From: Dermabacter hominis NBRC 106157
GTDB lineage: Bacteria; Actinomycetota; Actinomycetes; Actinomycetales; Dermabacteraceae
Assembly (NCBI RefSeq): GCF_001570785.1
Contig: NZ_BCSI01000001.1
Coordinates: forward strand, 372,001-436,000
Direction: 5' to 3'
DNA length: 64,000 nt
In this document: positions 1 to 64,000 of the stretch, one piece after another
How the letters are laid out: each line of letters opens with the position of its first letter
How positions within the stretch are numbered: the stretch's first letter is position 1
The notes under the pieces: generated by a model
Database searches by the model: none
What the model was told of the DNA's origin: nothing
The model's input: the letters and a program-made list of their open reading frames with translations, nothing else
Translations under genes and position numbers: made by a program

Positions 1-705
1 ATGCGCCGCGAAGGTTTCGAACTGACCGTGGGCAAGCCGCAGGTGCTGACCCGCGAGATCGACGGCGTGAAGTGCGAGCCGATCGAGCGCATGACGATCG
101 ACGTTCCCGAGGAATACCTCGGCACAATCACGCAGCTCATGGCCTCCCGCAAGGGGCGCATGGAAACCATGAACAACCACGGTTCGGGCTGGGTGCGCAT
201 GGAATTCCTCGTTCCCGCGCGCGGCCTGATCGGTTTCCGCTCGCGCTTTTTGACCGAAACGCGCGGGACCGGCATCGCCTCCTCGCTCGCCGAAGGCTTC
301 GAGCCCTGGATGGGCCCCATTGAATTCCGCAACACGGGCTCCCTCGTGGCCGACCGCGCGGGTGCCGTGACGCCGTATGCGATGATCAACCTCCAAGAAC
401 GCGGCTCGTTCTTCGTCGAACCCACCTCCGAGGTGTACATGGGGCAGGTCGTCGGCGAAAACGCCCGCAACGAAGACATGGACGTGAACATCACGAAGGA
501 AAAGAAGCTCACGAACATGCGCTCGGCCACTGCAGACGCGTTCGAGAATCTCATCCCGCCGCGCAAGCTCACGCTCGAGGAGTCGCTCGAATTCGCCGCC
601 GAGGACGAATGCGTTGAGGTCACCCCCGAGATCGTGCGCATCCGTAAGGTCGTCCTCGACCCGACCGAGCGTGCGCGCGCTCGCGCTCGAGCCCGCAACT
701 CGTAA
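1..705 (+). CDS. typA: TypA/BipA ribosome-associated GTPase, C-terminal part (5' end outside window)
   Basis: This is the last 234 residues of the translational GTPase TypA/BipA, which binds the ribosome and helps 50S assembly and stress adaptation. The visible part begins in the region reading RREGFELTVGKPQV, a hallmark of the family, and runs through the EF-G domain V-like fold (around residues 30-110, with PARGLIGFRSRFLTETRG) into the TypA-specific C-terminal domain. The GTPase domain lies upstream of the window, so base 1 is not the true start; the first ATG is an internal Met. The gene ends in TAA after an Arg/Ala-rich tail. It is followed after 14 bp by a small membrane protein gene on the same strand. 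Confidence 0.93.
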   Translation: MRREGFELTVGKPQVLTREIDGVKCEPIERMTIDVPEEYLGTITQLMASRKGRMETMNNHGSGWVRMEFLVPARGLIGFRSRFLTETRGTGIASSLAEGFEPWMGPIEFRNTGSLVADRAGAVTPYAMINLQERGSFFVEPTSEVYMGQVVGENARNEDMDVNITKEKKLTNMRSATADAFENLIPPRKLTLEESLEFAAEDECVEVTPEIVRIRKVVLDPTERARARARARNS

Positions 706-719
706 TCGAGGGCGAGACA

Positions 720-1196
720 ATGAGTCACAAGGACCCCAACGAAGGCGTCATTTTCGTCGACGGTACGAGGCCCACCTCGCGCGCGACCGAGATCGTTGTG
801 GGCGCGATCGTGGGGGTGCTCGGCGGCCTTGTCGTGATTGGGACGCACCGTATGCGCTCGACCGTCCAAGACGTGTCCGTGCCGTGGGGGCTCCTGTTTG
901 GTTGCGCGTACGAGGTCGTCGCAACCTGCATGCTGGTCGCGCTTAGCGGGCGCAAGCTCCCACTGTTCATCGATGCTCTCGCCTTCACACTCGTGGCCGT
1001 GTATTTTTCGGGCACGTCGCTCGGGGGAGGGCTTCTCGTTCCAGCACAGATTGCGGGCGAAGCGCAGTGGCAGGGCTGGGCCGCCCAGTTCCTCGGCGTG
1101 ATCGTGCCTCTCGTGGGCGTCGCTATCGTGTGGGCCATCCAAATCAGAAACATCGCGCGCGCGAACCAGCGCGAAGAAAGGACTGTGAAGCCATGA
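720..1196 (+). CDS. Small multi-spanning membrane protein of unknown function
   Basis: A 158-residue protein with about four hydrophobic segments (roughly residues 24-44, 53-75, 81-107 and 118-142) and a polar N-terminus and C-terminus. I do not recognise a named family. It lies between typA and the ferredoxin gene, and its TGA stop overlaps the ferredoxin ATG (ATGA), so the two are probably translationally coupled. The tail after the last segment is basic (QIRNIARANQREER), which suggests a cytoplasmic C-terminus. No catalytic motif is visible. Function is unknown; a role in redox or translation would be guesswork from position only. Confidence 0.8.
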   Translation: MSHKDPNEGVIFVDGTRPTSRATEIVVGAIVGVLGGLVVIGTHRMRSTVQDVSVPWGLLFGCAYEVVATCMLVALSGRKLPLFIDALAFTLVAVYFSGTSLGGGLLVPAQIAGEAQWQGWAAQFLGVIVPLVGVAIVWAIQIRNIARANQREERTVKP

Positions 1197-1525
1197 CCTA
1201 CGTCATCGCCCTCCCGTGCGTTGATGTCAAAGACCGTGCCTGCGTTGACGAATGCCCCGTCGACTGCATCTACGAAGGCGAGCGTTCGCTGTACATTCAG
1301 CCGGACGAATGCGTCGATTGCGGTGCGTGCGAACCCGTGTGCCCCGTCGAAGCGATCTACTACGAGGACGACCTGCCCGATCAGTGGAGCGAGTACTACC
1401 GCGCGAATGTCGAGTTCTTCGACGAGCTCGGAAGCCCCGGTGGTGCGGCGAAGCTCGGCCCGCAGTCGTTTGACCACGAGGTCATCGAGAAGCTTCCCCC
1501 ACAGGAAAACCCGCTCGAGGGCTAA
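1193..1525 (+). CDS. fdxA: 7Fe ferredoxin ([3Fe-4S][4Fe-4S]), FdxA/FdxC type
   Basis: A 110-residue electron carrier very close to the actinobacterial ferredoxin that starts MTYVIxxxCVDVxDxxCV. Cysteines at 9, 17 and 21 and the second group in ECVDCGACEPVCPVEAIYY give the ligands for one [3Fe-4S] and one [4Fe-4S] cluster. The acidic C-terminal extension of about 50 residues containing GSPGGAAKLGP is also typical. The start is the ATG at 1193, which overlaps the preceding stop by four bases, with GAAAGGA upstream. In Mycobacterium this gene sits directly before dapC; here a six-gene transporter operon lies between them. Confidence 0.93.
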   Translation: MTYVIALPCVDVKDRACVDECPVDCIYEGERSLYIQPDECVDCGACEPVCPVEAIYYEDDLPDQWSEYYRANVEFFDELGSPGGAAKLGPQSFDHEVIEKLPPQENPLEG

Positions 1526-1595
1526 AACCTCGAAGCAAAAGTCCACGTGGCCTGCAGGTGAGCATCAAGTAACAGAAGGCCCAAGTTCGGCTAGC

Positions 1596-1620
1596 AAAGC
1601 CCGGTTTAAACGGGGTCTTT
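1596..1620 (+). terminator. Candidate terminator after the ferredoxin gene
   Basis: AAAGCCCG pairs with CGGG(gt)CTTT around the 7-base loop GTTTAAA, with a two-base bulge, and ends in three T. It stands 70 bp after the ferredoxin stop and before the transporter operon. The stem is short, so this is a modest candidate. The rest of the 233-bp gap holds no gene. Confidence 0.4.
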
Positions 1621-1758
1621 CATGACCACTGCGTGAACTCTTGACGACCTTTCGCGAGCGTGGGCGGGGGACGGGCGTAGCGGGGGCATCGGCGCGCTTA
1701 ACCTCGAGGCGTCGTCCAAATCGATGCGCCGCTTGCGCGCCAGTGGAAAGGCCACGCA

Positions 1759-2943
1759 ATGTCCCTCAATCGACGTTCACTTCTGTTTGGTGGTGCTGCC
1801 CTTAGCTTCGCGGGCCTCGCGACAGCATGTGCGCCAGCCTCGAAAAACTCTTCAGGAGCCTCCAACAAGGGAGGTGAGTCGGCAGCCGATGTGACGGGTG
1901 AGGTCGAAGGGACCCTTCGCATCCACGCGGGCGGCGACACCAACGTGCGCGACCTATGGCAGGACGGGCTTGGGCCGGCCTTCACGAAGAAATACCCGAA
2001 GGTCACGATCAAGGTTGACCACGATCTGCACTCCGAACGCTCCCAGCAATCGCTCGCGCGCTTGTCCGCTGCCGGCGACGGCGATTCGGGCATGGACTTC
2101 ATCGATGACGGCTGGGTGACGGACGCGGCAGACGCGAAACTTCTGCTCAACGTGAGCGCCAAAGAGATTCCCGCCCTCGGCGATGTTCCCCAGGAAGCGC
2201 TTGCCCAAGGACTTGGACAAGCCTTCCCCTACCGAGCCTCCTCCGTGCTCCTCGCGTACGACACGGAGCAGGTCGCCACCCCTCCGAAGACTCTCAAGGA
2301 GCTTTTGGCCTGGATCGAACAGAACCCCGGCAAGTTCGCCTACAACTCTCCTTCGACGGGCGGTTCAGGCTCGGCTTTCGTGACGAGCGTGCTTGACCTG
2401 TACATCCCGAAGGACGTTCGCGAGCGTATGACGACGAGCTACGACGAGGCCGACGAAAAGCACTGGGACAAGGGTTGGGAAGAGCTCAAGCGCATCGGTA
2501 AGTTCACGTACGGCCAGGGCACCTACCCGAACGGCAACGAACAGAGCATCGAGCTTTTGGTCAACGGCGAGGTCGCGATGATCCCGGTGTGGTCCGATCA
2601 GTTCATTTCCGGCCGCGAGTCCGGGAAGATCCCGGAACGAGTCAAGGCGACGCAGATCTCGAATCCGTCGTTCGCGGGCGGAGCATCGTTCCTCGGGATC
2701 CCGAAGAACTCAAAGAACAAGCCTGCCGCGCTCGCGCTCGCGAAATTCGCGCTCTCCCCCGAGGGGCAGCAGATCATCTCCACGACAATGGCGGGTTACC
2801 CGATCATTCCGCTTGAGGATATGCCCGAGGAGATTCAAAAGAAATTCGACGGCATCGACACGCAGAACCTCGGCCAGGGCTACTTTGGCGACCACGAAGA
2901 CAACAAAGCCAAGCTCTGGGACCAGAAGGTTCCGACCGCCTAG
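1759..2943 (+). CDS. ABC importer substrate-binding lipoprotein (YnjB/iron-thiamine-like class)
   Basis: A 394-residue extracellular solute-binding protein. The N-terminus has Arg-Arg at 5-6 followed by SLLFGG, a hydrophobic stretch and Cys24 in LATAC, so it looks like a Tat-exported lipoprotein, anchored outside the membrane. A Ser/Gly/Lys-rich linker follows. The region with NPGKFAYNSPSTGGSGSAF resembles the NPGxFTYxxPxxFTGSxF motif of YnjB-like binding proteins. A GGAAAGG ribosome-binding site lies 8 bp before the ATG. It heads an operon with two permeases, an ATPase, a GDPD and an inositol-phosphatase-like enzyme. The substrate is therefore inferred to be a glycerophosphodiester or related phosphorylated compound; sequence alone does not prove this. 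Confidence 0.85.
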   Translation: MSLNRRSLLFGGAALSFAGLATACAPASKNSSGASNKGGESAADVTGEVEGTLRIHAGGDTNVRDLWQDGLGPAFTKKYPKVTIKVDHDLHSERSQQSLARLSAAGDGDSGMDFIDDGWVTDAADAKLLLNVSAKEIPALGDVPQEALAQGLGQAFPYRASSVLLAYDTEQVATPPKTLKELLAWIEQNPGKFAYNSPSTGGSGSAFVTSVLDLYIPKDVRERMTTSYDEADEKHWDKGWEELKRIGKFTYGQGTYPNGNEQSIELLVNGEVAMIPVWSDQFISGRESGKIPERVKATQISNPSFAGGASFLGIPKNSKNKPAALALAKFALSPEGQQIISTTMAGYPIIPLEDMPEEIQKKFDGIDTQNLGQGYFGDHEDNKAKLWDQKVPTA

Positions 2944-2952
2944 GGAGCAAGC

Positions 2953-3846
2953 GTGGCATCGAGGCAATCATGGATCGGTGTGCTCCTCGCGAGCCCACCG
3001 ATCCTCCTCATCATCGTTTTCATCGGCTTTCCCGTCATCAATGCCTTCGGCTTGAGCCTCGGGTACACGGGTGGGTTGAACACGACGATCGCGATGATCG
3101 GTAAGAACACGCACGAGACGCAGTCGTGGGCTCCGACTCTCGACGCGTATCGCGAGGTCTTTTCGAACCCGCGATTTCTCTCGGATTTGCGGGTGACGGT
3201 GAGCATTTCAATTCTCACCACCGTGATCGTCACGGCCCTCGCGTGGCTCGTGGCTCTCGCGATGAGGCTGCGGCCGTCGGGCATCACCCGCATGCTTCCC
3301 GCTTTCGCCGTCATCCCGATGTTTATCCCGGGAGTAATCGGGGCGTGGGCCATGATTCGGTTCTGGGCGGCCGACGGTTTCTTTGGCTCAGTGATGCGGA
3401 GTCTTGGCGTGGCGAGCCCACCTCAAATTGCGTTCACGTCGACCCTCGTGCTCATGACTCAGGTGTGGTCCTCGCTTCCGTTTGCGGTCCTCATGGTGTC
3501 GTCTGGGGTTCAATCGGTGCCTGACGCCCTGATTGATGCCGCTCGGGATGCTGGTGCGGGAACGGTCCGCATTGTGAAGGACGTCGTGGCACCGATGGCG
3601 TTCGTGCCCACGGTCATCGCCATGACGTTCACCGCGATTGGGAACGTCGGGTCGTTCACCGTTCCCTGGCTCACGGGCCCTTCCGCGCCGACCATGCTCG
3701 GCGTCAGTATGACGAAACACTTCAACACGTACGGAGAGCCGCAGCAGTCAGTTGTCATGGCCATTGTCGTGTTTGCGCTCGCTGCGCTGATTGGGGTTCT
3801 TTACGTCTGGGCCAATTACCGACAAGCAAAAGAAGAGATGACCTGA
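2953..3846 (+). CDS. ABC importer permease, first subunit
   Basis: A 297-residue inner-membrane permease with about six hydrophobic segments. The cytoplasmic EAA loop that contacts the ATPase reads DAARDAGAGTVRIVKDVVAPM-like at about residues 195-216. The start is GTG at 2953, nine bases after the lipoprotein stop. It belongs to the binding-protein-dependent transport permease superfamily (MalF/UgpA/PotB fold) and pairs with the next gene. The long outside loop between the first two segments (about residues 36-70) is a usual feature of this first subunit. Confidence 0.88.
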   Translation: MASRQSWIGVLLASPPILLIIVFIGFPVINAFGLSLGYTGGLNTTIAMIGKNTHETQSWAPTLDAYREVFSNPRFLSDLRVTVSISILTTVIVTALAWLVALAMRLRPSGITRMLPAFAVIPMFIPGVIGAWAMIRFWAADGFFGSVMRSLGVASPPQIAFTSTLVLMTQVWSSLPFAVLMVSSGVQSVPDALIDAARDAGAGTVRIVKDVVAPMAFVPTVIAMTFTAIGNVGSFTVPWLTGPSAPTMLGVSMTKHFNTYGEPQQSVVMAIVVFALAALIGVLYVWANYRQAKEEMT

Positions 3847-3847
3847 T

Positions 3848-4648
3848 ATGCCCAGGAAAATTGCGTCGGGGCTTGCCGCGCTTGCGTTGCTGCTCTTCGT
3901 GGCCGGGCCGATCGTGTGGCTCGCCCTTCACGCCTTCGCGACCGAGTGGCGCGTGCCGAACCTCCTTCCGGCCGGGCTCACCTTTGACTGGTGGGGAAAG
4001 GTTTTCGGTACTCCGAAGTTCGTCACCTCGATCCTCAATTCGCTCATGTTCGCCGTCCTATCGACGACGCTCACGGCTCTCATCTGTATGCCTGCTGCCT
4101 ACGCCTTTGGGCGTATGCAGTTCCCGGGGCGCACGGTGATGCTCCTTGGCCTGTTCGCCACAAATGCGTTCCCGAAAATGGGGCTTTTCGTGAGCATCGC
4201 GGCTTTGTACTACGCCTTCAACCTCATGGAGACCATTCCGGGTGTCACGATCGCGCACATGCTCGGTCAGGTCGTTTTTCTTACGTGGATCCCTGCCGCC
4301 TCGTTTGCGGCGGTACCGCGCAGGCTCGAAGATGCCGCGCGCGATAGCGGCGCCGGATGGCTCAGGACTTTCGTGAGCGTCACGCTTCCACTTGCCGCCC
4401 CGGGGTATTTCGTCGCCCTCATCATGGCTTTCCTCGCGTCGTGGGACGAAGCTCAGGCCACCTACCTCGTTGGTGCCCCCAGTTATTCCACGATGCCGAC
4501 CGAGCTCTACACGCTCGTTCTCAACTCGCCGGAACAGGTCGCGGCCGTCTTTTCCATCATGCTCACCGTCCCCTCCGTTGTGCTTCTTCTTCTCGTAAGG
4601 AAGCACATCATGGGTGGGGCTCTCGCAGAAGGTTTCCAAATCCGATGA
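3848..4648 (+). CDS. ABC importer permease, second subunit
   Basis: A 266-residue permease with six predicted membrane segments and an EAA loop, RRLEDAARDSGAGWLRTFVSV-like, near residues 157-177. It starts one base after the stop of the first permease, and its own stop overlaps the ATPase start (ATGA at 4645-4648). The pairing with the preceding gene gives the heterodimeric membrane channel of the importer. No substrate can be read from the sequence. Confidence 0.88.
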   Translation: MPRKIASGLAALALLLFVAGPIVWLALHAFATEWRVPNLLPAGLTFDWWGKVFGTPKFVTSILNSLMFAVLSTTLTALICMPAAYAFGRMQFPGRTVMLLGLFATNAFPKMGLFVSIAALYYAFNLMETIPGVTIAHMLGQVVFLTWIPAASFAAVPRRLEDAARDSGAGWLRTFVSVTLPLAAPGYFVALIMAFLASWDEAQATYLVGAPSYSTMPTELYTLVLNSPEQVAAVFSIMLTVPSVVLLLLVRKHIMGGALAEGFQIR

Positions 4649-5790
4649 CACAGACCGCATCGAAAGCTGCCCGAACCGCTAGCCGGTTCTCTCCCGAGCC
4701 GCTCACGCTTAGCTCCGTCAGCATCACGCTCGGTGGCAAGAGCATCATCAAAGATCTTGATCTCGCGATCGGGAAGGGAGAGATGGTCTGTTTGCTCGGC
4801 CCTTCGGGATGCGGGAAAACGACGACTTTGCGGATGATCGGTGGGTTCCTCACGCCGGATGCGGGGCGGATCACCGTGGGCGAGCGCGATGTGACGTCGC
4901 TGCCTCCGGAGCGCCGGCCCTCGGCGATGGTGTTCCAGAACTACGCGCTCTGGCCCCACATGAGCGTCGAAAAGAACGTGGCATTCCCGCTCAAGGTTGC
5001 CAAGATTCCACGTGACGAGCGCACCGTACGCGTGCGTGAGGCCCTCGCGCTCGTCGGACTCGAGGAGAAGGCCGGGCGCCGACCGGCGCGGCTGTCGGGC
5101 GGCGAGCAGCAGCGCGTTGCTCTCGCGCGTGCGCTCGTCCAAAACCCCTCGCTCTTGCTTCTCGATGAGCCGCTTTCGAACCTCGACGCGAAACTTCGCG
5201 TCCAGGTTCGCGAAGAGATTCGTCGTATCCAGCAGGAACTTGGCATGACGAGCGTCTTTGTGACGCACGATCAGGAGGAGGCGCTCGCCGTCGCTGATCG
5301 CATCGCCGTCATGAACGGCGGCCGGATCGAACAGCTGACTGATCCAACGACCCTGTATCGCCGACCGGCGACGCGGTTTGTCGCGGGTTTCATCGGGACG
5401 ATGTCCTTCGTGGAAGGGCGAGTGGAGCGCCGTGCCGACGGCTCCGGTCGCATCTACGTCGACGGCCCCGAGCCGCTGCCGATTGATCTCGTGACCGGAG
5501 CGGCCGAACATGCCGAATGCGGTATTCGCCCCGAGAACGTCGTGATTGGCGATCCCCGCGCCGCCCAGCTCAAGGGCACCGTTGAACGGATCACCCCAAA
5601 GGGCCACCTCAGCGACCTCGTCGTGCGCGTCGGCGCTATTCGTTTGCGCTCGCTCGCGAAAGCCGACGACTTGCGCGTTGGCGATGAGGTGGGGGTGCGC
5701 ATCACCGAAGCGCTCGTGTATCGCGATGGTGTTCTCGTCGACGCGGCTACTTCGCCTGCCGGACCTACCGGGGAGCAGTCAGCAGCATGA
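4645..5790 (+). CDS. ABC importer ATPase with TOBE domain
   Basis: A 381-residue ATPase of the carbohydrate/polyamine/iron importer class. Walker A is GPSGCGKTT, the Q-loop is VFQNYALWPHM, the signature is LSGGEQQRVALARAL, Walker B is LLLLDEPLSNLD, and the switch His is in VTHDQEEAL. The last ~110 residues form a TOBE-type regulatory domain. The ATG at 4645 overlaps the permease stop and the TGA overlaps the GDPD start, so coupling runs in both directions. A longer upstream reading exists but would cover most of the permease gene in another frame. It is the only importer ATPase of this class in the window, so it could also serve the ATPase-less system at 47634-50733. Confidence 0.9.
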   Translation: MTQTASKAARTASRFSPEPLTLSSVSITLGGKSIIKDLDLAIGKGEMVCLLGPSGCGKTTTLRMIGGFLTPDAGRITVGERDVTSLPPERRPSAMVFQNYALWPHMSVEKNVAFPLKVAKIPRDERTVRVREALALVGLEEKAGRRPARLSGGEQQRVALARALVQNPSLLLLDEPLSNLDAKLRVQVREEIRRIQQELGMTSVFVTHDQEEALAVADRIAVMNGGRIEQLTDPTTLYRRPATRFVAGFIGTMSFVEGRVERRADGSGRIYVDGPEPLPIDLVTGAAEHAECGIRPENVVIGDPRAAQLKGTVERITPKGHLSDLVVRVGAIRLRSLAKADDLRVGDEVGVRITEALVYRDGVLVDAATSPAGPTGEQSAA

Positions 5791-6590
5791 ACGGAGAAAT
5801 GATGAGTCCTGTGCAGCTCGTTGCACATCGTGGCGATCCCGTCGCCCACGTTGAGAACACTCTCCAAGCGATCGCGCACGCGGCAGCCGAGGGGCTCGAG
5901 GTTGTCGAGGTCGATCTGAGGCTCAGCGCCGAAGGGGAGCCCATTCTTCTGCACGACTCTACGCTCGAGCGTTTGTGGGAGTGCACGGCCAGTCCCGCTG
6001 AGCTCTCGGTGAGCGCGCTTGAAGCCCGTGAGCCGGCTGAGCATGGCACGTGCGCGAACGATCACGGCTTTGAGCGGGGAGTCCCCACGCTCGAGCGTGC
6101 TCTTGACGCCGTGGGCGATGCTGTGCTTCTTCTCGATTTTCCGGGTGAGTCTGACGGTGCGGAGCAGGAGATTGCGCGCGTGAGCGCCTCGCGGATCCGG
6201 GCGATTGCCTCGGGAGAGGGGGACCACTCGGATGAGCGTCGCGCGGCAGCGGCACGGGCGGAGTTCACGGGGGGACTCATCGCCATGCGTGCCGTGCGCG
6301 AGGTCCTTCCCACGGCACGTTTGCGTATGACCTACCCGCTCGATGGTGTTCCGGATCCCGCCCTCGTCGAGGAGCTCGAGCCTTACTCGTGGAACCCCCA
6401 CTTTGGCATGTGCTCGCCCACGACCGTGAGCGCTGCGCGTGCCCTTGGGCTGCGTACCACCTGTTGGACCGTTGATGATGCCGAGACTGCGAAGGCGCTT
6501 GCGGCGATGGGCGTTGAGGCCGTGACGTCCAACCGTGCGGGCGACCTCCTGCGCGTCCTTAACCAGAACGCGGAGGTGTGGGGAGCATGA
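5787..6590 (+). CDS. Glycerophosphodiester phosphodiesterase (GDPD family)
   Basis: A 267-residue cytoplasmic enzyme expected to split glycerophosphodiesters into glycerol-3-phosphate and an alcohol. Family motifs are clear: AHRGDP near the N-terminus, VENT, the metal-binding EVDLRL and the catalytic His in LLHDSTLERL, then a TIM-barrel end with WTVDDAETAKAL and GVEAVTSNRAG. There is no signal peptide, so the substrate must be imported, which fits the ABC genes directly upstream. The start overlaps the ATPase stop (ATGA); ATGs at 5799 and 5802 are alternatives but have poor ribosome-binding-site spacing. Its stop overlaps the next start. Confidence 0.88.
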   Translation: MNGEMMSPVQLVAHRGDPVAHVENTLQAIAHAAAEGLEVVEVDLRLSAEGEPILLHDSTLERLWECTASPAELSVSALEAREPAEHGTCANDHGFERGVPTLERALDAVGDAVLLLDFPGESDGAEQEIARVSASRIRAIASGEGDHSDERRAAAARAEFTGGLIAMRAVREVLPTARLRMTYPLDGVPDPALVEELEPYSWNPHFGMCSPTTVSAARALGLRTTCWTVDDAETAKALAAMGVEAVTSNRAGDLLRVLNQNAEVWGA

Positions 6591-7420
6591 GCGCCGATCA
6601 CGTGGGACGAAAACGCGATGTTTTGACGCGCGCGCACGAGCTTGCACAGTCACTTGCCACATGGGCGATGATCCGCTCGACATCCTCGAACGTTTCGATG
6701 TTTGCGACAAAAAAGAACGCCGCTGATTTCGTGACGGATATTGATCTGGGGATCGAACTCTGGGTGCGCCGGACCATTGCGGAAGAGTTTCCGACGCACG
6801 CCTTCGTCGGGGAAGAGTTCGAGGACAGCGCCGGGGTTGAGTACACGTGGTACTGCGATCCCATCGACGGCACCACGAACTACGCGCACGGTATCTCCTG
6901 GTTTTCGTTCTCCCTCGCCATGTGTGATGAGGACGGCCCCGTCGTTGGTGTCGTCGCAGACCCGCGCACGAAAGAGATCTTTTCGGCGATTCGGGCGCGC
7001 GGAGCCATGCACCGCGGTGGCCCCATCTCAGTCGAACACCGGTCCACTCTGCCCGGTTCCGTCGTTCTCACCGAGCTTCTCGGGGCGACATTCTTCGAGG
7101 GCCAGGCGGAATTTATCCGCTCTCTGGGCGAGATCGATGTGACGAGCCGGATCATGGGCTCGGGAACCCTGTCGCTCGTGGGGCCCGCGGTCGGCAGAGG
7201 GCACGGTGCGCTCGTGGGACGATTCGGAGCCGTGGATCACCTCGCGTCCATGCTCATCGCACACGAGGCCGGTTTGAAAGTGCTCGATTGGGACGGCCAG
7301 GAAACCCTGTTTCCTTCTGACCCGTCCACCGGCATCATGGTCGCGCACCCCGCGATCGCGACGGAGCTGCACGGTATGTGGCGCCGCGCCATCGAGAGCG
7401 AAGGCGATCGAGCTCGGTAA
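6587..7420 (+). CDS. Inositol monophosphatase family protein
   Basis: A 277-residue metal-dependent phosphatase of the IMPase/FBPase superfamily. The metal-binding motifs are GEEFED (about residues 67-72), DPIDGTTNYAHG (about residues 84-95) and the C-terminal GAVDHLASMLIAHEAG Asp. It starts at ATG 6587, overlapping the GDPD stop (ATGA), and ends the transporter operon. Members act on inositol phosphates, histidinol phosphate, fructose bisphosphate or PAP; the neighbourhood (importer + GDPD) points to a phosphate ester released from an imported glycerophosphodiester, perhaps inositol phosphate. That is inference. Histidinol-phosphatase is the main alternative. Confidence 0.82.
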   Translation: MSADHVGRKRDVLTRAHELAQSLATWAMIRSTSSNVSMFATKKNAADFVTDIDLGIELWVRRTIAEEFPTHAFVGEEFEDSAGVEYTWYCDPIDGTTNYAHGISWFSFSLAMCDEDGPVVGVVADPRTKEIFSAIRARGAMHRGGPISVEHRSTLPGSVVLTELLGATFFEGQAEFIRSLGEIDVTSRIMGSGTLSLVGPAVGRGHGALVGRFGAVDHLASMLIAHEAGLKVLDWDGQETLFPSDPSTGIMVAHPAIATELHGMWRRAIESEGDRAR

Positions 7421-7451
7421 GAGCTGGCACTGGGGTCGTAGGATGAGCACC

Positions 7452-8603
7452 ATGACTTCGCGAACGCCGCTCCTTTCGACCTTGCCGTCCTTTCCGTGGG
7501 ATTCGCTCGCCTCGGCGCGCGCACTCGCCGAGCGACACCCGGATGGGATTGTCGATCTCTCAGTGGGCACTCCCGTTGATGAAACGCCCCGCGTCGCACA
7601 GGAAGCACTTGTGGCCGCCTCGGATGCGCACGGCTACCCGACGGTCGCCGGAACGGGGCAGTTGCGCGAGGCCATCGTCGATTTCTGTCGCGCACACCGC
7701 GGTGCTCCCTCAGCTCTCAACGCCAGTGGCGTGCTTCCCACGATCGGCTCGAAAGAACTCGTTGCGCACCTTCCGTTCCAGCTCGGCATCGGCACCGGGG
7801 AGGCGGTCGCCTTTCCCCATATCGCCTACCCGACCTACGACCTCGGCGCACGGCTCGCGGGAGCCCGGCCCGTCCCGGTCGATGTGCGGGCGCTTGCACG
7901 CGAGGGGGAGGGAGCGCTCGGTTCCGACGTCTGCCTCGACTCGGTGCGCCTGCTGTGGCTCAATACGCCTTCGAATCCGACGGGAGCGGTGCACGATATC
8001 GGCGAGCTACGTGCCCTCCTGGCGTGGGCGCGTGAGAGGGATATCATCGTCGCTTCCGACGAATGCTACGCGCCACTCACGTGGGACGTGGACGAGGCCC
8101 CGTCGATTCTCGATGAGCGCGTGAATGACGGCGACCTCACGTCTGTGCTGTGCGCCTACTCGCTCTCGAAGCAATCGAATCTCGCTGGTTACCGTGCCGC
8201 TTTCGTCGCCGGCGACCCTGCCCTCGTCGGTGAGCTGCTCGCGGTTCGCAAACATTCCGGGCTCATGGTGCCGGGCCCCGTTCAAAACGCCATGGCAGCG
8301 GCCCTCGGGGAGGAAGCGTCGGCCTCCCGCCAGCGCGAAACCTACCGCGCTCGCCGTGAGACTCTCGCCCCCGCTCTCGAAGCGTTCGGCGGGAGCATCG
8401 AGCATTCTGAGGCCGGCCTCTACCTGTGGACGACATTCGGTGAGGCAAGCGAAGCGAGCATTGAGCGCCTTGCAAAATTGGGAATCCTCGCTGCCCCCGG
8501 TACCTTTTACGGCGAGGCAGGTGCGCGGCATGTGCGCATCTCCCTCACCGCTACGGACGAGCGGATCGCTAGCGCTGCCGAAAGGCTCCGAGCGGCCCGC
8601 TAA
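7452..8603 (+). CDS. dapC: Succinyldiaminopimelate transaminase DapC
   Basis: A 383-residue class I/II PLP-dependent aminotransferase of the actinobacterial DapC type, which makes N-succinyl-diaminopimelate in the lysine and peptidoglycan precursor pathway. The N-terminus PSFPWDSLASARALAERHPDG and the YPTVAGTGQLREAI region are characteristic. The PLP lysine lies in AYSLSKQSNLAGYR, and the substrate-binding Asn-Pro-Thr is in LWLNTPSNPTG. I place the start at ATG 7452 because TAGGA lies 8 bp upstream; ATG 7443 is possible but would overlap that site. It stands with dapD and dapE less than 5 kb away. Confidence 0.88.
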   Translation: MTSRTPLLSTLPSFPWDSLASARALAERHPDGIVDLSVGTPVDETPRVAQEALVAASDAHGYPTVAGTGQLREAIVDFCRAHRGAPSALNASGVLPTIGSKELVAHLPFQLGIGTGEAVAFPHIAYPTYDLGARLAGARPVPVDVRALAREGEGALGSDVCLDSVRLLWLNTPSNPTGAVHDIGELRALLAWARERDIIVASDECYAPLTWDVDEAPSILDERVNDGDLTSVLCAYSLSKQSNLAGYRAAFVAGDPALVGELLAVRKHSGLMVPGPVQNAMAAALGEEASASRQRETYRARRETLAPALEAFGGSIEHSEAGLYLWTTFGEASEASIERLAKLGILAAPGTFYGEAGARHVRISLTATDERIASAAERLRAAR

Positions 8604-8633
8604 GAGCGCTGCGACAGACACGAAAGGAACGCG

Positions 8634-9983
8634 ATGACCGCACACTTCAGCGTGAATGACCGAAACCTGGATCTGCCGCTCGTCGAGCCGACCGAGGGCA
8701 ACCTCGGTGTGTCGATCGCGGGGCTGCGCAAGGAAACGGGGACGGTGACGTTTGACCCGGGGCTCATGAACACGGCGCCGACGACGTCGGCCATTACGTT
8801 CATCGATGGTGAGGCGGGGATTCTCCGGCACCGCGGCTACCCGATCGAGCAGCTCGCCGAGCACTCGAGCTACCTTGAGGTCGCATTCCTCTTGATCTTT
8901 GGCGAGCTGCCCACGAAGGGGCAGCTCGACCAGTTCGTGCACTCGATCGAGCAGCGGACTCTCCTCGACGAAAACCTCAAGCGCGTGTTCATCGCCCTTC
9001 CGCGCGATGCCGCACCCATGGCCGTGCTCCAAGCGGGCGTGAGCGCGCTGTCGACCTTCTATCAGGACTCGCTCGACCCGAGCGACCCCGAGCAGGTCCG
9101 AATTTCGACGTTGCGCCTTCTCGCAAAGATGCCCACGATGGCCGCGTACGCCCACCGGGTCGCAAACGGGCAGCCGCTCATGTACCCGGATAACTCGCTG
9201 AGCCTCGTGCAGAATTTCCTGCGGCTCATGTTCGCTTTTCCCGTCGAGGATTTCGTGGCGGACCCGGTTGTGGTGCGTGCACTCGAGCAGCTTTTTATTC
9301 TCCACGCCGATCATGAGCAGAACTGTTCGGCGACCGCGGTGCGCCTCGTCGGCTCGGCGGGAGCGGACCTTTTCTCCTCGATCTCGGCGGGCGTTGCGGC
9401 CCTGTCTGGGCCGGCGCACGGCGGCGCCAACACGCGCGTCATGCACATGCTCGACGACCTTCGAAAGTCTGGTCAGGATCCGCGAGTGTTCATGGAGAAG
9501 GTCAAGAGCAAGGATGATTCCACCCGCCTCATGGGCTTCGGGCACCGGGTGTATAAGAATTACGATCCGCGTGCGAAGTTCGTGAAGGGCATTGCCGATA
9601 CGGTGCTCGAGCGGCTTGGGATCCACGATGAGCGCCTTGAGCTCGCGATGAAGCTTGAGGAGATCGCGCTTCGCGACGAGTACTTCATTGAACGCAATCT
9701 TTACCCGAACATCGACTTCTATACGGGCATCATCTACAAGGCGATGGGTTTTCCCACGCACATGTTCACGGTGCTGTTCGCGATCGGGCGCCTGCCCGGG
9801 TGGATCGCGCAGTGGCAAGAGGCGATCAACGATCCCGACACGAAAATTATGCGGCCGCGGCAGATCTACACGGGCGAAGCCGAGCGCGCATACGTGCCGA
9901 TCGAGGAGCGTACGGGCACGTCGGAGCTCCTGCTTCACGATCTTCGCGAGGAACTGAAGGCGCGAGAGAAGAAGACCGAATAA
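8634..9983 (+). CDS. gltA: Citrate synthase (type II-like)
   Basis: A 449-residue enzyme condensing oxaloacetate and acetyl-CoA at the entry of the TCA cycle. The catalytic His are in LSGPAHGGAN and MGFGHRVYKNYDPRA and the catalytic Asp is in YPNIDFYTG. The length and N-terminal beta region (residues 1-60, with GTVTFDPGLMNTAPTTSAI) match the longer hexameric citrate synthases. GAAAGGA lies just before the ATG. It follows dapC by 30 bp and may be read with it. A convergent hairpin separates it from the next minus-strand gene. Confidence 0.95.
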   Translation: MTAHFSVNDRNLDLPLVEPTEGNLGVSIAGLRKETGTVTFDPGLMNTAPTTSAITFIDGEAGILRHRGYPIEQLAEHSSYLEVAFLLIFGELPTKGQLDQFVHSIEQRTLLDENLKRVFIALPRDAAPMAVLQAGVSALSTFYQDSLDPSDPEQVRISTLRLLAKMPTMAAYAHRVANGQPLMYPDNSLSLVQNFLRLMFAFPVEDFVADPVVVRALEQLFILHADHEQNCSATAVRLVGSAGADLFSSISAGVAALSGPAHGGANTRVMHMLDDLRKSGQDPRVFMEKVKSKDDSTRLMGFGHRVYKNYDPRAKFVKGIADTVLERLGIHDERLELAMKLEEIALRDEYFIERNLYPNIDFYTGIIYKAMGFPTHMFTVLFAIGRLPGWIAQWQEAINDPDTKIMRPRQIYTGEAERAYVPIEERTGTSELLLHDLREELKAREKKTE

Positions 9984-9984
9984 G

Positions 9985-10000
9985 CGAGGCGGTGGCCTCG
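9985..10000. terminator. Hairpin between convergent gltA and lysozyme-like gene
   Basis: CGAGGC and GCCTCG form a perfect 6-bp stem with loop GGTG in the 19-bp gap between two convergent genes. There is no T-run on either strand, so a terminator role rests on position. Confidence 0.4.
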
Positions 10001-10002
10001 GC

Positions 10003-10929
10003 TCACGCCCCCTTCGCCAAGTAGATCACAACCGCGTCATCGTCGTTGCCGACCCCGCCAGTTGCGTCGCTGTCCCACTGCGACGACGTCTGCGAGACGT
10101 GGCGTGAGCGGTCCCAACGGTGCCCGCGGTAGTCGACGCCCACGATATTGTCCTGTGCGGCATGAGCGACAGCCCAGTTTGCGAGCGCCCAGCCGCGCTT
10201 TTCGTCGGCCGTCTTGATGACCACGGTCGTGTGCCCCGACCCCTGCGGCGCGTTTGACCCCGCGGCGCCGAGCGAACTTTCTACCTCACCTGACTTGCTC
10301 ATGCGGGTGAACTCGTGCGCGAGCGACTCGCGAAGTTTCTCTGGGTGCGCTGGCCCGCCAGCGGCGGCGAGGTCGCATTCGAGCTCGGGCCCGCTGTTGC
10401 CGGTGAGCGCAGAGGAGAAGAGGCGCCCCTCGACCTCGTGATCGGCGTAGGCATCGGGAAACGCTGAACGCTGCACCTTTTGCGCCGCGACGGTGATGTC
10501 CATGTTCTCGTACCCCTTGACCTTGGCGAGCTTCTCGTAGAAGGCCGTCGAGGCAAACACAGGATCCATGATCTGCTCTTTTGTGCCCCACCCCTGGGAG
10601 GGGCGTTGCTGGAAGAGCCCTACCGAATCGCGATCCCCGTAGTCGATGTTTTTAAGCTTCGACTCCTGGTAGGCGGTCGCGAGGGCGATCGACGCGGCGC
10701 GCGGTGGAAGCCCCATGTCGATCGAGACCGCACTGATCGTGGCGGCATTGAGGGTTTGCTCGGTCGAGTACGAATGCGATGTCGAGAGCCCACTCGCGGT
10801 GCAGCGGCCCGTGCGCTGGCCGCCGTCAAAGAGAGTGAGCGCAGCGAAGCTCCCGCCCACGACCGCGAGAAAAACCGCAAGGAGCGTGAGCGGGATGACC
10901 ACGCGAGACAGCGCGGGGCGTTTGGCCAT
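10003..10929 (-). CDS. Membrane-anchored, lysozyme/transglycosylase-like secreted protein
   Basis: A 308-residue protein with a basic start and one hydrophobic segment (about residues 8-31), so it is a signal-anchored or secreted protein. Residues about 85-125 contain AYQESKLKNIDYGDRDSVGL followed by FQQRPSQGWG, a pattern found in actinobacterial proteins with a lysozyme-like fold; the Glu in YQESKL is the likely catalytic acid. The C-terminal ~100 residues (from SGHTTVVIKTADEKRGWALA) look like a separate small domain. It starts two bases after the dapD stop and is probably co-transcribed with it. Peptidoglycan is the likely target, but no activity is proven for this type. Confidence 0.72.
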   Translation of the reverse strand: MAKRPALSRVVIPLTLLAVFLAVVGGSFAALTLFDGGQRTGRCTASGLSTSHSYSTEQTLNAATISAVSIDMGLPPRAASIALATAYQESKLKNIDYGDRDSVGLFQQRPSQGWGTKEQIMDPVFASTAFYEKLAKVKGYENMDITVAAQKVQRSAFPDAYADHEVEGRLFSSALTGNSGPELECDLAAAGGPAHPEKLRESLAHEFTRMSKSGEVESSLGAAGSNAPQGSGHTTVVIKTADEKRGWALANWAVAHAAQDNIVGVDYRGHRWDRSRHVSQTSSQWDSDATGGVGNDDDAVVIYLAKGA

Positions 10930-10931
10930 GG

Positions 10932-11882
10932 TTAGTTCGCGTGAAGGTCGGAGTTCAGCTCAACGCGCTTGTTCGAGCGCGAGACGGCCTCGACGGCGCC
11001 CGATTGCGAGTTACGGCGGAACAGGAGGCTTGGCACCCCGGAGAGGTCGCGAGCCTTGACGACAGAACGATTCTCGCCGTCGATGAGGGTGACCTTCGTG
11101 CCCGCGGTGACGTACAGCCCGGCCTCGACGATGCAGTCGTCGCCGAGGGCGATGCCGACGCCTGCTTCTGCTCCAACGAGCGAGCGCTCTCCGACGCTCA
11201 CGCGCTCCGTCCCGCCGCCCGAAAGGGTGCCCATGGTCGAGGCGCCACCACCGATGTCGGAACCATCGCCCACGACGACGCCCTGCGAGATGCGCCCCTC
11301 AATCATCGAGGTGCCAAGGGTGCCCGCGTTGAAGTTCACGAAGCCCTCGTGCATGACGGTCGTGCCGCTCGCGAGGTGAGCGCCGAGGCGCAAACGATCG
11401 GCATCGCCGATGCGGACGCCGTCGGGAACCACGTAGTCGACCATGCGGGGGAATTTATCGATGGAGTAGACCGTCGGGCGCCGACCCTCACTGATGAGGC
11501 GCAGGCGCGTCTCTTCGAAGCCGTCCACGGCGCACGGACCTTCCGAGGTCCACACAACATTCGTGAGCGCGCCGAACAGACCGTCGAGGTTTTGCTCGTT
11601 CGGCTTTACGAGGCGGTGGGAGAGTAGATGGAGGCGCAAGTACGCATCGGAAGCGTCGCGCGGCGCCTCTGCCAGGGAAATGGCTCGTGTGACGACTTCC
11701 TGACGGGTGCCGCGTGCGGCATCGTCTCGCGCGGCCTTTGCGAGGGCGACGGCGAGGGGATGGTTGGCGAGGTCATCGGGGGCACTGCCCAGTTCAGGTG
11801 CGGGGTACCACGTGTCGAGGGTCGTCCCGTTGTCCGCGATGGTTGCGAGGCCGATGCCCCATGCGCTTTTGTTCTCAGTCAT
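10932..11882 (-). CDS. dapD: Tetrahydrodipicolinate N-succinyltransferase DapD
   Basis: A 316-residue enzyme of the actinobacterial DapD type that succinylates tetrahydrodipicolinate in the lysine/diaminopimelate pathway. The N-terminal ~130 residues are the pre-domain; the centre is a left-handed beta-helix with hexapeptide repeats and the [14 protein letters not shown] and [12 protein letters not shown] stretches; the C-terminus is the actinobacterial acceptor domain with [18 protein letters not shown]. It is divergent from dapE with only 69 bp between them. A TATAGC box lies just ahead of its start codon on the minus strand. Confidence 0.95.
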
Positions 11883-11951
11883 GGCTCACAGGCTATAGCG
11901 CGCCTCTTCGGATTTCGTTGGAGCGCGCCGAAAACCTCTACGCTTGTGTGC

Positions 11952-13043
11952 ATGATGAACACGACACCGCTGCCCCTCGATGCGGGCCTGACCGAGCTCA
12001 CGCGTGCAATCGTCGATACCGAGTCGGTTTCGGGTAACGAAACTCTCCTTGCCGACAGGGTCGAGGCGACGCTTCGTGCGTGCGAGCACCTCGAGGTCAT
12101 TCGCGATGGCGACACCGTCATCGCGCGCACCCACCTCGGCCGCGCCGAGCGCGTCATTCTCGCCGGCCACCTCGATACCGTTCCCGTCGCCGGCAATCTT
12201 CCCTCGTGCGTGCAGGTCGTGGACGGACAGGAGCGGCTCATCGGCCGCGGTGCGTGCGACATGAAGGGGGGAGTCGCCGTGTTCCTTGCGCTCGCGTGCT
12301 CCCTCGCGTCGCCTCGTCACGATTTGACGTGGATCTTCTATGACCACGAGGAAGTCGAGGCAAGCCTCAATTCGCTTACGCGTATCGCGCGCGAGCGCCC
12401 CGAGCTTCTCGAAGCCGATTTTGCGATTCTCGGCGAGCCGTCGAACGGGGGAGTGGAGGCAGGCTGCAAAGGCACGATGCGGGTGCGGCTTACCGCGCGG
12501 GGAGTTGCAGCCCATTCGGGTCGCGCATGGATCGGAAAGAACGCGATCCACGCCCTTTCCGGTGCGCTGTCGCGGCTTGCGGACTATGAGCCGAAGGATG
12601 TGGAAATCGACGGTCTCCTGTACCGCGAATGCCTCAATGCGGTGGCAATCGAGGGCGGTATCGCAACGAACGTGATTCCCGACCGGGCCGCAATGCTCGT
12701 GAACTATCGCTTCGCGCCGAGCACGAGCGAAGCGGAGGCGCTCGCTCATATCGAAGAGGTGTTTGCTGGGCTCGACCTCGAGCTTGAGGTCACGGACTCC
12801 TCGGGCGGCGCGTTGCCCGGCCTCACACGGCCCGCGGCCCGGGACTTTCTCGCGGCCCTTGGCGACGGCGTGAGCGTGGAAGCGAAGCAGGGATGGACCG
12901 ACGTGGCGCGCTTCAGTGCACTCGGCACGCCAGCCGTCAACTTTGGTCCGGGAGACCCGCTTCTGGCTCATACGGATGGGGAATACATTCCGACGGCTGC
13001 CCTCACCCACTGTTACAGGTCTCTTGAGCGGTTCCTGAGCTAA
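11952..13043 (+). CDS. dapE: Succinyl-diaminopimelate desuccinylase DapE
   Basis: A 363-residue M20 metallopeptidase that releases LL-diaminopimelate. Zinc ligands and catalytic residues are seen in GHLDTVP, GRGACDMKGG, YDHEEVEA, GEPSNGG and the C-terminal LLAHTDGEY. The dimerisation domain lies at about residues 175-285. I take the start at ATG 11952 (or the adjacent 11955), where family similarity begins; the frame stays open further upstream but that part is antisense to dapD. No ribosome-binding site is visible, and TACGCT sits seven bases before the ATG, so the transcript may be leaderless. Confidence 0.92.
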   Translation: MMNTTPLPLDAGLTELTRAIVDTESVSGNETLLADRVEATLRACEHLEVIRDGDTVIARTHLGRAERVILAGHLDTVPVAGNLPSCVQVVDGQERLIGRGACDMKGGVAVFLALACSLASPRHDLTWIFYDHEEVEASLNSLTRIARERPELLEADFAILGEPSNGGVEAGCKGTMRVRLTARGVAAHSGRAWIGKNAIHALSGALSRLADYEPKDVEIDGLLYRECLNAVAIEGGIATNVIPDRAAMLVNYRFAPSTSEAEALAHIEEVFAGLDLELEVTDSSGGALPGLTRPAARDFLAALGDGVSVEAKQGWTDVARFSALGTPAVNFGPGDPLLAHTDGEYIPTAALTHCYRSLERFLS

Positions 13044-13053
13044 CGTGGAAATC

Positions 13054-13800
<747 letters not shown>

Positions 13801-13898
13801 CCGCCTACCTCGCGCTTTCTATGCCCTCCCAGGAACCGGCGGATCAAAGTGAAAGAATAGGGACGATAGATCCATTGCCAGAGAAAGGGCGAACGATC

Positions 13899-14069
13899 AT
13901 GGCAGCGATGAAGCCTCGTACAGGCGACGGCCCCCTCGAAGTGGCCGAAGAGAGCCGGAGCCTCATCATGCGAGTACCGCTCGAGGGCGGCGGTCGTCTC
14001 GTCGTAGAAATTTCGGCGGATGAGGCGCGTGAGCTGCGCGACGCCCTCAACACGGTTGTTCCCGCCTAA
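13899..14069 (+). CDS. DUF3117 small actinobacterial protein
   Basis: A 56-residue protein almost identical in pattern to the DUF3117 family: MAAMKPRTGDGPLEV at the start, then MRVPLEGGGRLVVE and a short helix. Function is unknown across actinobacteria. The ATG at 13899 has AGAAAGGG about ten bases upstream; a longer in-frame reading from 13821 adds residues with no family similarity. It is followed by a strong hairpin. Confidence 0.9.
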   Translation: MAAMKPRTGDGPLEVAEESRSLIMRVPLEGGGRLVVEISADEARELRDALNTVVPA

Positions 14070-14090
14070 CCTCATCTCCTGAATTGCCTA

Positions 14091-14121
14091 GAGGCTGTGG
14101 GGGTTATTCCCTCACAGCCTC
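14091..14121. terminator. Strong hairpin between convergent DUF3117 and methyltransferase genes
   Basis: A 13-bp stem (GAGGCTGTGGGGG with CCCTCACAGCCTC, one G-T pair) closes the 5-base loop TTATT. It covers the last codons of the methyltransferase gene. Lack of a T-run means a bidirectional terminator role is inferred from placement and stem strength. Confidence 0.6.
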
Positions 14122-14768
14122 GCCTTGACTGCTGTCAGCACCCCGTCGCCCGCGGGTGACAGCGCGAGCACGAGATTGTCTCGCTCCTTAAGGTCGGCCA
14201 CGACCTCCCGAATGCGGGCCGTCTGCGAATCATTCGCAGACGAATCGCCGAGACGATCGTGGTGCATGACGTTCATAATGACCAGTGCCCCACCGAGGCG
14301 AATAATGTCGAGCGCCCCCTCCACGAGAGCGCCGAGCCTTGGCTCGCTCGCATTCACGACGATCATGTCGTAGGCGCCGCGCGTGAGACGCGTAAACACG
14401 TCGAGCGGCTGCGCGTTAATCGTGCGCACGCGCGCCTCTGGGATCTGGGCCTCGGCACAGGCTTTGCGCACGAGCCGCACGTTTTCCGGCTCAGGATCGA
14501 TTGCGGTGAGGGTGGCGTCGGAACCCATCGCACTCGCGAGGTAGAGGCTGAGCGCACCCGCCCCAGCACCCACCTGCACGATCGCCCGTGCCCCGAGCAT
14601 CGCGACGACGCTACGCGCGTGTGCGGCCGAGCCCGCAAGAACCGGCGCAAGGCCTATCGCACTGCCGCGCTCGCGCGCCCGCTCACACACCCCGGGGGCG
14701 GCAAACAGCCGCTCCTCATCGAGGAATTGCTCGCTGAGCGCCCAGCTCGCCAACTTGCCCGTTGCCAT
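14112..14768 (-). CDS. SAM-dependent O-methyltransferase (class I, Rv1220c-like)
   Basis: A 218-residue Rossmann methyltransferase. The SAM motif I is VQVGAGAGALSLYL (about residues 64-77), motif II has TAIDPEPENV, and IVVNAS occupies the position of the metal-binding/catalytic Asp region. It belongs to the small O-methyltransferase family (COG4122); the substrate is unknown. ATG 14768 has GGGAGAG at proper distance and begins with MATGKLASW; an in-frame ATG 12 codons further upstream lacks a site. Its position near tatB matches the mycobacterial order, but sigE and its anti-sigma gene, which stand between them in Mycobacterium, are absent here. Confidence 0.82.
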   Translation of the reverse strand: MATGKLASWALSEQFLDEERLFAAPGVCERARERGSAIGLAPVLAGSAAHARSVVAMLGARAIVQVGAGAGALSLYLASAMGSDATLTAIDPEPENVRLVRKACAEAQIPEARVRTINAQPLDVFTRLTRGAYDMIVVNASEPRLGALVEGALDIIRLGGALVIMNVMHHDRLGDSSANDSQTARIREVVADLKERDNLVLALSPAGDGVLTAVKARL

Positions 14769-14898
14769 GTGCACTCTCCCTCTTTGCCGTGAATTTCGTG
14801 GCACTCAAGCTTAGGCCACGCCGCGCGAGTTTCCCACTTGTGCGTGCAATAATGGCGGAGCACCATTTTGAGCGGAACGAGACAAGGCAGGCACGTCG

Positions 14899-15330
14899 AT
14901 GGGTTCAGATGTCTTCCTCACTTTTGGGGGATGGGAACTGCTCATCATCATCCTGCTCTTCACGATCCTGATCGGCCCGCAGCGCCTTCCCGAATACACC
15001 CGCAAGGTCATCCACTGGGTGCGCGATCTGCGTAAATGGGCGGATAACTCCCGTGCGTCGATCGAAGACGAAATGGGCATCGCCGTCGACGATCTCAAGA
15101 AGTACGACCCGCGCCAATACGATCCGCGCAAAATCATTCGCGATGCGTGGGATTCGACCGGCCTCGAGGACGACGTCAACGACTTCCGCAGCGCCGTCAA
15201 GAGTTCCGCAGGCGCCACATCGGCAGCGGTGGCGAGTGTCGGCGCGGCAGCGAAAGGCTCCGGCAGCGCGGCTGGTTCCAAGGCGGCCCAGGAGCCCGAA
15301 GGGACCCCGTTCGACCCCGAGGCAACCTGA
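14899..15330 (+). CDS. tatB: Sec-independent translocase subunit TatB
   Basis: A 143-residue TatB-like protein. It has one N-terminal membrane helix (about residues 12-26, WELLIIILLFTILIGP), the hinge GPQRLPEYTRKV, then an amphipathic helix and a low-complexity Ala/Ser/Gly tail. TatB receives twin-arginine precursors. Two lipoproteins in this window (1759 and 49441) carry Arg-Arg signal motifs and could be clients. AGGCAGG precedes the ATG by 8 bp. TatA and TatC are not in the window, as is usual for actinobacteria. Confidence 0.87.
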   Translation: MGSDVFLTFGGWELLIIILLFTILIGPQRLPEYTRKVIHWVRDLRKWADNSRASIEDEMGIAVDDLKKYDPRQYDPRKIIRDAWDSTGLEDDVNDFRSAVKSSAGATSAAVASVGAAAKGSGSAAGSKAAQEPEGTPFDPEAT

Positions 15331-15356
15331 GCCTACGCCGAACCGTACGAGGCGTG

Positions 15357-16475
15357 CTACGCGAGCGAGAGCGGGAGTTTCCGGCCCGAAAGACCACGCG
15401 GTTTCGCGAGCTGCTCAGCGATGCGCATAAACGCGAGGTACGCCTCGCTCGAGGACTCTAAGGCGGTGTGAGGCCGGCCGGCGTCGGACCCTTCGCGCAC
15501 GCTTTGCGCGAGCGGAACCTGCCCGAGGAGCGGAACGTCCGCGCCCTGATCCTCGCTTAGCTGGGCGGCGACGCGCTCGCCGCCGCCGCTACCGAAAATC
15601 TCGAGGCGCTCACCGTGATCGGTGCTCAACCAACTCATGTTCTCGATCACCCCGATGATCGTCTGTTCCGTGGAACGGGCGAGAGAGCCGATGCGCGAAG
15701 CGACGCCGCTCGCGGCTGAGTCGGGAGTCGTCACGACGAGAAGCTCCGCGCTAGGCAGCACCTGCGCGACCGAAATAGCGACATCGCCGGTTCCCGGCGG
15801 GAGATCGAGAAGCAGAAAATCGAGATCGCCCCAGAACACGTCCGTCGCAAACTGCTCGATCGCGCGATGCATTTTCGGGCCGCGCCACACGACCGCCTGA
15901 TGCTCGGGCACGAAAACGCCGATCGACATGACCTTGACACCGTGGGCGATGGGCGGCATGAGAAGGTCATTCACGCGGGTTGGCTGGGTGCTCACCCCAA
16001 ACATTCCGGGCATCGAAAAACCGTGAATGTCGGCGTCAAGGACACCCACGCTATAGCCGAGGCGAGTGAGGGCGAGGGCGAGGTTAGCCGTCACCGTGGA
16101 CTTTCCGACGCCTCCCTTGCCCGAACTGATCGCTATCACTCGCGTGAGAGATCCGGGCTTATTGAAGGGAACTTCGCGGCGCCTTTTGCGAAGATCCTCG
16201 ACGAGGGCACGGCGCTGTTCCTCGCTCATCGTCCCCGACGTCACGCGCACTTCCGTGAGGCCCGAAACGTGAGACGCAGCCTCGGCGGCCTCTTTCTCGA
16301 TTCGGGAGCGCATGGGGCATCCCTCGACCGTCATCACGAGGTGGATGAGAGCCACCCCCTCAGATGTGACCTCAACAGAGCTGACCATGCCAACATCGGT
16401 GATGGGGCGGCCGAGGTCGGGGTCGATCACGCGCGTGAGCGCGGAACGAACCTGCGAGGCAAGGTCAGTGCTCAC
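15357..16475 (-). CDS. mrp: Mrp/NBP35-family iron-sulfur cluster carrier ATPase
   Basis: A 372-residue P-loop protein. Residues 1-85 form a MIP18/DUF59 domain ([20 protein letters not shown]), and the ATPase starts with the deviant Walker [13 protein letters not shown] at about residue 117. [22 protein letters not shown] and ENMSWL are family features. Mrp carries Fe-S clusters to apo-proteins. I did not see a CxxC near the usual C-terminal place, which occurs in some members. It starts at GTG 16475, nine bases after the DUF1003 stop, and closes a four-gene minus-strand operon. Confidence 0.9.
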
Positions 16476-16484
16476 GGGGCCTCA

Positions 16485-17144
16485 CTAAGCTGCATCGTTG
16501 CGCATCTGCTCGAGTTCCTCGCGGAGCACCGCGCGAATGTCCTCGCGCAGGAGCGAGCGCAAATGCGCGTGATCGCGTGCGGGTTCGATCGGTTCGGCGC
16601 CATCCTCGGTTTCCGCGGCCGGTGAGGGATCGTCGTCGCCAGCCTGAAGCTCCTCGAGGAGGTCTCGAAGCTCGCCGCGCACGTAGTCGCGGGTGGCCAC
16701 ATCCGCCATCGCGATGCGCAAGCTCGCGATTTCACGCGTGATGAATTCCGTGGTCGCGTGGGCTTTTTCGTTCGACTGACGATCCTGCTCGGCCTGCACG
16801 CGGTCGCGGTCGGCCTGGCGGTTGTCCGAAAGGAGCAGAAGAGGAGCGGCATACGACGCCTGGAGCGAGAGAATCAGGGTGAGAAGCGTGAAGTTGAGCG
16901 CGCGGGGGTCGAACTGAATCGTCTCGGGAAGGAACGTGTTCCACCCGAGCCACACGCCACAGAAAATCGTCATGCCCACGAGGAACGCGGGCGTACCCAT
17001 GAATCGCGCAATCGCCTCGGCCATGCGGCCGAAACCATCATTTTTGTCGTCCTTCGGGCGGCGCCTCGAAAACATGCGCCACAGCCCGCGCCTCTTGCGC
17101 GCGGGATCGTCGAGCTGGGGGCGCTTCTTCTTGCCGCGTGCCAT
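16485..17144 (-). CDS. DUF1003 two-helix membrane protein
   Basis: A 219-residue protein with a basic N-terminus, two membrane helices (about residues 52-72 and 84-105) and the DUF1003 signature FxGxxxFLxxxxxxxxxWxxxN followed by LTLILSLQASYAAPLLLLS. The remainder is a long charged, probably coiled-coil cytoplasmic part. It sits between the MgtE-like and mrp genes with 5-bp and 9-bp gaps. AGGAGGGG precedes the start. Function is unknown; the constant pairing with a CBS/MgtE-N protein in actinobacteria suggests a shared membrane role. Confidence 0.87.
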   Translation of the reverse strand: MARGKKKRPQLDDPARKRRGLWRMFSRRRPKDDKNDGFGRMAEAIARFMGTPAFLVGMTIFCGVWLGWNTFLPETIQFDPRALNFTLLTLILSLQASYAAPLLLLSDNRQADRDRVQAEQDRQSNEKAHATTEFITREIASLRIAMADVATRDYVRGELRDLLEELQAGDDDPSPAAETEDGAEPIEPARDHAHLRSLLREDIRAVLREELEQMRNDAA

Positions 17145-17149
17145 CTAGC

Positions 17150-18469
17150 TCACCCCTCCTGGTCCGAAATTGCCCTCGCGATCCCCGTGAGGTCGATCTG
17201 CCCCGTCGTCGTTGCGACGGGCTCATCGCTCTCTCGCCAATCCTCTGGAAGAACGTGGTCGAGGACGTCATCGACCGTGACGGCACCGAGAAGGTGGGAA
17301 TCCTTATCGACCACGGGAAGCGACACAAGATTGTACGTCGCCATTTCGCGAGTCACGTCATGGAGATGGCTCGTAGGGGCCATCGTCACCTGATCCTGAT
17401 CGATGATCTCGCCAACGGGGCGCTCGGGACGTTCGCGAAGCAAATGCTGGAAGTGCACGCCCCCGAGGAGCTTGCCCGTGGGCGTCTCGAGCGGCTGGCG
17501 GCACACGTACACCATTGACGCGAGCGCGGGGGAGATCTCCTCGCGAGATATGAGAGCGAGGCAGTGCGCGACCGGGGTCTCGGGGGCGACGATCAGCGGC
17601 TCGGTCGTCATGAGCCCGCCGGCCGTGTATTCGTCGTAGGCGAGCAGGCGGCGCACGTCTTCGGCCTCCTCCGGCTCCATGCGCGTAAGGAGATCCTGGC
17701 CCATGGGTTCGGGAAGCTCCTGGAGGAGGTCCGCAGCGTCATCCGGGTCCATCGCATCGAGGATATCCGCGGCGCGCTCTGATTCGAGTCCCTGCATGAG
17801 CTCAACGCGGATGTCCTCGGGAAGTTCCTCGAGGACCCATCCGAGGCGCTCGTTTGAAAGGTCACGCACGATATCGGCGCGGCGTTTCGGCTCCATCTCC
17901 TGGATGAGATCCGCGAGGTCAGCGGGCTTGAGGTCCGAATACGAGGCCAGCAGAATCTGCGCGGACTGCTCCGCCTGAGTCCCGAAGAGGCCATTGACCT
18001 CCTCAACACCGACCGTGAGCGTCTCATTGCGGCCCACGAGCTTCGAAAACGCGTTCTTAGCCTTCGACCGGCGCACGTGGAGCCTCGTGATCTCCCATTC
18101 CTTAGAGATCTGGTCCTGCTCGAGCGCGACATCTTCAACGAACGCGTCGCCCGTTCCGTCAACGAGGTTCACCTTGCGGTCAAGCAGATCACCCACCGCG
18201 AGAATCTCGCTCTTGCGCATTTCGAAGCGGCGAAGGTTGAGAGAACCGTCGGAAATGACCTGGCCGGTCGAGATCGACGTGACCTTCGTGATCGGCAAGA
18301 AAATGCGCTTCTTCCCGGGCACCTCGATGACGAGCCCCACCGCGCGCGCCGTGTGGGTCTCTTGCGGAATCAGAACGACATCGCGGACCTTGCCGATGCG
18401 GTCACCGAGCGGGTCGAAAAGCCCGGTGCCCGCGAGGCGCGCGGCAAAGAAGCGCTCGTGCGGGCTCAC
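17150..18469 (-). CDS. Soluble MgtE-N/CBS-domain protein with PRC-barrel start
   Basis: A 439-residue protein. The first ~130 residues hold two PRC-barrel-like beta units (LGDRIGKVRDVVLI and LDRKVNLVDGTGDAFVEDV). Residues about 160-285 form an MgtE N-terminal superhelix with repeats such as ELPEDIRVELMQGL and DAMDPDDAADLL. Residues about 290-415 form a CBS pair. The membrane channel domain of true MgtE is missing, so it is not itself a Mg transporter. The start is GTG 18469, which overlaps the aminopeptidase stop (GTGA), with GGAG upstream; the open frame beyond it is antisense-like filler. It may sense Mg or nucleotides. Confidence 0.85.
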   Translation of the reverse strand: MSPHERFFAARLAGTGLFDPLGDRIGKVRDVVLIPQETHTARAVGLVIEVPGKKRIFLPITKVTSISTGQVISDGSLNLRRFEMRKSEILAVGDLLDRKVNLVDGTGDAFVEDVALEQDQISKEWEITRLHVRRSKAKNAFSKLVGRNETLTVGVEEVNGLFGTQAEQSAQILLASYSDLKPADLADLIQEMEPKRRADIVRDLSNERLGWVLEELPEDIRVELMQGLESERAADILDAMDPDDAADLLQELPEPMGQDLLTRMEPEEAEDVRRLLAYDEYTAGGLMTTEPLIVAPETPVAHCLALISREEISPALASMVYVCRQPLETPTGKLLGGVHFQHLLRERPERPVGEIIDQDQVTMAPTSHLHDVTREMATYNLVSLPVVDKDSHLLGAVTVDDVLDHVLPEDWRESDEPVATTTGQIDLTGIARAISDQEG

Positions 18470-19998
18470 TTGAGCAACTCCGCCATCCAAGCCTCGATCG
18501 CGTCGATCTCGCGGGGAAGCTCGCGCGAGAGGTTCTCGACGCCGTCCTTCGTCACGAGAACGTCGTCCTCGATGCGCACACCGATGCCGCGCAGCTCTTC
18601 GGGAACGAGGAGGTCGTTCTCCTTGAAGTACAGGCCCGGCTCGATCGTGAACACCATGCCCTCCTCGAGGGTGGCATCGAGGTACATTTCGCGGCGTGCC
18701 TGGGCGCAGTCGTGAACATCCATGCCGAGGTGGTGGCTCGTGCCGTGCACCATCCAGCGGCGGTGATACTGGCCCTCGGGCTTGAGGGACTCCTCGGCGC
18801 TCACGGGAAGCAAGCCCCACTGATCGAGGCGGTCCGCGATAACCTCCATCGCGGTCGCGTGCAGGTCGCGGAACTTCATCCCGGGCTTCGCCGCGGCAAA
18901 CACGGCATCGGCAGCATCGAGAACGGCCTGGTAGACCTTCTTCTGCGGCTCCGTGAAGGTGCCCGTCACGGGGAGCGTGCGCGTGACATCCGCGGTGTAG
19001 AGCGAATCGACTTCACAACCTGCGTCGATGAGGATCAGGTCGCCTTCCTTGACGGCGCCGTTGTTTCGCACCCAGTGAAGCGTGCACGCATTCGGGCCGG
19101 AGGCAGCGATCGTGTCGTAGCCGACGCCGTTGCCATCGGCGCGCGCCGTACGGTTGAAGACCGTCTCCACGACGCGCTCACCGCGCTCGTGGGCGATGGC
19201 CTCCGGGAAGTTCCGCACGACCTCGTGGAAACCCTTGATGGTCGTCGCGACAGCGGCGCGCATCTGCTCGATTTCCCATGCGTCCTTGACAACGCGGGAC
19301 TCAGACGCGCTCTGCTCGAGGAGCGAATTGACCGTGCGGGCCTTTTGCCCGCCTTCGAGGCCGTTTTGCTCGCGGATTTCGGCGACGAGCGCATCGATGC
19401 GTTCATCGACTCCTTCGATGACAGCGAGGTCGAGGTTGTCGCCAAGGTCCTTTGCAAGCGCGTCGCGCAGCTCGTCGATGTGGCGGCACGGCACGCCGAT
19501 CTGCTCCTCGACTTCCTCGAGGGTGGGGCGGCGACCGACCCACATTTCGCCGTAGCGAGAATCCGCGAAGAACTCGTTGGTCTCCGGGCCCGAACGCGGT
19601 TTGAAGAAGTACGTGGCCTGACTCTTGCGGGGATCCTCGGCGTCGGGCTCGACGACGAACACCGAATCGGGCTCCTCATCGGTGCCGAGGCCCGAATAGT
19701 ACGCAAACGCCGTGTGGGGGCGGAACTGGTAGTCGCAATCGTTGCTGCGGACCTTGAGGCCCCCGGCGGGAAGCACCATTCGAGTTGCGGGCACCGTCTC
19801 GACGAGAGAGTCGCGCCTTGCGGGCGTGAAATCGGCAACGGCACGGCGGCCTGCCGGCGGGAGCGTCTCATCCCACCCTTTGGTGAGGAAGCTAAGAAAA
19901 GCCTCGCTCGTGGGGCGCTGGCTGCGGGTATCGCCCCTCGACTTCAGATCGTCGGTGGTCTCGGGGGCGCTGGACTTTGAATTATTGATCTCACTCAC
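18466..19998 (-). CDS. pepP: Xaa-Pro aminopeptidase (aminopeptidase P)
   Basis: A 510-residue M24 metalloprotease that removes N-terminal residues before proline. Residues about 40-200 form the creatinase-like N-domain and the rest the pita-bread catalytic domain. Metal ligands are in LIDAGCEVD, TADVTRT, the His of HGTSHHLGMDVHD, TIEPGLYF and GVRIEDD. It starts at GTG 19998 and heads the operon with the MgtE-like, DUF1003 and mrp genes. The first ~35 residues are polar and probably disordered. It is divergent from the PHP gene. Confidence 0.93.
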   Translation of the reverse strand: MSEINNSKSSAPETTDDLKSRGDTRSQRPTSEAFLSFLTKGWDETLPPAGRRAVADFTPARRDSLVETVPATRMVLPAGGLKVRSNDCDYQFRPHTAFAYYSGLGTDEEPDSVFVVEPDAEDPRKSQATYFFKPRSGPETNEFFADSRYGEMWVGRRPTLEEVEEQIGVPCRHIDELRDALAKDLGDNLDLAVIEGVDERIDALVAEIREQNGLEGGQKARTVNSLLEQSASESRVVKDAWEIEQMRAAVATTIKGFHEVVRNFPEAIAHERGERVVETVFNRTARADGNGVGYDTIAASGPNACTLHWVRNNGAVKEGDLILIDAGCEVDSLYTADVTRTLPVTGTFTEPQKKVYQAVLDAADAVFAAAKPGMKFRDLHATAMEVIADRLDQWGLLPVSAEESLKPEGQYHRRWMVHGTSHHLGMDVHDCAQARREMYLDATLEEGMVFTIEPGLYFKENDLLVPEELRGIGVRIEDDVLVTKDGVENLSRELPREIDAIEAWMAELLK

Positions 19999-20070
19999 CC
20001 TTCGATATTCTCACGGGGGAGCGCCAAGAGCCACCCGGGCCGGCCAAGAAGAGGTGTGAGAGGAGGAACG

Positions 20071-20922
20071 ATGAGCCTCATCGATCTTCATACCCATTCG
20101 GCGGTATCGGATGGCACAGAGCCGCCTGCGGCCGTCATCGAACAGGCGCGTCGCGCGGGAGTCGACGTCATCGCCCTCACCGACCACGACACTGACCGCG
20201 GGATCGCTCAGGCCCGCGGGGCCGCGACAAGCGCTGGCCTCGGTTTCCTTCCCGGCATGGAAGTCTCCGCGAAGCTCCACGGCCGGAGCATCCACATCCT
20301 CGCCCTTGGTAATACTCCAGCTCCGGGCTCGGCATTCGCCGCCAAGCTCGACGAGGTGCGTGAGTCGCGAGAGCGACGCGCGCAGCGTATCGTCGAGCGG
20401 CTGAGCGAGGACTTCCCTATCACGTGGGAGGCGCTCCTTGATACTGAAAGCAGCCGCGATGTGAGCGTGGCAAGCGTCGGACGCCCCCACATCGCGGACG
20501 CCCTGACGCGCGCTGGCGTCGTGAGCGGCCGAGCTGAAGCCTTTGCGCACCTGCTCGCTCCCCACTCGCCCTACTACGTGCCCTACCGCGCCCTCGAAGC
20601 CGAAGACGCGATCGCGGGGATTCACGTGTCTGGAGCGCTTGCGGTAGGGGCGCACCTCATGACACGTACGCGCGGCAAGGGGCTCGATTCCGACGGATGC
20701 CAAGAACTCATCGAGTGCGGCCTCGACGGCCTCGAGATTTTCCACCGTGAGCACGGTGAGGCTGAGCGCGCAGCGCTTTCGGCGATCGCACGCGAGCACG
20801 ATCTCATCGTCACGGGCGGAAGCGACTACCACGGAAGCGGAAAACCGAATCGCCTCGGCGAAAACACGACGAGCGAAGAGAACCTCGCGCGCATCCTCGC
20901 GGCGACGTCCGCAAGGCTGTGA
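20071..20922 (+). CDS. PHP-domain phosphoesterase (nucleoside 3',5'-bisphosphate phosphatase / RNase AM-like)
   Basis: A 283-residue PHP enzyme. Metal ligands occur in DLHTHSAVSDGT, LTDHDTDRG, GMEVS, the HRE of IFHREHGE and GGSDYHGSGKPN. It resembles the Rv1231c/TrpH-type PHP proteins that hydrolyse 3',5'-bisphosphonucleosides or short RNAs from the 5' end. A strong AGGAGG ribosome-binding site directly precedes ATG 20071, so I prefer it to the in-frame GTG at 20056. Its stop overlaps the start of the next gene. Confidence 0.87.
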   Translation: MSLIDLHTHSAVSDGTEPPAAVIEQARRAGVDVIALTDHDTDRGIAQARGAATSAGLGFLPGMEVSAKLHGRSIHILALGNTPAPGSAFAAKLDEVRESRERRAQRIVERLSEDFPITWEALLDTESSRDVSVASVGRPHIADALTRAGVVSGRAEAFAHLLAPHSPYYVPYRALEAEDAIAGIHVSGALAVGAHLMTRTRGKGLDSDGCQELIECGLDGLEIFHREHGEAERAALSAIAREHDLIVTGGSDYHGSGKPNRLGENTTSEENLARILAATSARL

Positions 20923-22277
20923 TGGGGATGTCAAGCACTCAGCGCGCTCGCCGTAGGGGCGATGCCCGTGAAGTTGCCCGAGCCATCGTCGGCAACCCAC
21001 AAGCCTCGCTATTCGTGACCGTGGTGACCCTCGGGATTATCGCCGTGGCCCTCGCACTCACGTCGAGCGTGTGGATCGGCTGGGGGCCCAGCGCGTTCGT
21101 AGCCCCGCAGAACCTCGCTTGCCTTATCGCGAGTGTCGCAGGGGCACTCGTTTTCGCGTGGCGAAGCCTCGCTGAGCGCGCCGCGGACGAGGCGCGAGAG
21201 AAGTCCCACCAGCTTGAACGGGGAATGAGGGAACCGTCCCGGCGGCTCTCGCCCGGAATCGTCTTGGCAGCGATTCTCTGGGGTGCAGTCTTCACGCTCA
21301 TTCCGACGCTCACAGTCCTCGCGCTGAGCCTCTTTCACTGGAGCGTTGGAGACGCGAAGGCGATCAACCCGCTCCTGTGGATTGTGTGGAGCATCGGTAC
21401 ATGGGCGTTCATATCGAGCCTTGCAATCGGCGGGGCCGTGCTCACGTTTGTCATCAACAATGCGTTAGCGGTGGGGATTGCGGGCGTCATCGCGTACCTC
21501 ATCGGGTGGTGGACTCTTGTTTTCGGTGTATCGGCGTCAATTCCGGCCCTCGGCGGTTACATCGACACCCCGTGGTTCTTCTATGAGCCGACGCTCACAA
21601 GCGCGGGCCTACGTGCCATCCTTTGGCTTGGCGTGGGAATCATCATGCCCGCCATCGGCGAGCGCTCCCTCACGTGGGCGAGCGGGGGTGTGCTTGTTGC
21701 CGTGCTCGCACTCGCCGGGGGAATCTCCAACAACGGCCGCGTTCAGCCGGTCGAGACGGCTTTCGGGGCCAGCTGCGTGGGCGAGAACCCCAAGGTATGC
21801 ACGCCCCGCCCGTTTGCGACCTCGCTTTCGACGCTCCAGGCGCAGCTGGCGCCGGGAGTGAACCTGCTGCCGAGCGACATGATTCCGAGCGTTGTCGGCA
21901 CGCACCGCTTCGTTGAATCTGATGTGTCGACCGCGACGCTCCTCGTGGACCCGAGCGACCGTGAGGCACTGCCGTCCAATAGGCCGAATCTTCTCAACAC
22001 GGTAGGCGCGCTTGGCATGAGCGAGTTCGTCGCGCCGTGCGGCGGTTTTTCGAAGGCGAGCGGCACAAACCTCGCGGCCTACCTCGCGTTTGTGAGTCTT
22101 GCGACGGACGGCGAAATCAACCTCAATAGGATCGGCGCTGCCCCCGATTCAATCGTGCCTGACACCGAAGCCGTGCGCGCGGCCCTTCCCGAAGCTCGAG
22201 AAAAGGCCGCGCTCAGTCCTAGCGAATTCACCGCATGGCTCGCGAGTAACCGCACCGAGATCACGAACTGCGGTTAA
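20919..22277 (+). CDS. Polytopic membrane protein with extracytoplasmic C-terminal domain, unknown function
   Basis: A 452-residue protein with about seven hydrophobic segments between residues 30 and 275, then a ~180-residue C-terminal part that is polar and contains four Cys (in GASCVGENPKVCTP, VAPCGGF and the penultimate residue NCG), which could form disulfides outside the cell. No family is recognised. The GTG at 20919 overlaps the PHP stop; ATG 20922 or 20928 are alternative starts. The close coupling to a PHP phosphoesterase is the only context. The Tyr-poor, Leu/Ala-rich segments do not match a known transporter pattern. Confidence 0.7.
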   Translation: MMGMSSTQRARRRGDAREVARAIVGNPQASLFVTVVTLGIIAVALALTSSVWIGWGPSAFVAPQNLACLIASVAGALVFAWRSLAERAADEAREKSHQLERGMREPSRRLSPGIVLAAILWGAVFTLIPTLTVLALSLFHWSVGDAKAINPLLWIVWSIGTWAFISSLAIGGAVLTFVINNALAVGIAGVIAYLIGWWTLVFGVSASIPALGGYIDTPWFFYEPTLTSAGLRAILWLGVGIIMPAIGERSLTWASGGVLVAVLALAGGISNNGRVQPVETAFGASCVGENPKVCTPRPFATSLSTLQAQLAPGVNLLPSDMIPSVVGTHRFVESDVSTATLLVDPSDREALPSNRPNLLNTVGALGMSEFVAPCGGFSKASGTNLAAYLAFVSLATDGEINLNRIGAAPDSIVPDTEAVRAALPEAREKAALSPSEFTAWLASNRTEITNCG

Positions 22278-22296
22278 TCGCGAGCGCCGAGGGCGG

Positions 22297-23790
22297 TTAA
22301 TCGTTCCTACGCTCGACGACCTTGCCGTTGACACGACGCGTGCGCGAGCGGCGGCGGCGTTTACGCGGCGCCTTGTCGCCTTCGGCCTTCGTCTCGGAAT
22401 CAACGGACTCGCCGCCTCGAGAAGAACCACCGCGGCGGTGGCCATTGCCGCGGCCACGGCCACGGCCCTCACCGCGACCTTTGCCGCGGCCGTTCGTGCC
22501 GCGACGCTTGCGCGAATCGGGGCCGCCGAGATCTTCGATCTCTTCGGCATCGAGGCCCGCGCGCGTCCGCTTGTCCTTCGGGAGGGTGCCCTTAGCGCCC
22601 TCGGGAATGTTGAGGTCGCTGAACAGGTGCGGCGAGGTGGAGTAGGTTTCGCGCGCTTCCGTTGACTCGAGGCCGAGTTGGCGGGCAATGAGCGCCCAGC
22701 GCGCGAGATCCTCCCAGTCCACGAACGTCACGGCGGTTCCGCGCTTACCCGCGCGGCCCGTGCGGCCCGTGCGGTGCAGGAAGGTTTTGTCGTCTTCCGG
22801 TGCGGTGTAGTTGATGACGTGGGTGACGTCATCGACGTCGATGCCGCGTGCGGCGACGTCGGTCGCGATAAGGACATCGACTTTGCCGGTCCGGAACGCG
22901 CGAAGCGCCTGCTCGCGCGCACCCTGGCCGAGATCTCCGTGAAGAGGGGCGGCCGCGAAGCCGCGTGCCTCGAGGTCGTGGGCGGTGCGGTCAGCCTCGC
23001 GCTTTGTGCGCGTGAAGACGATTGTGAGGCCACGGCCCTCAGCTTGGAGGATCCGCGCGAGAACCTCGATCTTGTCGAGCTGGTGTGCACGGTAGACAAC
23101 CTGGGTGATGTCCGCCTTGGTGCGGGCAGTATCCCCGGGATCGTGGGCACGGATGTGGGTCGGCTGGGTCATAAAGCGGCGCGCAAGTGCCATGATCTGC
23201 GCGGGCATCGTGGCCGAGAAAAGCATGGTCTGGCGCTTCGCGGGCACGGCCTTGAGGATTTTCTCGACGTCCTCGAGAAAGCCGAGGTCGAGCATCTCAT
23301 CAGCTTCGTCGAGAACAGCGACCTTCACGTGGGAAAGGTCGAGATACTTCTGGCGCATGAGGTCGATGAGCCGGCCAGGTGTGCCCACGACGATGTCGAC
23401 GCCCTTGTTGAGCGCCTCAATCTGAGGTTCGTAGGAGCGGCCACCGTAGAGGGTGAGGACCCGAACGCCGCCGCGCTTGCCGGCGGCCTGGATATCGGTG
23501 CTGACCTGGACGGCGAGCTCGCGGGTCGGGACCACGATGAGGGCCTGCGGTTTACCGAATGCCGGATCGGTTTCGGCGACGTTAGGGTCGACGGCTTCGA
23601 GTGCGGGGATCCCGAAGCCGAGGGTCTTTCCAGTGCCGGTCTTGGCCTGGCCAATGATGTCCCGGCCCCTAAGAGCGATCGGGAGGGTCATGGCCTGGAT
23701 CGGGAAGGGAGTGGTGATGCCTTTATCGGCGAGCGAGGAGACGATCTCCTCACTCACGCCGAAATCGGCAAAGGTCTGGTTGTCAGTCAC
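22297..23790 (-). CDS. DEAD-box RNA helicase with long basic C-terminal tail
   Basis: A 497-residue ATP-dependent RNA helicase of the RhlE/CsdA type. The motifs appear in order: Q-motif FPIQ, AKTGTGKT, PTRELAVQV, TPGRLIDL, DEADEMLDLG, SATMP, IVFTRTK, TDVAARGIDVDDV and HRTGRTGRAG. The last ~110 residues are low-complexity Arg/Gly/Lys (an RNA-binding tail), including RGKGRGEGRGRGRGNGHRRG. It starts at GTG 23790 without a strong ribosome-binding site. Likely roles are ribosome assembly, RNA decay or cold adaptation. DUF3107 follows on the same strand upstream (19 bp). Confidence 0.93.
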   Translation of the reverse strand: MTDNQTFADFGVSEEIVSSLADKGITTPFPIQAMTLPIALRGRDIIGQAKTGTGKTLGFGIPALEAVDPNVAETDPAFGKPQALIVVPTRELAVQVSTDIQAAGKRGGVRVLTLYGGRSYEPQIEALNKGVDIVVGTPGRLIDLMRQKYLDLSHVKVAVLDEADEMLDLGFLEDVEKILKAVPAKRQTMLFSATMPAQIMALARRFMTQPTHIRAHDPGDTARTKADITQVVYRAHQLDKIEVLARILQAEGRGLTIVFTRTKREADRTAHDLEARGFAAAPLHGDLGQGAREQALRAFRTGKVDVLIATDVAARGIDVDDVTHVINYTAPEDDKTFLHRTGRTGRAGKRGTAVTFVDWEDLARWALIARQLGLESTEARETYSTSPHLFSDLNIPEGAKGTLPKDKRTRAGLDAEEIEDLGGPDSRKRRGTNGRGKGRGEGRGRGRGNGHRRGGSSRGGESVDSETKAEGDKAPRKRRRRSRTRRVNGKVVERRND

Positions 23791-23809
23791 GTTCGGGGTC
23801 TACTTTCCG

Positions 23810-24031
23810 TTAGCCCAGGAAACCAACGCGGCGCGGCTCTTCGGTCGAGTACTCGACGTAGTTGATGCGCGCCCCGGGCACGAGAACCGTGCGGCCCTTG
23901 GTGTCTGTGACCGTGAGGAGTGAGCTCTCATTGATGGCCGTTTCCACGAGCGCGGTGAGGTCCGCTGCACTCATGTCGGTTTCGAGCGACAGTTCCCGCG
24001 ACGAATGCGTGACGCCAATGCGAATTTCCAT
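23810..24031 (-). CDS. DUF3107 small protein
   Basis: A 73-residue actinobacterial protein that begins MEIRIGVTHSSRELSLET and ends with GARINYVEYSTEEPRRVGFLG, both typical of DUF3107. It is thought to be a small ATP-binding-like protein in annotation only; function is unknown. ATG 24031 has AAAAGGA at correct distance; an in-frame ATG 20 codons upstream adds a tail with no similarity. It lies between the TetR gene and the DEAD-box helicase, as in other actinobacteria. Confidence 0.88.
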   Translation of the reverse strand: MEIRIGVTHSSRELSLETDMSAADLTALVETAINESSLLTVTDTKGRTVLVPGARINYVEYSTEEPRRVGFLG

Positions 24032-24226
24032 GGGGTGTCCTTTTCTCATGTGCGCACTGGGCGCACGGTTTGCGAGCCGCACACTCCGCACGAGTCTCGC
24101 TGAGAATGCTTCGAGATTCGGGGGCGCGGCAAAGGTGAGCGAGGCTTAGCGGCCTGACCGCTCAGCACACGCTCATGCAAGTGTATCGAGCGAAGAGCTG
24201 AAACCGTGCAGCGTTCGCTCAGAGCC

Positions 24227-24838
24227 CTACTCGGGGTTTTGCGTGAGTTTTTCGTCGCGAGGGTCGAACGCGCGAATCCCGCCTGTGAGCAGCAGTGCAA
24301 GTGAGGAAAGCATAGCCTCTCGGCGTTCCTCGGTGGCGCCGTCCGTTTCGCGCGCGATCGCTTGCACGGACGTGACGAAGGTGCGACCAACGACAATGGC
24401 TTCCTCGGGGGAGAGGTCTCGCGCGCGGGCGAGGAGTGTCCCGACGGATTCGGCTGCACGCGACGTCGCACGGGTAACCTCCTCCTGTACGCTCTCGGTC
24501 ACGTACTCGCTGCCGAAGAAGAGCTTCAGCATGTTCGAGTTCTCATCGAACACTCCAAAAAACACGTCGATGCCCTCACGGACTCGGTCGTAGGTCGTAG
24601 CGCCTTCGAAGGCGAAGCCGTCGATGCGCTCCCGAAGCACCTCGCCAACCTGCTGGATCACGGAGATGTAGAGGTCCTCTTTGGAGCTGAAATGCTGGTA
24701 CAGCACGGGCTTTGTGACACCGGCGGCCTCGGCGATGTCGTCCATTGACGTGGGATGGTAGCCGCGCTCACCGAATTTAGACGTGGCAACACTGAGCAGC
24801 TGGGCACGGCGTTCTGCGCGAGGGAGGCGGCGGCGCAT
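24227..24838 (-). CDS. TetR-family regulator (AdnAB-adjacent type)
   Basis: A 203-residue repressor. The helix-turn-helix lies at about residues 10-55 with SVATSKFGERGYHPTSMDDI and AAGVTKPVLYQHFSSKEDLY; the remainder is an all-helical ligand-binding domain. AGGAGAC precedes ATG 24838. It is divergent from adnA. The intergenic space has the direct repeat ATTGTCT at 24887 and 24904 (start-to-start 17 bp), a candidate binding site. Ligand and targets are unknown. Confidence 0.88.
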   Translation of the reverse strand: MRRRLPRAERRAQLLSVATSKFGERGYHPTSMDDIAEAAGVTKPVLYQHFSSKEDLYISVIQQVGEVLRERIDGFAFEGATTYDRVREGIDVFFGVFDENSNMLKLFFGSEYVTESVQEEVTRATSRAAESVGTLLARARDLSPEEAIVVGRTFVTSVQAIARETDGATEERREAMLSSLALLLTGGIRAFDPRDEKLTQNPE

Positions 24839-24886
24839 GGTGTCTCCTGGTGTTTCGGGTGGCGCTGGCGATCAACGCGGAAAAAC

Positions 24887-24934
24887 ATTGTCTGGGTAGT
24901 TTAATTGTCTCACCTCCATGGTGGGGTGATATTT
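24887..24934 (+). promoter_or_regulatory. Candidate adnA promoter with repeated ATTGTCT
   Basis: ATTGTCT occurs at 24887-24893 and 24904-24910. The second copy gives TTGTCT, 18 bp before ATATTT at 24929-24934, a reasonable -35/-10 pair reading toward adnA about 50 bp upstream of its start. The repeats may bind the adjacent TetR protein. Both readings are inference. Confidence 0.35.
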
Positions 24935-24986
24935 CGCTGAGTGACTGAGTGACATGGTTTGGCCTAAAGCATTGGAGGGAAGCGGC

Positions 24987-27900
24987 ATGCAGGAAAATCC
25001 TGCGGAGTTGCGGCTTGCCGCGCGCGATTCTGGCGCAATGCTCGCGGATTTTGCGCTGGTTACTGCGGGGCCAGCGCAAAAGCGTGCGCTCGAGTCGGTG
25101 GCGCAGGGGGTTCCGACGCTCGCCTACGGCCCCCCGCGTAGCGGGAAATCCTCCCTGTGTGCCCACGCCGCGTGGGAGTCGATGCGCGCAGGTGTTGATC
25201 CGCGCGCCGTCGTTCTTCTCGCCCCCACGAGGGAACGTGCAGCGTTTCTTCGCGAGGAGCTCTCGAGGCGAGCGATGGCAGAACGCGCTTCGGGTGCGCA
25301 GCTTCATTTAGAGCTACCGACGGTCATGACCCCTCTCGCGTATGCTTTCGCGCTTGTGAGTGAAGAGGCGGCGCGTAATTCGCGTGCGCAGCCGAGTCTT
25401 GTCACGGGCGCTGATCAAGATGTGCTCCTCGAGGAGCTTCTTGCGCAGATACCCGCGCAGTGGCCCGAGTCGATTGATCCGGCAGCGATCCCACTCGCGG
25501 GTTTTCGCGCGGAACTTCGTGACCTTATGAACCGCTGCACCGAGCGGGGCCTCGGGCCCCTGCAGCTCGCCGAGCTCGGAAAGCAGTGCGGGCGCAAGGA
25601 GTGGACTGCAGCCGCACCGATCTTCGAGGCCTATCTTGATTCGCTTGCGCTCGAGGGAAGCATGGCGATCGAAGCGGGCGCGCGCCTTGATTTGGGGGTT
25701 CTGGTCGATCGCGCGTGCGCGGTGATCGAGAACGCTGAGGCGCTGGAGTTTCTCGCTATTGACGACGCCCAGGACTTCACCGCGAGCGGGGTGCGTATCG
25801 TCACGGCGCTCGCGGCCCGCTCCGGACGTTGCCTCGTGACCTCGAACCCGGATGCGACTGTTGAGGGCTTTCGTGGTGGCATGGCCGATGCGGCATCGCG
25901 GGTGGCGAGTGCGCTCGCCTCTGACTCGCGTTCGTGTGCTGTAGTCACGCTCGAGCAGAGCTACGCTCAGGAACCGGCCCTTTCGCGCGTGGTTGCAGCA
26001 CTCGCCTCACACCTTCCGCTCGAGGGCGCTCCGACTGCGCTGAGGAAGCTCACTCATGAGGAAGGCGTGGCTGATTCTTTCGCGCTCGCGACCGCTTCGA
26101 GTGACGAGGCAGAAGCCCGTGATATCGCGACGGCGATTCGGCTCCTCGCGGCCGTTCACGGCGTGTCCCGTGACGATATCGCCGTCGTATGCCGTTCGGC
26201 GTCGGCCGCGCGGGCCCTCGCGGAGCGGCTGTCACGAGTCGGGATTGACGCCGAAGCGACGCTTCGCGCTACCGCTCTTCGCGAGGAGCCGGTGATCCGT
26301 GACCTTTTCACGATCCTTGCGTGGGCACTCGGAATCGAGCAGTTACGCGACGAGCGCCTCGTCGAGATCCTCCGCGGGCCGTGGGGCGGAATCGACGACG
26401 GCATGGTGCGAGAGCTGCGGCGCTGGGCCCTCTCGCACAGTGCGCACACGCGCGGCGACGCCGCGATCCTCTCGATCCTCAACGATGCGGAAGTTGCGCT
26501 ACCGGCGCCAGCAGGTGGCGCTGTCGAGCCAGAAAGCGGCCGAGAACGCTACCTTCGTGCGGTGACGGCTCCGCTTCGGCGACTTCGCCGAATGCGCGAC
26601 GCGATCGTTTCCGCGCGCGATTCAGGGATTCTCCCGCTCTTGTGGGCGGCGTGGGAGGCTTCGCACTTTGCCACGCGGTGGCAGAACGAGGCGATTGCCG
26701 TGACTGCGAGCGTGCAGGCGCGCTCGCGCGCGCAGCTCGCCAACGCTCGCCTCGATGCGCTCGGCGCGCTTTTTACTGCGGCCGACCGCTACGAAGAGCG
26801 ACGCGGAGGCGACGACATCGAGGTGTTCATGTCGCACATCGAGGCCCAAGCCGTGCCGGAGGACTCCCTCAGTGCACGCGGGCGGGTGAGCGGTATCGTG
26901 CGCGTACTCACGCCCGCAGCCGTTGCGGGAGAGAGCTTCGATACCGTGATTCTCGCGGGTCTCAACGAGGGGGCCTGGCCGAATCTCCGCCTCCGCTCGG
27001 GGGTGCTCGGCGCCGCCGATCTGGCACTCTTTGTCGACCGGCCCGGGCCCACGCCCAATCGAGCGGAACTTCGGGCGATGAGGCGAAACGCGAACCTCCA
27101 CGACGAGATTCGCCTCGCGGTAGCGGCACTTTCACGTGCACGAAGCCGCGTTCTCGTGACCGCCGTTGAAAACGATGAATCGGCGCCCTCGGGCTTGTTT
27201 CGCGTGCTCGAAAGCGCCGTGCAGTGCGAGGTAGTGCCGTGTGGCTGGGTAGCGTCGGCCCTCCACAGCGCAAATCCCGGGCCCTTTCCCGAATCTCGCC
27301 AACTCGTTTCCGCGCTCTCGCGCGCCCTCGCATCCGAGAGTGCGGACCCTAGCCACCTCGCAGGCCTCCTCGCAGCTCTTGAGCGGGAGGGGATCGAAAG
27401 CGCAAGCCCCGAGAACTGGTATCACCAGCCGCTCACCCGCACCGACCCCCCGTTCCCCTCGGGTAGCACCCTCGCGCTTTCCCCGTCGAGTCTCGCGACT
27501 GCCGCGCAATGCCCGCGTGCGTTTCTCCTCGAAAGCGCGGGCGCCCGGACAAGCGGCGGAACCGCTCAGGAGGTGGGCACTCTCATCCACGCTCTCGCGG
27601 AAGCCCACCCCAGGGCGGGTGTGGCCGAACTCGTTGCTGAATTTGCGAAGCGCGCACCCGAGGGCGAGGAGGCCGAACAGAACTGGCGCACGCGCGCCGA
27701 ACGCGCTCGAATCGTGCAGATGCTCGAAAAGCTCGGGGCCTACCAGAGTGCGCATCCGGACGTCGCAGCGGTCGAGAAGGGTTTTTCCGTTCCGCTTGGT
27801 GACACGGTCGATATTCGCGGCTCCATCGACAGGATTGAGCGTGAAGCGGGTGGCCTCAGGGTCGTGGATTACAAGACGGGTAAGTCTGCACAGTCGAAAG

Positions 27901-28193
27901 CCCAGGCAGAACGCGACCCTCAGCTGGCCGCCTACCAATACGCGCTGGCGCACATGGAAAGTGACGAGCCCGTTGTCGGGGCGAGCCTCGTCTACGTCGG
28001 CACGGACGCGAAGTCGAGTGCCCTGCGGCACCAGGCGCCGCTCGGGGAGGGGGATGATCCCGACTGGTTCGAGAACCTCGTTCGGGAGATCGACGCGCGA
28101 CTGCGCTCGGCGCGCGTGAATCTCGTGCGCAACCCCCACTGCAAGGTGTGCCCCGTCAAGCGTTCATGCCCGTTGTTTCAGGAGGAGATGTGA
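24987..28193 (+). CDS. adnA: AdnA-type helicase-nuclease subunit (AddB/RecB-like)
   Basis: A 1068-residue UvrD-like ATPase plus nuclease, first subunit of the actinobacterial AdnAB complex that resects double-strand breaks. Walker A is YGPPRSGKSS (about residues 47-56); motif II is degenerate-looking AIDDAQDF; TSNPDATVEGFRGG follows. The C-terminal nuclease has QCPRAFLLE, ALAEAHP, the metal-binding VVDYKTGK and QLAAYQYAL. One Cys there and CKVCPVKRSC at the end match the four-Cys Fe-S pattern of AddB-type nucleases. I chose ATG 24987 because GGAGGG lies 8 bp upstream; ATG 24954 is an alternative. Its stop overlaps the adnB start. Confidence 0.88.
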   Translation: MQENPAELRLAARDSGAMLADFALVTAGPAQKRALESVAQGVPTLAYGPPRSGKSSLCAHAAWESMRAGVDPRAVVLLAPTRERAAFLREELSRRAMAERASGAQLHLELPTVMTPLAYAFALVSEEAARNSRAQPSLVTGADQDVLLEELLAQIPAQWPESIDPAAIPLAGFRAELRDLMNRCTERGLGPLQLAELGKQCGRKEWTAAAPIFEAYLDSLALEGSMAIEAGARLDLGVLVDRACAVIENAEALEFLAIDDAQDFTASGVRIVTALAARSGRCLVTSNPDATVEGFRGGMADAASRVASALASDSRSCAVVTLEQSYAQEPALSRVVAALASHLPLEGAPTALRKLTHEEGVADSFALATASSDEAEARDIATAIRLLAAVHGVSRDDIAVVCRSASAARALAERLSRVGIDAEATLRATALREEPVIRDLFTILAWALGIEQLRDERLVEILRGPWGGIDDGMVRELRRWALSHSAHTRGDAAILSILNDAEVALPAPAGGAVEPESGRERYLRAVTAPLRRLRRMRDAIVSARDSGILPLLWAAWEASHFATRWQNEAIAVTASVQARSRAQLANARLDALGALFTAADRYEERRGGDDIEVFMSHIEAQAVPEDSLSARGRVSGIVRVLTPAAVAGESFDTVILAGLNEGAWPNLRLRSGVLGAADLALFVDRPGPTPNRAELRAMRRNANLHDEIRLAVAALSRARSRVLVTAVENDESAPSGLFRVLESAVQCEVVPCGWVASALHSANPGPFPESRQLVSALSRALASESADPSHLAGLLAALEREGIESASPENWYHQPLTRTDPPFPSGSTLALSPSSLATAAQCPRAFLLESAGARTSGGTAQEVGTLIHALAEAHPRAGVAELVAEFAKRAPEGEEAEQNWRTRAERARIVQMLEKLGAYQSAHPDVAAVEKGFSVPLGDTVDIRGSIDRIEREAGGLRVVDYKTGKSAQSKAQAERDPQLAAYQYALAHMESDEPVVGASLVYVGTDAKSSALRHQAPLGEGDDPDWFENLVREIDARLRSARVNLVRNPHCKVCPVKRSCPLFQEEM

Positions 28194-31100
28194 CGAAAGT
28201 GCGCCTGGGCGCGCGCGAGGTGGCGCGCCTTCTCGGCCAGCCCGAGCCGACGCCCGAACAGGTGGCCGTCATTGAATCTCCTCTCGCCCCCGCGCTCGTT
28301 GTTGCTGGCGCGGGAAGCGGCAAAACCGAGACGATGTCGGCGAGAGTCGTATGGCTGATCGCAAACGGCCTTGTCGAACCGCGCCACGTGCTTGGACTGA
28401 CGTTCACGAAGAAAGCGGCGCACGAGCTCGCCGAGCGCATCGATCGGCGACTCTCGAGTCTTGCGTCCGCCATGCGTTCGGCGGGAATCGAGCTGCCCTC
28501 GACGCTTGCGGCGAGCACCGTTCACCTCGGTGGCCAGTCGCCGCGCGTGGCGACCTACAACGGTTTTGCGCTCGATCTTGTGCATGAGCACGCGCTGCGG
28601 ATCGGCATTGACCCAGACTTCACGGTGCTCCCGCCCGCAGCGGCGTGGCAGATCGCTTACGATCTCGTCGAATCATGGCAGGGGGAACTTCCCTTCGATC
28701 ATTCGAGCGGGTCCGTGGCTTCGGCGGTGCTCTCGCTTTCGGGGGCGCTCAGCGATCACCTTCGCACTGCGCGGGACCTCGATGAGTATCTTCGACAGAT
28801 CGAAGTCGAGACGATGAACCTCCCGCTTCAAAGCGATGGAGGGAGGAAACGCACCTCTCCAGCGAGCGTCAAGAGGCTGTGGCGCGTTCTCGAGCAACGA
28901 CGAGCCCTCGTGCCGCTCCTCGAAGCATTTGCTCGCGAGAAGCGCGAGCGAGGTGCGATCGACTTTTCCGATCAGGTGAGCTTCGCCGCCGCTATTGCGG
29001 AGGCGAGCAGTGAGGTGCGAGAGGACGCACGCACCCAGCACCGCGTGGTTCTTCTCGACGAATTCCAGGACACCTCGGTCGCACAGCTCGACCTGCTCGC
29101 GTCACTTTTCGGCACCGGGCACGCGACGTGTGCCGTGGGGGATCCGAACCAGGCGATCTACGGGTGGCGCGGTGCCTCGGCTGCGTCACTGTCCGCGTTC
29201 GTGGAGAGGTGGGGGAGCGAGGACACACCAGTACGCCAATACACGCTCAGCACCTCGTGGCGCAACGACGCGGCCCTGCTCAAGGGGGCAAACGCGATCA
29301 GCGCCCCGCTCGCGGGCAGCACGGCCGGGGTGAAGGTTCCGACGCTTGCCCCGCGACCCGGCGCAGGCCCGGGCTCGATCACCGTCGCCGCACACGCGAC
29401 AGAGTTCGACGAGGCCCGCGCCATCGCCGAGTGGATCCGCGAAATCCGTGCCGCCCATGAAGCCGAGAGCGAAGCGCTCGACGAGGCGCCAGCGAGCGCG
29501 GCGGTCCTCGTGCGTTCGCGCGCGCGGATCCCGGTTCTGCAAACCGCGCTTGAAAACGCAGGGCTCAGCGTGAGCGTCGCGGGCGGCGATTCACTCCTCG
29601 CTCAGCGCGAAGTGAGCGATGTACGCGCGCTGCTCGAAGTCGTGAACGATGCCTCGCGCTCCGATGCGCTCGTTGAGCTGCTCGAAGGGCCGCGCTTCCG
29701 CTTCGCGCCGGCGGATATCGCCGTGCTCGGTGAGTGGCGACGTGTGCTCGAACGCAGTGATGGGGCGCGGGCAGCCCGCATTGATCCGGCTGCGGCCTTC
29801 ACGCTCGTCGATGCCATTACCTCGCCGCCCCCGGTTGATTTCGTGAGCCCTGCGGGCCAGCGCCTCAGCATGCCTGCCCGCGAACGACTCGCCAGGCTCG
29901 CGCAAATCGTGAGGGAGGTGCGCGGCGCCCAGGGGCTCGATATTCCAGACCTCGTGACGGTCGCCGTGCGGGCCCTCGGCATCGATATCGCGCTCGAATC
30001 AGATCCGGATAGGGACGTGTCACACGCGCTCGCGAACATCGAGCGGCTTCGTGCGCAAGCGGCAAGTTACGCCCGCACAGCCACAGCCCCGAGTCTCTCG
30101 GCGTTTCTCGCGCATCTCGACGTGTCCGAGGCCGAGGAGCGCGGCCTAGAGGCCGCGCCCACCCGCCCACGCGACTCGAGCGCCGTCGTGATCTCGACCA
30201 TTCACGCCGCGAAAGGCCTCGAATGGGATCACGTGGCGATTGCCTCCCTCACCGAGGGGACCTTCCCCTCCTATACGAGCCAGAGTGCAGCAAAACCGGA
30301 GGGCGCGCGTGAGTATCCCGCGCCGAGGGAGCCCGGGTGGATCAACGAACTTTCTCTCGCCACGATCCCCGTCGAACTTCGCGGCGATAGCGAGATCCTC
30401 GCGGAGCTTCGCTGGGCAGAGGCAGAAACCCAGGTTGAACTCGACGAACTCTTCGAAGAGTTTCGTCTCGACAGTGGGAAAGAGAGTCTGCGAGAGGAGC
30501 GCCGCCTCATGTATGTTGCGCTCACACGTGCGAGAAAAAGCGCTCTGCTCACGTATTCGGCATGGGGCGAGGGAGTCTCAAAGCCGCGCCGCGCCTCTCG
30601 CTTCGCCGATGAGATTCGCGCGCTCGAGGGCGTCGCGGTCGTTGACGTGGAAGGTGAAGTCGGCGAGAAAAATCCGCTCGAATCCTCTCCGCGCCTCGCC
30701 GCATGGCCCGCGAAAGCCCACCCGCGAGAAGCAGCTGTTAAGGCGGCGGCAGCAGCCGTCGCGCTTGCGCGCGAGAGTGACGTGGATGCTCTCGCCACGC
30801 CCCAGTCTCGCCCCGACCTGGCGCGCTTCACCGAAGCCACCCGACACGTCATTGCGAGTCAGCGTGCCGAGCGTGAAGCACGGCGCGTGCGCCTCCCATC
30901 GCGCTTAAGCCCCTCGGATCTCGTGGCGCTCTCGGGCGCAAACGCCGATGAGCGAGTGAGAGAACTCGTGCGACCGATGCCGCGAAAACCCTCCGCGAGT
31001 GCGCGGCTCGGAACACGGTTTCACTCGTGGGTCGAGGAAACCCACGCTCACGGTGCCCTGCTCGATGTGGAGGAACTCTCCCTCGATCAGGATGACGATG

Positions 31101-31486
31101 ACGTCCGCGAAAGCCTCCAGGAGCTCAAGGACAAGTTCGATCGTTCAGTGTTCGCCACGATGACTCCCCTCGCGCTCGAAGTTCCGGTTTCCCTCGCGCT
31201 TGAGGAGGCGTTTTTCTCCGGCGTGATCGATGCCGTGTACCCGAACCCGTCTGGTGAGGGGATATGGATCGTGGACTGGAAAACGGGCCGCGTCCCCTCA
31301 GGCGAGGAGCTCGCGCGCAAATCGCTTCAACTTTCCGTATACCGCCTCGCGTGGCACCAGAAGACCGGCCTGCCGCTCAACCAGATTGAGACCAAGTTCC
31401 ACTACGTCCAAGCCGAACGCACGATCGACATCACGCGACACCCGAGCGAGGCGCAACTGAGCCGGATGCTCGCCGCGCTCGCGTAG
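28190..31486 (+). CDS. adnB: AdnB-type helicase-nuclease subunit
   Basis: A 1098-residue SF1 helicase fused to a RecB-type nuclease. Walker A is AGAGSGKTETM (about residues 39-49), Ia is LGLTFTKKAAHEL, motif II is VLLDEFQDTS, III is GDPNQAIYGWRGA, IV-V have STIHAAKGLEWDHVAI, and VI is YVALTRARKSALLT. The C-terminal nuclease shows GTRFHSWVEE, FSGVIDAVYP, IVDWKTGRVPSGEE and QLSVYRLAWHQ. The start is GTG 28190, overlapping the adnA stop (GTGA) with AGGAGG just upstream. Together with adnA it forms the break-resection machine used in place of RecBCD or AddAB. Confidence 0.92.
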   Translation: MTKVRLGAREVARLLGQPEPTPEQVAVIESPLAPALVVAGAGSGKTETMSARVVWLIANGLVEPRHVLGLTFTKKAAHELAERIDRRLSSLASAMRSAGIELPSTLAASTVHLGGQSPRVATYNGFALDLVHEHALRIGIDPDFTVLPPAAAWQIAYDLVESWQGELPFDHSSGSVASAVLSLSGALSDHLRTARDLDEYLRQIEVETMNLPLQSDGGRKRTSPASVKRLWRVLEQRRALVPLLEAFAREKRERGAIDFSDQVSFAAAIAEASSEVREDARTQHRVVLLDEFQDTSVAQLDLLASLFGTGHATCAVGDPNQAIYGWRGASAASLSAFVERWGSEDTPVRQYTLSTSWRNDAALLKGANAISAPLAGSTAGVKVPTLAPRPGAGPGSITVAAHATEFDEARAIAEWIREIRAAHEAESEALDEAPASAAVLVRSRARIPVLQTALENAGLSVSVAGGDSLLAQREVSDVRALLEVVNDASRSDALVELLEGPRFRFAPADIAVLGEWRRVLERSDGARAARIDPAAAFTLVDAITSPPPVDFVSPAGQRLSMPARERLARLAQIVREVRGAQGLDIPDLVTVAVRALGIDIALESDPDRDVSHALANIERLRAQAASYARTATAPSLSAFLAHLDVSEAEERGLEAAPTRPRDSSAVVISTIHAAKGLEWDHVAIASLTEGTFPSYTSQSAAKPEGAREYPAPREPGWINELSLATIPVELRGDSEILAELRWAEAETQVELDELFEEFRLDSGKESLREERRLMYVALTRARKSALLTYSAWGEGVSKPRRASRFADEIRALEGVAVVDVEGEVGEKNPLESSPRLAAWPAKAHPREAAVKAAAAAVALARESDVDALATPQSRPDLARFTEATRHVIASQRAEREARRVRLPSRLSPSDLVALSGANADERVRELVRPMPRKPSASARLGTRFHSWVEETHAHGALLDVEELSLDQDDDDVRESLQELKDKFDRSVFATMTPLALEVPVSLALEEAFFSGVIDAVYPNPSGEGIWIVDWKTGRVPSGEELARKSLQLSVYRLAWHQKTGLPLNQIETKFHYVQAERTIDITRHPSEAQLSRMLAALA

Positions 31487-31509
31487 CCAAGCGCCCGGGC
31501 TGAACGACG

Positions 31510-32484
31510 CTAGCGCTCGGGCGTGATCTCGGGGTCGTGAGAGGCAAGTTCATCGAACTCGTGCTCTGCTTCCCGGCGGGCAAGTTCGGCGAGGTCATCA
31601 TCAACCTCGCGCAGCATTTCGAGGGCATCGGCAACGATTGACTGATCGTTGGTGTCGCTTCCCGACAGTAGCCACTCGAGAACGGCGAACTCGCCGACGA
31701 GCTGGGTGCGCTCCTGGAGGCGTGAATCCGGGCGCACATCGAGGTTCGCGCAATACGCCGTGAAGAACGCGTCGAACGCTTCCGGGTCGAGGCCGTGGAG
31801 CATCCACGTGAGATCACGAGCCGGATCAGCAACCTGCGCGTTTTCCCAGCCGGTAAAGCCAGAGATTTCGGTGCCCGTGGTGAGGGTCGTGTCCTCGTTC
31901 AAAGTGCCGTGGGTGAAACGTGGCGTGAACTGCCACAGTGAATCATCGGCAAGCAAGTGGGTCCATCGCTGTGCCACGGCCGAGGGGATCGGGTGACGGT
32001 CGCGGGCGCGCTCGACGCTCGCGCGGTAGTTCGAGCGGACCTCCTCCGCAGTGAATTCCTCGACTCCAGAGGCCTGGCACGCGGCTTTCGGAGTGTTGTG
32101 GATCGTCGCGATGGCGCGGCCGACGTTCGCGGCGAGCACGTGGTCGTGACTGACTTCATCAAGGTGCAGCGGGACGCCTTCGAGCGCGAGGGCGATGGCT
32201 GCGCGACCGCCCTCGGGGATCGACGCAAACCCCTGAGGCGCCTGCAGGTAAGGAGCGAGCTCGGTGCGCGAAAGCGCCTCGAGTACACCAATTTCTTTCG
32301 CGAGACGCGCGCCCGCAGTGGGGGTCGAGGGGGCGCTCACGACCCACAGTCGTTCCTGCGTGTCGCGCACGAGTGCAGACTCGATCTCCTCACCCTCTGG
32401 GGTGGTCGCGGAAGTGGCCACGGGGATCACACCTGGAATCCCGGCCGTGGCAAGGGCAGCCAGTGCATAGGAATTTCGTCTCAC
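31510..32484 (-). CDS. Aminoglycoside-phosphotransferase-like protein with degenerate active site (pseudokinase candidate)
   Basis: A 324-residue protein with the APH/choline-kinase fold. The catalytic loop, normally HGDxxxxN, reads HGTLNEDT at about residues 192-199, so both the catalytic Asp and the Asn are Thr. The metal-binding Asp before Trp (IDW) is replaced in GFTGWENA, while ADPARDLTWML is kept. The beta-3 segment LWVVSAP has no Lys. Each change is visible in the sequence; loss of kinase activity is inferred. The gene is convergent with adnB and divergent from nudC, a place it keeps in related actinobacteria as far as I know. It should not be read as an antibiotic-resistance gene. Confidence 0.75.
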   Translation of the reverse strand: MRRNSYALAALATAGIPGVIPVATSATTPEGEEIESALVRDTQERLWVVSAPSTPTAGARLAKEIGVLEALSRTELAPYLQAPQGFASIPEGGRAAIALALEGVPLHLDEVSHDHVLAANVGRAIATIHNTPKAACQASGVEEFTAEEVRSNYRASVERARDRHPIPSAVAQRWTHLLADDSLWQFTPRFTHGTLNEDTTLTTGTEISGFTGWENAQVADPARDLTWMLHGLDPEAFDAFFTAYCANLDVRPDSRLQERTQLVGEFAVLEWLLSGSDTNDQSIVADALEMLREVDDDLAELARREAEHEFDELASHDPEITPER

Positions 32485-32529
32485 CCCCTAACCGTATCCA
32501 TTGTCTGCGGGTTGGATACTGTGGGACAC

Positions 32530-33426
32530 ATGCGAGCGCCCATGAATTTTCCTCACACGTACCTCACGTCCCACTTCGTGGCACCAGATGATGCGCGAGG
32601 AATTCCCGCTCCTTCCCACGCGACACTCGAGCGGCGCGCAGTCGTCGTTCACGGCGACACGGTGGCGGTGCAGGAGTGTTCGAACGGCGACGTTCGCCTG
32701 TGGATGCCCGTGGCTCCGGGCGCTGTGTTTCTCGGTCCGTGGCAGGGTGGCGAGGCCTGGGCCTGCCACGAAAGAAGCCTTGGCGGCGCGGGCATGACGC
32801 CCCCGAGCGACGTGCGCATGCGAAGCCTCCGCGAGGTCGCGCCCACGCTCTCGCCGCGTGAGAGAAGCCTCGCACTCAGCGCCGTGGGAATGCTCACGTG
32901 GCATCGAGACTCCCGCGCGTGCGCGCGCTGCGGCAGCCCCGTAGAAATCACCCGCGGAGGATGGTCGCAGGCATGCGGTAACGGCCATGACTCCTTCCCC
33001 CGCACCGACCCCGCCGTGATCACTCTCGTTCGCGACCACGATGATCGCGTGCTGCTCGCCAACAATCGCAGCTTCACGGGCGGCATGATCTCGGCGCTCG
33101 CGGGCTTTGTCGAACCCGGAGAAGACCTCGAGGATGCCCTCAAACGCGAGGTTCATGAAGAAACGGGGCTCATCATCGGTGACATCAACTATTTCGGCTC
33201 CCAACCGTGGCCGTTCCCACGCTCGATCATGGTGGCGTTCACCTCGCGCCTTGCGAAAGGCAGCGGTACGAGCATCACCCTCCAGCGCGAGGAGCTCGCG
33301 AGCGCCACATGGTTCACGCGAGATGAACTCACGGGAGCCCTCGAGCACGGGGAGTTACGCCTGCCATCGCCCACGTCGATCGCACACTCGATGATCGACG
33401 CATGGAGGAAGGGAGAGCTCGCGTGA
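32530..33426 (+). CDS. nudC: NAD(+) diphosphatase / NAD-capped RNA decapping enzyme NudC
   Basis: A 298-residue NUDIX hydrolase. It carries the zinc ribbon CARCGSP...GGWSQACGNGH...FPRTDPAV, the NUDIX box from GFVEPGEDLEDA through REVHEETGL, and the NudC-specific SQPWPFPRS. It cleaves NAD(H) and removes NAD caps from RNA. The fourth zinc ligand Cys is not evident (GNGH is at that place), as in other actinobacterial NudC. The start is ATG 32530 or 32542; GATACT lies nine bases before 32530, so a leaderless transcript is possible. The stop overlaps uvrD2 (GTGA). Confidence 0.9.
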   Translation: MRAPMNFPHTYLTSHFVAPDDARGIPAPSHATLERRAVVVHGDTVAVQECSNGDVRLWMPVAPGAVFLGPWQGGEAWACHERSLGGAGMTPPSDVRMRSLREVAPTLSPRERSLALSAVGMLTWHRDSRACARCGSPVEITRGGWSQACGNGHDSFPRTDPAVITLVRDHDDRVLLANNRSFTGGMISALAGFVEPGEDLEDALKREVHEETGLIIGDINYFGSQPWPFPRSIMVAFTSRLAKGSGTSITLQREELASATWFTRDELTGALEHGELRLPSPTSIAHSMIDAWRKGELA

Positions 33427-35519
33427 GCACTGCGGAGATGAGAGGTGCCGAGCGCATCCTCGAGGGGCTCGACCCCGAGCAACGCCAGGTCGCCCAGTCC
33501 GTCGGCGCGCCACTGTGTGTTCTCGCGGGCGCCGGCACGGGCAAAACACGGGCGATCACCCACCGCATCGCCTACGCGATTGCCAGTGGGGGCTACGCGC
33601 CCAACCACGTTCTCGCGCTGACGTACACCACCAAGGCGGCTGCCGAGATGCGTTCGCGTCTGCGTGACCTGGGTGTGCCGGCCGTCCAGGCCAGAACGTT
33701 CCACTCCGCGGCGCTCAGGCAGCTCACCTACTTTTGGCCGTCAACCGTCGGAGGCCCGGCCCCGGACCTCGTGGACCGAACCCTGCCGCTCGTAGGGCAG
33801 GCCATGAGCCGGCTGCACATGCGTGTGGATCCGGCGGCCCTTCGCGACATCTCCGCAGAGGTCGAATGGGCGAAATCCTCGATGATCGTTCCCGAGGAGT
33901 ACCCGCTCGCGGCGGCGCGTCTTTCTCGGGCGGGAGTTGCAGGTTTCGAGCCGCGCACTCTCGCGCGGATTATGACCCAGTACGAGGACCTGAAAACCGA
34001 GCTTCACCTCATTGACTTTGCCGATGTTCTTTTGCTGACGGCCACGATGATTCAGGAGCATCCGCAGATGGCGCACGCTGTGCGCTCCCAGTATCGCCAT
34101 TTCACCGTCGACGAGTATCAGGACATCTCCCCGCTGCAGTTCAGGCTTTTGCGTGCGTGGCTTGGCAACGCGAGCGACGTGTGCGTCGTGGGTGATGCCG
34201 CACAGACCATCTACTCGTACGCGGGGGCGGATTCGAGCTATCTCCTCGAATTCAGGAAGGAATTCCCGCGTGCGAACGTGATCCGGCTCGAGCGCAATTA
34301 CCGCTCGAGTCCGCAAATTGTCCAGGTCGCGAACGCTGTGCTCGCGCGGGCGCAAGAGGGCAGGGACTCGCACGTGGAGCTTCGGGCGCAGCGGTCCGAC
34401 GCCACCCGGCCCCTCGTCGTTGGCTACCCCGATGAAACGGTTGAGGCGCGTGAGGTTGCGCGCTCGATTGCCGAGCTTCTCGCGAAGGGCAGGAATGCGA
34501 GCGAGATTGCCATTCTCTTGCGCGTCAATGCTCACAGCGAGCGGTTTGAGGATGCTCTCGACCGCGAGGGGGTCGCGTATCAGGTGCGCGGTGGCCAGAA
34601 GTTCTTCGAGCGGCGCGAGGTGCACGAGGCGACGAGCGCTCTGCGGGCGGCGTTAGGCACGGGTGGAGGCAACGACCCGGATGTGGGGCGTGTCGTTCGC
34701 GATGTCCTTTCCTCGCGCGGATGGTCGCCGAAGGCTCCCGAATCTCGCGGGGCGATCTTTGAGCGGTGGGCTTCCCTCAATGCACTCGTGCAGGTGGCTG
34801 ACTCGATTGCCGAGCGTGCGGGAGCGACCCTGAGAGACGTCGTGGCTGAGCTCGAGGAGCGCCGCGAGGCGCAGAGCGCCCCCGTGAGCGAGGCCGTCAC
34901 GATTGCAACGGTGCACGCGGCAAAGGGCCTTGAGTGGCCAGTGGTGTTTGTCGTGGGAGCGAGTGAGGGGACGTTCCCCATCTCGTACGCGAAGACCGAC
35001 AAGGAAATCGAAGAAGAACGCCGGTTGTTCTACGTCGCTCTGACGCGTGCGCGCGACGTTCTTACCGTCACCTGGGCCGCGGCTCGGGCCGAAGGCGCGA
35101 AGGCTTCGAGGAAGGCCTCTCGGTTTATCGCGGGGGCTTTCGATTACCGCGACGAAGGCGCTGCTGAACGCGTGGCGATGAAGCGGACGACGGGTCGGCG
35201 CGGTGCACGTGTGTTCACGACGTGCAAGGGGTGCGGCGAGGCTCTCACAACGCCTGGTGAACAGAAAGTCGGGCGCCACGCGGAGTGCGGGGGAGAGGAG
35301 AGCGCGGAGCTCTTCGGGAGACTACGTGCGTGGCGTCGCGAGCGCGCGAGCGAGCTCAAGCGTCCTGCCTTTGCGGTGTTTACCGATTCAACTCTGCTCG
35401 CGATCGCGGATCGAGCGCCCGGAAGCCTCGAGGAGCTTCACCAGGTGCCCGGCGTGGGGCAGACGAAGCTCACCCAGTTCGGTGAGGAGGTTCTCGCGAT
35501 TATCAGCGAGGCTCGCTGA
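33423..35519 (+). CDS. uvrD2: SF1 DNA helicase UvrD2 with HRDC domain
   Basis: A 698-residue 3'-5' DNA helicase. Motifs: LAGAGTGKTRAITHRI, ALTYTTKAAAEM, TVDEYQDIS, VGDAAQTIYSYAGA, RLERNYRSS, IATVHAAKGLEWPVV and YVALTRARDVLTV. A metal-binding motif follows at about residue 605, then a C-terminal HRDC domain (FAVFTDSTLLAIADRAP...VPGVGQTKL). In mycobacterial UvrD2 the motif is CxxC-x14-CxxC; here it reads CKGC-x14-HAEC, with His at the third position. The start is GTG 33423, overlapping nudC, with AGGAAGGGAG upstream. It ends in front of a strong terminator. Confidence 0.93.
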   Translation: MSTAEMRGAERILEGLDPEQRQVAQSVGAPLCVLAGAGTGKTRAITHRIAYAIASGGYAPNHVLALTYTTKAAAEMRSRLRDLGVPAVQARTFHSAALRQLTYFWPSTVGGPAPDLVDRTLPLVGQAMSRLHMRVDPAALRDISAEVEWAKSSMIVPEEYPLAAARLSRAGVAGFEPRTLARIMTQYEDLKTELHLIDFADVLLLTATMIQEHPQMAHAVRSQYRHFTVDEYQDISPLQFRLLRAWLGNASDVCVVGDAAQTIYSYAGADSSYLLEFRKEFPRANVIRLERNYRSSPQIVQVANAVLARAQEGRDSHVELRAQRSDATRPLVVGYPDETVEAREVARSIAELLAKGRNASEIAILLRVNAHSERFEDALDREGVAYQVRGGQKFFERREVHEATSALRAALGTGGGNDPDVGRVVRDVLSSRGWSPKAPESRGAIFERWASLNALVQVADSIAERAGATLRDVVAELEERREAQSAPVSEAVTIATVHAAKGLEWPVVFVVGASEGTFPISYAKTDKEIEEERRLFYVALTRARDVLTVTWAAARAEGAKASRKASRFIAGAFDYRDEGAAERVAMKRTTGRRGARVFTTCKGCGEALTTPGEQKVGRHAECGGEESAELFGRLRAWRRERASELKRPAFAVFTDSTLLAIADRAPGSLEELHQVPGVGQTKLTQFGEEVLAIISEAR

Positions 35520-35527
35520 ACGCACGT

Positions 35528-35565
35528 AAAAAGAACCGGCGCCACCGTGGCGCCGGTTCTTTTTT
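35528..35565. terminator. Strong bidirectional rho-independent terminator
   Basis: AAAAAGAACCGGCGCCA and TGGCGCCGGTTCTTTTTT form a perfect 17-bp inverted repeat with loop CCG. T-runs are present in both directions, so it can end uvrD2 on the plus strand and the DUF5679 gene on the minus strand. Confidence 0.93.
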
Positions 35566-35603
35566 GTTCGCGGGGACGGCGAGCGAATGTGCGCTCGCGT
35601 CCC

Positions 35604-35765
35604 TCACTTACTGGGGAGGAAGCGGTTGAGCTTCGTGCCGCACTCGGGGCACTCAGCCTTTGCCGCGCGGCGGCCCTTGTCGTTGACCTGGATGGTGCCG
35701 GTTGCTTCGTGCTTCGCGCGGCACTTCACGCAGTAGAACTCGCCCGTGTAGGTTTCGTCAGCCAT
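35604..35765 (-). CDS. DUF5679 zinc-ribbon protein
   Basis: A 53-residue protein, MADETYTGEFYCVKCRAKHE..., with two CxxC knuckles (CVKC and CPEC), a small zinc ribbon. Such proteins stand next to uvrD2 in many actinobacteria; function is unknown and could involve nucleic-acid or protein binding. ATG 35765 has TAGGAG at good distance. A TATACA box at 35809-35814 on the minus strand lies about 45 bp upstream of the start codon. Confidence 0.85.
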   Translation of the reverse strand: MADETYTGEFYCVKCRAKHEATGTIQVNDKGRRAAKAECPECGTKLNRFLPSK

Positions 35766-35808
35766 GGTTGCTCCTAGGGATTGTGATGAACTCATTGTTC
35801 CTCGCCAC

Positions 35809-35814
35809 TGTATA
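35809..35814 (-). promoter_or_regulatory. Candidate -10 box of the DUF5679 gene
   Basis: TATACA on the minus strand, 43 bp before the start codon. No good -35 hexamer is seen at 17 bp, so confidence is low. Confidence 0.35.
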
Positions 35815-36090
35815 GGCAATTTCGGGCCCTTGAGAACTCAACACTCCGCGTATGAGACAAAGAAACCGCACGTCAGAGCCCTTTTTGGGAATGGTTCGCA
35901 AGTACGGCTGGTTGAGGAGGGGGTCCGGAGACTTAGGTGCCGGCTGACTATAAAAAAGGGGCGACCCTCCGGGGGCGCTTAACGCACATGGGCCTTCCCC
36001 GCCCACGAGCGTTTGTTTTCCCGGAGGATCGCTTCTTCATCGAATGTAGTGCCAGGGGCGGGCTGGGTCAAAGCGGCGACGGGGAGTGAA

Positions 36091-36299
36091 TGTGGATAAC
36101 TTTGGCGTTGTTGTGGACACCCCTCGAACCTGTGTGGAAAGTGTGTGTGGATAATCGGGCATAGGAGCCTAACAGCGGTCTTGACCTGCGCTAATGCTGC
36201 CTCTTGGCGGTGAATATTAATTTCTTGCAACATGTGTTGCAGTCCTCAAAATTCGTCACGAAGGGGACGGAGGTCCCCGTGCTTCCTCGCTTATCCACA
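36091..36299. promoter_or_regulatory. Cluster of three perfect DnaA boxes in a 577-bp gene-free region
   Basis: The 9-base DnaA box TTATCCACA occurs perfectly at 36091-36099 (minus), 36146-36154 (minus) and 36291-36299 (plus). Two near matches, TGTGGACAC at 36112-36120 and TGTGGAAAG at 36133-36141, lie between. An AT-rich piece (TGAATATTAATTTCTT) is at 36211-36226, followed by an inverted repeat. The gap from 35766 to 36342 contains no convincing gene. Such an arrangement resembles part of an origin or a DnaA-titration or reactivation site. No dnaA, dnaN or rpmH gene is present, so it is probably not the chromosomal oriC. Confidence 0.65.
36226..36241. repeat. Perfect inverted repeat TGCAACA-tg-TGTTGCA
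   Basis: Two 7-base arms with a 2-base centre lie inside the DnaA-box region, directly after an AT-rich stretch. It looks like a dimeric protein-binding site; the protein is not known. A second small hairpin, GGGGAC-ggag-GTCCCC, follows at 36263-36278. Confidence 0.5.
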
Positions 36300-36342
36300 A
36301 CACCGGGGTGCTTGTCAAGCTCGCGCGCACTACACTCGCTGC

Positions 36343-36900
36343 GTGCCCCACCGACGACCCGAACGCGAACAACTCCACCTCGACGGCATCGGCGAGACCA
36401 TCGACGTGGTTCGCTCAGCTCGCCGTCACAAAACCATCACCGCACGTCGCAGGGGCGGAGTGTTTGAGTTGCTTGTGCCCGCGAGACTTTCGGCACGTGA
36501 GACGCGCAAGTGGGCGCGGGACATGTATGCGAAGTACGGCAACCGCGCTGAGCCGGCAGTTGCGAGTGACGAGGACCTCATGGCGCTCGCCCGTGCGTTG
36601 AGGGAGAAGTACCTGCCGAGCGTGCCAGAGCCTTCGAGTGTGCGTTGGGTGACCAACCAAGGCAAGCGCTGGGGATCATGCACGAGCGCGGATGGCTCAA
36701 TCCGTCTTTCACACGTCCTGCAGGGCATGCCGACGTACGTGATCGAGTCGGTCCTTGTGCACGAGCTCGCCCACCTTCTCGAACCGAACCACTCGCGGGC
36801 TTTCCGCACGCTCGAGGCTTCTTACCCCGAGCACGAGCGCGCGAATGGGTTCCTCGAGGGGTACGTATTTGCCCAGCGCTCAGCTCAGGATGAAGATTGA
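36343..36900 (+). CDS. YgjP-like (DUF45, WLM) zinc metallopeptidase
   Basis: A 185-residue M48-type metallopeptidase. It has WVTNQGKRWGSCTSADGSIR and the active site VLVHELAHLLEPNHSRAF (HExxH plus a third ligand), which define the YgjP/DUF45 family. Cellular targets are unknown; homologues are often linked to restriction or DNA-repair genes. The GTG at 36343 is my preferred start: TACACT sits six bases before it, giving a leaderless start, and upstream codons run into the DnaA-box region. A start upstream at 36232 would remain open but adds atypical sequence. Confidence 0.82.
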   Translation: MPHRRPEREQLHLDGIGETIDVVRSARRHKTITARRRGGVFELLVPARLSARETRKWARDMYAKYGNRAEPAVASDEDLMALARALREKYLPSVPEPSSVRWVTNQGKRWGSCTSADGSIRLSHVLQGMPTYVIESVLVHELAHLLEPNHSRAFRTLEASYPEHERANGFLEGYVFAQRSAQDED

Positions 36901-36907
36901 TGCCCCC

Positions 36908-36925
36908 AGCCCGCTGATCGGGGCT
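36908..36925. terminator. Hairpin between convergent YgjP-like and NUDIX genes
   Basis: AGCCCG pairs with CGGGGCT around CTGAT, with one bulged G. It lies eight bases after the YgjP-like stop. No T-run is present, so the role is inferred from location. Confidence 0.35.
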
Positions 36926-36989
36926 CACTCAGTCGCGTGTGCGCACCTCAAACAGTTGAGCGGAAACGCAGCCGGAAGACGCTGTGGGA

Positions 36990-37526
36990 TCAGGTGCGGA
37001 GCCGTTCGAGTGTGGGAACGAGGTCAGGTACGACGCCTGCCGGGAGCGCATCGAGCCTCCACCAGCGCACGTCGTGGCTTTCCTCGCTCAGTCGCAGGGC
37101 ATCCGTGGGCCCCGTGGGAGTCACTGCCGCGCGCATGAGGTACTGCACATCCCAGTGCTCGCTGCACACGGTGAAATTCTTATTGAGGGTGTGCGCATGG
37201 AGCTTAAAAGGAGCGCTGCCCACGAGCTCGAGGTCTTCAAGCCCCGACTCCTCGAAAACCTCGCGCCTCGCGGCCTCCTCGAAGCTCTCCTCGCCCGCGT
37301 CGATATGCCCGCCGAATTGGAGCCATGCCCCGACCTTGCGGTGGTGATGCAGCGCAACGAACCGGCCGGAGGCATCGATGACGATTCCGCTAGCCGTGAA
37401 ATGCACGGGCCCACTCGACTTGAGGTGTGCATTCTCGCTCGAGGCCGCAAGCGCGAGAAACCGCTCCCTCTCACGCGAAGGGGTGCATGTCTCGAGTTCT
37501 GCGAGGAATCGGCCGGGCAAACTCAC
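36990..37526 (-). CDS. NUDIX hydrolase
   Basis: A 178-residue pyrophosphohydrolase. The NUDIX box runs from GGHIDAGEESFEEAA through RREVFEESGL, with the catalytic REVFEESG in place. The preceding FVALHHHRKVGAWLQFGGH pattern resembles sanitising NUDIX enzymes, but the substrate cannot be named. The start is GTG 37526, which overlaps the DUF2342 stop (GTGA), so it is coupled to the metalloprotease gene. Confidence 0.88.
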   Translation of the reverse strand: MSLPGRFLAELETCTPSRERERFLALAASSENAHLKSSGPVHFTASGIVIDASGRFVALHHHRKVGAWLQFGGHIDAGEESFEEAARREVFEESGLEDLELVGSAPFKLHAHTLNKNFTVCSEHWDVQYLMRAAVTPTGPTDALRLSEESHDVRWWRLDALPAGVVPDLVPTLERLRT

Positions 37527-39070
37527 TGCTCGTCGCTCGGGTTTTCGTCGTCGCCTCGGGGATCCTCAGGTTTCTCTCCTCGGCCGTCGAACTCGCCGTC
37601 CAGCAGCTTGCGAAGTTCCTCGTCGAAATCGGGGGAGGCGGAGTTCATCGAACCGAACTCGGGAAGGTCGGGAAGCCCGTCACCGTCGGAATCCTCCTTG
37701 GGCACGGGCGCCTGGGGCGCTTGCGGGCGCCCGCTGAGAACCTCGGGGCTGGGGAGGAGATCCGGGTGGGCCCAGACCTTTTCGCGGCCCTGCATCCCTT
37801 CGGTCGCGAGCACTGACTCCCACCATGCGTACGCTTCCTTGACCGAGCGCGGGTGTAGCTCGATGCCCACGAGATTCGTGAGGGTGTCGAGCGCGCTCCC
37901 GCCGGTTGCGCGGCGGCGCTGGACGAGTTCGCGCATCGCGTCGAGGCGGGGGAGTTTGTCGCGGAGGGTTTCGGTCACAACGAGATCGACCCACGATTCG
38001 ATGAGCGCGAGGGTCGTGGTGAGTTCGGTCAGGGCGCGCTCCTGCTCAGCCGACCGCGTGAACGTGAAGATGTCCTCGGGGTTGGTTGCACTGATCGCCG
38101 CGGGATTGTTGACGTCGAGGTCGCGGATCTTCTCCTCGAGCGCTCCCATGTCGAGGGTGATGCCTCGCGCGTATCCCTCGATCGCGGTGAACAGATGCTC
38201 CGGAAGCCACGGCGCGCTCTTGAAGAGGGTTTGGTGGGCGATTTCGCGCGCGGTAAAGAAGATGCGCGCCGCATCGAGGTCAAGCTCTGTGCCCTCGAGG
38301 ACATCGGTGAGGTTTGCGGGCACGATCACGGGGGCATAGAAGGTCCACAGCGGAAGCGAAAGGTCGGTCACGCCAATCGCCTCGCGCGCGATTGAGCCGA
38401 TCGCGTGGCCAAACTGGAGGCCGAACATCGTGCCGCCCATTTTCTTCATCATTGCGCTCGGGTCGCCGAGGGCCCCGCCCATGGCGCCGAGGGGGCCGGT
38501 GCCGCCAAGCTGCTCGAGACCGCCCAGCTCGCCAAGCTGCTTCGCAAAAGCATCGCCGATCGCCTCGGCCATGTATTGCGCGACCGGCTCGACGATTTTC
38601 TGCCAGCGCGGCAGCGTACGGTTCACCCATGTGCCGCGGCTCCAGCACTTGACCGCGTCGCTCACGACTGCGAAATCTGTTTTTTCCGCAAGCCACAGTG
38701 CTGCGATGTTCCCCGCTTCGCGCAGGGCGCGTTCTTCGGCGTCGCTCACGTTTGGATCGCCGGCCGTACCGATTGACGTGCCGCCGATCTGCGGGAGTGC
38801 GCCCGTGGGCAGGAGAGTGACGTTTCCGGCCGCGACCTGGCGCGCGAGATCATGGCCGAGCTTCCAATTGACGGGGCCGTCGCCGCCCGCGGCAAAAAGT
38901 GACTGCATCTGAATCGCTGCCATGCGCAGCATTGCCGGGTCACTGGGCAGGCCGGCGCTCTTCGCGAGCTCGGAAAGATCGAGATCCTCGAGTGCGCCCG
39001 GGGGGATCTGCCCCTGGAAAATCTCCTCGAGGAACTTGCGGAGGTTTTCTTCGTTGGACTCGTCGCTCAT
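37523..39070 (-). CDS. Zinc-dependent metalloprotease, DUF2342 family
   Basis: A 515-residue actinobacterial protein of the DUF2342/TIGR03624 family (putative zincin, at times called a coenzyme-F420-associated hydrolase). Pieces such as GPVNWKLGHDLARQVA, TWVNRTLPRWQKIVEPVA, FTAREIAHQTLF...PWLPEHLFTAIEGYARGI and LALIESWVDLV are typical. The His residues in REIAHQTLF and in LALIESWVD-neighbouring helices would hold zinc if active. The C-terminal ~80 residues are acidic and disordered-looking. ATG 39070 has AGGAG 6 bp upstream. It is divergent from the PDZ-Lon gene, the order seen in mycobacteria. Confidence 0.87.
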   Translation of the reverse strand: MSDESNEENLRKFLEEIFQGQIPPGALEDLDLSELAKSAGLPSDPAMLRMAAIQMQSLFAAGGDGPVNWKLGHDLARQVAAGNVTLLPTGALPQIGGTSIGTAGDPNVSDAEERALREAGNIAALWLAEKTDFAVVSDAVKCWSRGTWVNRTLPRWQKIVEPVAQYMAEAIGDAFAKQLGELGGLEQLGGTGPLGAMGGALGDPSAMMKKMGGTMFGLQFGHAIGSIAREAIGVTDLSLPLWTFYAPVIVPANLTDVLEGTELDLDAARIFFTAREIAHQTLFKSAPWLPEHLFTAIEGYARGITLDMGALEEKIRDLDVNNPAAISATNPEDIFTFTRSAEQERALTELTTTLALIESWVDLVVTETLRDKLPRLDAMRELVQRRRATGGSALDTLTNLVGIELHPRSVKEAYAWWESVLATEGMQGREKVWAHPDLLPSPEVLSGRPQAPQAPVPKEDSDGDGLPDLPEFGSMNSASPDFDEELRKLLDGEFDGRGEKPEDPRGDDENPSDEQ

Positions 39071-39212
39071 GCGCGCTCCTGTCGATTGAGGCGGCGGGCC
39101 GCCGACCACGGATTAACCAAGCGTATCGACCACGGGGAACGAGGGGTACAGTTTTCGCTTCCCGCGAAGGGGCATGCAGGCGCTTTCGCGGAATCTTTGG
39201 GACAATGACCGC

Positions 39213-40316
39213 GTGAAAAATGCCCTATCGAAGCTCATGGTCGTTCCCGCGAGTGTCACGAATGCGCGCCTGTACAGGCGCCGTCTATGGACGGTGAACC
39301 TCTCGGCGCTCGTGCTCGTTGTGATGACCGTGGTTGCCGCCGTGCTGCCCGCTCCCTACGTCGTCGAATCGCCCGGCCCCTCACTGAACGTGCTCGGCGA
39401 ATACGAGGGCAAGGACATCGTAAGCGTCGAGAATCGCGATGGGGCCGCAAGCGAAGGCGAACTGCGCATGACGACCGTGTCGGTCCAGGGGTCTCCCGGC
39501 TATGACATCCCGCTCGCCGGTGTCATGTCCGCGTGGTTCGATCGGGACCGCTCGATCATGCCGGTTGAGGCTCTCTACCCGGACGATACGGATGCCGAAG
39601 ACAACAGCCTCATGAACACGGTTGAGATGAACGGCTCTCAGCAGGAGGCGATCGCCGCTGCGCTCGCGAAGCAGGGCATTTCGTACTCAACGACGACCAT
39701 CGTCGCGGGCGTTCGAAGCGATGGAGCGGCGGCGAATCGCCTCGAGCCCGGCGACGTCGTGCTCACGGTGAACGGCCAGCAGGTCACCGATGTCGCTTCG
39801 GCTGGAGAGGCCATTGGCCGCACACCGCGAGGGCAGAAAGTGAACGTGACCGTGCGACGCAAAGGCGAAGAAAAGTCCTTCGCGCTCACGCCGCGCTACG
39901 AGGGGGAGCGGGCGCTTGTCGGCATCGTGCTCTCGCGCGGCTTCGAGTTCCCGGTGAAGGTGAACTTCGCGCTTGACGGGATCGGCGGGCCGAGTGCCGG
40001 CATGATCTTCGCCCTCGCGATCTACGACGAAATGACGCCCGGCGATCTTACGGGCGGCAAGAAGATTGCGGGCACGGGCACGATTGACGAGCAGGGCACG
40101 GTGGGACCGATCGGCGGGATTCGCCAGAAAATGATCGGGTCACGGTCCGACGGCGCCGAGTATTTCCTCGCTCCTTCGGCCAATTGCGATGAGGTCACCG
40201 GACACATCCCCGAGGGTCTCCAGGTGGTCAAGGTCGACTCGCTTTCCGATGCCATCAGCTCGGTTGAACAGATCGCTTCTACGGGGTCGATCGAGGGCCT
40301 GCCTACCTGCGGTTAG
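39213..40316 (+). CDS. Membrane-anchored PDZ/Lon-like serine protease (YlbL/Rv3194c type)
   Basis: A 367-residue protein with one N-terminal membrane segment (about residues 29-50), a PDZ domain (about residues 165-240, GVRSDGAAANRLEPGDVVLTVNG) and a C-terminal Lon-type protease domain. The catalytic Ser is in DGIGGPSAGMIFAL and the Lys in LTGGKKIAGTGTID. The protease faces outside. I prefer GTG 39213, with GACAAT six bases before it, suggesting a leaderless message; ATG 39174 and 39237 are other possible starts. Confidence 0.88.
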   Translation: MKNALSKLMVVPASVTNARLYRRRLWTVNLSALVLVVMTVVAAVLPAPYVVESPGPSLNVLGEYEGKDIVSVENRDGAASEGELRMTTVSVQGSPGYDIPLAGVMSAWFDRDRSIMPVEALYPDDTDAEDNSLMNTVEMNGSQQEAIAAALAKQGISYSTTTIVAGVRSDGAAANRLEPGDVVLTVNGQQVTDVASAGEAIGRTPRGQKVNVTVRRKGEEKSFALTPRYEGERALVGIVLSRGFEFPVKVNFALDGIGGPSAGMIFALAIYDEMTPGDLTGGKKIAGTGTIDEQGTVGPIGGIRQKMIGSRSDGAEYFLAPSANCDEVTGHIPEGLQVVKVDSLSDAISSVEQIASTGSIEGLPTCG

Positions 40317-40363
40317 GCAGTGAAAACAGCGTCGTTACACGCACACGACACGAAGGAGAGGTT

Positions 40364-41077
40364 ATGGCACGCGCAAGGCGCAGGTCACAGGATTCGGTCA
40401 CTCAGTTCACGGTGGTGTTCGACTTCGGAGGTGTGCTCGCCGCCCACCACAATCCCGTTCCGGTCGTTCACGCCGAGGTTGGCGGCGAGTACGAATCGGT
40501 TCGTGAGGTGTACTGGCGCGAGCGCGTGAAGCTCGACGGCGGGGAGATCTCGGTCGCCGAGTATTGGCGGGCCGTATGTGAGGCCTCGGCGATCGGCGAG
40601 CCCACCGCCGAGGAGATCGAAGCCCTCATCGACCTCGATAACCGGTACTGGGGTCAGATCGCCAAGGGGAGCCGCGAACTTATTCACGATCTCGCGCGCA
40701 ATTCGGTACGAATCGCGCTGCTCTCGAATACGAACGCTCCCTTCGGCGAGTACGTGCGTAGCCAAGAATGGTTCGAGCCCTTTGAATTCGCGATCATTAG
40801 CGCCGAAGAGAAGGTTCAAAAGCCCGATCCCGAGATCTTCGAAATCCTCCTCGACGCGATTGCGCACGAAACGGGCGGCGTCGTCAAACCTCGCAACGTG
40901 ATCTTCTTCGACGACCTGCAGTCGAACGTCGATGCGGCCCGCACGCTCGGCATCGATGCCCACTATTGGCCGCGCAATGACCGCACGGTGGCGTCGGACA
41001 CCGCTGCCGAACCCGACCGACCTGGCTGGGAAATCGCGCGTGAAATCCTTACCGAACGTGGGGTTCCGCTCGGCTGA
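40364..41077 (+). CDS. HAD-superfamily hydrolase (YihX-like)
   Basis: A 237-residue HAD phosphatase. Motif I is VFDFGGVLA, where the usual second Asp is Gly, as in the YihX/epoxide-hydrolase-N subgroup; motif II is ALLSNTNAPF; motif III Lys is in EEKVQKPDPEIF; motif IV is IFFDDLQSNVDAA. The helical cap lies between motif I and II. GAAGGAGAGG stands upstream. Sugar phosphates such as glucose-1-phosphate are possible substrates by family analogy only. Glycogen phosphorylase, which makes glucose-1-phosphate, lies 4 kb downstream, though in a different unit. Confidence 0.85.
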   Translation: MARARRRSQDSVTQFTVVFDFGGVLAAHHNPVPVVHAEVGGEYESVREVYWRERVKLDGGEISVAEYWRAVCEASAIGEPTAEEIEALIDLDNRYWGQIAKGSRELIHDLARNSVRIALLSNTNAPFGEYVRSQEWFEPFEFAIISAEEKVQKPDPEIFEILLDAIAHETGGVVKPRNVIFFDDLQSNVDAARTLGIDAHYWPRNDRTVASDTAAEPDRPGWEIAREILTERGVPLG

Positions 41078-41178
41078 AACGCAGGCGCCACCGTTAGACT
41101 GAAAACATTGTGCCCGCCGCTGCGGCTCGAGCCGGCGGCACGGCGGGGGAACCAACCCACGAGTCAAATGGAGAGACA

Positions 41179-42861
41179 TTGGCAGAGTTCATCTACACCA
41201 TGTACAAGGCGCGCAAGCAAGTGGGCGACAAGGTCATCCTTGATGACGTCACCATGAGCTTCTTCCCGGGCGCCAAGATCGGCATGGTTGGCCCGAACGG
41301 CGCGGGTAAGTCGACCATCCTCAAGATCATGGCGGGGCTCGACGAGCCGAGCAACGGTGAAGCGCGCCTCAGCCCCGGCTACAGCGTGGGCATTCTCCTT
41401 CAGGAGCCGCCGCTGAATGAGGAGAAGACCGTCCTCGAAAACGTCCAGGAAGGCATGGGCGAGCTTTACGCGAAGGTCCAGCGATTCAACGAAATCGGCG
41501 AGCTCATGGGTGAGCCGGACGCGGATTTCGATGCGCTCATGGCCGAGATGGGCACTCTTCAAACGGAGATCGACGCCGCGAACGGCTGGGATCTTGACTC
41601 GCAGCTCGAGCAGGCGATGGATGCGCTTCGCTGCCCTCCGGGTGACGAGCCGGTGACGCACCTCTCCGGTGGTGAGCGCCGCCGTGTCGCGCTGTGCAAG
41701 CTTCTCCTTCAAAAGCCCGATCTGCTCCTCCTCGATGAGCCCACGAACCACCTCGATGCCGAGTCGGTTCTGTGGCTCGAGAAGCACCTGCAGAGCTACG
41801 AGGGTGCCGTTATCGCGATTACCCACGATCGCTACTTCCTCGATCACGTCGCCGAGTGGATCGCCGAGGTCGACCGCGGCCACCTCTACCCGTACGAGGG
41901 CAACTACTCGACCTACCTCGAAAAGAAGCAAGAGCGCCTCGAGGTTCAGGGCAAGAAGGATCAAAAGCTCCAAAAGCGCCTCAAGGAAGAACTCGAATGG
42001 GTTCGCTCGAGCGCGAAGGGCCGCCAGGCTAAGTCCAAGGCACGCCTCGCTCGCTACGAGGAGATGGCGAAGGAAGCCGAGTCGATGCGCAAGCTCGACT
42101 TCGAAGAAATCACGATCCCGCCGGGCCCGCGCCTCGGCAACGTCGTGATCGATGCGAAGAATCTTAAGAAGGGCTTCGGCGATCGCGTTCTCATCGATGG
42201 CCTGAGTTTCTCGCTCCCACCGAACGGCATTGTCGGCGTGATCGGCCCGAACGGCGTGGGCAAGACCACCCTCTTCAAGACCCTCGTGGGGCTCGAACCT
42301 CTCGACGGTGGCGAACTCAAGGTCGGCGAAACCGTGAAAATCAGCTACGTCGACCAGAACCGCGAGAACATCGACCCCGAGAAGAACCTGTGGGAGGTCG
42401 TGAGCGACGGCCTCGACTTCATCGAGGTGGGCAAGGTTGAGATTCCCTCGCGTGCCTACGTGTCGCAGTTCGGCTTCAAGGGCCCGGACCAGCAGAAGAA
42501 GTCCGGCGTGCTCTCGGGCGGTGAGCGCAACCGCTTGAATCTCGCGCTCACGCTCAAGCAGGGCGGCAACCTGCTGCTCCTCGACGAGCCGACCAACGAT
42601 CTCGACGTGCAGACCCTCAGCTCACTCGAAAACGCGCTCTTGAACTTCCCCGGCTGCGCCGTGGTCGTTTCGCACGACCGCTGGTTCCTTGACCGCGTTG
42701 CGACCCACATCCTTGCCTACGAGGGCACCGAGGAGAACCCCTCGAATTGGTACTGGTTTGAAGGCAACTTCGAGTCGTACGAGAAGAACAAGGTTGCGCG
42801 TCTTGGAGAGGATGCCGCGCGTCCGCATCGCGTGACGCATCGCCGCCTCACGAGGGACTAG
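41179..42861 (+). CDS. ettA: Energy-dependent translational throttle protein EttA (ABC-F)
   Basis: A 560-residue ABC-F protein with two ATPase domains on one chain and no membrane part. It binds the ribosomal E site and gates elongation by ATP level. Walker A motifs are VGPNGAGKSTIL and IGPNGVGKTTLF; signatures are HLSGGERRRVAL and LSGGERNRLNL; Walker B sites are LLLLDEPTNHLD and LLLLDEPTNDLD. The arm insertion follows the first Walker A as usual. The start is a rare TTG at 41179 preceded by GGAGAG; the N-terminus MAEFIYTM matches the family. An in-frame GTG at 41110 exists, nine bases after TAGACT. Its 5' region contains the palindrome CGGCTCGAGCCG. Confidence 0.92.
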   Translation: MAEFIYTMYKARKQVGDKVILDDVTMSFFPGAKIGMVGPNGAGKSTILKIMAGLDEPSNGEARLSPGYSVGILLQEPPLNEEKTVLENVQEGMGELYAKVQRFNEIGELMGEPDADFDALMAEMGTLQTEIDAANGWDLDSQLEQAMDALRCPPGDEPVTHLSGGERRRVALCKLLLQKPDLLLLDEPTNHLDAESVLWLEKHLQSYEGAVIAITHDRYFLDHVAEWIAEVDRGHLYPYEGNYSTYLEKKQERLEVQGKKDQKLQKRLKEELEWVRSSAKGRQAKSKARLARYEEMAKEAESMRKLDFEEITIPPGPRLGNVVIDAKNLKKGFGDRVLIDGLSFSLPPNGIVGVIGPNGVGKTTLFKTLVGLEPLDGGELKVGETVKISYVDQNRENIDPEKNLWEVVSDGLDFIEVGKVEIPSRAYVSQFGFKGPDQQKKSGVLSGGERNRLNLALTLKQGGNLLLLDEPTNDLDVQTLSSLENALLNFPGCAVVVSHDRWFLDRVATHILAYEGTEENPSNWYWFEGNFESYEKNKVARLGEDAARPHRVTHRRLTRD

Positions 42862-42898
42862 CGGCGTCGCTCGCTCCTTTGAGCGAAGGAGTCGACCG

Positions 42899-42934
42899 AA
42901 AAACCCGGGACTTTCGAGGTCCCGGGTTTTCTTT
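42899..42934 (+). terminator. Rho-independent terminator after ettA
   Basis: AAAACCCGGGAC and GTCCCGGGTTTT form a perfect 12-bp stem with loop TTTCGAG, followed by CTTT. It lies about 40 bp after ettA and before the GntR promoter. Confidence 0.9.
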
Positions 42935-42950
42935 GCCTTAACATCTGTGC

Positions 42951-42976
42951 TACTGTATTAAGTACGTAATACAGTA
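42951..42976. promoter_or_regulatory. 26-bp palindromic operator upstream of the gntR operon
   Basis: TACTGTATTA and TAATACAGTA are perfect 10-base inverted arms around AGTACG. It lies 16 bp before the gntR start and overlaps TATTAA/TAATAC -10-like sequence. A YtrA-type GntR dimer coded right after it is the natural ligand, giving autoregulation. Confidence 0.85.
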
Positions 42977-42992
42977 AGACAAGGTGGTGTGG

Positions 42993-43373
42993 ATGGACTT
43001 CGATGCTTCGAGACCGGTGTGGGTCCAGCTGGTCGAGGAGTTCACGCGAAAAATTGCGGCGGGCGAATGGATTGCGGGCCAAAAGGTCCCTTCGACTCGC
43101 GACCTTGCCCTCGACTATCGCGTCAACCCCAACACCGTACAGAAAGCCCTCGCCGAGATGGACCGGCGGGGCCATACCAAGAGCGAGCGAACATCGGGGC
43201 GCATAGTGCTCGTCACTGATGACGCTACGGATGACCTCAAAACTAGCGAGAGTGAAGCGATTGCGGATCGTGCACTCGAGCAGCTCACGGGGCTAGGACT
43301 CTCGCCCCAGGATATTGAAACGCTCTTCCGTGAGCGTCTCTTAAATCACTCTCGAAAGGGTGAAAAACCATGA
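42993..43373 (+). CDS. GntR-family regulator, YtrA subfamily
   Basis: A 126-residue regulator. The winged HTH (about residues 9-72) reads VWVQLVEEFTRKIAAGEWIAG-like, then QKVPSTRDLALDYRVNPNTV, and is followed by only a short helical tail, which is the YtrA pattern. AAGGTGG precedes ATG 42993; a GTG nine bases upstream is in frame. It overlaps the ABC ATPase gene (ATGA). YtrA proteins repress ABC operons that react to cell-wall-active compounds or other stress; the signal here is unknown. Confidence 0.9.
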   Translation: MDFDASRPVWVQLVEEFTRKIAAGEWIAGQKVPSTRDLALDYRVNPNTVQKALAEMDRRGHTKSERTSGRIVLVTDDATDDLKTSESEAIADRALEQLTGLGLSPQDIETLFRERLLNHSRKGEKP

Positions 43374-44086
43374 CTTCGCAACTTTTGCGAGTAGACAAGG
43401 CTTCAAAGGCCTACGGGGCAACGATTGCCCTCGACAGCGTCGATCTCGATGTCGAGCCTGGGAGCATCGTCGGGCTGATCGGCGAGAACGGCTGTGGAAA
43501 ATCGACCTTCCTCAAGGCAGTCGCGGGCCTCGTTCGACTGGATTCTGGTGAAGTGCGGGTGTGCGGCGAATTAGTCGGGCCACGATCGAAATCGATGGTG
43601 AGCTACCTGCCGGATCGTTCGGCGCTTCCAGCGCGCTTTACTGTCGAGTCCTGCATGCGCGTGTTTGGGCAGGTGTTCGCGGACTTTGACGAGGCTAAGG
43701 CGCGCGCGATCCTCAAAAACTTCGGGATAGAGCCAACGCGGCGTCTGCATGAACTTAGTAAAGGGCAGCAGGAGAAGGCGCATATTGCGCTCGCCATGGC
43801 GCGCGACGCGCGGCTGTTCCTTCTCGATGAGCCGATCTCTGGCGTTGATCCGCTTTCGCGCGAGCAAACGTTGCGCGAGGTGATCGCGGCTCTCGGCGAC
43901 GACTGTTCTCTCCTTATTACTTCGCACATGGTGCAGGATCTCGAGTTGATCGTGGATCGGGCGCTTCTCATGCGCCGCGGTCAGATCGTCGACGATGTCT
44001 GTCCCGATGAACTGCGTGAACAGACGGGCGACGGGCTCGTCGAACGACTGAGGAAGGTGTATGGATATGAACGCACACGCAGATAG
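43370..44086 (+). CDS. ABC transporter ATPase of the GntR/YtrA operon
   Basis: A 238-residue ATPase. Walker A is IGENGCGKSTFL, signature LSKGQQEKAHIALAM (LSKGQ variant, seen in YtrB/BcrA-type ATPases), Walker B LFLLDEPISGVDP, switch His in ITSHMVQDL. It starts within the gntR stop and its end overlaps the permease gene by 20 bases. It probably energises the membrane protein coded next. Export or repair of envelope stress is inferred from family, not shown. Confidence 0.9.
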   Translation: MTSQLLRVDKASKAYGATIALDSVDLDVEPGSIVGLIGENGCGKSTFLKAVAGLVRLDSGEVRVCGELVGPRSKSMVSYLPDRSALPARFTVESCMRVFGQVFADFDEAKARAILKNFGIEPTRRLHELSKGQQEKAHIALAMARDARLFLLDEPISGVDPLSREQTLREVIAALGDDCSLLITSHMVQDLELIVDRALLMRRGQIVDDVCPDELREQTGDGLVERLRKVYGYERTRR

Positions 44087-44909
44087 CATGAGGTTGCCTG
44101 GCTTCGGGACCATTGTGCGGCTCGATATGAGCCGCGTGTTACCGATGACAGGTATGGCCACGCTCGCAGGCATTGCGGTGGCACTCGCGTTCTCCGGCCT
44201 AGGGGCCCTCGTGGCGCCTCTCAAGCCGGTTGCTTTTGTGGGGGTATGGATGGCTGCGGGCCTGTTGGTCGCTGCGACCGGCCTAGTGCTTGCGGGGTAT
44301 TTCTACGTGAGCATGGTGGGGCGTGAAGCCCCGGTCACTCGCACGTGGCCCGTCGGTGGGCTCGCCCTTTTGGCAGGGAAGCTCGTGAGCGGCGTGCTTG
44401 CTTTATTCGTATCGGTCGTGGGGACGCTCGTGATGGTGATTCTTTCGTTCGCGTGTCTTGCACCCAAAGGAGACCTCGCCCTCGGTGATCTCATGACCGG
44501 AGTCGGGCAACTATTCCGCGAGCACCCGGTGGTGTTGACGTGCGGGCTCATGTGGATAGTGCTTGGGGTCGTGTCGTTCCTCGCCTACGTGTATTTCGCC
44601 GTGCTTGTGGGAAGTAAGGGGTTCTTGGGCAGGCTTGGAGTCGCGGGGCCTGTGATTGTCGCGGTGTTCATGTGGGCCGTGGTATCGCAACTCGTGGGTG
44701 TGGTGTCCATCCTCATTCCCCTGTCGTTTAACGTCGACTCGTGGTCTATTGAGACGGTGAGCATCCTCGGCTCCATCATCAACGCTGTGAAGACAGATGC
44801 GGAGGTTCCACTGCTCCCAATCGCACTTCCTGTTCTCCAGAGCCTCGTCACGCTCGCGCTTCTCTTCTGGTGCGCGTGGGACTGCTCGAAAATCCGCGAT
44901 ATCCAGTAA
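44067..44909 (+). CDS. ABC transporter membrane protein of the GntR/YtrA operon
   Basis: A 280-residue protein with about six hydrophobic segments and no other domain; partner of the preceding ATPase. No exact family name is offered. I choose ATG 44067, since AGGAAGG ends nine bases upstream; ATG 44061 would be too close to it. It overlaps the 3' end of the ATPase gene and is the last gene of the GntR operon. Then comes a large nested hairpin before glgP. Confidence 0.85.
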   Translation: MNAHADSMRLPGFGTIVRLDMSRVLPMTGMATLAGIAVALAFSGLGALVAPLKPVAFVGVWMAAGLLVAATGLVLAGYFYVSMVGREAPVTRTWPVGGLALLAGKLVSGVLALFVSVVGTLVMVILSFACLAPKGDLALGDLMTGVGQLFREHPVVLTCGLMWIVLGVVSFLAYVYFAVLVGSKGFLGRLGVAGPVIVAVFMWAVVSQLVGVVSILIPLSFNVDSWSIETVSILGSIINAVKTDAEVPLLPIALPVLQSLVTLALLFWCAWDCSKIRDIQ

Positions 44910-44923
44910 TGATCGCCGTGGTC

Positions 44924-44996
44924 GAGCCCGCCGCTAACCTCAAGCAAACTCCGCAAGAACTTTTCATGCGGAACATGCATGGTAAGCGGCGGGCTC
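44924..44996. other. Large nested stem-loop between the GntR operon and glgP
   Basis: GAGCCCGCCGCT (44924-44935) and AGCGGCGGGCTC (44985-44996) form a perfect 12-bp stem, which extends by three more pairs after one A-A mismatch. The 41-base interior holds another hairpin, CCGCA (44951-44955) with TGCGG (44967-44971). No T-run follows. It ends 16 bp before the glgP ATG, so it could be a terminator, an attenuator in the glgP leader, or an mRNA-stability element. Confidence 0.6.
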
Positions 44997-45012
44997 GGCT
45001 ACCTTAAGGGAT

Positions 45013-47541
45013 ATGAAGGCACTTCGTACTCTTTCCGTGACGTCAGAACTCCCCGCCGAGCTCGAGGGGCTTCGCACCCTCGCCTACAACCTTCGGTGGA
45101 CCTGGAACGCCGAAACCCGCGACCTTTTCGAGGCGCTCGATCCGCGTGCGTACGAGGAGAGCAACCGCAATCCCGTTGTGCAACTCGGGATGGTGCCCGC
45201 GCGCCGCTACAGCGAGGTTGCGGCTGATCCGAAGTTCCGCTCTGCCCTCGAGGACTGCCTCGAGGATCTCGACACCTACATGACGAGTGAGCGCTGGTTC
45301 CAGAAAGAGGTGCCGGCCGCTCCGGCAATCGCGTACTTCTCGATGGAGTTCGGTATCACCCCGACCCTCCCGATCTACTCGGGTGGTCTCGGCATCCTCG
45401 CCGGTGACCACCTGAAGTCCGCCTCGGACCTCGGCGTCGACCTCATCGGCGTGGGTCTGCTTTATCAGTGGGGCTACTTCTCCCAGTCGCTCAACCGCGA
45501 AGGTTGGCAGCAGGAAAACTACAAGCAGAACGTCACTGAGGATCTCGCGGTCGTGCCCGTGACGGATGCCGACGGTGACCAGGTGTGCGTGAATGTCACG
45601 TTCCCCGGCGAGCGGATCATCACGATCGCTCTGTGGAAGGCCCAGGTGGGGCGCATCTCGCTGCTTCTCCTCGATACGAACGTTGAAGGCAACGACGAGG
45701 GCGCCCGCCAGATCACCGACCGCCTTTACGGTGGCGACCACTTCCACCGTATTGAACAGGAGATCGTGCTCGGCATCGGCGGTGTGCGAGCCGTCGAGCG
45801 GTTTGCTGAGCTCGAGGGGCGCCGCGAGCGAGACGTCTTCCACCTCAACGAGGGCCACGCGGGCTTCCTCGGCCTCGAACGCATCGGTCAGCTCATGGGT
45901 AAGGGCCTGAGTTTTGATGCGGCGCTCACGAAGACCCGTGCGGGCTCGGTCTTTACCACTCACACCCCCGTTCCCGCCGGTATCGATCGTTTCGATGCGG
46001 GCCAGCTGCGTCACTTCCTCGATGCGGACGGCAACGGCATTTCACGCCTCGTCCCGAATCTGCCGGTGGAGGCTGCGCTCGCGCTCGGTGTCGAGGATGG
46101 CGGGCAGATCTTCAACATGGCGCACATGGGGTTCCGCCTCTCGCAGCGGTCGAATGGTGTTGCGAAGCTCCACGGCGAGACGAGCCGCCGCATGTTCAAG
46201 GACCTTTACCCGGGCTTCGACGAGGCGGAGGTGCCGATCACCTCGATTACGAACGGCGTGCACCGCCGCACGTGGATCTCGCGTCCCATGGATGCGCTGT
46301 ACAAGAGCGTGTTCGGCGATATTGACCTGTCGGCGCGCAGCGACTGGTCGCAGCTTGGGACCTTGAGTGACGAGGCGCTTCTCGATGTCCGAAATACGCT
46401 GCGCGCGAATCTTGTCGAGCGTGCGCGCGAGGATGTACGCCGTTCGTGGGTGCGCCGTGGTGCGCACCCGGGCGAGCTTGGCTGGGTTGATTCGGTGCTC
46501 GACCCGAACGTGCTTACGATCGGCTTTGCGCGTCGCGTCTCAACCTACAAGCGCCTCACGCTCATGTTGAGCCAGCCGGAGCGCTTGCGGGACATCCTCC
46601 TCAACGAGGAGCGGCCCGTGCAGATCGTCGTGGCTGGCAAGGCGCACCCCGCGGATTACCCCGGCAAGGAGTTCATGCAGCGCCTCGTGCAGTTCGCGGA
46701 CGATCACGGCGTGCGCCACCGCATCGTGTTCCTCGCGGACTACGACATTCGCATGGCGCAGTACCTCGTGTCCGGCTCGGACGTGTGGCTCAACAACCCA
46801 ATTCGCCCGGAGGAGGCCTCGGGCACCTCGGGCATGAAGGTTGCGCTCAACGGCGGTCTCACGTTCTCGACCTCCGACGGTTGGTGGGATGAAATGGCCA
46901 CCGACGACGCCGGCTGGACGATCGAAACCGTCGACATCGAGGACCGCGCCGAGCGCGACCGCCTCGAGGCGGAGAGCCTCTACAACATTCTCGAGAACCG
47001 CATCGTTCCGCTGTTCTACGACAGGGATGAGAGCGGCGTTCCGGCGAAGTGGTTGCAGATGGTGCGCAATTCCCTCGTGGAAATCGCGCCGAAGGTGACC
47101 GCGACTCGCATGGTGCGCGATTACGTCGAGCAGCTGTATGCGCCGGCTTCGCAGTCGGTTGCGCTGTTTGCGAACGATGAGGGTCTTTCTCACGAGTTCG
47201 CCGAGTACAAGCAGCGGCTTGCACAGGGCTGGGGCGGCGTGAGTGTTCACGACGTCGAGGATTCGGTTAACGGTGATGTTCTCGCCGTGAGCGCGAGTGT
47301 TGAGCTCGGGGAGATCCATGCCGACGACGTCCAGGTCCAACTTGTCGTGGGCTCCGCGAACGAGGACGGCGAGCTTGAGGATCCCATCACCGTGGCGATG
47401 ACGCAGGGCGTGGATGGCCGCTATGCGGCCGAGCACCCGCTCGAAACCCTCGGGTCGGTGGGCTACACCGTGCGTGTCGTGCCGTCGCATCGCGTTCTTG
47501 CTCACACCGCTGAGCTTGGCCTAGTGCGCGTCGCACAGTGA
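45013..47541 (+). CDS. glgP: Alpha-glucan (glycogen/maltodextrin) phosphorylase
   Basis: An 842-residue GT35 phosphorylase of the AgpA/thermophilic type, releasing glucose-1-phosphate from glycogen or maltodextrins. The N-terminus LPAELEGLRTLAYNLRWTWN is a marker of this class. Substrate motifs SMEFGITPTLPIYSGGLG, LNEGHAGFL and TTHTPVPAGIDRF are present, and the PLP Lys is in EASGTSGMKVALNGGLTFS. It starts at ATG 45013 with AAGGGA very close upstream. The next genes encode a sugar-type ABC importer. Regulation may involve the large hairpin just before it. Confidence 0.95.
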   Translation: MKALRTLSVTSELPAELEGLRTLAYNLRWTWNAETRDLFEALDPRAYEESNRNPVVQLGMVPARRYSEVAADPKFRSALEDCLEDLDTYMTSERWFQKEVPAAPAIAYFSMEFGITPTLPIYSGGLGILAGDHLKSASDLGVDLIGVGLLYQWGYFSQSLNREGWQQENYKQNVTEDLAVVPVTDADGDQVCVNVTFPGERIITIALWKAQVGRISLLLLDTNVEGNDEGARQITDRLYGGDHFHRIEQEIVLGIGGVRAVERFAELEGRRERDVFHLNEGHAGFLGLERIGQLMGKGLSFDAALTKTRAGSVFTTHTPVPAGIDRFDAGQLRHFLDADGNGISRLVPNLPVEAALALGVEDGGQIFNMAHMGFRLSQRSNGVAKLHGETSRRMFKDLYPGFDEAEVPITSITNGVHRRTWISRPMDALYKSVFGDIDLSARSDWSQLGTLSDEALLDVRNTLRANLVERAREDVRRSWVRRGAHPGELGWVDSVLDPNVLTIGFARRVSTYKRLTLMLSQPERLRDILLNEERPVQIVVAGKAHPADYPGKEFMQRLVQFADDHGVRHRIVFLADYDIRMAQYLVSGSDVWLNNPIRPEEASGTSGMKVALNGGLTFSTSDGWWDEMATDDAGWTIETVDIEDRAERDRLEAESLYNILENRIVPLFYDRDESGVPAKWLQMVRNSLVEIAPKVTATRMVRDYVEQLYAPASQSVALFANDEGLSHEFAEYKQRLAQGWGGVSVHDVEDSVNGDVLAVSASVELGEIHADDVQVQLVVGSANEDGELEDPITVAMTQGVDGRYAAEHPLETLGSVGYTVRVVPSHRVLAHTAELGLVRVAQ

Positions 47542-47571
47542 ATGGGGTGTACGCTGGCATAGCTTGTCGTT

Positions 47572-47594
47572 AGGTCGGGCATAAGTATCGACCT
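47572..47594. promoter_or_regulatory. Candidate operator before the sugar ABC importer
   Basis: AGGTCG and CGACCT are perfect arms around the 11-base spacer GGCATAAGTAT. TTGTCG is seen at 47564-47569. It lies 40 bp before the first permease gene and could be a repressor site; function is inferred. Confidence 0.4.
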
Positions 47595-47633
47595 CAAGAT
47601 GTCAGAGAGTATCGGGTGGAAGGAGTCGATCGG

Positions 47634-48500
47634 ATGATGCGGCTTCGCCACCCGATTCTTTCGTGGCTCTTCGTGTTGCCCGCGGCGATAGGCGTGTTTG
47701 CCTTCATTCTCTTGCCGGTCGTTGTGGCCTTCGGGCTTTCACTGACGAACTGGGAGATCGTCGGCTCGCACGACTTCATCGGTCTCAAAAACTACGAGAT
47801 CCTGTTCACAGGTGACGCACTGTGGAACTCCTTGTTTGTCACGCTTCTCTTCACCCTCATGAGTGTGCCTCTCGGGATCGCGCTCGGGCTGCTGCTCGCG
47901 ATCCAGCTCAATAAGATGTTCCCCGGATCGACCCTGTTCCGGGTGATCGTCGTGATCCCGTGGGTGTGCGCGCCGGTTGCGATCGGCGTCGTGTGGAAAT
48001 GGATCTACCAGCCCACCTACGGCGCCCTGAACGCGCTGCTTGGAACTCGAATCGAATGGTTGAGCTCGCACACGCTCGCCCTTCCTGCCGTGGCATTCGT
48101 CGCGGTGTGGCAGGCCGTCGGATATAACGCGCTGTTCTACCAGGCCGGGCTCCAGAAGATCCCGCCGTCGATTTACGAAGCCGCTGAGCTTGACGGTGCG
48201 GGCAGCATCCGGAGGTTTTTCGCGATTACGCTGCCCCTTTTGAATCCCACGACGTTCTTCGTGGCGCTCACGCAGATGGTCGCGAGCTTCCAGGTGTTCG
48301 ACACCGTGTATTCGCTGACCGGGGGAGGGCCCGGCGATAGCACCCAGGTCATTGCCTCGCTCATCTACAACGAGGCGTTTGGCGCGGGCCGGCTTGGGCG
48401 GGCTGGAGCCGTTGCCGTGATCCTCTTCGTCATCCTCGCGGCTCTCTCGTTTATTCAGCAGCGGTTCTTCTCGAGCCGCATCACCTACGACATGTCCTGA
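47634..48500 (+). CDS. Sugar-type ABC importer permease (MalF/UgpA-like)
   Basis: A 288-residue permease with six hydrophobic segments and the EAA loop IYEAAELDGAGSIRRFFAIT at about residues 180-199. WEIVGSHDFIGLKNYE near residue 40 is typical for carbohydrate importers (CUT1). The start is ATG 47634 with GGAAGGAG 8 bp upstream; GTG 47616 is an alternative. It follows glgP by 92 bp and pairs with the next permease. There is no ATPase gene in this unit. Confidence 0.9.
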   Translation: MMRLRHPILSWLFVLPAAIGVFAFILLPVVVAFGLSLTNWEIVGSHDFIGLKNYEILFTGDALWNSLFVTLLFTLMSVPLGIALGLLLAIQLNKMFPGSTLFRVIVVIPWVCAPVAIGVVWKWIYQPTYGALNALLGTRIEWLSSHTLALPAVAFVAVWQAVGYNALFYQAGLQKIPPSIYEAAELDGAGSIRRFFAITLPLLNPTTFFVALTQMVASFQVFDTVYSLTGGGPGDSTQVIASLIYNEAFGAGRLGRAGAVAVILFVILAALSFIQQRFFSSRITYDMS

Positions 48501-48511
48501 GGGCGGTGTCT

Positions 48512-49342
48512 ATGAAGAAAAAGTCGGTGCTTTCGGCGATCGTGGCGTACACGATCCTCATCATTGCTGCCGTGCTTACACTCGCGCCGTTTTCGCTGTC
48601 GATCATGACGGCGCTGCGTGCCCCCAGTGACTTCCTCCGCCAGGGCCCCATTCACCTCCCGGACCCCGCGACGATCGAGAACTTTTCGGCGCTCTTCACG
48701 GGGTCCCATAGCTTTGTGACCCCATTTGCCGTGACGACGCAAATGGTCGCGGTGATCCTTGTGGGGCAGATCATTTTCTCCATTCTCGCGGCCTACGCGT
48801 TTGCGTATCTGCAATTTCCTGGTCGTGACGTGCTGTTCTGGGCGTTTATTGCGACCTTGCTCGTTCCGCAGGTCGTGGTTGTCGTGCCTCTGTTCCTCGC
48901 CTTCCAGCAGATGGAGCTGCGCAATACATTCTGGGCGCTCGTGTTGCCGTTCGTGTTTGGCAGCCCGTACGCCGTGTTCTTGCTCCGTGAAAACTTCCGG
49001 AGCGTGCCTCAGGAGCTGCTTGACGCGATGCGCGTTGATGGCGCGGGGCACCTGCGGTTGATTCGCAGCCTCGTGGTGCCCCTCAACCGTCCGATCATCG
49101 TGACGCTCATCGTGATCACCGTGGTGACCCACTGGAATTCCTTCATGTGGCCGCTCATTATCACGACGGGGGACACGTGGCAGACCCTTACGGTTGCGAC
49201 CTCGGCGCTCAGTACCCAGTACAACAACAATTGGACGATGGTCATGGCGGCAACGACGCTCGCGATGATTCCGCTCATCCTTCTGTATCTCGTGTTCCAG
49301 AAGCAGGTGGCGCAGTCGATCGGTGGAACCGAACTGCGATAA
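48512..49342 (+). CDS. Sugar-type ABC importer permease (MalG/UgpE-like)
   Basis: A 276-residue CUT1 permease. Six membrane helices are visible, with the EAA loop ELLDAMRVDGAGHLRLIRSL at about residues 167-186 and the PLIITTGDTWQTLTVA loop near the end that is common in this subunit. I choose ATG 48512 with GAGGGCGG upstream over GTG 48506. It ends 98 bp before the lipoprotein gene, a gap that holds a palindrome and a hairpin. Confidence 0.9.
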   Translation: MKKKSVLSAIVAYTILIIAAVLTLAPFSLSIMTALRAPSDFLRQGPIHLPDPATIENFSALFTGSHSFVTPFAVTTQMVAVILVGQIIFSILAAYAFAYLQFPGRDVLFWAFIATLLVPQVVVVVPLFLAFQQMELRNTFWALVLPFVFGSPYAVFLLRENFRSVPQELLDAMRVDGAGHLRLIRSLVVPLNRPIIVTLIVITVVTHWNSFMWPLIITTGDTWQTLTVATSALSTQYNNNWTMVMAATTLAMIPLILLYLVFQKQVAQSIGGTELR

Positions 49343-49349
49343 ACATCGC

Positions 49350-49364
49350 TTATGGCATCCATAA
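49350..49364. promoter_or_regulatory. Palindromic operator TTATGG-cat-CCATAA ahead of the lipoprotein gene
   Basis: Perfect 6-base arms with a 3-base centre. The left arm lies 17 bp before TATGCT (49373-49378), so the palindrome covers the -35 region of a possible separate promoter for the lipoprotein gene. Confidence 0.55.
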
Positions 49365-49392
49365 ATATCCGGTATGCTCGTGCGTTAACAAT

Positions 49393-49417
49393 GTGCAGGG
49401 CACGAGGGTGCCCGCAC
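49393..49417 (+). other. Stem-loop in the leader of the sugar-binding lipoprotein gene
   Basis: GTGC(a)GGGCAC pairs with GTGCCCGCAC around loop GAGG, a 10-bp stem with one bulged A. It is 24 bp before the ATG. Similar stems before binding-protein genes raise mRNA stability, which would give more lipoprotein than permease; here that is inference. Confidence 0.55.
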
Positions 49418-49440
49418 GACCGTTGAAGAAAGGCCATCAA

Positions 49441-50733
49441 ATGGTTTCACGTCGCACAGTTCTCTCCGGTGGACTCGTAGCCTCCGCGGCCGCGGCACTC
49501 GCCGCGTGCTCGCCGTCAGATTCGGGCTCGTCCGCGAAGAAGGGCTCGGGTTCCGACGCCGGGGCGCTTAAGTTCCGCATTTGGGATAGCACGGCGAAGG
49601 CGGCATACGAGGAGTCGCTCAAGAAGTTCACCGAGGAATCGGGGATCAAGGTCGAGGTCGAGGTCGTTCCGTGGGACGACTACTGGACGAAGCTGCCTCT
49701 CGATCTCTCTGACGGCGCTTCGGATAGCGCCCCCGATGTGTTCTGGCTGAACTCCGCGAGCTTCACCCAATTCCAGCAGGCCGGAGCGCTCGTCGATATT
49801 TCGGAGAAGCTCGGCGGGTCCGTGAAGGACTGGGAGAAGGCTGTCGTTGACCTGTACACCCGCGACGGCTCGCTGTGGGGTGTTCCGCAGGTCTGGGACT
49901 CGATCGCCCTCTTCTACAACAAGAACCTCACCGACGCCGCTGGCGTGGACCCCACGACACTCGCCTTCGATCCCACCGCCGGCTCGGATGCCCTTCGCGA
50001 TGCCGCCACCGCGCTCACGAAGGATGGCGTGTTCGGTTTCAATGCGGCGTGCGATCGCCAATCCATCATTGGCCCCTTCCTGAGCTCGAACGGTGCCGAG
50101 TGGCAGGATGCCAACGATATGTACGCATTCGATTCAGAGCAGGGCGTCCAGGTGTTCTCCTACCTCGCTGCGCTCGTCAACGAACTCAAGGTTGCGCCTT
50201 CGGCCGCTGACACCAACACGAACGGTGACTTCGCGCGTGACCTGTTTATCCAGGGTAAGCTCGGCCTCTTCCAGAGCGGCCCGTTTAGCCTCAAGACGAT
50301 CCACGATTCAGTTGACGGCGCCTTCGAGTGGGCTATCGCCCCCATGGTGGCGGGCCCGAAGGGGGCGAAGTCGCTCGTGCACGGCGTGGTTGCCGCGGGT
50401 AACGCGAAGCGCGAGGACCAGGACTCGGTTGCGAAGCTTCTCGAATGGCTCGGCTCGAAGGAGGGGCAGCTGCCCCTGGGTGAGCAGGGAATTTCGTTCC
50501 CCGGCCACGTGGATGCGCAGCAGTCCTTCGTGGACTTCTGGAAAGAGCAGGGCGTCGACGTCGAGCAGTTCATCGAAGCGGCGAAGAACCCCGGCCCCGC
50601 GGATACCGGCGCAAAGTCCCTCGCCGGCCTCAATGCCGTAATGCCCGTCTTCCAGGAGATCTTCGCGGGCAATCTCTCCGCCGAGGAAGGCGTCAAGAAG
50701 GCCCAGGAAGAGGGTAATGCCGCGATGGCCTGA
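49441..50733 (+). CDS. Sugar-binding lipoprotein of ABC importer
   Basis: A 430-residue extracellular binding protein. The N-terminus SRRTVLSGG is a good Tat motif and Cys23 lies in a textbook lipobox LAAC, followed by a Ser/Gly/Lys linker. The mature part has the CUT1 fold: FRIWDSTAKAAYEESLKKFTE, SDSAPDVFWLNSASF and LWGVPQVWDSIALFYNK. It is the last gene of the permease-permease-lipoprotein group. Its position behind glgP makes alpha-glucosides or maltodextrins a reasonable guess, but the substrate is open. GAAAGG is upstream of ATG 49441. It is convergent with the epimerase gene. Confidence 0.9.
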   Translation: MVSRRTVLSGGLVASAAAALAACSPSDSGSSAKKGSGSDAGALKFRIWDSTAKAAYEESLKKFTEESGIKVEVEVVPWDDYWTKLPLDLSDGASDSAPDVFWLNSASFTQFQQAGALVDISEKLGGSVKDWEKAVVDLYTRDGSLWGVPQVWDSIALFYNKNLTDAAGVDPTTLAFDPTAGSDALRDAATALTKDGVFGFNAACDRQSIIGPFLSSNGAEWQDANDMYAFDSEQGVQVFSYLAALVNELKVAPSAADTNTNGDFARDLFIQGKLGLFQSGPFSLKTIHDSVDGAFEWAIAPMVAGPKGAKSLVHGVVAAGNAKREDQDSVAKLLEWLGSKEGQLPLGEQGISFPGHVDAQQSFVDFWKEQGVDVEQFIEAAKNPGPADTGAKSLAGLNAVMPVFQEIFAGNLSAEEGVKKAQEEGNAAMA

Positions 50734-50743
50734 GCCCCGCGGT

Positions 50744-51652
50744 TTAGGCGAAAATTGCCTCGCTCCACCTCGTTGACTCGAGGCCGTGCTCTTCGGTGAG
50801 CGCTCCGGGCGCGAGGCGTGATGGCGAGTCCCACAGATATCGTTGCTGCGAAAGCGAACGGAGTGTGGGGCTCGCCATCCCCGTTAAAGAGAGTGCCCAT
50901 GCTGGGATTGTGCGAATCTTCGGCGCGCTCACGTTTGCGCGGGTGGAGACGATGTGCGCCAGTTCGCGGAAGGTGACCGGTGTGGGGGAGGGGGCGTTGA
51001 GTATCGCGCTCGAGTCGCCCGCGAATACGCGCGTGTGCTCTCGGGCCACGTGGATCATGGCGTCGGCGAGGTCCGACACGAACGTCATGGCGTGATCGGT
51101 GTCGGGGCCTCCGAGAACCCAGCATGTTTTTCCCGCGAGGGTGGGGTTGATGATGCTCATCGTGGGCACCGACGCCTTCGCGGAGGCGCCTTTTCCCACG
51201 AGGTCGGCGGCAACAACACTCGCGGTGTGCGCCGCATGTGCCGCGCGAGCTTCGAGGAGCTCGGCGCGCACGTCCCCGAGGGGAGAGCACGGGCGTATCG
51301 GCGCTCCCTCGTGCAGGTCGTGCGCCTGTGCCCCGAACGCGTAGACGGATTCGGGGAAGACGACGGGGATGCCAAGGCCTTCGGCGACGTCCATGACCGC
51401 TTGCTCGCGGTGGGGCAGTTCCTCTCGCCAGGCCTTTGCGGTGTAGGGCGCGTGGATGCAGTGCATGATCGCGTCCGCGCCGCGCGCCTCGCGTTCGAGT
51501 AGAGCGCGCTCGCCTGCGTCGCCCGCAATGACGCGCACCCCTTCGATTGGGTGTGCGCTGCGCCGGATAACTGTCACATCGTCACCCGTTGCGCGCAGTG
51601 ACCTGACGATTGCGTTGCCGATTTGCCCGGCCCCCGTGACGAGAATCTTCAA
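50744..51652 (-). CDS. NAD-dependent epimerase/dehydratase-type (extended SDR) protein
   Basis: A 302-residue Rossmann protein that begins MKILVTGAGQIGNAIV (GxxGxxG cofactor site). FPESVYAFG resembles the SDR active-site region, but a full YxxxK is not evident, so it may be an atypical SDR. It is divergent from a TetR gene across a 120-bp gap with matching palindromic boxes; regulation by that protein is likely. The pair probably reacts to a small molecule. Substrate unknown. Confidence 0.82.
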   Translation of the reverse strand: MKILVTGAGQIGNAIVRSLRATGDDVTVIRRSAHPIEGVRVIAGDAGERALLEREARGADAIMHCIHAPYTAKAWREELPHREQAVMDVAEGLGIPVVFPESVYAFGAQAHDLHEGAPIRPCSPLGDVRAELLEARAAHAAHTASVVAADLVGKGASAKASVPTMSIINPTLAGKTCWVLGGPDTDHAMTFVSDLADAMIHVAREHTRVFAGDSSAILNAPSPTPVTFRELAHIVSTRANVSAPKIRTIPAWALSLTGMASPTLRSLSQQRYLWDSPSRLAPGALTEEHGLESTRWSEAIFA

Positions 51653-51673
51653 AACAGCCCTCCAAAATGTGAT

Positions 51674-51734
51674 CAGTGCTCTCGTTTAAGAAATATAGGT
51701 GCTCGCACCCTTGAAAACAAGAGCACTGCTCTCG
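51674..51734. promoter_or_regulatory. TetR operator region between the epimerase and tetR
   Basis: CAGTGCTCTCG (51674-51684) and CACTGCTCTCG (51724-51734) are near-identical. The second lies in the perfect palindrome AGAGCA-c-TGCTCT (51720-51732), and the two sites also face as AGTGCTCTcGTTT and AAACaAGAGCACT. Such paired sites fit a TetR dimer controlling both divergent genes. Confidence 0.75.
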
Positions 51735-51772
51735 CTATCGATTTCGAGTCTGTTCAATGCGAGGATGGACGC

Positions 51773-52546
51773 ATGAGTGAACGCCGAAGCCGCGCCGAGA
51801 ATCGGCGGCGCATGGAAACTGAAATCCTGCGCCTTGCCAGGCAGCAGCTCGAGGAAAAAGGCCCCGCAGACCTCTCATTGCGAGAAATTGCCCGAGACAT
51901 GTCGGTCGCGTCATCGGCCCTATACAGATACGTGCGCGACCGCGATGAGCTGCTCACGCTCCTCGTCATCGACGCCTACACCGACCTTGCTGATGCCGTT
52001 GACGACGCCTTGGGTCTGGACCCAGAAGAGCGGGGTGGCGCAGAAAGCCCCGAGGACCTCGGAACGTTCGCGCGCGCCATGCGCTCATGGGCGCTCGCAA
52101 ACGCAGCGCGATGGGGTCTCGTCTACGGCACGCCCGTTCCCGGCTACGCCGCGCCAGCCGACCAAACTGTCGCACCGGGCACGCGTCTACTCGCCCGTCT
52201 CGCGCACATCGTCGCTGCCGGCAACCTTCTCGGCGCCGACCCCAGCGGCGCCTATGCCGCGTTCCTCGAGGGCGGGTTGGAGGACGTGTTCGGGACCAGT
52301 GACCGGAGCGATCTCGACAACGTGGGAGCAGAGGCAGGAGAAACCTGCGCAATAAACCGCGGCGAGGCCACTAGACGCGCGGCGACCACGATCGACCTCT
52401 GGTGCGCGCTACTCGGCACGATCAACGCCGAGGTTTTTGGCCAGCTCGGTCCCGGCCTCGACAAAGTAGGCGGGGAGATTCTCGAGCGGCTCGTCGAATC
52501 GTGGACCGCGACGCTCTTCCCCGAGACGGTAAAGGGTGGTCGCTAG
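51773..52546 (+). CDS. TetR-family regulator with TetR_C-type (WHG) domain
   Basis: A 257-residue repressor. The HTH is at about residues 15-60: ILRLARQQLEEKGPADLSLR, EIARDMSVASSALYRYVRDRDEL. The C-domain resembles the WHG family (ARWGLVYGTPVPGYAAP). GAGGA precedes ATG 51773. It stands opposite the epimerase gene and should control it through the AGAGCAcTGCTCT site. Its stop shares CTAG with the convergent lactonase gene, so the two genes overlap by four bases. Confidence 0.9.
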   Translation: MSERRSRAENRRRMETEILRLARQQLEEKGPADLSLREIARDMSVASSALYRYVRDRDELLTLLVIDAYTDLADAVDDALGLDPEERGGAESPEDLGTFARAMRSWALANAARWGLVYGTPVPGYAAPADQTVAPGTRLLARLAHIVAAGNLLGADPSGAYAAFLEGGLEDVFGTSDRSDLDNVGAEAGETCAINRGEATRRAATTIDLWCALLGTINAEVFGQLGPGLDKVGGEILERLVESWTATLFPETVKGGR

Positions 52547-53475
52547 GCGAAACTCCACGGCTCGCGAGTATTCGTGCGGAGCCGGTAAAGGCTCGTGGTG
52601 GCCGTGATGAAGAGGTCCTGGCCGTCCTCGCCACCGAAACAGAGATTAGACACAACCTCTGGAACGGGCGCGTGGGCGATCAGAGAGCCGTCGGAATCAA
52701 ACACGCTCACCCCGTTCCCGCCGGAGGACCATACCCGGTCCTCTTCGTCGACGGTGATGCCATCGGGAACCCCGGCCGCGGGGCAGGCAAACGGGCGCCC
52801 GCTGCCCTTGACGACCGCGTTGTCAGCGTCGAGGTCGAAGGCCCAAATATGGTGGCGGCCTGCGCTATCCGTGACGGATTCGGGGGCGTTTTCCTCGGGT
52901 TTATCGGGGTTGTCGGCGGTGTTCGTGACGTACAGGCGTTTACCGTCGCGGCTGAAAGCGATGCCATTCGGGCGGCTCAGTTCGGTCACAACGGCCTCGA
53001 GGTCGCCGTGGTGATCGAGCTTGAACACGTACGAGCGCCCGTACTCCATCTCGCCCGGCTGCCCCTGGCCCTCGCTGAGGATCCCGTAGGGAGGGTCGGT
53101 GAACCAGATCGTGTGCTCGATCGGGTGCACGGCAACGTCGTTCGGGGAGTTGAGGCGCCCGCCTTCGAAGAAGTCGATGAGCATTTCCGCATCCATGAAC
53201 GGCACGAGCGGCGCCTTATCGAGCGAGCGGGTCCCGTGGTTGCATTCAACGACTCCCAGGTCGGGGTGGTGAGCGCGGCCATTGGTGTAGTTGACGCCGT
53301 TTTTCCACACGAGCGTTTCACCGGTTGCGGGGTCGAGCTGGATGATGCGGTTGTTCGGGATGTCGCTAAAGCGCACGACCTTCTCGAGGGGGTACCACAG
53401 GGGGCCTTCGGCCCAGGCCGCGCCGGTCGCGACCTTCTCGACGCGGGCGCTCGGGTCAAACGGCGGGGTGGTCAC
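52543..53475 (-). CDS. SMP-30/gluconolactonase-type lactonase
   Basis: A 310-residue six-bladed propeller. AAWAEGPLWYP gives the metal-binding Glu; GRLNSPNDVAVHP gives the Asn; ELSRPNGIAFSRDG and GVPDGITVDEEDRVW give the further Asn/Asp. It should open a sugar lactone, such as gluconolactone. The gene overlaps the TesB gene by 20 bp on the same strand and lies 2 kb from a gluconokinase gene, which supports gluconate formation; exact substrate is not proven. Confidence 0.85.
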   Translation of the reverse strand: MTTPPFDPSARVEKVATGAAWAEGPLWYPLEKVVRFSDIPNNRIIQLDPATGETLVWKNGVNYTNGRAHHPDLGVVECNHGTRSLDKAPLVPFMDAEMLIDFFEGGRLNSPNDVAVHPIEHTIWFTDPPYGILSEGQGQPGEMEYGRSYVFKLDHHGDLEAVVTELSRPNGIAFSRDGKRLYVTNTADNPDKPEENAPESVTDSAGRHHIWAFDLDADNAVVKGSGRPFACPAAGVPDGITVDEEDRVWSSGGNGVSVFDSDGSLIAHAPVPEVVSNLCFGGEDGQDLFITATTSLYRLRTNTREPWSFA

Positions 53476-54361
53476 TGTCCTTCACCTCCGTGCGGATGCG
53501 GAACATGCCCTCTTGGTTCACGGTCGCGACGAGCGAGCCTTCGCGCGTGTAAATCTGACCAACGCTGAGCGAGCGGCCACCGGTCGCGGCAGGGGAGCGC
53601 TGCACATACAGCAGCCAGTCGTCGACGTTGACATCCGAGTGGAACCACATCGATTGGTTGAGAGTGGCGACGCGCAGGCCGGGCGTGAGCCACGTGAGGC
53701 CCTGGCGGCGGATGGTCGGCTCGAAGGGCGTGTAGTCGCTCGCATACGTCAGGAACGCTTCATGGGTGAGCGGATCGCGGGTGTCGATCGGGGTGAGAGC
53801 GCGCATCCACACGGCCTGTTCGGCGCGCTTTTCAGGGTCCGGAGTGAAGTACAAAGAGCCGGTCGCGTTCCGAATGTCCACGGGGCGCTGGTAGGCCATG
53901 AACTGCGCGAGCGGGTGGTCGACCTGGCCCAGTTCGTCGTGCGTGCTCGGGAGAGTGTCGGGGGACTGGTCCGACGCCACCTCGTCCACGTGGTGCACTC
54001 CTTCTTGGCGTTCCTGGAACGAGCCATTCATCGTGAGGACGAGGTTTCCGCGCTGCGTGACCTCGAGTGCGCGGGCGGAGAACGACCCGCCGTCTCGGAG
54101 CGTACGTACGGTGAAGGTCAGCGGCTCGCTCGCGCGAGCGGGCTCGAGGAACGATGCATAGGTCGAGTGCACACGGCGCCCCTCCGGCACGGTGCGCGCC
54201 ATTGCGATGAGAGCCTGCGCCATCATCTGCCCGCCAAACACGTGCCCGCCCGGTTGAGGGAGCGAGGTCCCCTCAAATGTGTGTTCGGGCCCATCGATTT
54301 TCCGAAGCTCGAAAAGATCGAGGAGGCTGCGGGTCACGGCTGCTGGCTCAGGAATCGACAT
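53456..54361 (-). CDS. tesB: Acyl-CoA thioesterase II (TesB type)
   Basis: A 301-residue double-hotdog thioesterase. TSLPQPGGHVFGGQMMAQAL is the family N-terminal mark, RRVHSTYASFLEPARAS contains the conserved His region, and the second hotdog has DNVDDWLLY-like VNVDDWLLYVQRSP. It should hydrolyse acyl-CoA to acid and CoA in the cytoplasm. It lies between the 2-hydroxyacid dehydrogenase gene (35 bp upstream) and the lactonase gene (overlap). The join of a thioesterase to sugar-acid genes is unexplained. Confidence 0.9.
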   Translation of the reverse strand: MSIPEPAAVTRSLLDLFELRKIDGPEHTFEGTSLPQPGGHVFGGQMMAQALIAMARTVPEGRRVHSTYASFLEPARASEPLTFTVRTLRDGGSFSARALEVTQRGNLVLTMNGSFQERQEGVHHVDEVASDQSPDTLPSTHDELGQVDHPLAQFMAYQRPVDIRNATGSLYFTPDPEKRAEQAVWMRALTPIDTRDPLTHEAFLTYASDYTPFEPTIRRQGLTWLTPGLRVATLNQSMWFHSDVNVDDWLLYVQRSPAATGGRSLSVGQIYTREGSLVATVNQEGMFRIRTEVKDSDHPAV

Positions 54362-54396
54362 GCGCCCATCTTAACGAAGAGCGCATGAACGCCTTC

Positions 54397-55461
54397 CTAA
54401 TAAAAGTTGAGGGTATCGACAACATTCGTGAGAGGTGTGCCGTCGAGGAGCGCCGTCGCGTTGCGTGCCACGATCGCCGCGATGCGCATCCCCTCCTGCG
54501 AGCTCAGGGCTGCCGAGTGCGGGCTGAGGAGAACCTTCTCGTGATCCCAAAGTGGGTGTTCGTGAGGGAGAGGCTCGCGCTGCACTACGTCGAGTGCGGC
54601 GAAATCGACGGTGCCGTCGTCGAGGGCGTCGAGAAGCGCAGCCTCATCGATCACGCTTCCTCTGCCGACGTTCGTGAGGATCATGCCCTTCTTCATCGAA
54701 GAAAAGGCCTGCCGATCGAGCATGTGGCGAGTCTCGTCCGTGCCGGGAAGCGTCACCACGACGGCGTCGACCCTCGACAGCGCGTCGTGAAGATCTGTGC
54801 GTGGCACGATCCGATCAACATTCTCGATGGGGCGCGACGAGTGAGACATGCCCCATACCTCGGAGCCGAATGCCTTCAGCCGGGAGGCAACAGCCTTGCC
54901 GATACCGCCGAGACCCAGCACGAGAACCGTCATTTCATCGAGGTGCCGCGGACGCACGCGAATGGTTGGCCACACGTGCGCACGCTGATCATCTTCGAGG
55001 CCACGAAGGTTCTTCGCCCCAGCGAGTAGCCCAAAGATCGCGAACTCCGCAAGGGTGCTGCCGTGCACACCCGCCGAGGTTGTAAACGTGACGCGTTCAA
55101 GCTCTTCAGAGCTGAGATGCGCAGCTTTCACCTGCGCTCCGCCGCCCGCAGCCATCGTGTGAACCCAGCGAAGTTTCGGATTGCTCCGCACGAGAGCGGC
55201 GAGTTTCTCTGGGCTATCGTCAGGAAGGCCCACGACGGCATCGGCGCTCTCGAGGATCTCCCGATACGCCCGCTCGTCTGCATCGGAGCGCGTGAAAGCC
55301 GGATCGCCCACCCAGTCGGAGTTGTACCGGCGCGGGCGCGCAAGAGCTCCGGTGGGAACGAGCCTCACGCGTGGCTCGCGCTCGCGGATCAACGCGCATT
55401 CGTCTTCGGGGAGGTCGACGGCGATGGCGAGGGGCAGGCGCTGGTCGTTCGAGCGTGGCAT
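54397..55461 (-). CDS. D-isomer-specific 2-hydroxyacid dehydrogenase
   Basis: A 354-residue NAD(P)-dependent dehydrogenase. The nucleotide fold has VLGLGGIGKAVASRL; the catalytic Arg is in NVGRGSVIDE, Glu in DVVQREPLP and His in LLSPHSAALS. Possible substrates are glyoxylate/hydroxypyruvate, 2-ketogluconate or a phosphonate-type acid; neighbours (lactonase, gluconokinase) favour a sugar acid. ATG 55461 has AAGGAG 6 bp upstream; an in-frame start further up is weaker. It heads the minus-strand unit with tesB and the lactonase, divergent from gntK. Confidence 0.87.
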   Translation of the reverse strand: MPRSNDQRLPLAIAVDLPEDECALIREREPRVRLVPTGALARPRRYNSDWVGDPAFTRSDADERAYREILESADAVVGLPDDSPEKLAALVRSNPKLRWVHTMAAGGGAQVKAAHLSSEELERVTFTTSAGVHGSTLAEFAIFGLLAGAKNLRGLEDDQRAHVWPTIRVRPRHLDEMTVLVLGLGGIGKAVASRLKAFGSEVWGMSHSSRPIENVDRIVPRTDLHDALSRVDAVVVTLPGTDETRHMLDRQAFSSMKKGMILTNVGRGSVIDEAALLDALDDGTVDFAALDVVQREPLPHEHPLWDHEKVLLSPHSAALSSQEGMRIAAIVARNATALLDGTPLTNVVDTLNFY

Positions 55462-55559
55462 GAGGTCTCCTTCCGCTCCTTCAATCCTAGGGGGACGCAC
55501 TGGTGAATCCTCTACAGTGGTGGGGAAAAACTAGCGCCGCACACTAAAGGAGACCTGTC

Positions 55560-56078
55560 GTGAGCCAGACCCCGCTCATCATCATGGGCGTGCAGGGTAC
55601 GGGAAAATCCACCGTCGGAAAGGCCCTCGCTGACCGTCTAGGGCTGACGTTCATCGACGGCGACGATCTTCACCCAGCGGCCAACAAAGCCAAAATGGCT
55701 TCGGGAACTCCGCTCACCGACGAGGACCGCGCTCCATGGCTGGACGCGATCGGCGAGACCATCGCGCGTGAGCGCGCGAGGGGCGTCACGTGCGCGATCG
55801 TGTGCTCCGCGCTTAAACGCCGCTACCGCGAGCAGCTGCGCTCCTTCGCGCCGGATCTCCAATTCGTGCACCTTGCGGGAAGCCAAGAACTCATCGCCGG
55901 GCGCATCGCGCACCGCCACCACGAGTACATGCCCGCCTCGCTTCTTGAATCCCAGTTCGCGACTCTCGAACAGCTCGACGACGACGAAGCGGGCATCATC
56001 GCGAGCATCGAGCCGCCCGCGAAGGACGTCGTCGAGAACATCATCGCCGGCCTCAATAACGGCACTCGCACCTGCTAG
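55560..56078 (+). CDS. gntK: Gluconokinase
   Basis: A 172-residue P-loop kinase. Walker A is MGVQGTGKSTVG, followed by FIDGDDLHPAANKAKMASG, TDEDRAPWLD and CSALKRRYREQLR, all marks of GntK-type gluconokinases. It makes 6-phosphogluconate for the pentose phosphate route. The start is GTG 55560 with AAGGAGACC upstream. It is divergent from the 2-hydroxyacid dehydrogenase operon and shares a ~100-bp promoter region with it. No gluconate permease gene is next to it. Confidence 0.92.
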   Translation: MSQTPLIIMGVQGTGKSTVGKALADRLGLTFIDGDDLHPAANKAKMASGTPLTDEDRAPWLDAIGETIARERARGVTCAIVCSALKRRYREQLRSFAPDLQFVHLAGSQELIAGRIAHRHHEYMPASLLESQFATLEQLDDDEAGIIASIEPPAKDVVENIIAGLNNGTRTC

Positions 56079-56121
56079 GCGCGGCAAGGATCTATGCAGG
56101 GTCAAAAGCTAAGGTGCCGCC

Positions 56122-56442
56122 ATGATTTTCATTAACGTGAAATACCAGGTGAAGCCCGAAGAGACCGCCACCTTCCTCGAGAAACTTGCGGATTACACGA
56201 ACGCGTGCCGCGCGGAGGAAGGCTGCCTCTTCTTCGAGTGGTACCGCAGCACGGAGCGCGAAAACGAGTTTCTTCTCGTGGAGATGTACCGCGACGGCGA
56301 AGCGGGCGAGAAGCACGTTAACTCCCCGCACTTCCAGGCCGGCCTGGATGCCATGCGCCCGCTCATCTCTGAAACTCCCGAGATCATCTCGAAGGATATT
56401 GACGGTGAAGGCTGGGGCCCCATGGGTGAGCTCGCGGACTAA
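56122..56442 (+). CDS. Antibiotic-biosynthesis-monooxygenase-fold (YgiN-like) small protein
   Basis: A 106-residue ferredoxin-like ABM protein starting MIFINVKYQVKPEE, with CRAEEGCLFFEWYRS and FLLVEMYRDGEAGEKHVNSP containing the conserved His. Members act as quinol or dihydroxy-compound monooxygenases or have no known reaction. The family name does not imply antibiotic production. It follows gntK by 43 bp. Confidence 0.85.
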   Translation: MIFINVKYQVKPEETATFLEKLADYTNACRAEEGCLFFEWYRSTERENEFLLVEMYRDGEAGEKHVNSPHFQAGLDAMRPLISETPEIISKDIDGEGWGPMGELAD

Positions 56443-56548
56443 GTCCCGCTCGGTGCCACCTCTCACGTGAACGTGACTCACCAGCCCTTTCCCGTGGTAC
56501 CGTGACTCGTTTGCAAGTATTCGCGAGATGAGTCAAAGGATGTGAACG

Positions 56549-57925
56549 ATGAGCGCGTGGGACGTCTTTACCGACCTCGGCTGGATGGGCCTTCTGATCC
56601 TCATCGGTGTGCTTCTGCGCGCCTGGGTCAAGCCTATCCAGTCTCTCTTCTTGCCCGCCGGCCTGATCGCCGGGCTTCTCGGCCTTATTTTCGGCCCCAA
56701 CGTCTTGAACATCATCCCGTTCAGTAGTTCCGTCCCCATCTACTCTTCGATCCTGATCGCGGTTGTATTCGCGGCGCTTCGGTTCACCTCGAAAATCGCG
56801 GGACTCGGCAACGTGTTTCGTGCCGTTCGCACCATGTGGTCCGTCTCCCAGGCCATCTCGGTTCTCCAGTGGGGCTTCGGCCTGATTTTCGCCCTCGGCA
56901 TCCTCAGCTTGTTCTTCAACGACCTGCCCGACGGCTTCGGTTTGCTCCTCGCAGCAGGCTTCATGGGCGGGCACGGCACGGCAGCCGCGATTGCCGACGG
57001 TTTTGGCAATACGTGGCCCGAAGCGCTTTCTCTCGCGATGACCTCGGCCACGATCGGCATCATCCTTTCCGTCGTGGGCGGAATCGCGATCATCAAGGTC
57101 GAATCGATGCGCGGCAACACGGCCTATCTCAAGGACTTCAAGTCCCTTCCGAAGGATCTGCGCACGGGCATCATCGCTGAAGAGAACCGCGAATCGATCG
57201 GTGTTTCTCCCGTATCCTCGACGAGCCTGGACCCGATCACCTACCACCTGGGACTGCTCTTCATGATTGCGGCCTTCGCCTACATGTTCACGTCGTGGGC
57301 GAACAGCCAGGTCGAGTGGCTGTCGGTTCCTACCTTCAGCGTCTCGTTCCTCCTCGGGTACGTCGTGCTGTTTGTCCTCAAAGCATTCAGGGCGGAAAAC
57401 GTTTTCGAAGCGAAAATCTTCGAGCGTGGAAGCGGCATGTCGACCGACCTTCTCGTGGCCTTCGGCGTTGCCTCTATCGACCCGAAAGTCGTGGCTTCCT
57501 ACTGGCAGCCGCTTCTCATTCTTCTCCTCGCGGGCACCATTTTCGTGCTTGCCTACTACGTGTTCGTCTCCAAGAAACTCTTTGCCGATCACAAGGTTGA
57601 GCAAGGCATCTTCACGTGGGGCTGGAACACCGGCACCGCGGGCATGGGCATGGCGCTTTTGCGCATCGTCGATCCCGATATGAAGTCGAAGACCCTCGAC
57701 TACTACGGCATCGCCTATATCCCGATCGGCTTTGTCGATATCGCGACGATCGCAACGCTCCCGGCTCTAGTGCTGGCGGGCGCCTCGTGGTGGGTAGCGC
57801 TTGCGCTCACGCTCGCGGGAGCGATCATCATCGCGCTGGCGTTTCGCCACCGCGAACCGAACCCCACGACCGGCGTGATCCAGAGCGTCGGCGTGCACGG
57901 CACGTTTGACCACAGGGCAGAATAA
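56549..57925 (+). CDS. Sodium/glutamate symporter GltS-like transporter
   Basis: A 458-residue polytopic protein with about ten to twelve membrane segments. The signature GFMGGHGTAAAIADGFGNTW and the second-half NTGTAGMGMALLRIVDP are related inverted repeats of the GltS/ESS family. It should import glutamate or a related anion with sodium. The start is ATG 56549 after AAAGGATGTG. It stands as a single gene or at the head of a pair with the thioesterase at 57940. Confidence 0.85.
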   Translation: MSAWDVFTDLGWMGLLILIGVLLRAWVKPIQSLFLPAGLIAGLLGLIFGPNVLNIIPFSSSVPIYSSILIAVVFAALRFTSKIAGLGNVFRAVRTMWSVSQAISVLQWGFGLIFALGILSLFFNDLPDGFGLLLAAGFMGGHGTAAAIADGFGNTWPEALSLAMTSATIGIILSVVGGIAIIKVESMRGNTAYLKDFKSLPKDLRTGIIAEENRESIGVSPVSSTSLDPITYHLGLLFMIAAFAYMFTSWANSQVEWLSVPTFSVSFLLGYVVLFVLKAFRAENVFEAKIFERGSGMSTDLLVAFGVASIDPKVVASYWQPLLILLLAGTIFVLAYYVFVSKKLFADHKVEQGIFTWGWNTGTAGMGMALLRIVDPDMKSKTLDYYGIAYIPIGFVDIATIATLPALVLAGASWWVALALTLAGAIIIALAFRHREPNPTTGVIQSVGVHGTFDHRAE

Positions 57926-57939
57926 GGCTCGTCGCACTC

Positions 57940-58419
57940 GTGCCTTTCCTCGATATTCCCGTACCCGTCAGGTGGAGTGACCTTGACGGGTACGGGCATG
58001 TTAATAACACCGCGTATCTGCGGCTGCTCGAGGAGGCCCGCACGAGGGCCTTTTGGCAGCCGTCGGATACCGAGCTCGCGAACGGCGCTCCCGCGTACCC
58101 AACCGCGCTCGCCGAGCTGTCGCCGGGCGGTGCCTTCCACACGCTCGTGGCCGCCCACACGATCGAGTACGCGCGCCAGCTCGGTTACCGCCGAGACGGG
58201 GTCATCGTGCGCACGTGGGTCTCGAAGCTTGGGGGAGCGTCGCTCGATCTCGACTACGAAATACTCACGGCCGACGAGCCGGAGCGGCCCTACGCGATCG
58301 CGCGCACGACGATCGTGATTGTCGATGCCGAAACCGCGAGGGCCGTGCGCATGCCCACACGGCTACGCACGGCCCTCGAGAGCTTCACAGGCGCGCCGCT
58401 CACGTTCCGGCGCGCGTAG
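57940..58419 (+). CDS. Hotdog-fold acyl-CoA thioesterase (4HBT/YbgC-like)
   Basis: A 159-residue single-hotdog protein. VRWSDLDGYGHVNNTAYLRL contains the catalytic Asp/His pattern of 4-hydroxybenzoyl-CoA-type thioesterases; the rest has the beta sheet with SLDLDYEIL. It starts at GTG 57940, 14 bp after the GltS-like gene. Acyl substrate is unknown. Confidence 0.85.
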   Translation: MPFLDIPVPVRWSDLDGYGHVNNTAYLRLLEEARTRAFWQPSDTELANGAPAYPTALAELSPGGAFHTLVAAHTIEYARQLGYRRDGVIVRTWVSKLGGASLDLDYEILTADEPERPYAIARTTIVIVDAETARAVRMPTRLRTALESFTGAPLTFRRA

Positions 58420-58428
58420 CGAGTCCTT

Positions 58429-59355
58429 CTACGCCGACTCCTGGAAGCGCGGGAGCGCAAACTCGATGCCCCGCTTATCGAACTCGACGCGAAGGCGTTT
58501 GCGGATCTCGCGCTCCACCTCCCACTGCTTGCCAGGGATGGTGTCGGCAGTGATTCGGCGCTGGTAGCGAGCACCATCGACCGAGAGAATTCCAGTGGCC
58601 TGGGGCGCGCCGACAATGAGCTTCGACCACTTTTGATCGGCCTTGAGCGCATCGAACACGGCGTGGATCGCCTCCGTCACCGCAGCATCGTTGGCGCTGC
58701 TCGCGATATCGAGCATGACGAACGCTGTTCCGAGGCCGCGCGAGTAATTGCCGAGCGAAACAATTTCACCGTTGCGCACCGTCCACAGGACGCCGTTGAG
58801 GCCGCGCACCTGGGTGACGCGCAAATTCACGTTTTCGACGGTTCCCTCGGCGAACTGAAGATCGACGTAATCGCCGACGGCCACCAGATCCTCGAACAGC
58901 ATGATCACGCCCGCAAGAACGTCCTTAATGAGCGTTTGCGCGCCGATACCGGCGGCCAGACCGGCAACACCAAGCGAGGCGATGATCGGCGCGATGTTGA
59001 CGCCCACTTGCGAAAGGATCATGACGAACGCGATCGACCAAATGACGACGCTCGCGACATTCTTCGACGCCGTCGAGAGGGTGTCCGCACGCTGCTTGCG
59101 GCGCTCCTCGTGGGCAGCCGCGAGGCCGGCATCGGGGTGCTTCTTCACGACGACGTTGGTCATGCGAGAAATACGCGAACCCGATTGATACATCGTCTGA
59201 AAAATGCGATTGACCAGTATGCCCACCACGAAGCGCACGAGTAGGGCGACCAGAATGATCACGAGGATCGTGACGCCATTGGAGAGCAGCCACTGGCCTA
59301 TCCGGTCCACGAGCGAGAAAGCCTCTTGGGTCGTGGTTTCTGCCAAAAAATTCAT
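58429..59355 (-). CDS. Mechanosensitive ion channel, MscS family
   Basis: A 308-residue small-conductance channel. Three membrane segments are seen, the third being the pore-lining SLGVAGLAAGIGAQTLIKDV, followed by the beta domain DYVDLQFAEGTVENVNLRVT and a C-terminal alpha/beta part. It opens under hypo-osmotic stress. I choose ATG 59355 (MNFLAE) with a GGTGGGGG site. An in-frame start at 59391 would add a poor leader. It lies after pepN on the same strand with a terminator between. Confidence 0.9.
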   Translation of the reverse strand: MNFLAETTTQEAFSLVDRIGQWLLSNGVTILVIILVALLVRFVVGILVNRIFQTMYQSGSRISRMTNVVVKKHPDAGLAAAHEERRKQRADTLSTASKNVASVVIWSIAFVMILSQVGVNIAPIIASLGVAGLAAGIGAQTLIKDVLAGVIMLFEDLVAVGDYVDLQFAEGTVENVNLRVTQVRGLNGVLWTVRNGEIVSLGNYSRGLGTAFVMLDIASSANDAAVTEAIHAVFDALKADQKWSKLIVGAPQATGILSVDGARYQRRITADTIPGKQWEVEREIRKRLRVEFDKRGIEFALPRFQESA

Positions 59356-59392
59356 GCCCCCACCGTAGGAGGGAAACCTTGAGACGGGCATG

Positions 59393-59423
59393 AAAAGGCG
59401 GCCCCACCGATGGTGAGGCCGCC
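59393..59423 (-). terminator. Terminator after pepN
   Basis: GGCGGCC and GGCCGCC, with the inner CACC/GGTG pairs and one C-A mismatch, form an 11-bp stem with loop GAT. On the minus strand it is followed by TTTT. It separates pepN from the MscS gene. Confidence 0.75.
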
Positions 59424-59471
59424 CACGGTTTCCGACGGTGGCTGCGCCCTCAGCGCAGCCGCCTCAGCGGA

Positions 59472-62027
<2,556 letters not shown>

Positions 62028-62267
62028 TCTCGAATTCTCCTAGGGTTGAGGGGGCCGCATCGCGTGCGGGTCCTCTCCATCTTCGCATCGCAGGGTGGGA
62101 GCGGGTGGAGTGAATGCACGGACGCGAGGGCTGGGCGAACGGGTAGTGCCCGGCCGCCCGGAGGGATAGGGAGTCCGACGCCGAAGTAGTTTTTGCAATG
62201 GTTTAGTTTCTTAAAGATCGTTCCTGACCAGGGTTTCTTTTGCTCGTGGCGCTGGTAGGGTTGTCGT
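62028..62267. promoter_or_regulatory. Divergent promoter region of pepN and the formate dehydrogenase gene
   Basis: A 240-bp gap between divergent genes. It is GC-rich near pepN and has an AT-rich patch, about 62186-62218, with TTTTTGCAATGG and TTTCTTAAAGAT, which may hold the promoter of the dehydrogenase gene. GTAGGG stands before its ATG. I see no clear palindrome and no gene. Confidence 0.35.
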
Positions 62268-64000
62268 ATGGCATCACTAAATCCTCTTAATTGGCCTGTG
62301 CTGAGGCAGGCCAAGTCTCGCGATGTGCTGGGGCTCGGCCCCACCTCCCAGTCGCCCACCTATCAGAACCTCGAGGCGCGTACGACAACCGCCGACAAGG
62401 TCGTTGAGAGCGTGTGCCCCTACTGCGCCGTCGGCTGCGGCCAGCGCGTGTACGTCAAAGACAACAAGGTCATCCAGATCGAAGGCGATCCCAACTCGCC
62501 CATCTCGCGTGGTCGCCTGTGCCCGAAGGGTTCCGCGAGCGAGCAGCTCGTCAACGCTCCCGGGCGCGTGACCGACATCCTCTACCGCGCTCCAAAGTCG
62601 AAAGAGTGGGTCAAGCTTGATCGCGAGACCGCTATGTCGATGATTACCGAGCGTTACCTCGAGGCGCGCAAGAAGCACTGGCAGGATACCGACGAACACG
62701 GCCGCCCCGTGCGCCGCACGCTCGGTATCGCTTCGCTCGGTGGCGCGACCATCGATAACGAGGAAAACTACCTCATCAAGAAGCTGTTTACCGCCACGGG
62801 CGCTATTCAGATCGAGAACCAAGCCCGCATATGACACAGCGCCACGGTTCCCAGTTTGGGATCCTCGTTTGGGCGCGGCGGAGCCACGCAGCCGGTGCAG
62901 GACCTCGCGAATGCGGACTGCATCATCATCCAAGGCTCCAACATGGCCGAGTGTCACCCGGTCGCTTTCCAGTGGGTTATTGAAGCGAAGCTTCGCGGCG
63001 CACGCGTGATCCACGTCGATCCGCGCTTCTCGCGCACCTCGGCGCTTGCCGATAGGTACATTTCGACCCGCGCAGGCGGCGACATCGTGCTTCTCGGCGC
63101 TCTCATCAACCACGTTCTCGAGAACAACCTGTTCTTCGAGGAATACGTGAAGCACTACACGAATGCCTCGACCCTCATTAGCGAGGATTACCAAGATCCT
63201 GAGGATCTCGACGGCTTCTTCTCGGGCTTCGATCCGGAGACGGGAACGTACGACACTTCGAGCTGGCAGTACGAGATGGACGAGGAGAAGAACCTCCCCG
63301 TCCGCGATGAGACCCTGCAGCACCCGCGAACGGTGTTCCAGATCCTCAAGCGCCACTTCCGGCGCTACACGCCGGAGGTTGTGGAGAAGGTCTGTGGCGT
63401 CAGCCAGGAAGACTTCGCCTACATCGCCGACTCGATCACGAAGAACTCGGGCCGCGATAAGACGACCGCATTCTGCTACGCCGTGGGTTGGACCCAGCAC
63501 ACGGGTGGTGCGCAGTTCATTCGCACAGCCTCGATTCTCCAGCTGCTCATGGGCAACGTGGGGCGCCCCGGTTCGGGCATCCTCGCGCTGCGTGGGCACG
63601 CCACGATTCAGGGCTCGACCGACATCCCGACGCTCTTCCACATCCTTCCCGGCTACCTCCCGATGCCGAAGGCAGGCGTGACGGATACCTGGGAGACCTA
63701 CCTCGACTCGGTAGGCACCAAGAAGCAAAAGGGCTTCTGGGCAAAGTCGGAAGAATTCACCGCAAGCCTTCTCAAGGCTTGGTGGGGAGAGAGCGCGACC
63801 AAGGAGAACAACTTCCACTTCGATTACCTGCCGCGACTCACGGGCGCGCACGGCACCTACCAGACCCTGCAGCTCATGCTTCAGGACAAGGTGGATGGCT
63901 ACTTCGTGCTCGGCCAGAACCCAGCGGTCGGAAGCTCGAATGGTCGCTTGCACCGCAAGGCTCTCAGCCACCTCAAGTGGCTGGTTGTGCGTGACTTCAA
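62268..64000 (+). CDS. Selenocysteine-containing formate dehydrogenase, alpha subunit (3' end outside window)
   Basis: A molybdopterin/tungstopterin oxidoreductase whose frame stays open to the window end apart from one UGA at 62832-62834 (codon 189). Cys50, 53, 57 and 85 (CPYCAVGC...GRLCPKG) form the N-terminal [4Fe-4S] site. Around the UGA the protein reads ENQARI-U-HSATVPSLGSSFGRGG, the place where selenocysteine ligates the metal in E. coli FdnG and FdhF. The text after the UGA (QGSNMAECHPVAFQWV, HVDPRFSRTSALADRY) fits the family. There is no Arg-Arg signal, so it is probably cytoplasmic. It should oxidise formate to CO2. Partner subunits would lie downstream. Confidence 0.93.
62846..62864 (+). 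promoter_or_regulatory. Bacterial SECIS-like hairpin directly after the UGA codon
   Basis: GGTTCCC pairs with GGGATCC around loop AGTTT (one U-U mismatch). It starts 11 bases after the UGA, the same distance as the GGUU of the E. coli fdhF SECIS element by my recollection. It should bind SelB and bring Sec-tRNA to the UGA. It is coding sequence at the same time. Confidence 0.7.

Follow-up and report, generated by a model that had tools for sequence, protein, structure and literature searches.

The replication initiator DnaA also binds the bacterial chromosome away from oriC. In Escherichia coli, datA, DARS1 and DARS2 are non-coding clusters of DnaA boxes situated far from the origin; the core of a DARS is made of three boxes at fixed spacing, box I facing opposite to boxes II and III, while datA needs IHF, and the account of them mentions no control of a small RNA promoter (PMC5742627). 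Within E. coli oriC itself, arrays of low-affinity boxes are covered by DnaA oligomers that grow from high-affinity anchor boxes (PMC4285127). Clusters located outside the origin of Bacillus subtilis affect initiation, but they are read as sites of DnaA titration, and no RNA partner is described there (PMC5295017). A second type of function is found in the same organism at sda where, as at other DnaA-regulated promoters, a DnaA-binding region away from oriC acts on a promoter. The sda promoter is activated with a strong preference for ATP-DnaA, a precedent for an activated gene selective for that form (PMC4447404). Mycobacterial DnaA sites outside oriC were first identified in 2020, and cell length and susceptibility to isoniazid both change when one of them is mutated; five regions are bound, among them rpmH-dnaA, the region upstream of dnaB and a site adjoining a non-coding RNA, Rv3843c-RVnc0040, in Mycobacterium tuberculosis and M. 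smegmatis (PMC7738170). Northern blotting has confirmed an intergenic small RNA, MTS2975, between Rv3843c and Rv3844 (PMC3207917). MTS2975 and RVnc0040 are probably one and the same RNA. Little is known of how replication initiation is linked, in actinobacteria, to the rest of the cell. Work on DnaA-box clusters has reportedly been carried out in Streptomyces as well. A literature search, made mostly outside subscription journals, retrieved no paper on a DnaA-regulated small RNA of actinobacteria, or on the locus discussed here.

This locus belongs to a window of 64,000 nucleotides from Dermabacter hominis NBRC 106157. It fills a gene-free gap of 577 bp between a DUF5679 zinc-ribbon gene (35604..35765, minus strand) and a YgjP-like metallopeptidase gene (36343..36900, plus strand), both conserved neighbours; the closest named relative is Dermabacter indicis, with 85% identity in the YgjP-like protein. 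Four DnaA boxes are lined up on the minus strand. Box 1 (36091-36099) is an exact TTATCCACA; box 2 (GTGTCCACA, 36112-36120), a near match with two mismatches, lies 21 bp upstream of it and reads CTGTCCACA in most Brachybacterium-type relatives; box 3 (CTTTCCACA, 36133-36141) is a weak near match, with two mismatches as well; box 4 (36146-36154) is again an exact TTATCCACA. One more exact TTATCCACA stands on the plus strand at 36291-36299, beside the promoter of the YgjP-like gene, and no further exact copy was found elsewhere in the window. The three perfect and two near boxes announced by the first-pass annotation are all in place, and so are the AT-rich patch (36210-36226) and the inverted repeat (TGCAACA-TG-TGTTGCA, 36226..36241) that it had noticed in the gene-free region, the repeat having been found in the nearest relatives alone. 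The genome-wide count that it called for gives 21 exact copies of TTATCCACA in 2,155,270 bp, against 2 for a reversed control pattern, and if 21 sites are placed at random the probability that any three fall within 200 bp is about 2e-5. The genome has just two other clusters of boxes, in the dnaA/dnaN region (contig C7, 26580-28516) and near parB (contig C7, 35822-35988). What is present in the window is therefore an intergenic cluster away from dnaA and oriC, at a density beyond chance.

The same annotation had listed, among its options, a promoter controlled by DnaA. Promoter control is the part of that option that we keep; what had been missed is that the main promoter is that of an unannotated structured RNA encoded on the minus strand (36037-35953). 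This promoter, TTGACC-17-TACATT (TTGACC at 36071-36066, TACATT at 36048-36043, minus strand), is of the sigma-70 type, has box 1 located 19 nt upstream of its -35 element, and is the sole promoter-like site found between 35500 and 36400. It would start, at about 36037, a structured RNA of approximately 85 nt (35953..36037, minus strand) that ends at a U-run; the 3' end in the window, CCCCTTTTTT near 35953, is a clear run of the terminator type, whereas a poly-U tail (at least four T near the end) is clear in only 17 of 40 members of the family. The RNA is organized as an outer stem of about 12-13 bp, an internal loop with GGGAnAAC, and an inner hairpin with the loop GGGGAAGG. Its minimum free energy of folding is -48.9 kcal/mol (z -5.5), and covariance model R1 matches 35955-36044 with 73 bits. 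Searching the window and its relatives with the 4227 covariance models of Rfam, at gathering and at permissive thresholds, gave no match to the RNA. The notable permissive matches, to leader and terminator-like families, fell only on the strong bidirectional terminator AAAAAGAACCGGCGCC-acc-GTGGCGCCGGTTCTTTTTT that separates the convergent uvrD2-like and DUF5679 genes at 35529-35567. On the evidence of its sequence, the RNA is a previously undescribed gene, absent from Rfam. The unpaired segments GGGAnAAC and GGGGAAGG are likely contact sites for RNA or protein. A search for the complement of the conserved loop at dnaA gave nothing consistent; this check excluded only an obvious target at that gene, and no target of the RNA was found. 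Nor was the RNA found in viral contigs.

Conservation within the Dermabacteraceae ties the RNA, its promoter and the boxes together. The YgjP-like gene is present in 46 of 47 genomes, and the hairpin lies upstream of it in all 46 loci, in a degenerate form in one (G044). A TTGAC promoter is recognizable in 43 of these loci, all of which have DnaA boxes, with a strict TTRTCCACA upstream of the RNA promoter in 42/43; a locus devoid of a strict box occurs in G016. The place of the boxes relative to the core promoter is fixed: the core of the nearest one, TCCMCA, is found at -25/-26 from TTGAC in 43/43 loci, a second box at -46/-47 in 38/43, and the position of box 4 (-78 to -80) is filled in 35/43. 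The preferred variant is TTGTCCACA in high-GC Dermabacteraceae and TTATCCACA in Dermabacter. As for the structure, RNAalifold applied to a MAFFT alignment of 37 Dermabacteraceae sequences proposes 21 pairs, 14 of them with a compensatory change. Among 39 distinct aligned sequences, 98% of the cells at pair positions are paired, compensated changes on both sides are seen at 20 of 21 pairs, and double-changed cells number 172 against 47.5 after shuffling, with the reservation that alignment A4 was fitted to R1 so that pair counts lean towards the R1 structure, the MAFFT alignment being the independent check. Sliding the structure by 1-3 columns abolishes the pairing signal in these 39 sequences. 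G-U cells largely exceed A-C cells (70 versus 5, and 31 versus 7 in the MAFFT-only alignment), and the minus strand of the window is therefore the RNA strand. The locus thus carries an independent small RNA gene, with a promoter of its own and a conserved structure that covaries on one strand.

The RNA is not restricted to this family. A first broad covariance model, R2, had a poor structure of 10 pairs and was left out of the inference. R1 and a sequence pattern (the pattern matched in 38 genomes, against 1 match of its reversed control in 395 genomes) located the RNA beyond the Dermabacteraceae, in further families of the same class and generally with one copy in each genome, and model R3, built from 40 sequences, added families f27, f29, f32, f38, f44 and f45. 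R3 also found it in two genomes outside the class (f71), where the upstream DNA has a T-tract and box-like sites; in f8 and f57 a similar hairpin was recognized by inspection only. Taken together, at least 18 families within the class, and one beyond it, have a supported copy of the RNA. This RNA is usually present as a single copy and mostly syntenic: YgjP or NUDIX flanks one side, and DUF5679, encoded by the same strand, lies downstream, the order in part of f51 being NUDIX, RNA, YlbL. The TTGAC-type promoter accompanies it in distant loci too. R3 gave no convincing match in Streptomyces-like and Mycobacterium-like genomes (these labels are guesses) nor in several families of the same order. 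Small AT-rich genomes of family f44 (L228 in G516, L229 in G432) have the RNA and a TTGA-type promoter with no upstream DnaA boxes, and the job of the RNA is therefore not inherently tied to DnaA; G620 and G053 likewise have RNA and promoter without boxes.

In most families bearing the RNA, boxes of the DnaA type, in a single orientation, occupy the 150-200 bp that precede its promoter. At 19 loci outside the Dermabacteraceae, the density of TCCACA is 10.9/kb over the 300 bp upstream of the RNA and 0.35/kb in the remainder of these loci (31-fold), and that of the strict TTRTCCACA is 1.40 and 0.015/kb, respectively (95-fold). At 35 distant loci, 170 TCC(A/C)CA boxes face in the direction of the RNA and 7 in the opposite one, and distances of up to 60 bp between boxes are almost exclusively 11-12, 22-23, 33, 44-45 and 55-56 bp, that is, whole helical turns. 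Spacing is looser in Dermabacteraceae, where 21, 32, 53 and 63 bp dominate. A composite pattern of two phased boxes followed by TTGAC, scanned in 40 genomes with no match of the reversed control, recovers RNA loci, the upstream regions of rpmH (G419) and dnaB (G512), one tRNA-rich stretch and a site in G498; those at rpmH and dnaB parallel two of the regions bound by DnaA in mycobacteria (PMC7738170). The G498 site (L252, C1:4123214) has phased boxes and TTGAC but no RNA-like hairpin, and lies between genes resembling those of a solute transporter and of a secreted protein. Further upstream, a GGTCA-type element, TGACCTGC (GCAGGTCA on the RNA strand; 36182..36189, plus strand), is also conserved, and many distant loci have such an element about -120 to -150 from TTGAC. 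Several loci (L120, L122, L132, L135, L260 and others) have in addition a T-tract, after which comes a box-like (Y)CRTCCACA, at a fixed distance, about -205 from the RNA, which looks like a DNA-unwinding or architectural element.

This organization suggests that a regulatory RNA is under the direct control of the replication initiator. We consider it likely that the boxes serve as an upstream activating region for the conserved small RNA, driven by a predicted array of oligomerizing (ATP-)DnaA. DnaA, probably mainly as ATP-DnaA, would occupy the same-facing boxes spaced by whole helical turns, an arrangement suited to an oligomer of the E. coli oriC type, with a strong TTATCCACA or TTGTCCACA box as anchor. 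In the window, the head-to-tail oligomer would stop some 20 bp short of the -35 element, on its upstream side, with a similar placement at other loci, and would set transcription of the hairpin RNA from an ordinary sigma-A promoter. Given that the boxes precede the core promoter, activation is more probable than repression. The output of RNA would follow the level or the nucleotide state of DnaA, perhaps also the duplication of the gene by the fork, and the replication cycle would thereby be coupled to a trans-acting RNA. By contrast with sda, whose product is a protein, the Dermabacter locus has a conserved structured RNA and a long, phased array of a single orientation.

The main competing explanation, which we find unlikely, is that the site is chiefly a sink or a converter of DnaA, acting by hydrolysis as datA does or by reactivation as a DARS does, with an RNA promoter that is incidental or that supplies transcription through the site. 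Titration or reactivation had been put forward by the first-pass annotation; some five to eight boxes, together with the GGTCA motif and the T-tract box, do look like a large nucleoprotein assembly. The locus is also found at 0.63-0.72 of the distance from origin to terminus in ten closed genomes of the Dermabacter/Brachybacterium type, but at 0.46 in an eleventh (G042). Single orientation and helical phasing do not favour this role, nor does the constancy of the partner: from family to family, one promoter and one RNA are found at an unchanging distance from the array. Furthermore, DARS cores require an oppositely facing box (PMC5742627), whereas the array runs one way, and the opposite box at 36291 is 137 bp from its nearest member.

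A less probable alternative attributes the boxes to another regulator, recognizing YYRTCCMCAG. The dominant variant of the array is YCGTCCACAG, whereas boxes at oriC favour TTA, i.e. TTATCCACAG. Yet the preferences of the array, YYRTCC[A/C]CAG, overlap position by position those of the boxes that follow dnaA in these genomes, and YCG in place of TTA is what is expected if many boxes of the array are weaker and filled co-operatively. The exact TTATCCACA or TTGTCCACA occurring in nearly all Dermabacteraceae loci points to DnaA as well, TTGTCCACA being tabulated as a high-affinity DnaA box of M. tuberculosis and Streptomyces coelicolor (PMC4285127).

That the boxes chiefly control the YgjP-like gene, the target proposed initially, is very improbable. 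The mRNA of this gene is probably leaderless: a probable -10 element, TACACT (36331..36336, plus strand), six bases, and a GTG start codon placed at +1 (36343) follow one another at 36331-36345. Box 36291-36299, some 45-52 bp upstream of this likely start and kept in the three nearest Dermabacter-type genomes, may indeed touch the gene. The motif TANACT-N6-RTG was found in five genomes, and it recurs in the nearest relatives. In most relatives, however, neither box nor TANACT promoter was seen near the start codon; it is the RNA promoter that the boxes accompany, and f51 genomes keep RNA and boxes with no YgjP match in the locus. An accessory origin, to which boxes and AT-rich patch might have pointed, is rejected as scarcely credible, since cumulative GC skew does not turn within the window and dnaA-dnaN, with boxes of its own, lies elsewhere. 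Nor is this oriC, as had been surmised from the flanking genes: dnaA is on another contig, and on the closed 2.39-Mb chromosome of a relative (G041), 840 kb separate the locus from dnaA. The array therefore differs from those of E. coli oriC in belonging to no origin.

Control of a small RNA by DnaA, the reading that we favour, would provide a concrete and testable link in the form of a DnaA array and RNA module extending over many families, and it adds a structured RNA family that Rfam lacks. It may also explain why, in mycobacteria, DnaA binds beside an annotated non-coding RNA, which is an experimental parallel. Like Rv3843c-RVnc0040, the Dermabacter locus would be an actinobacterial region bound by DnaA outside oriC and adjoining such an RNA, but the gene neighbourhoods of the two differ and R3 lacks a convincing match in the Mycobacterium-like genomes searched; the mycobacterial site may be homologous or may have arisen independently. 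A broader proposal, which we entertain rather than favour, is that the small RNAs, as a family present throughout the phylum, may act as a global regulator timed directly by an array of oligomerizing ATP-DnaA at their promoter. They would form a replication checkpoint of actinobacteria that differs from RIDA, datA and DARS, and of which the mycobacterial site would be a relative or an analogue.

The parB-proximal cluster deserves a separate mention. Downstream of parB, the Dermabacter genome has a 2.1 kb stretch with no evident long genes (C7:34260-36390), where nine parS-type sites, TTTCACGTGAAA, are spread over 34686-35502. The DnaA boxes of this second cluster (35822-35988, two exact and two near) come after them, and the whole makes up a centromere-like region about 7 kb from dnaA.
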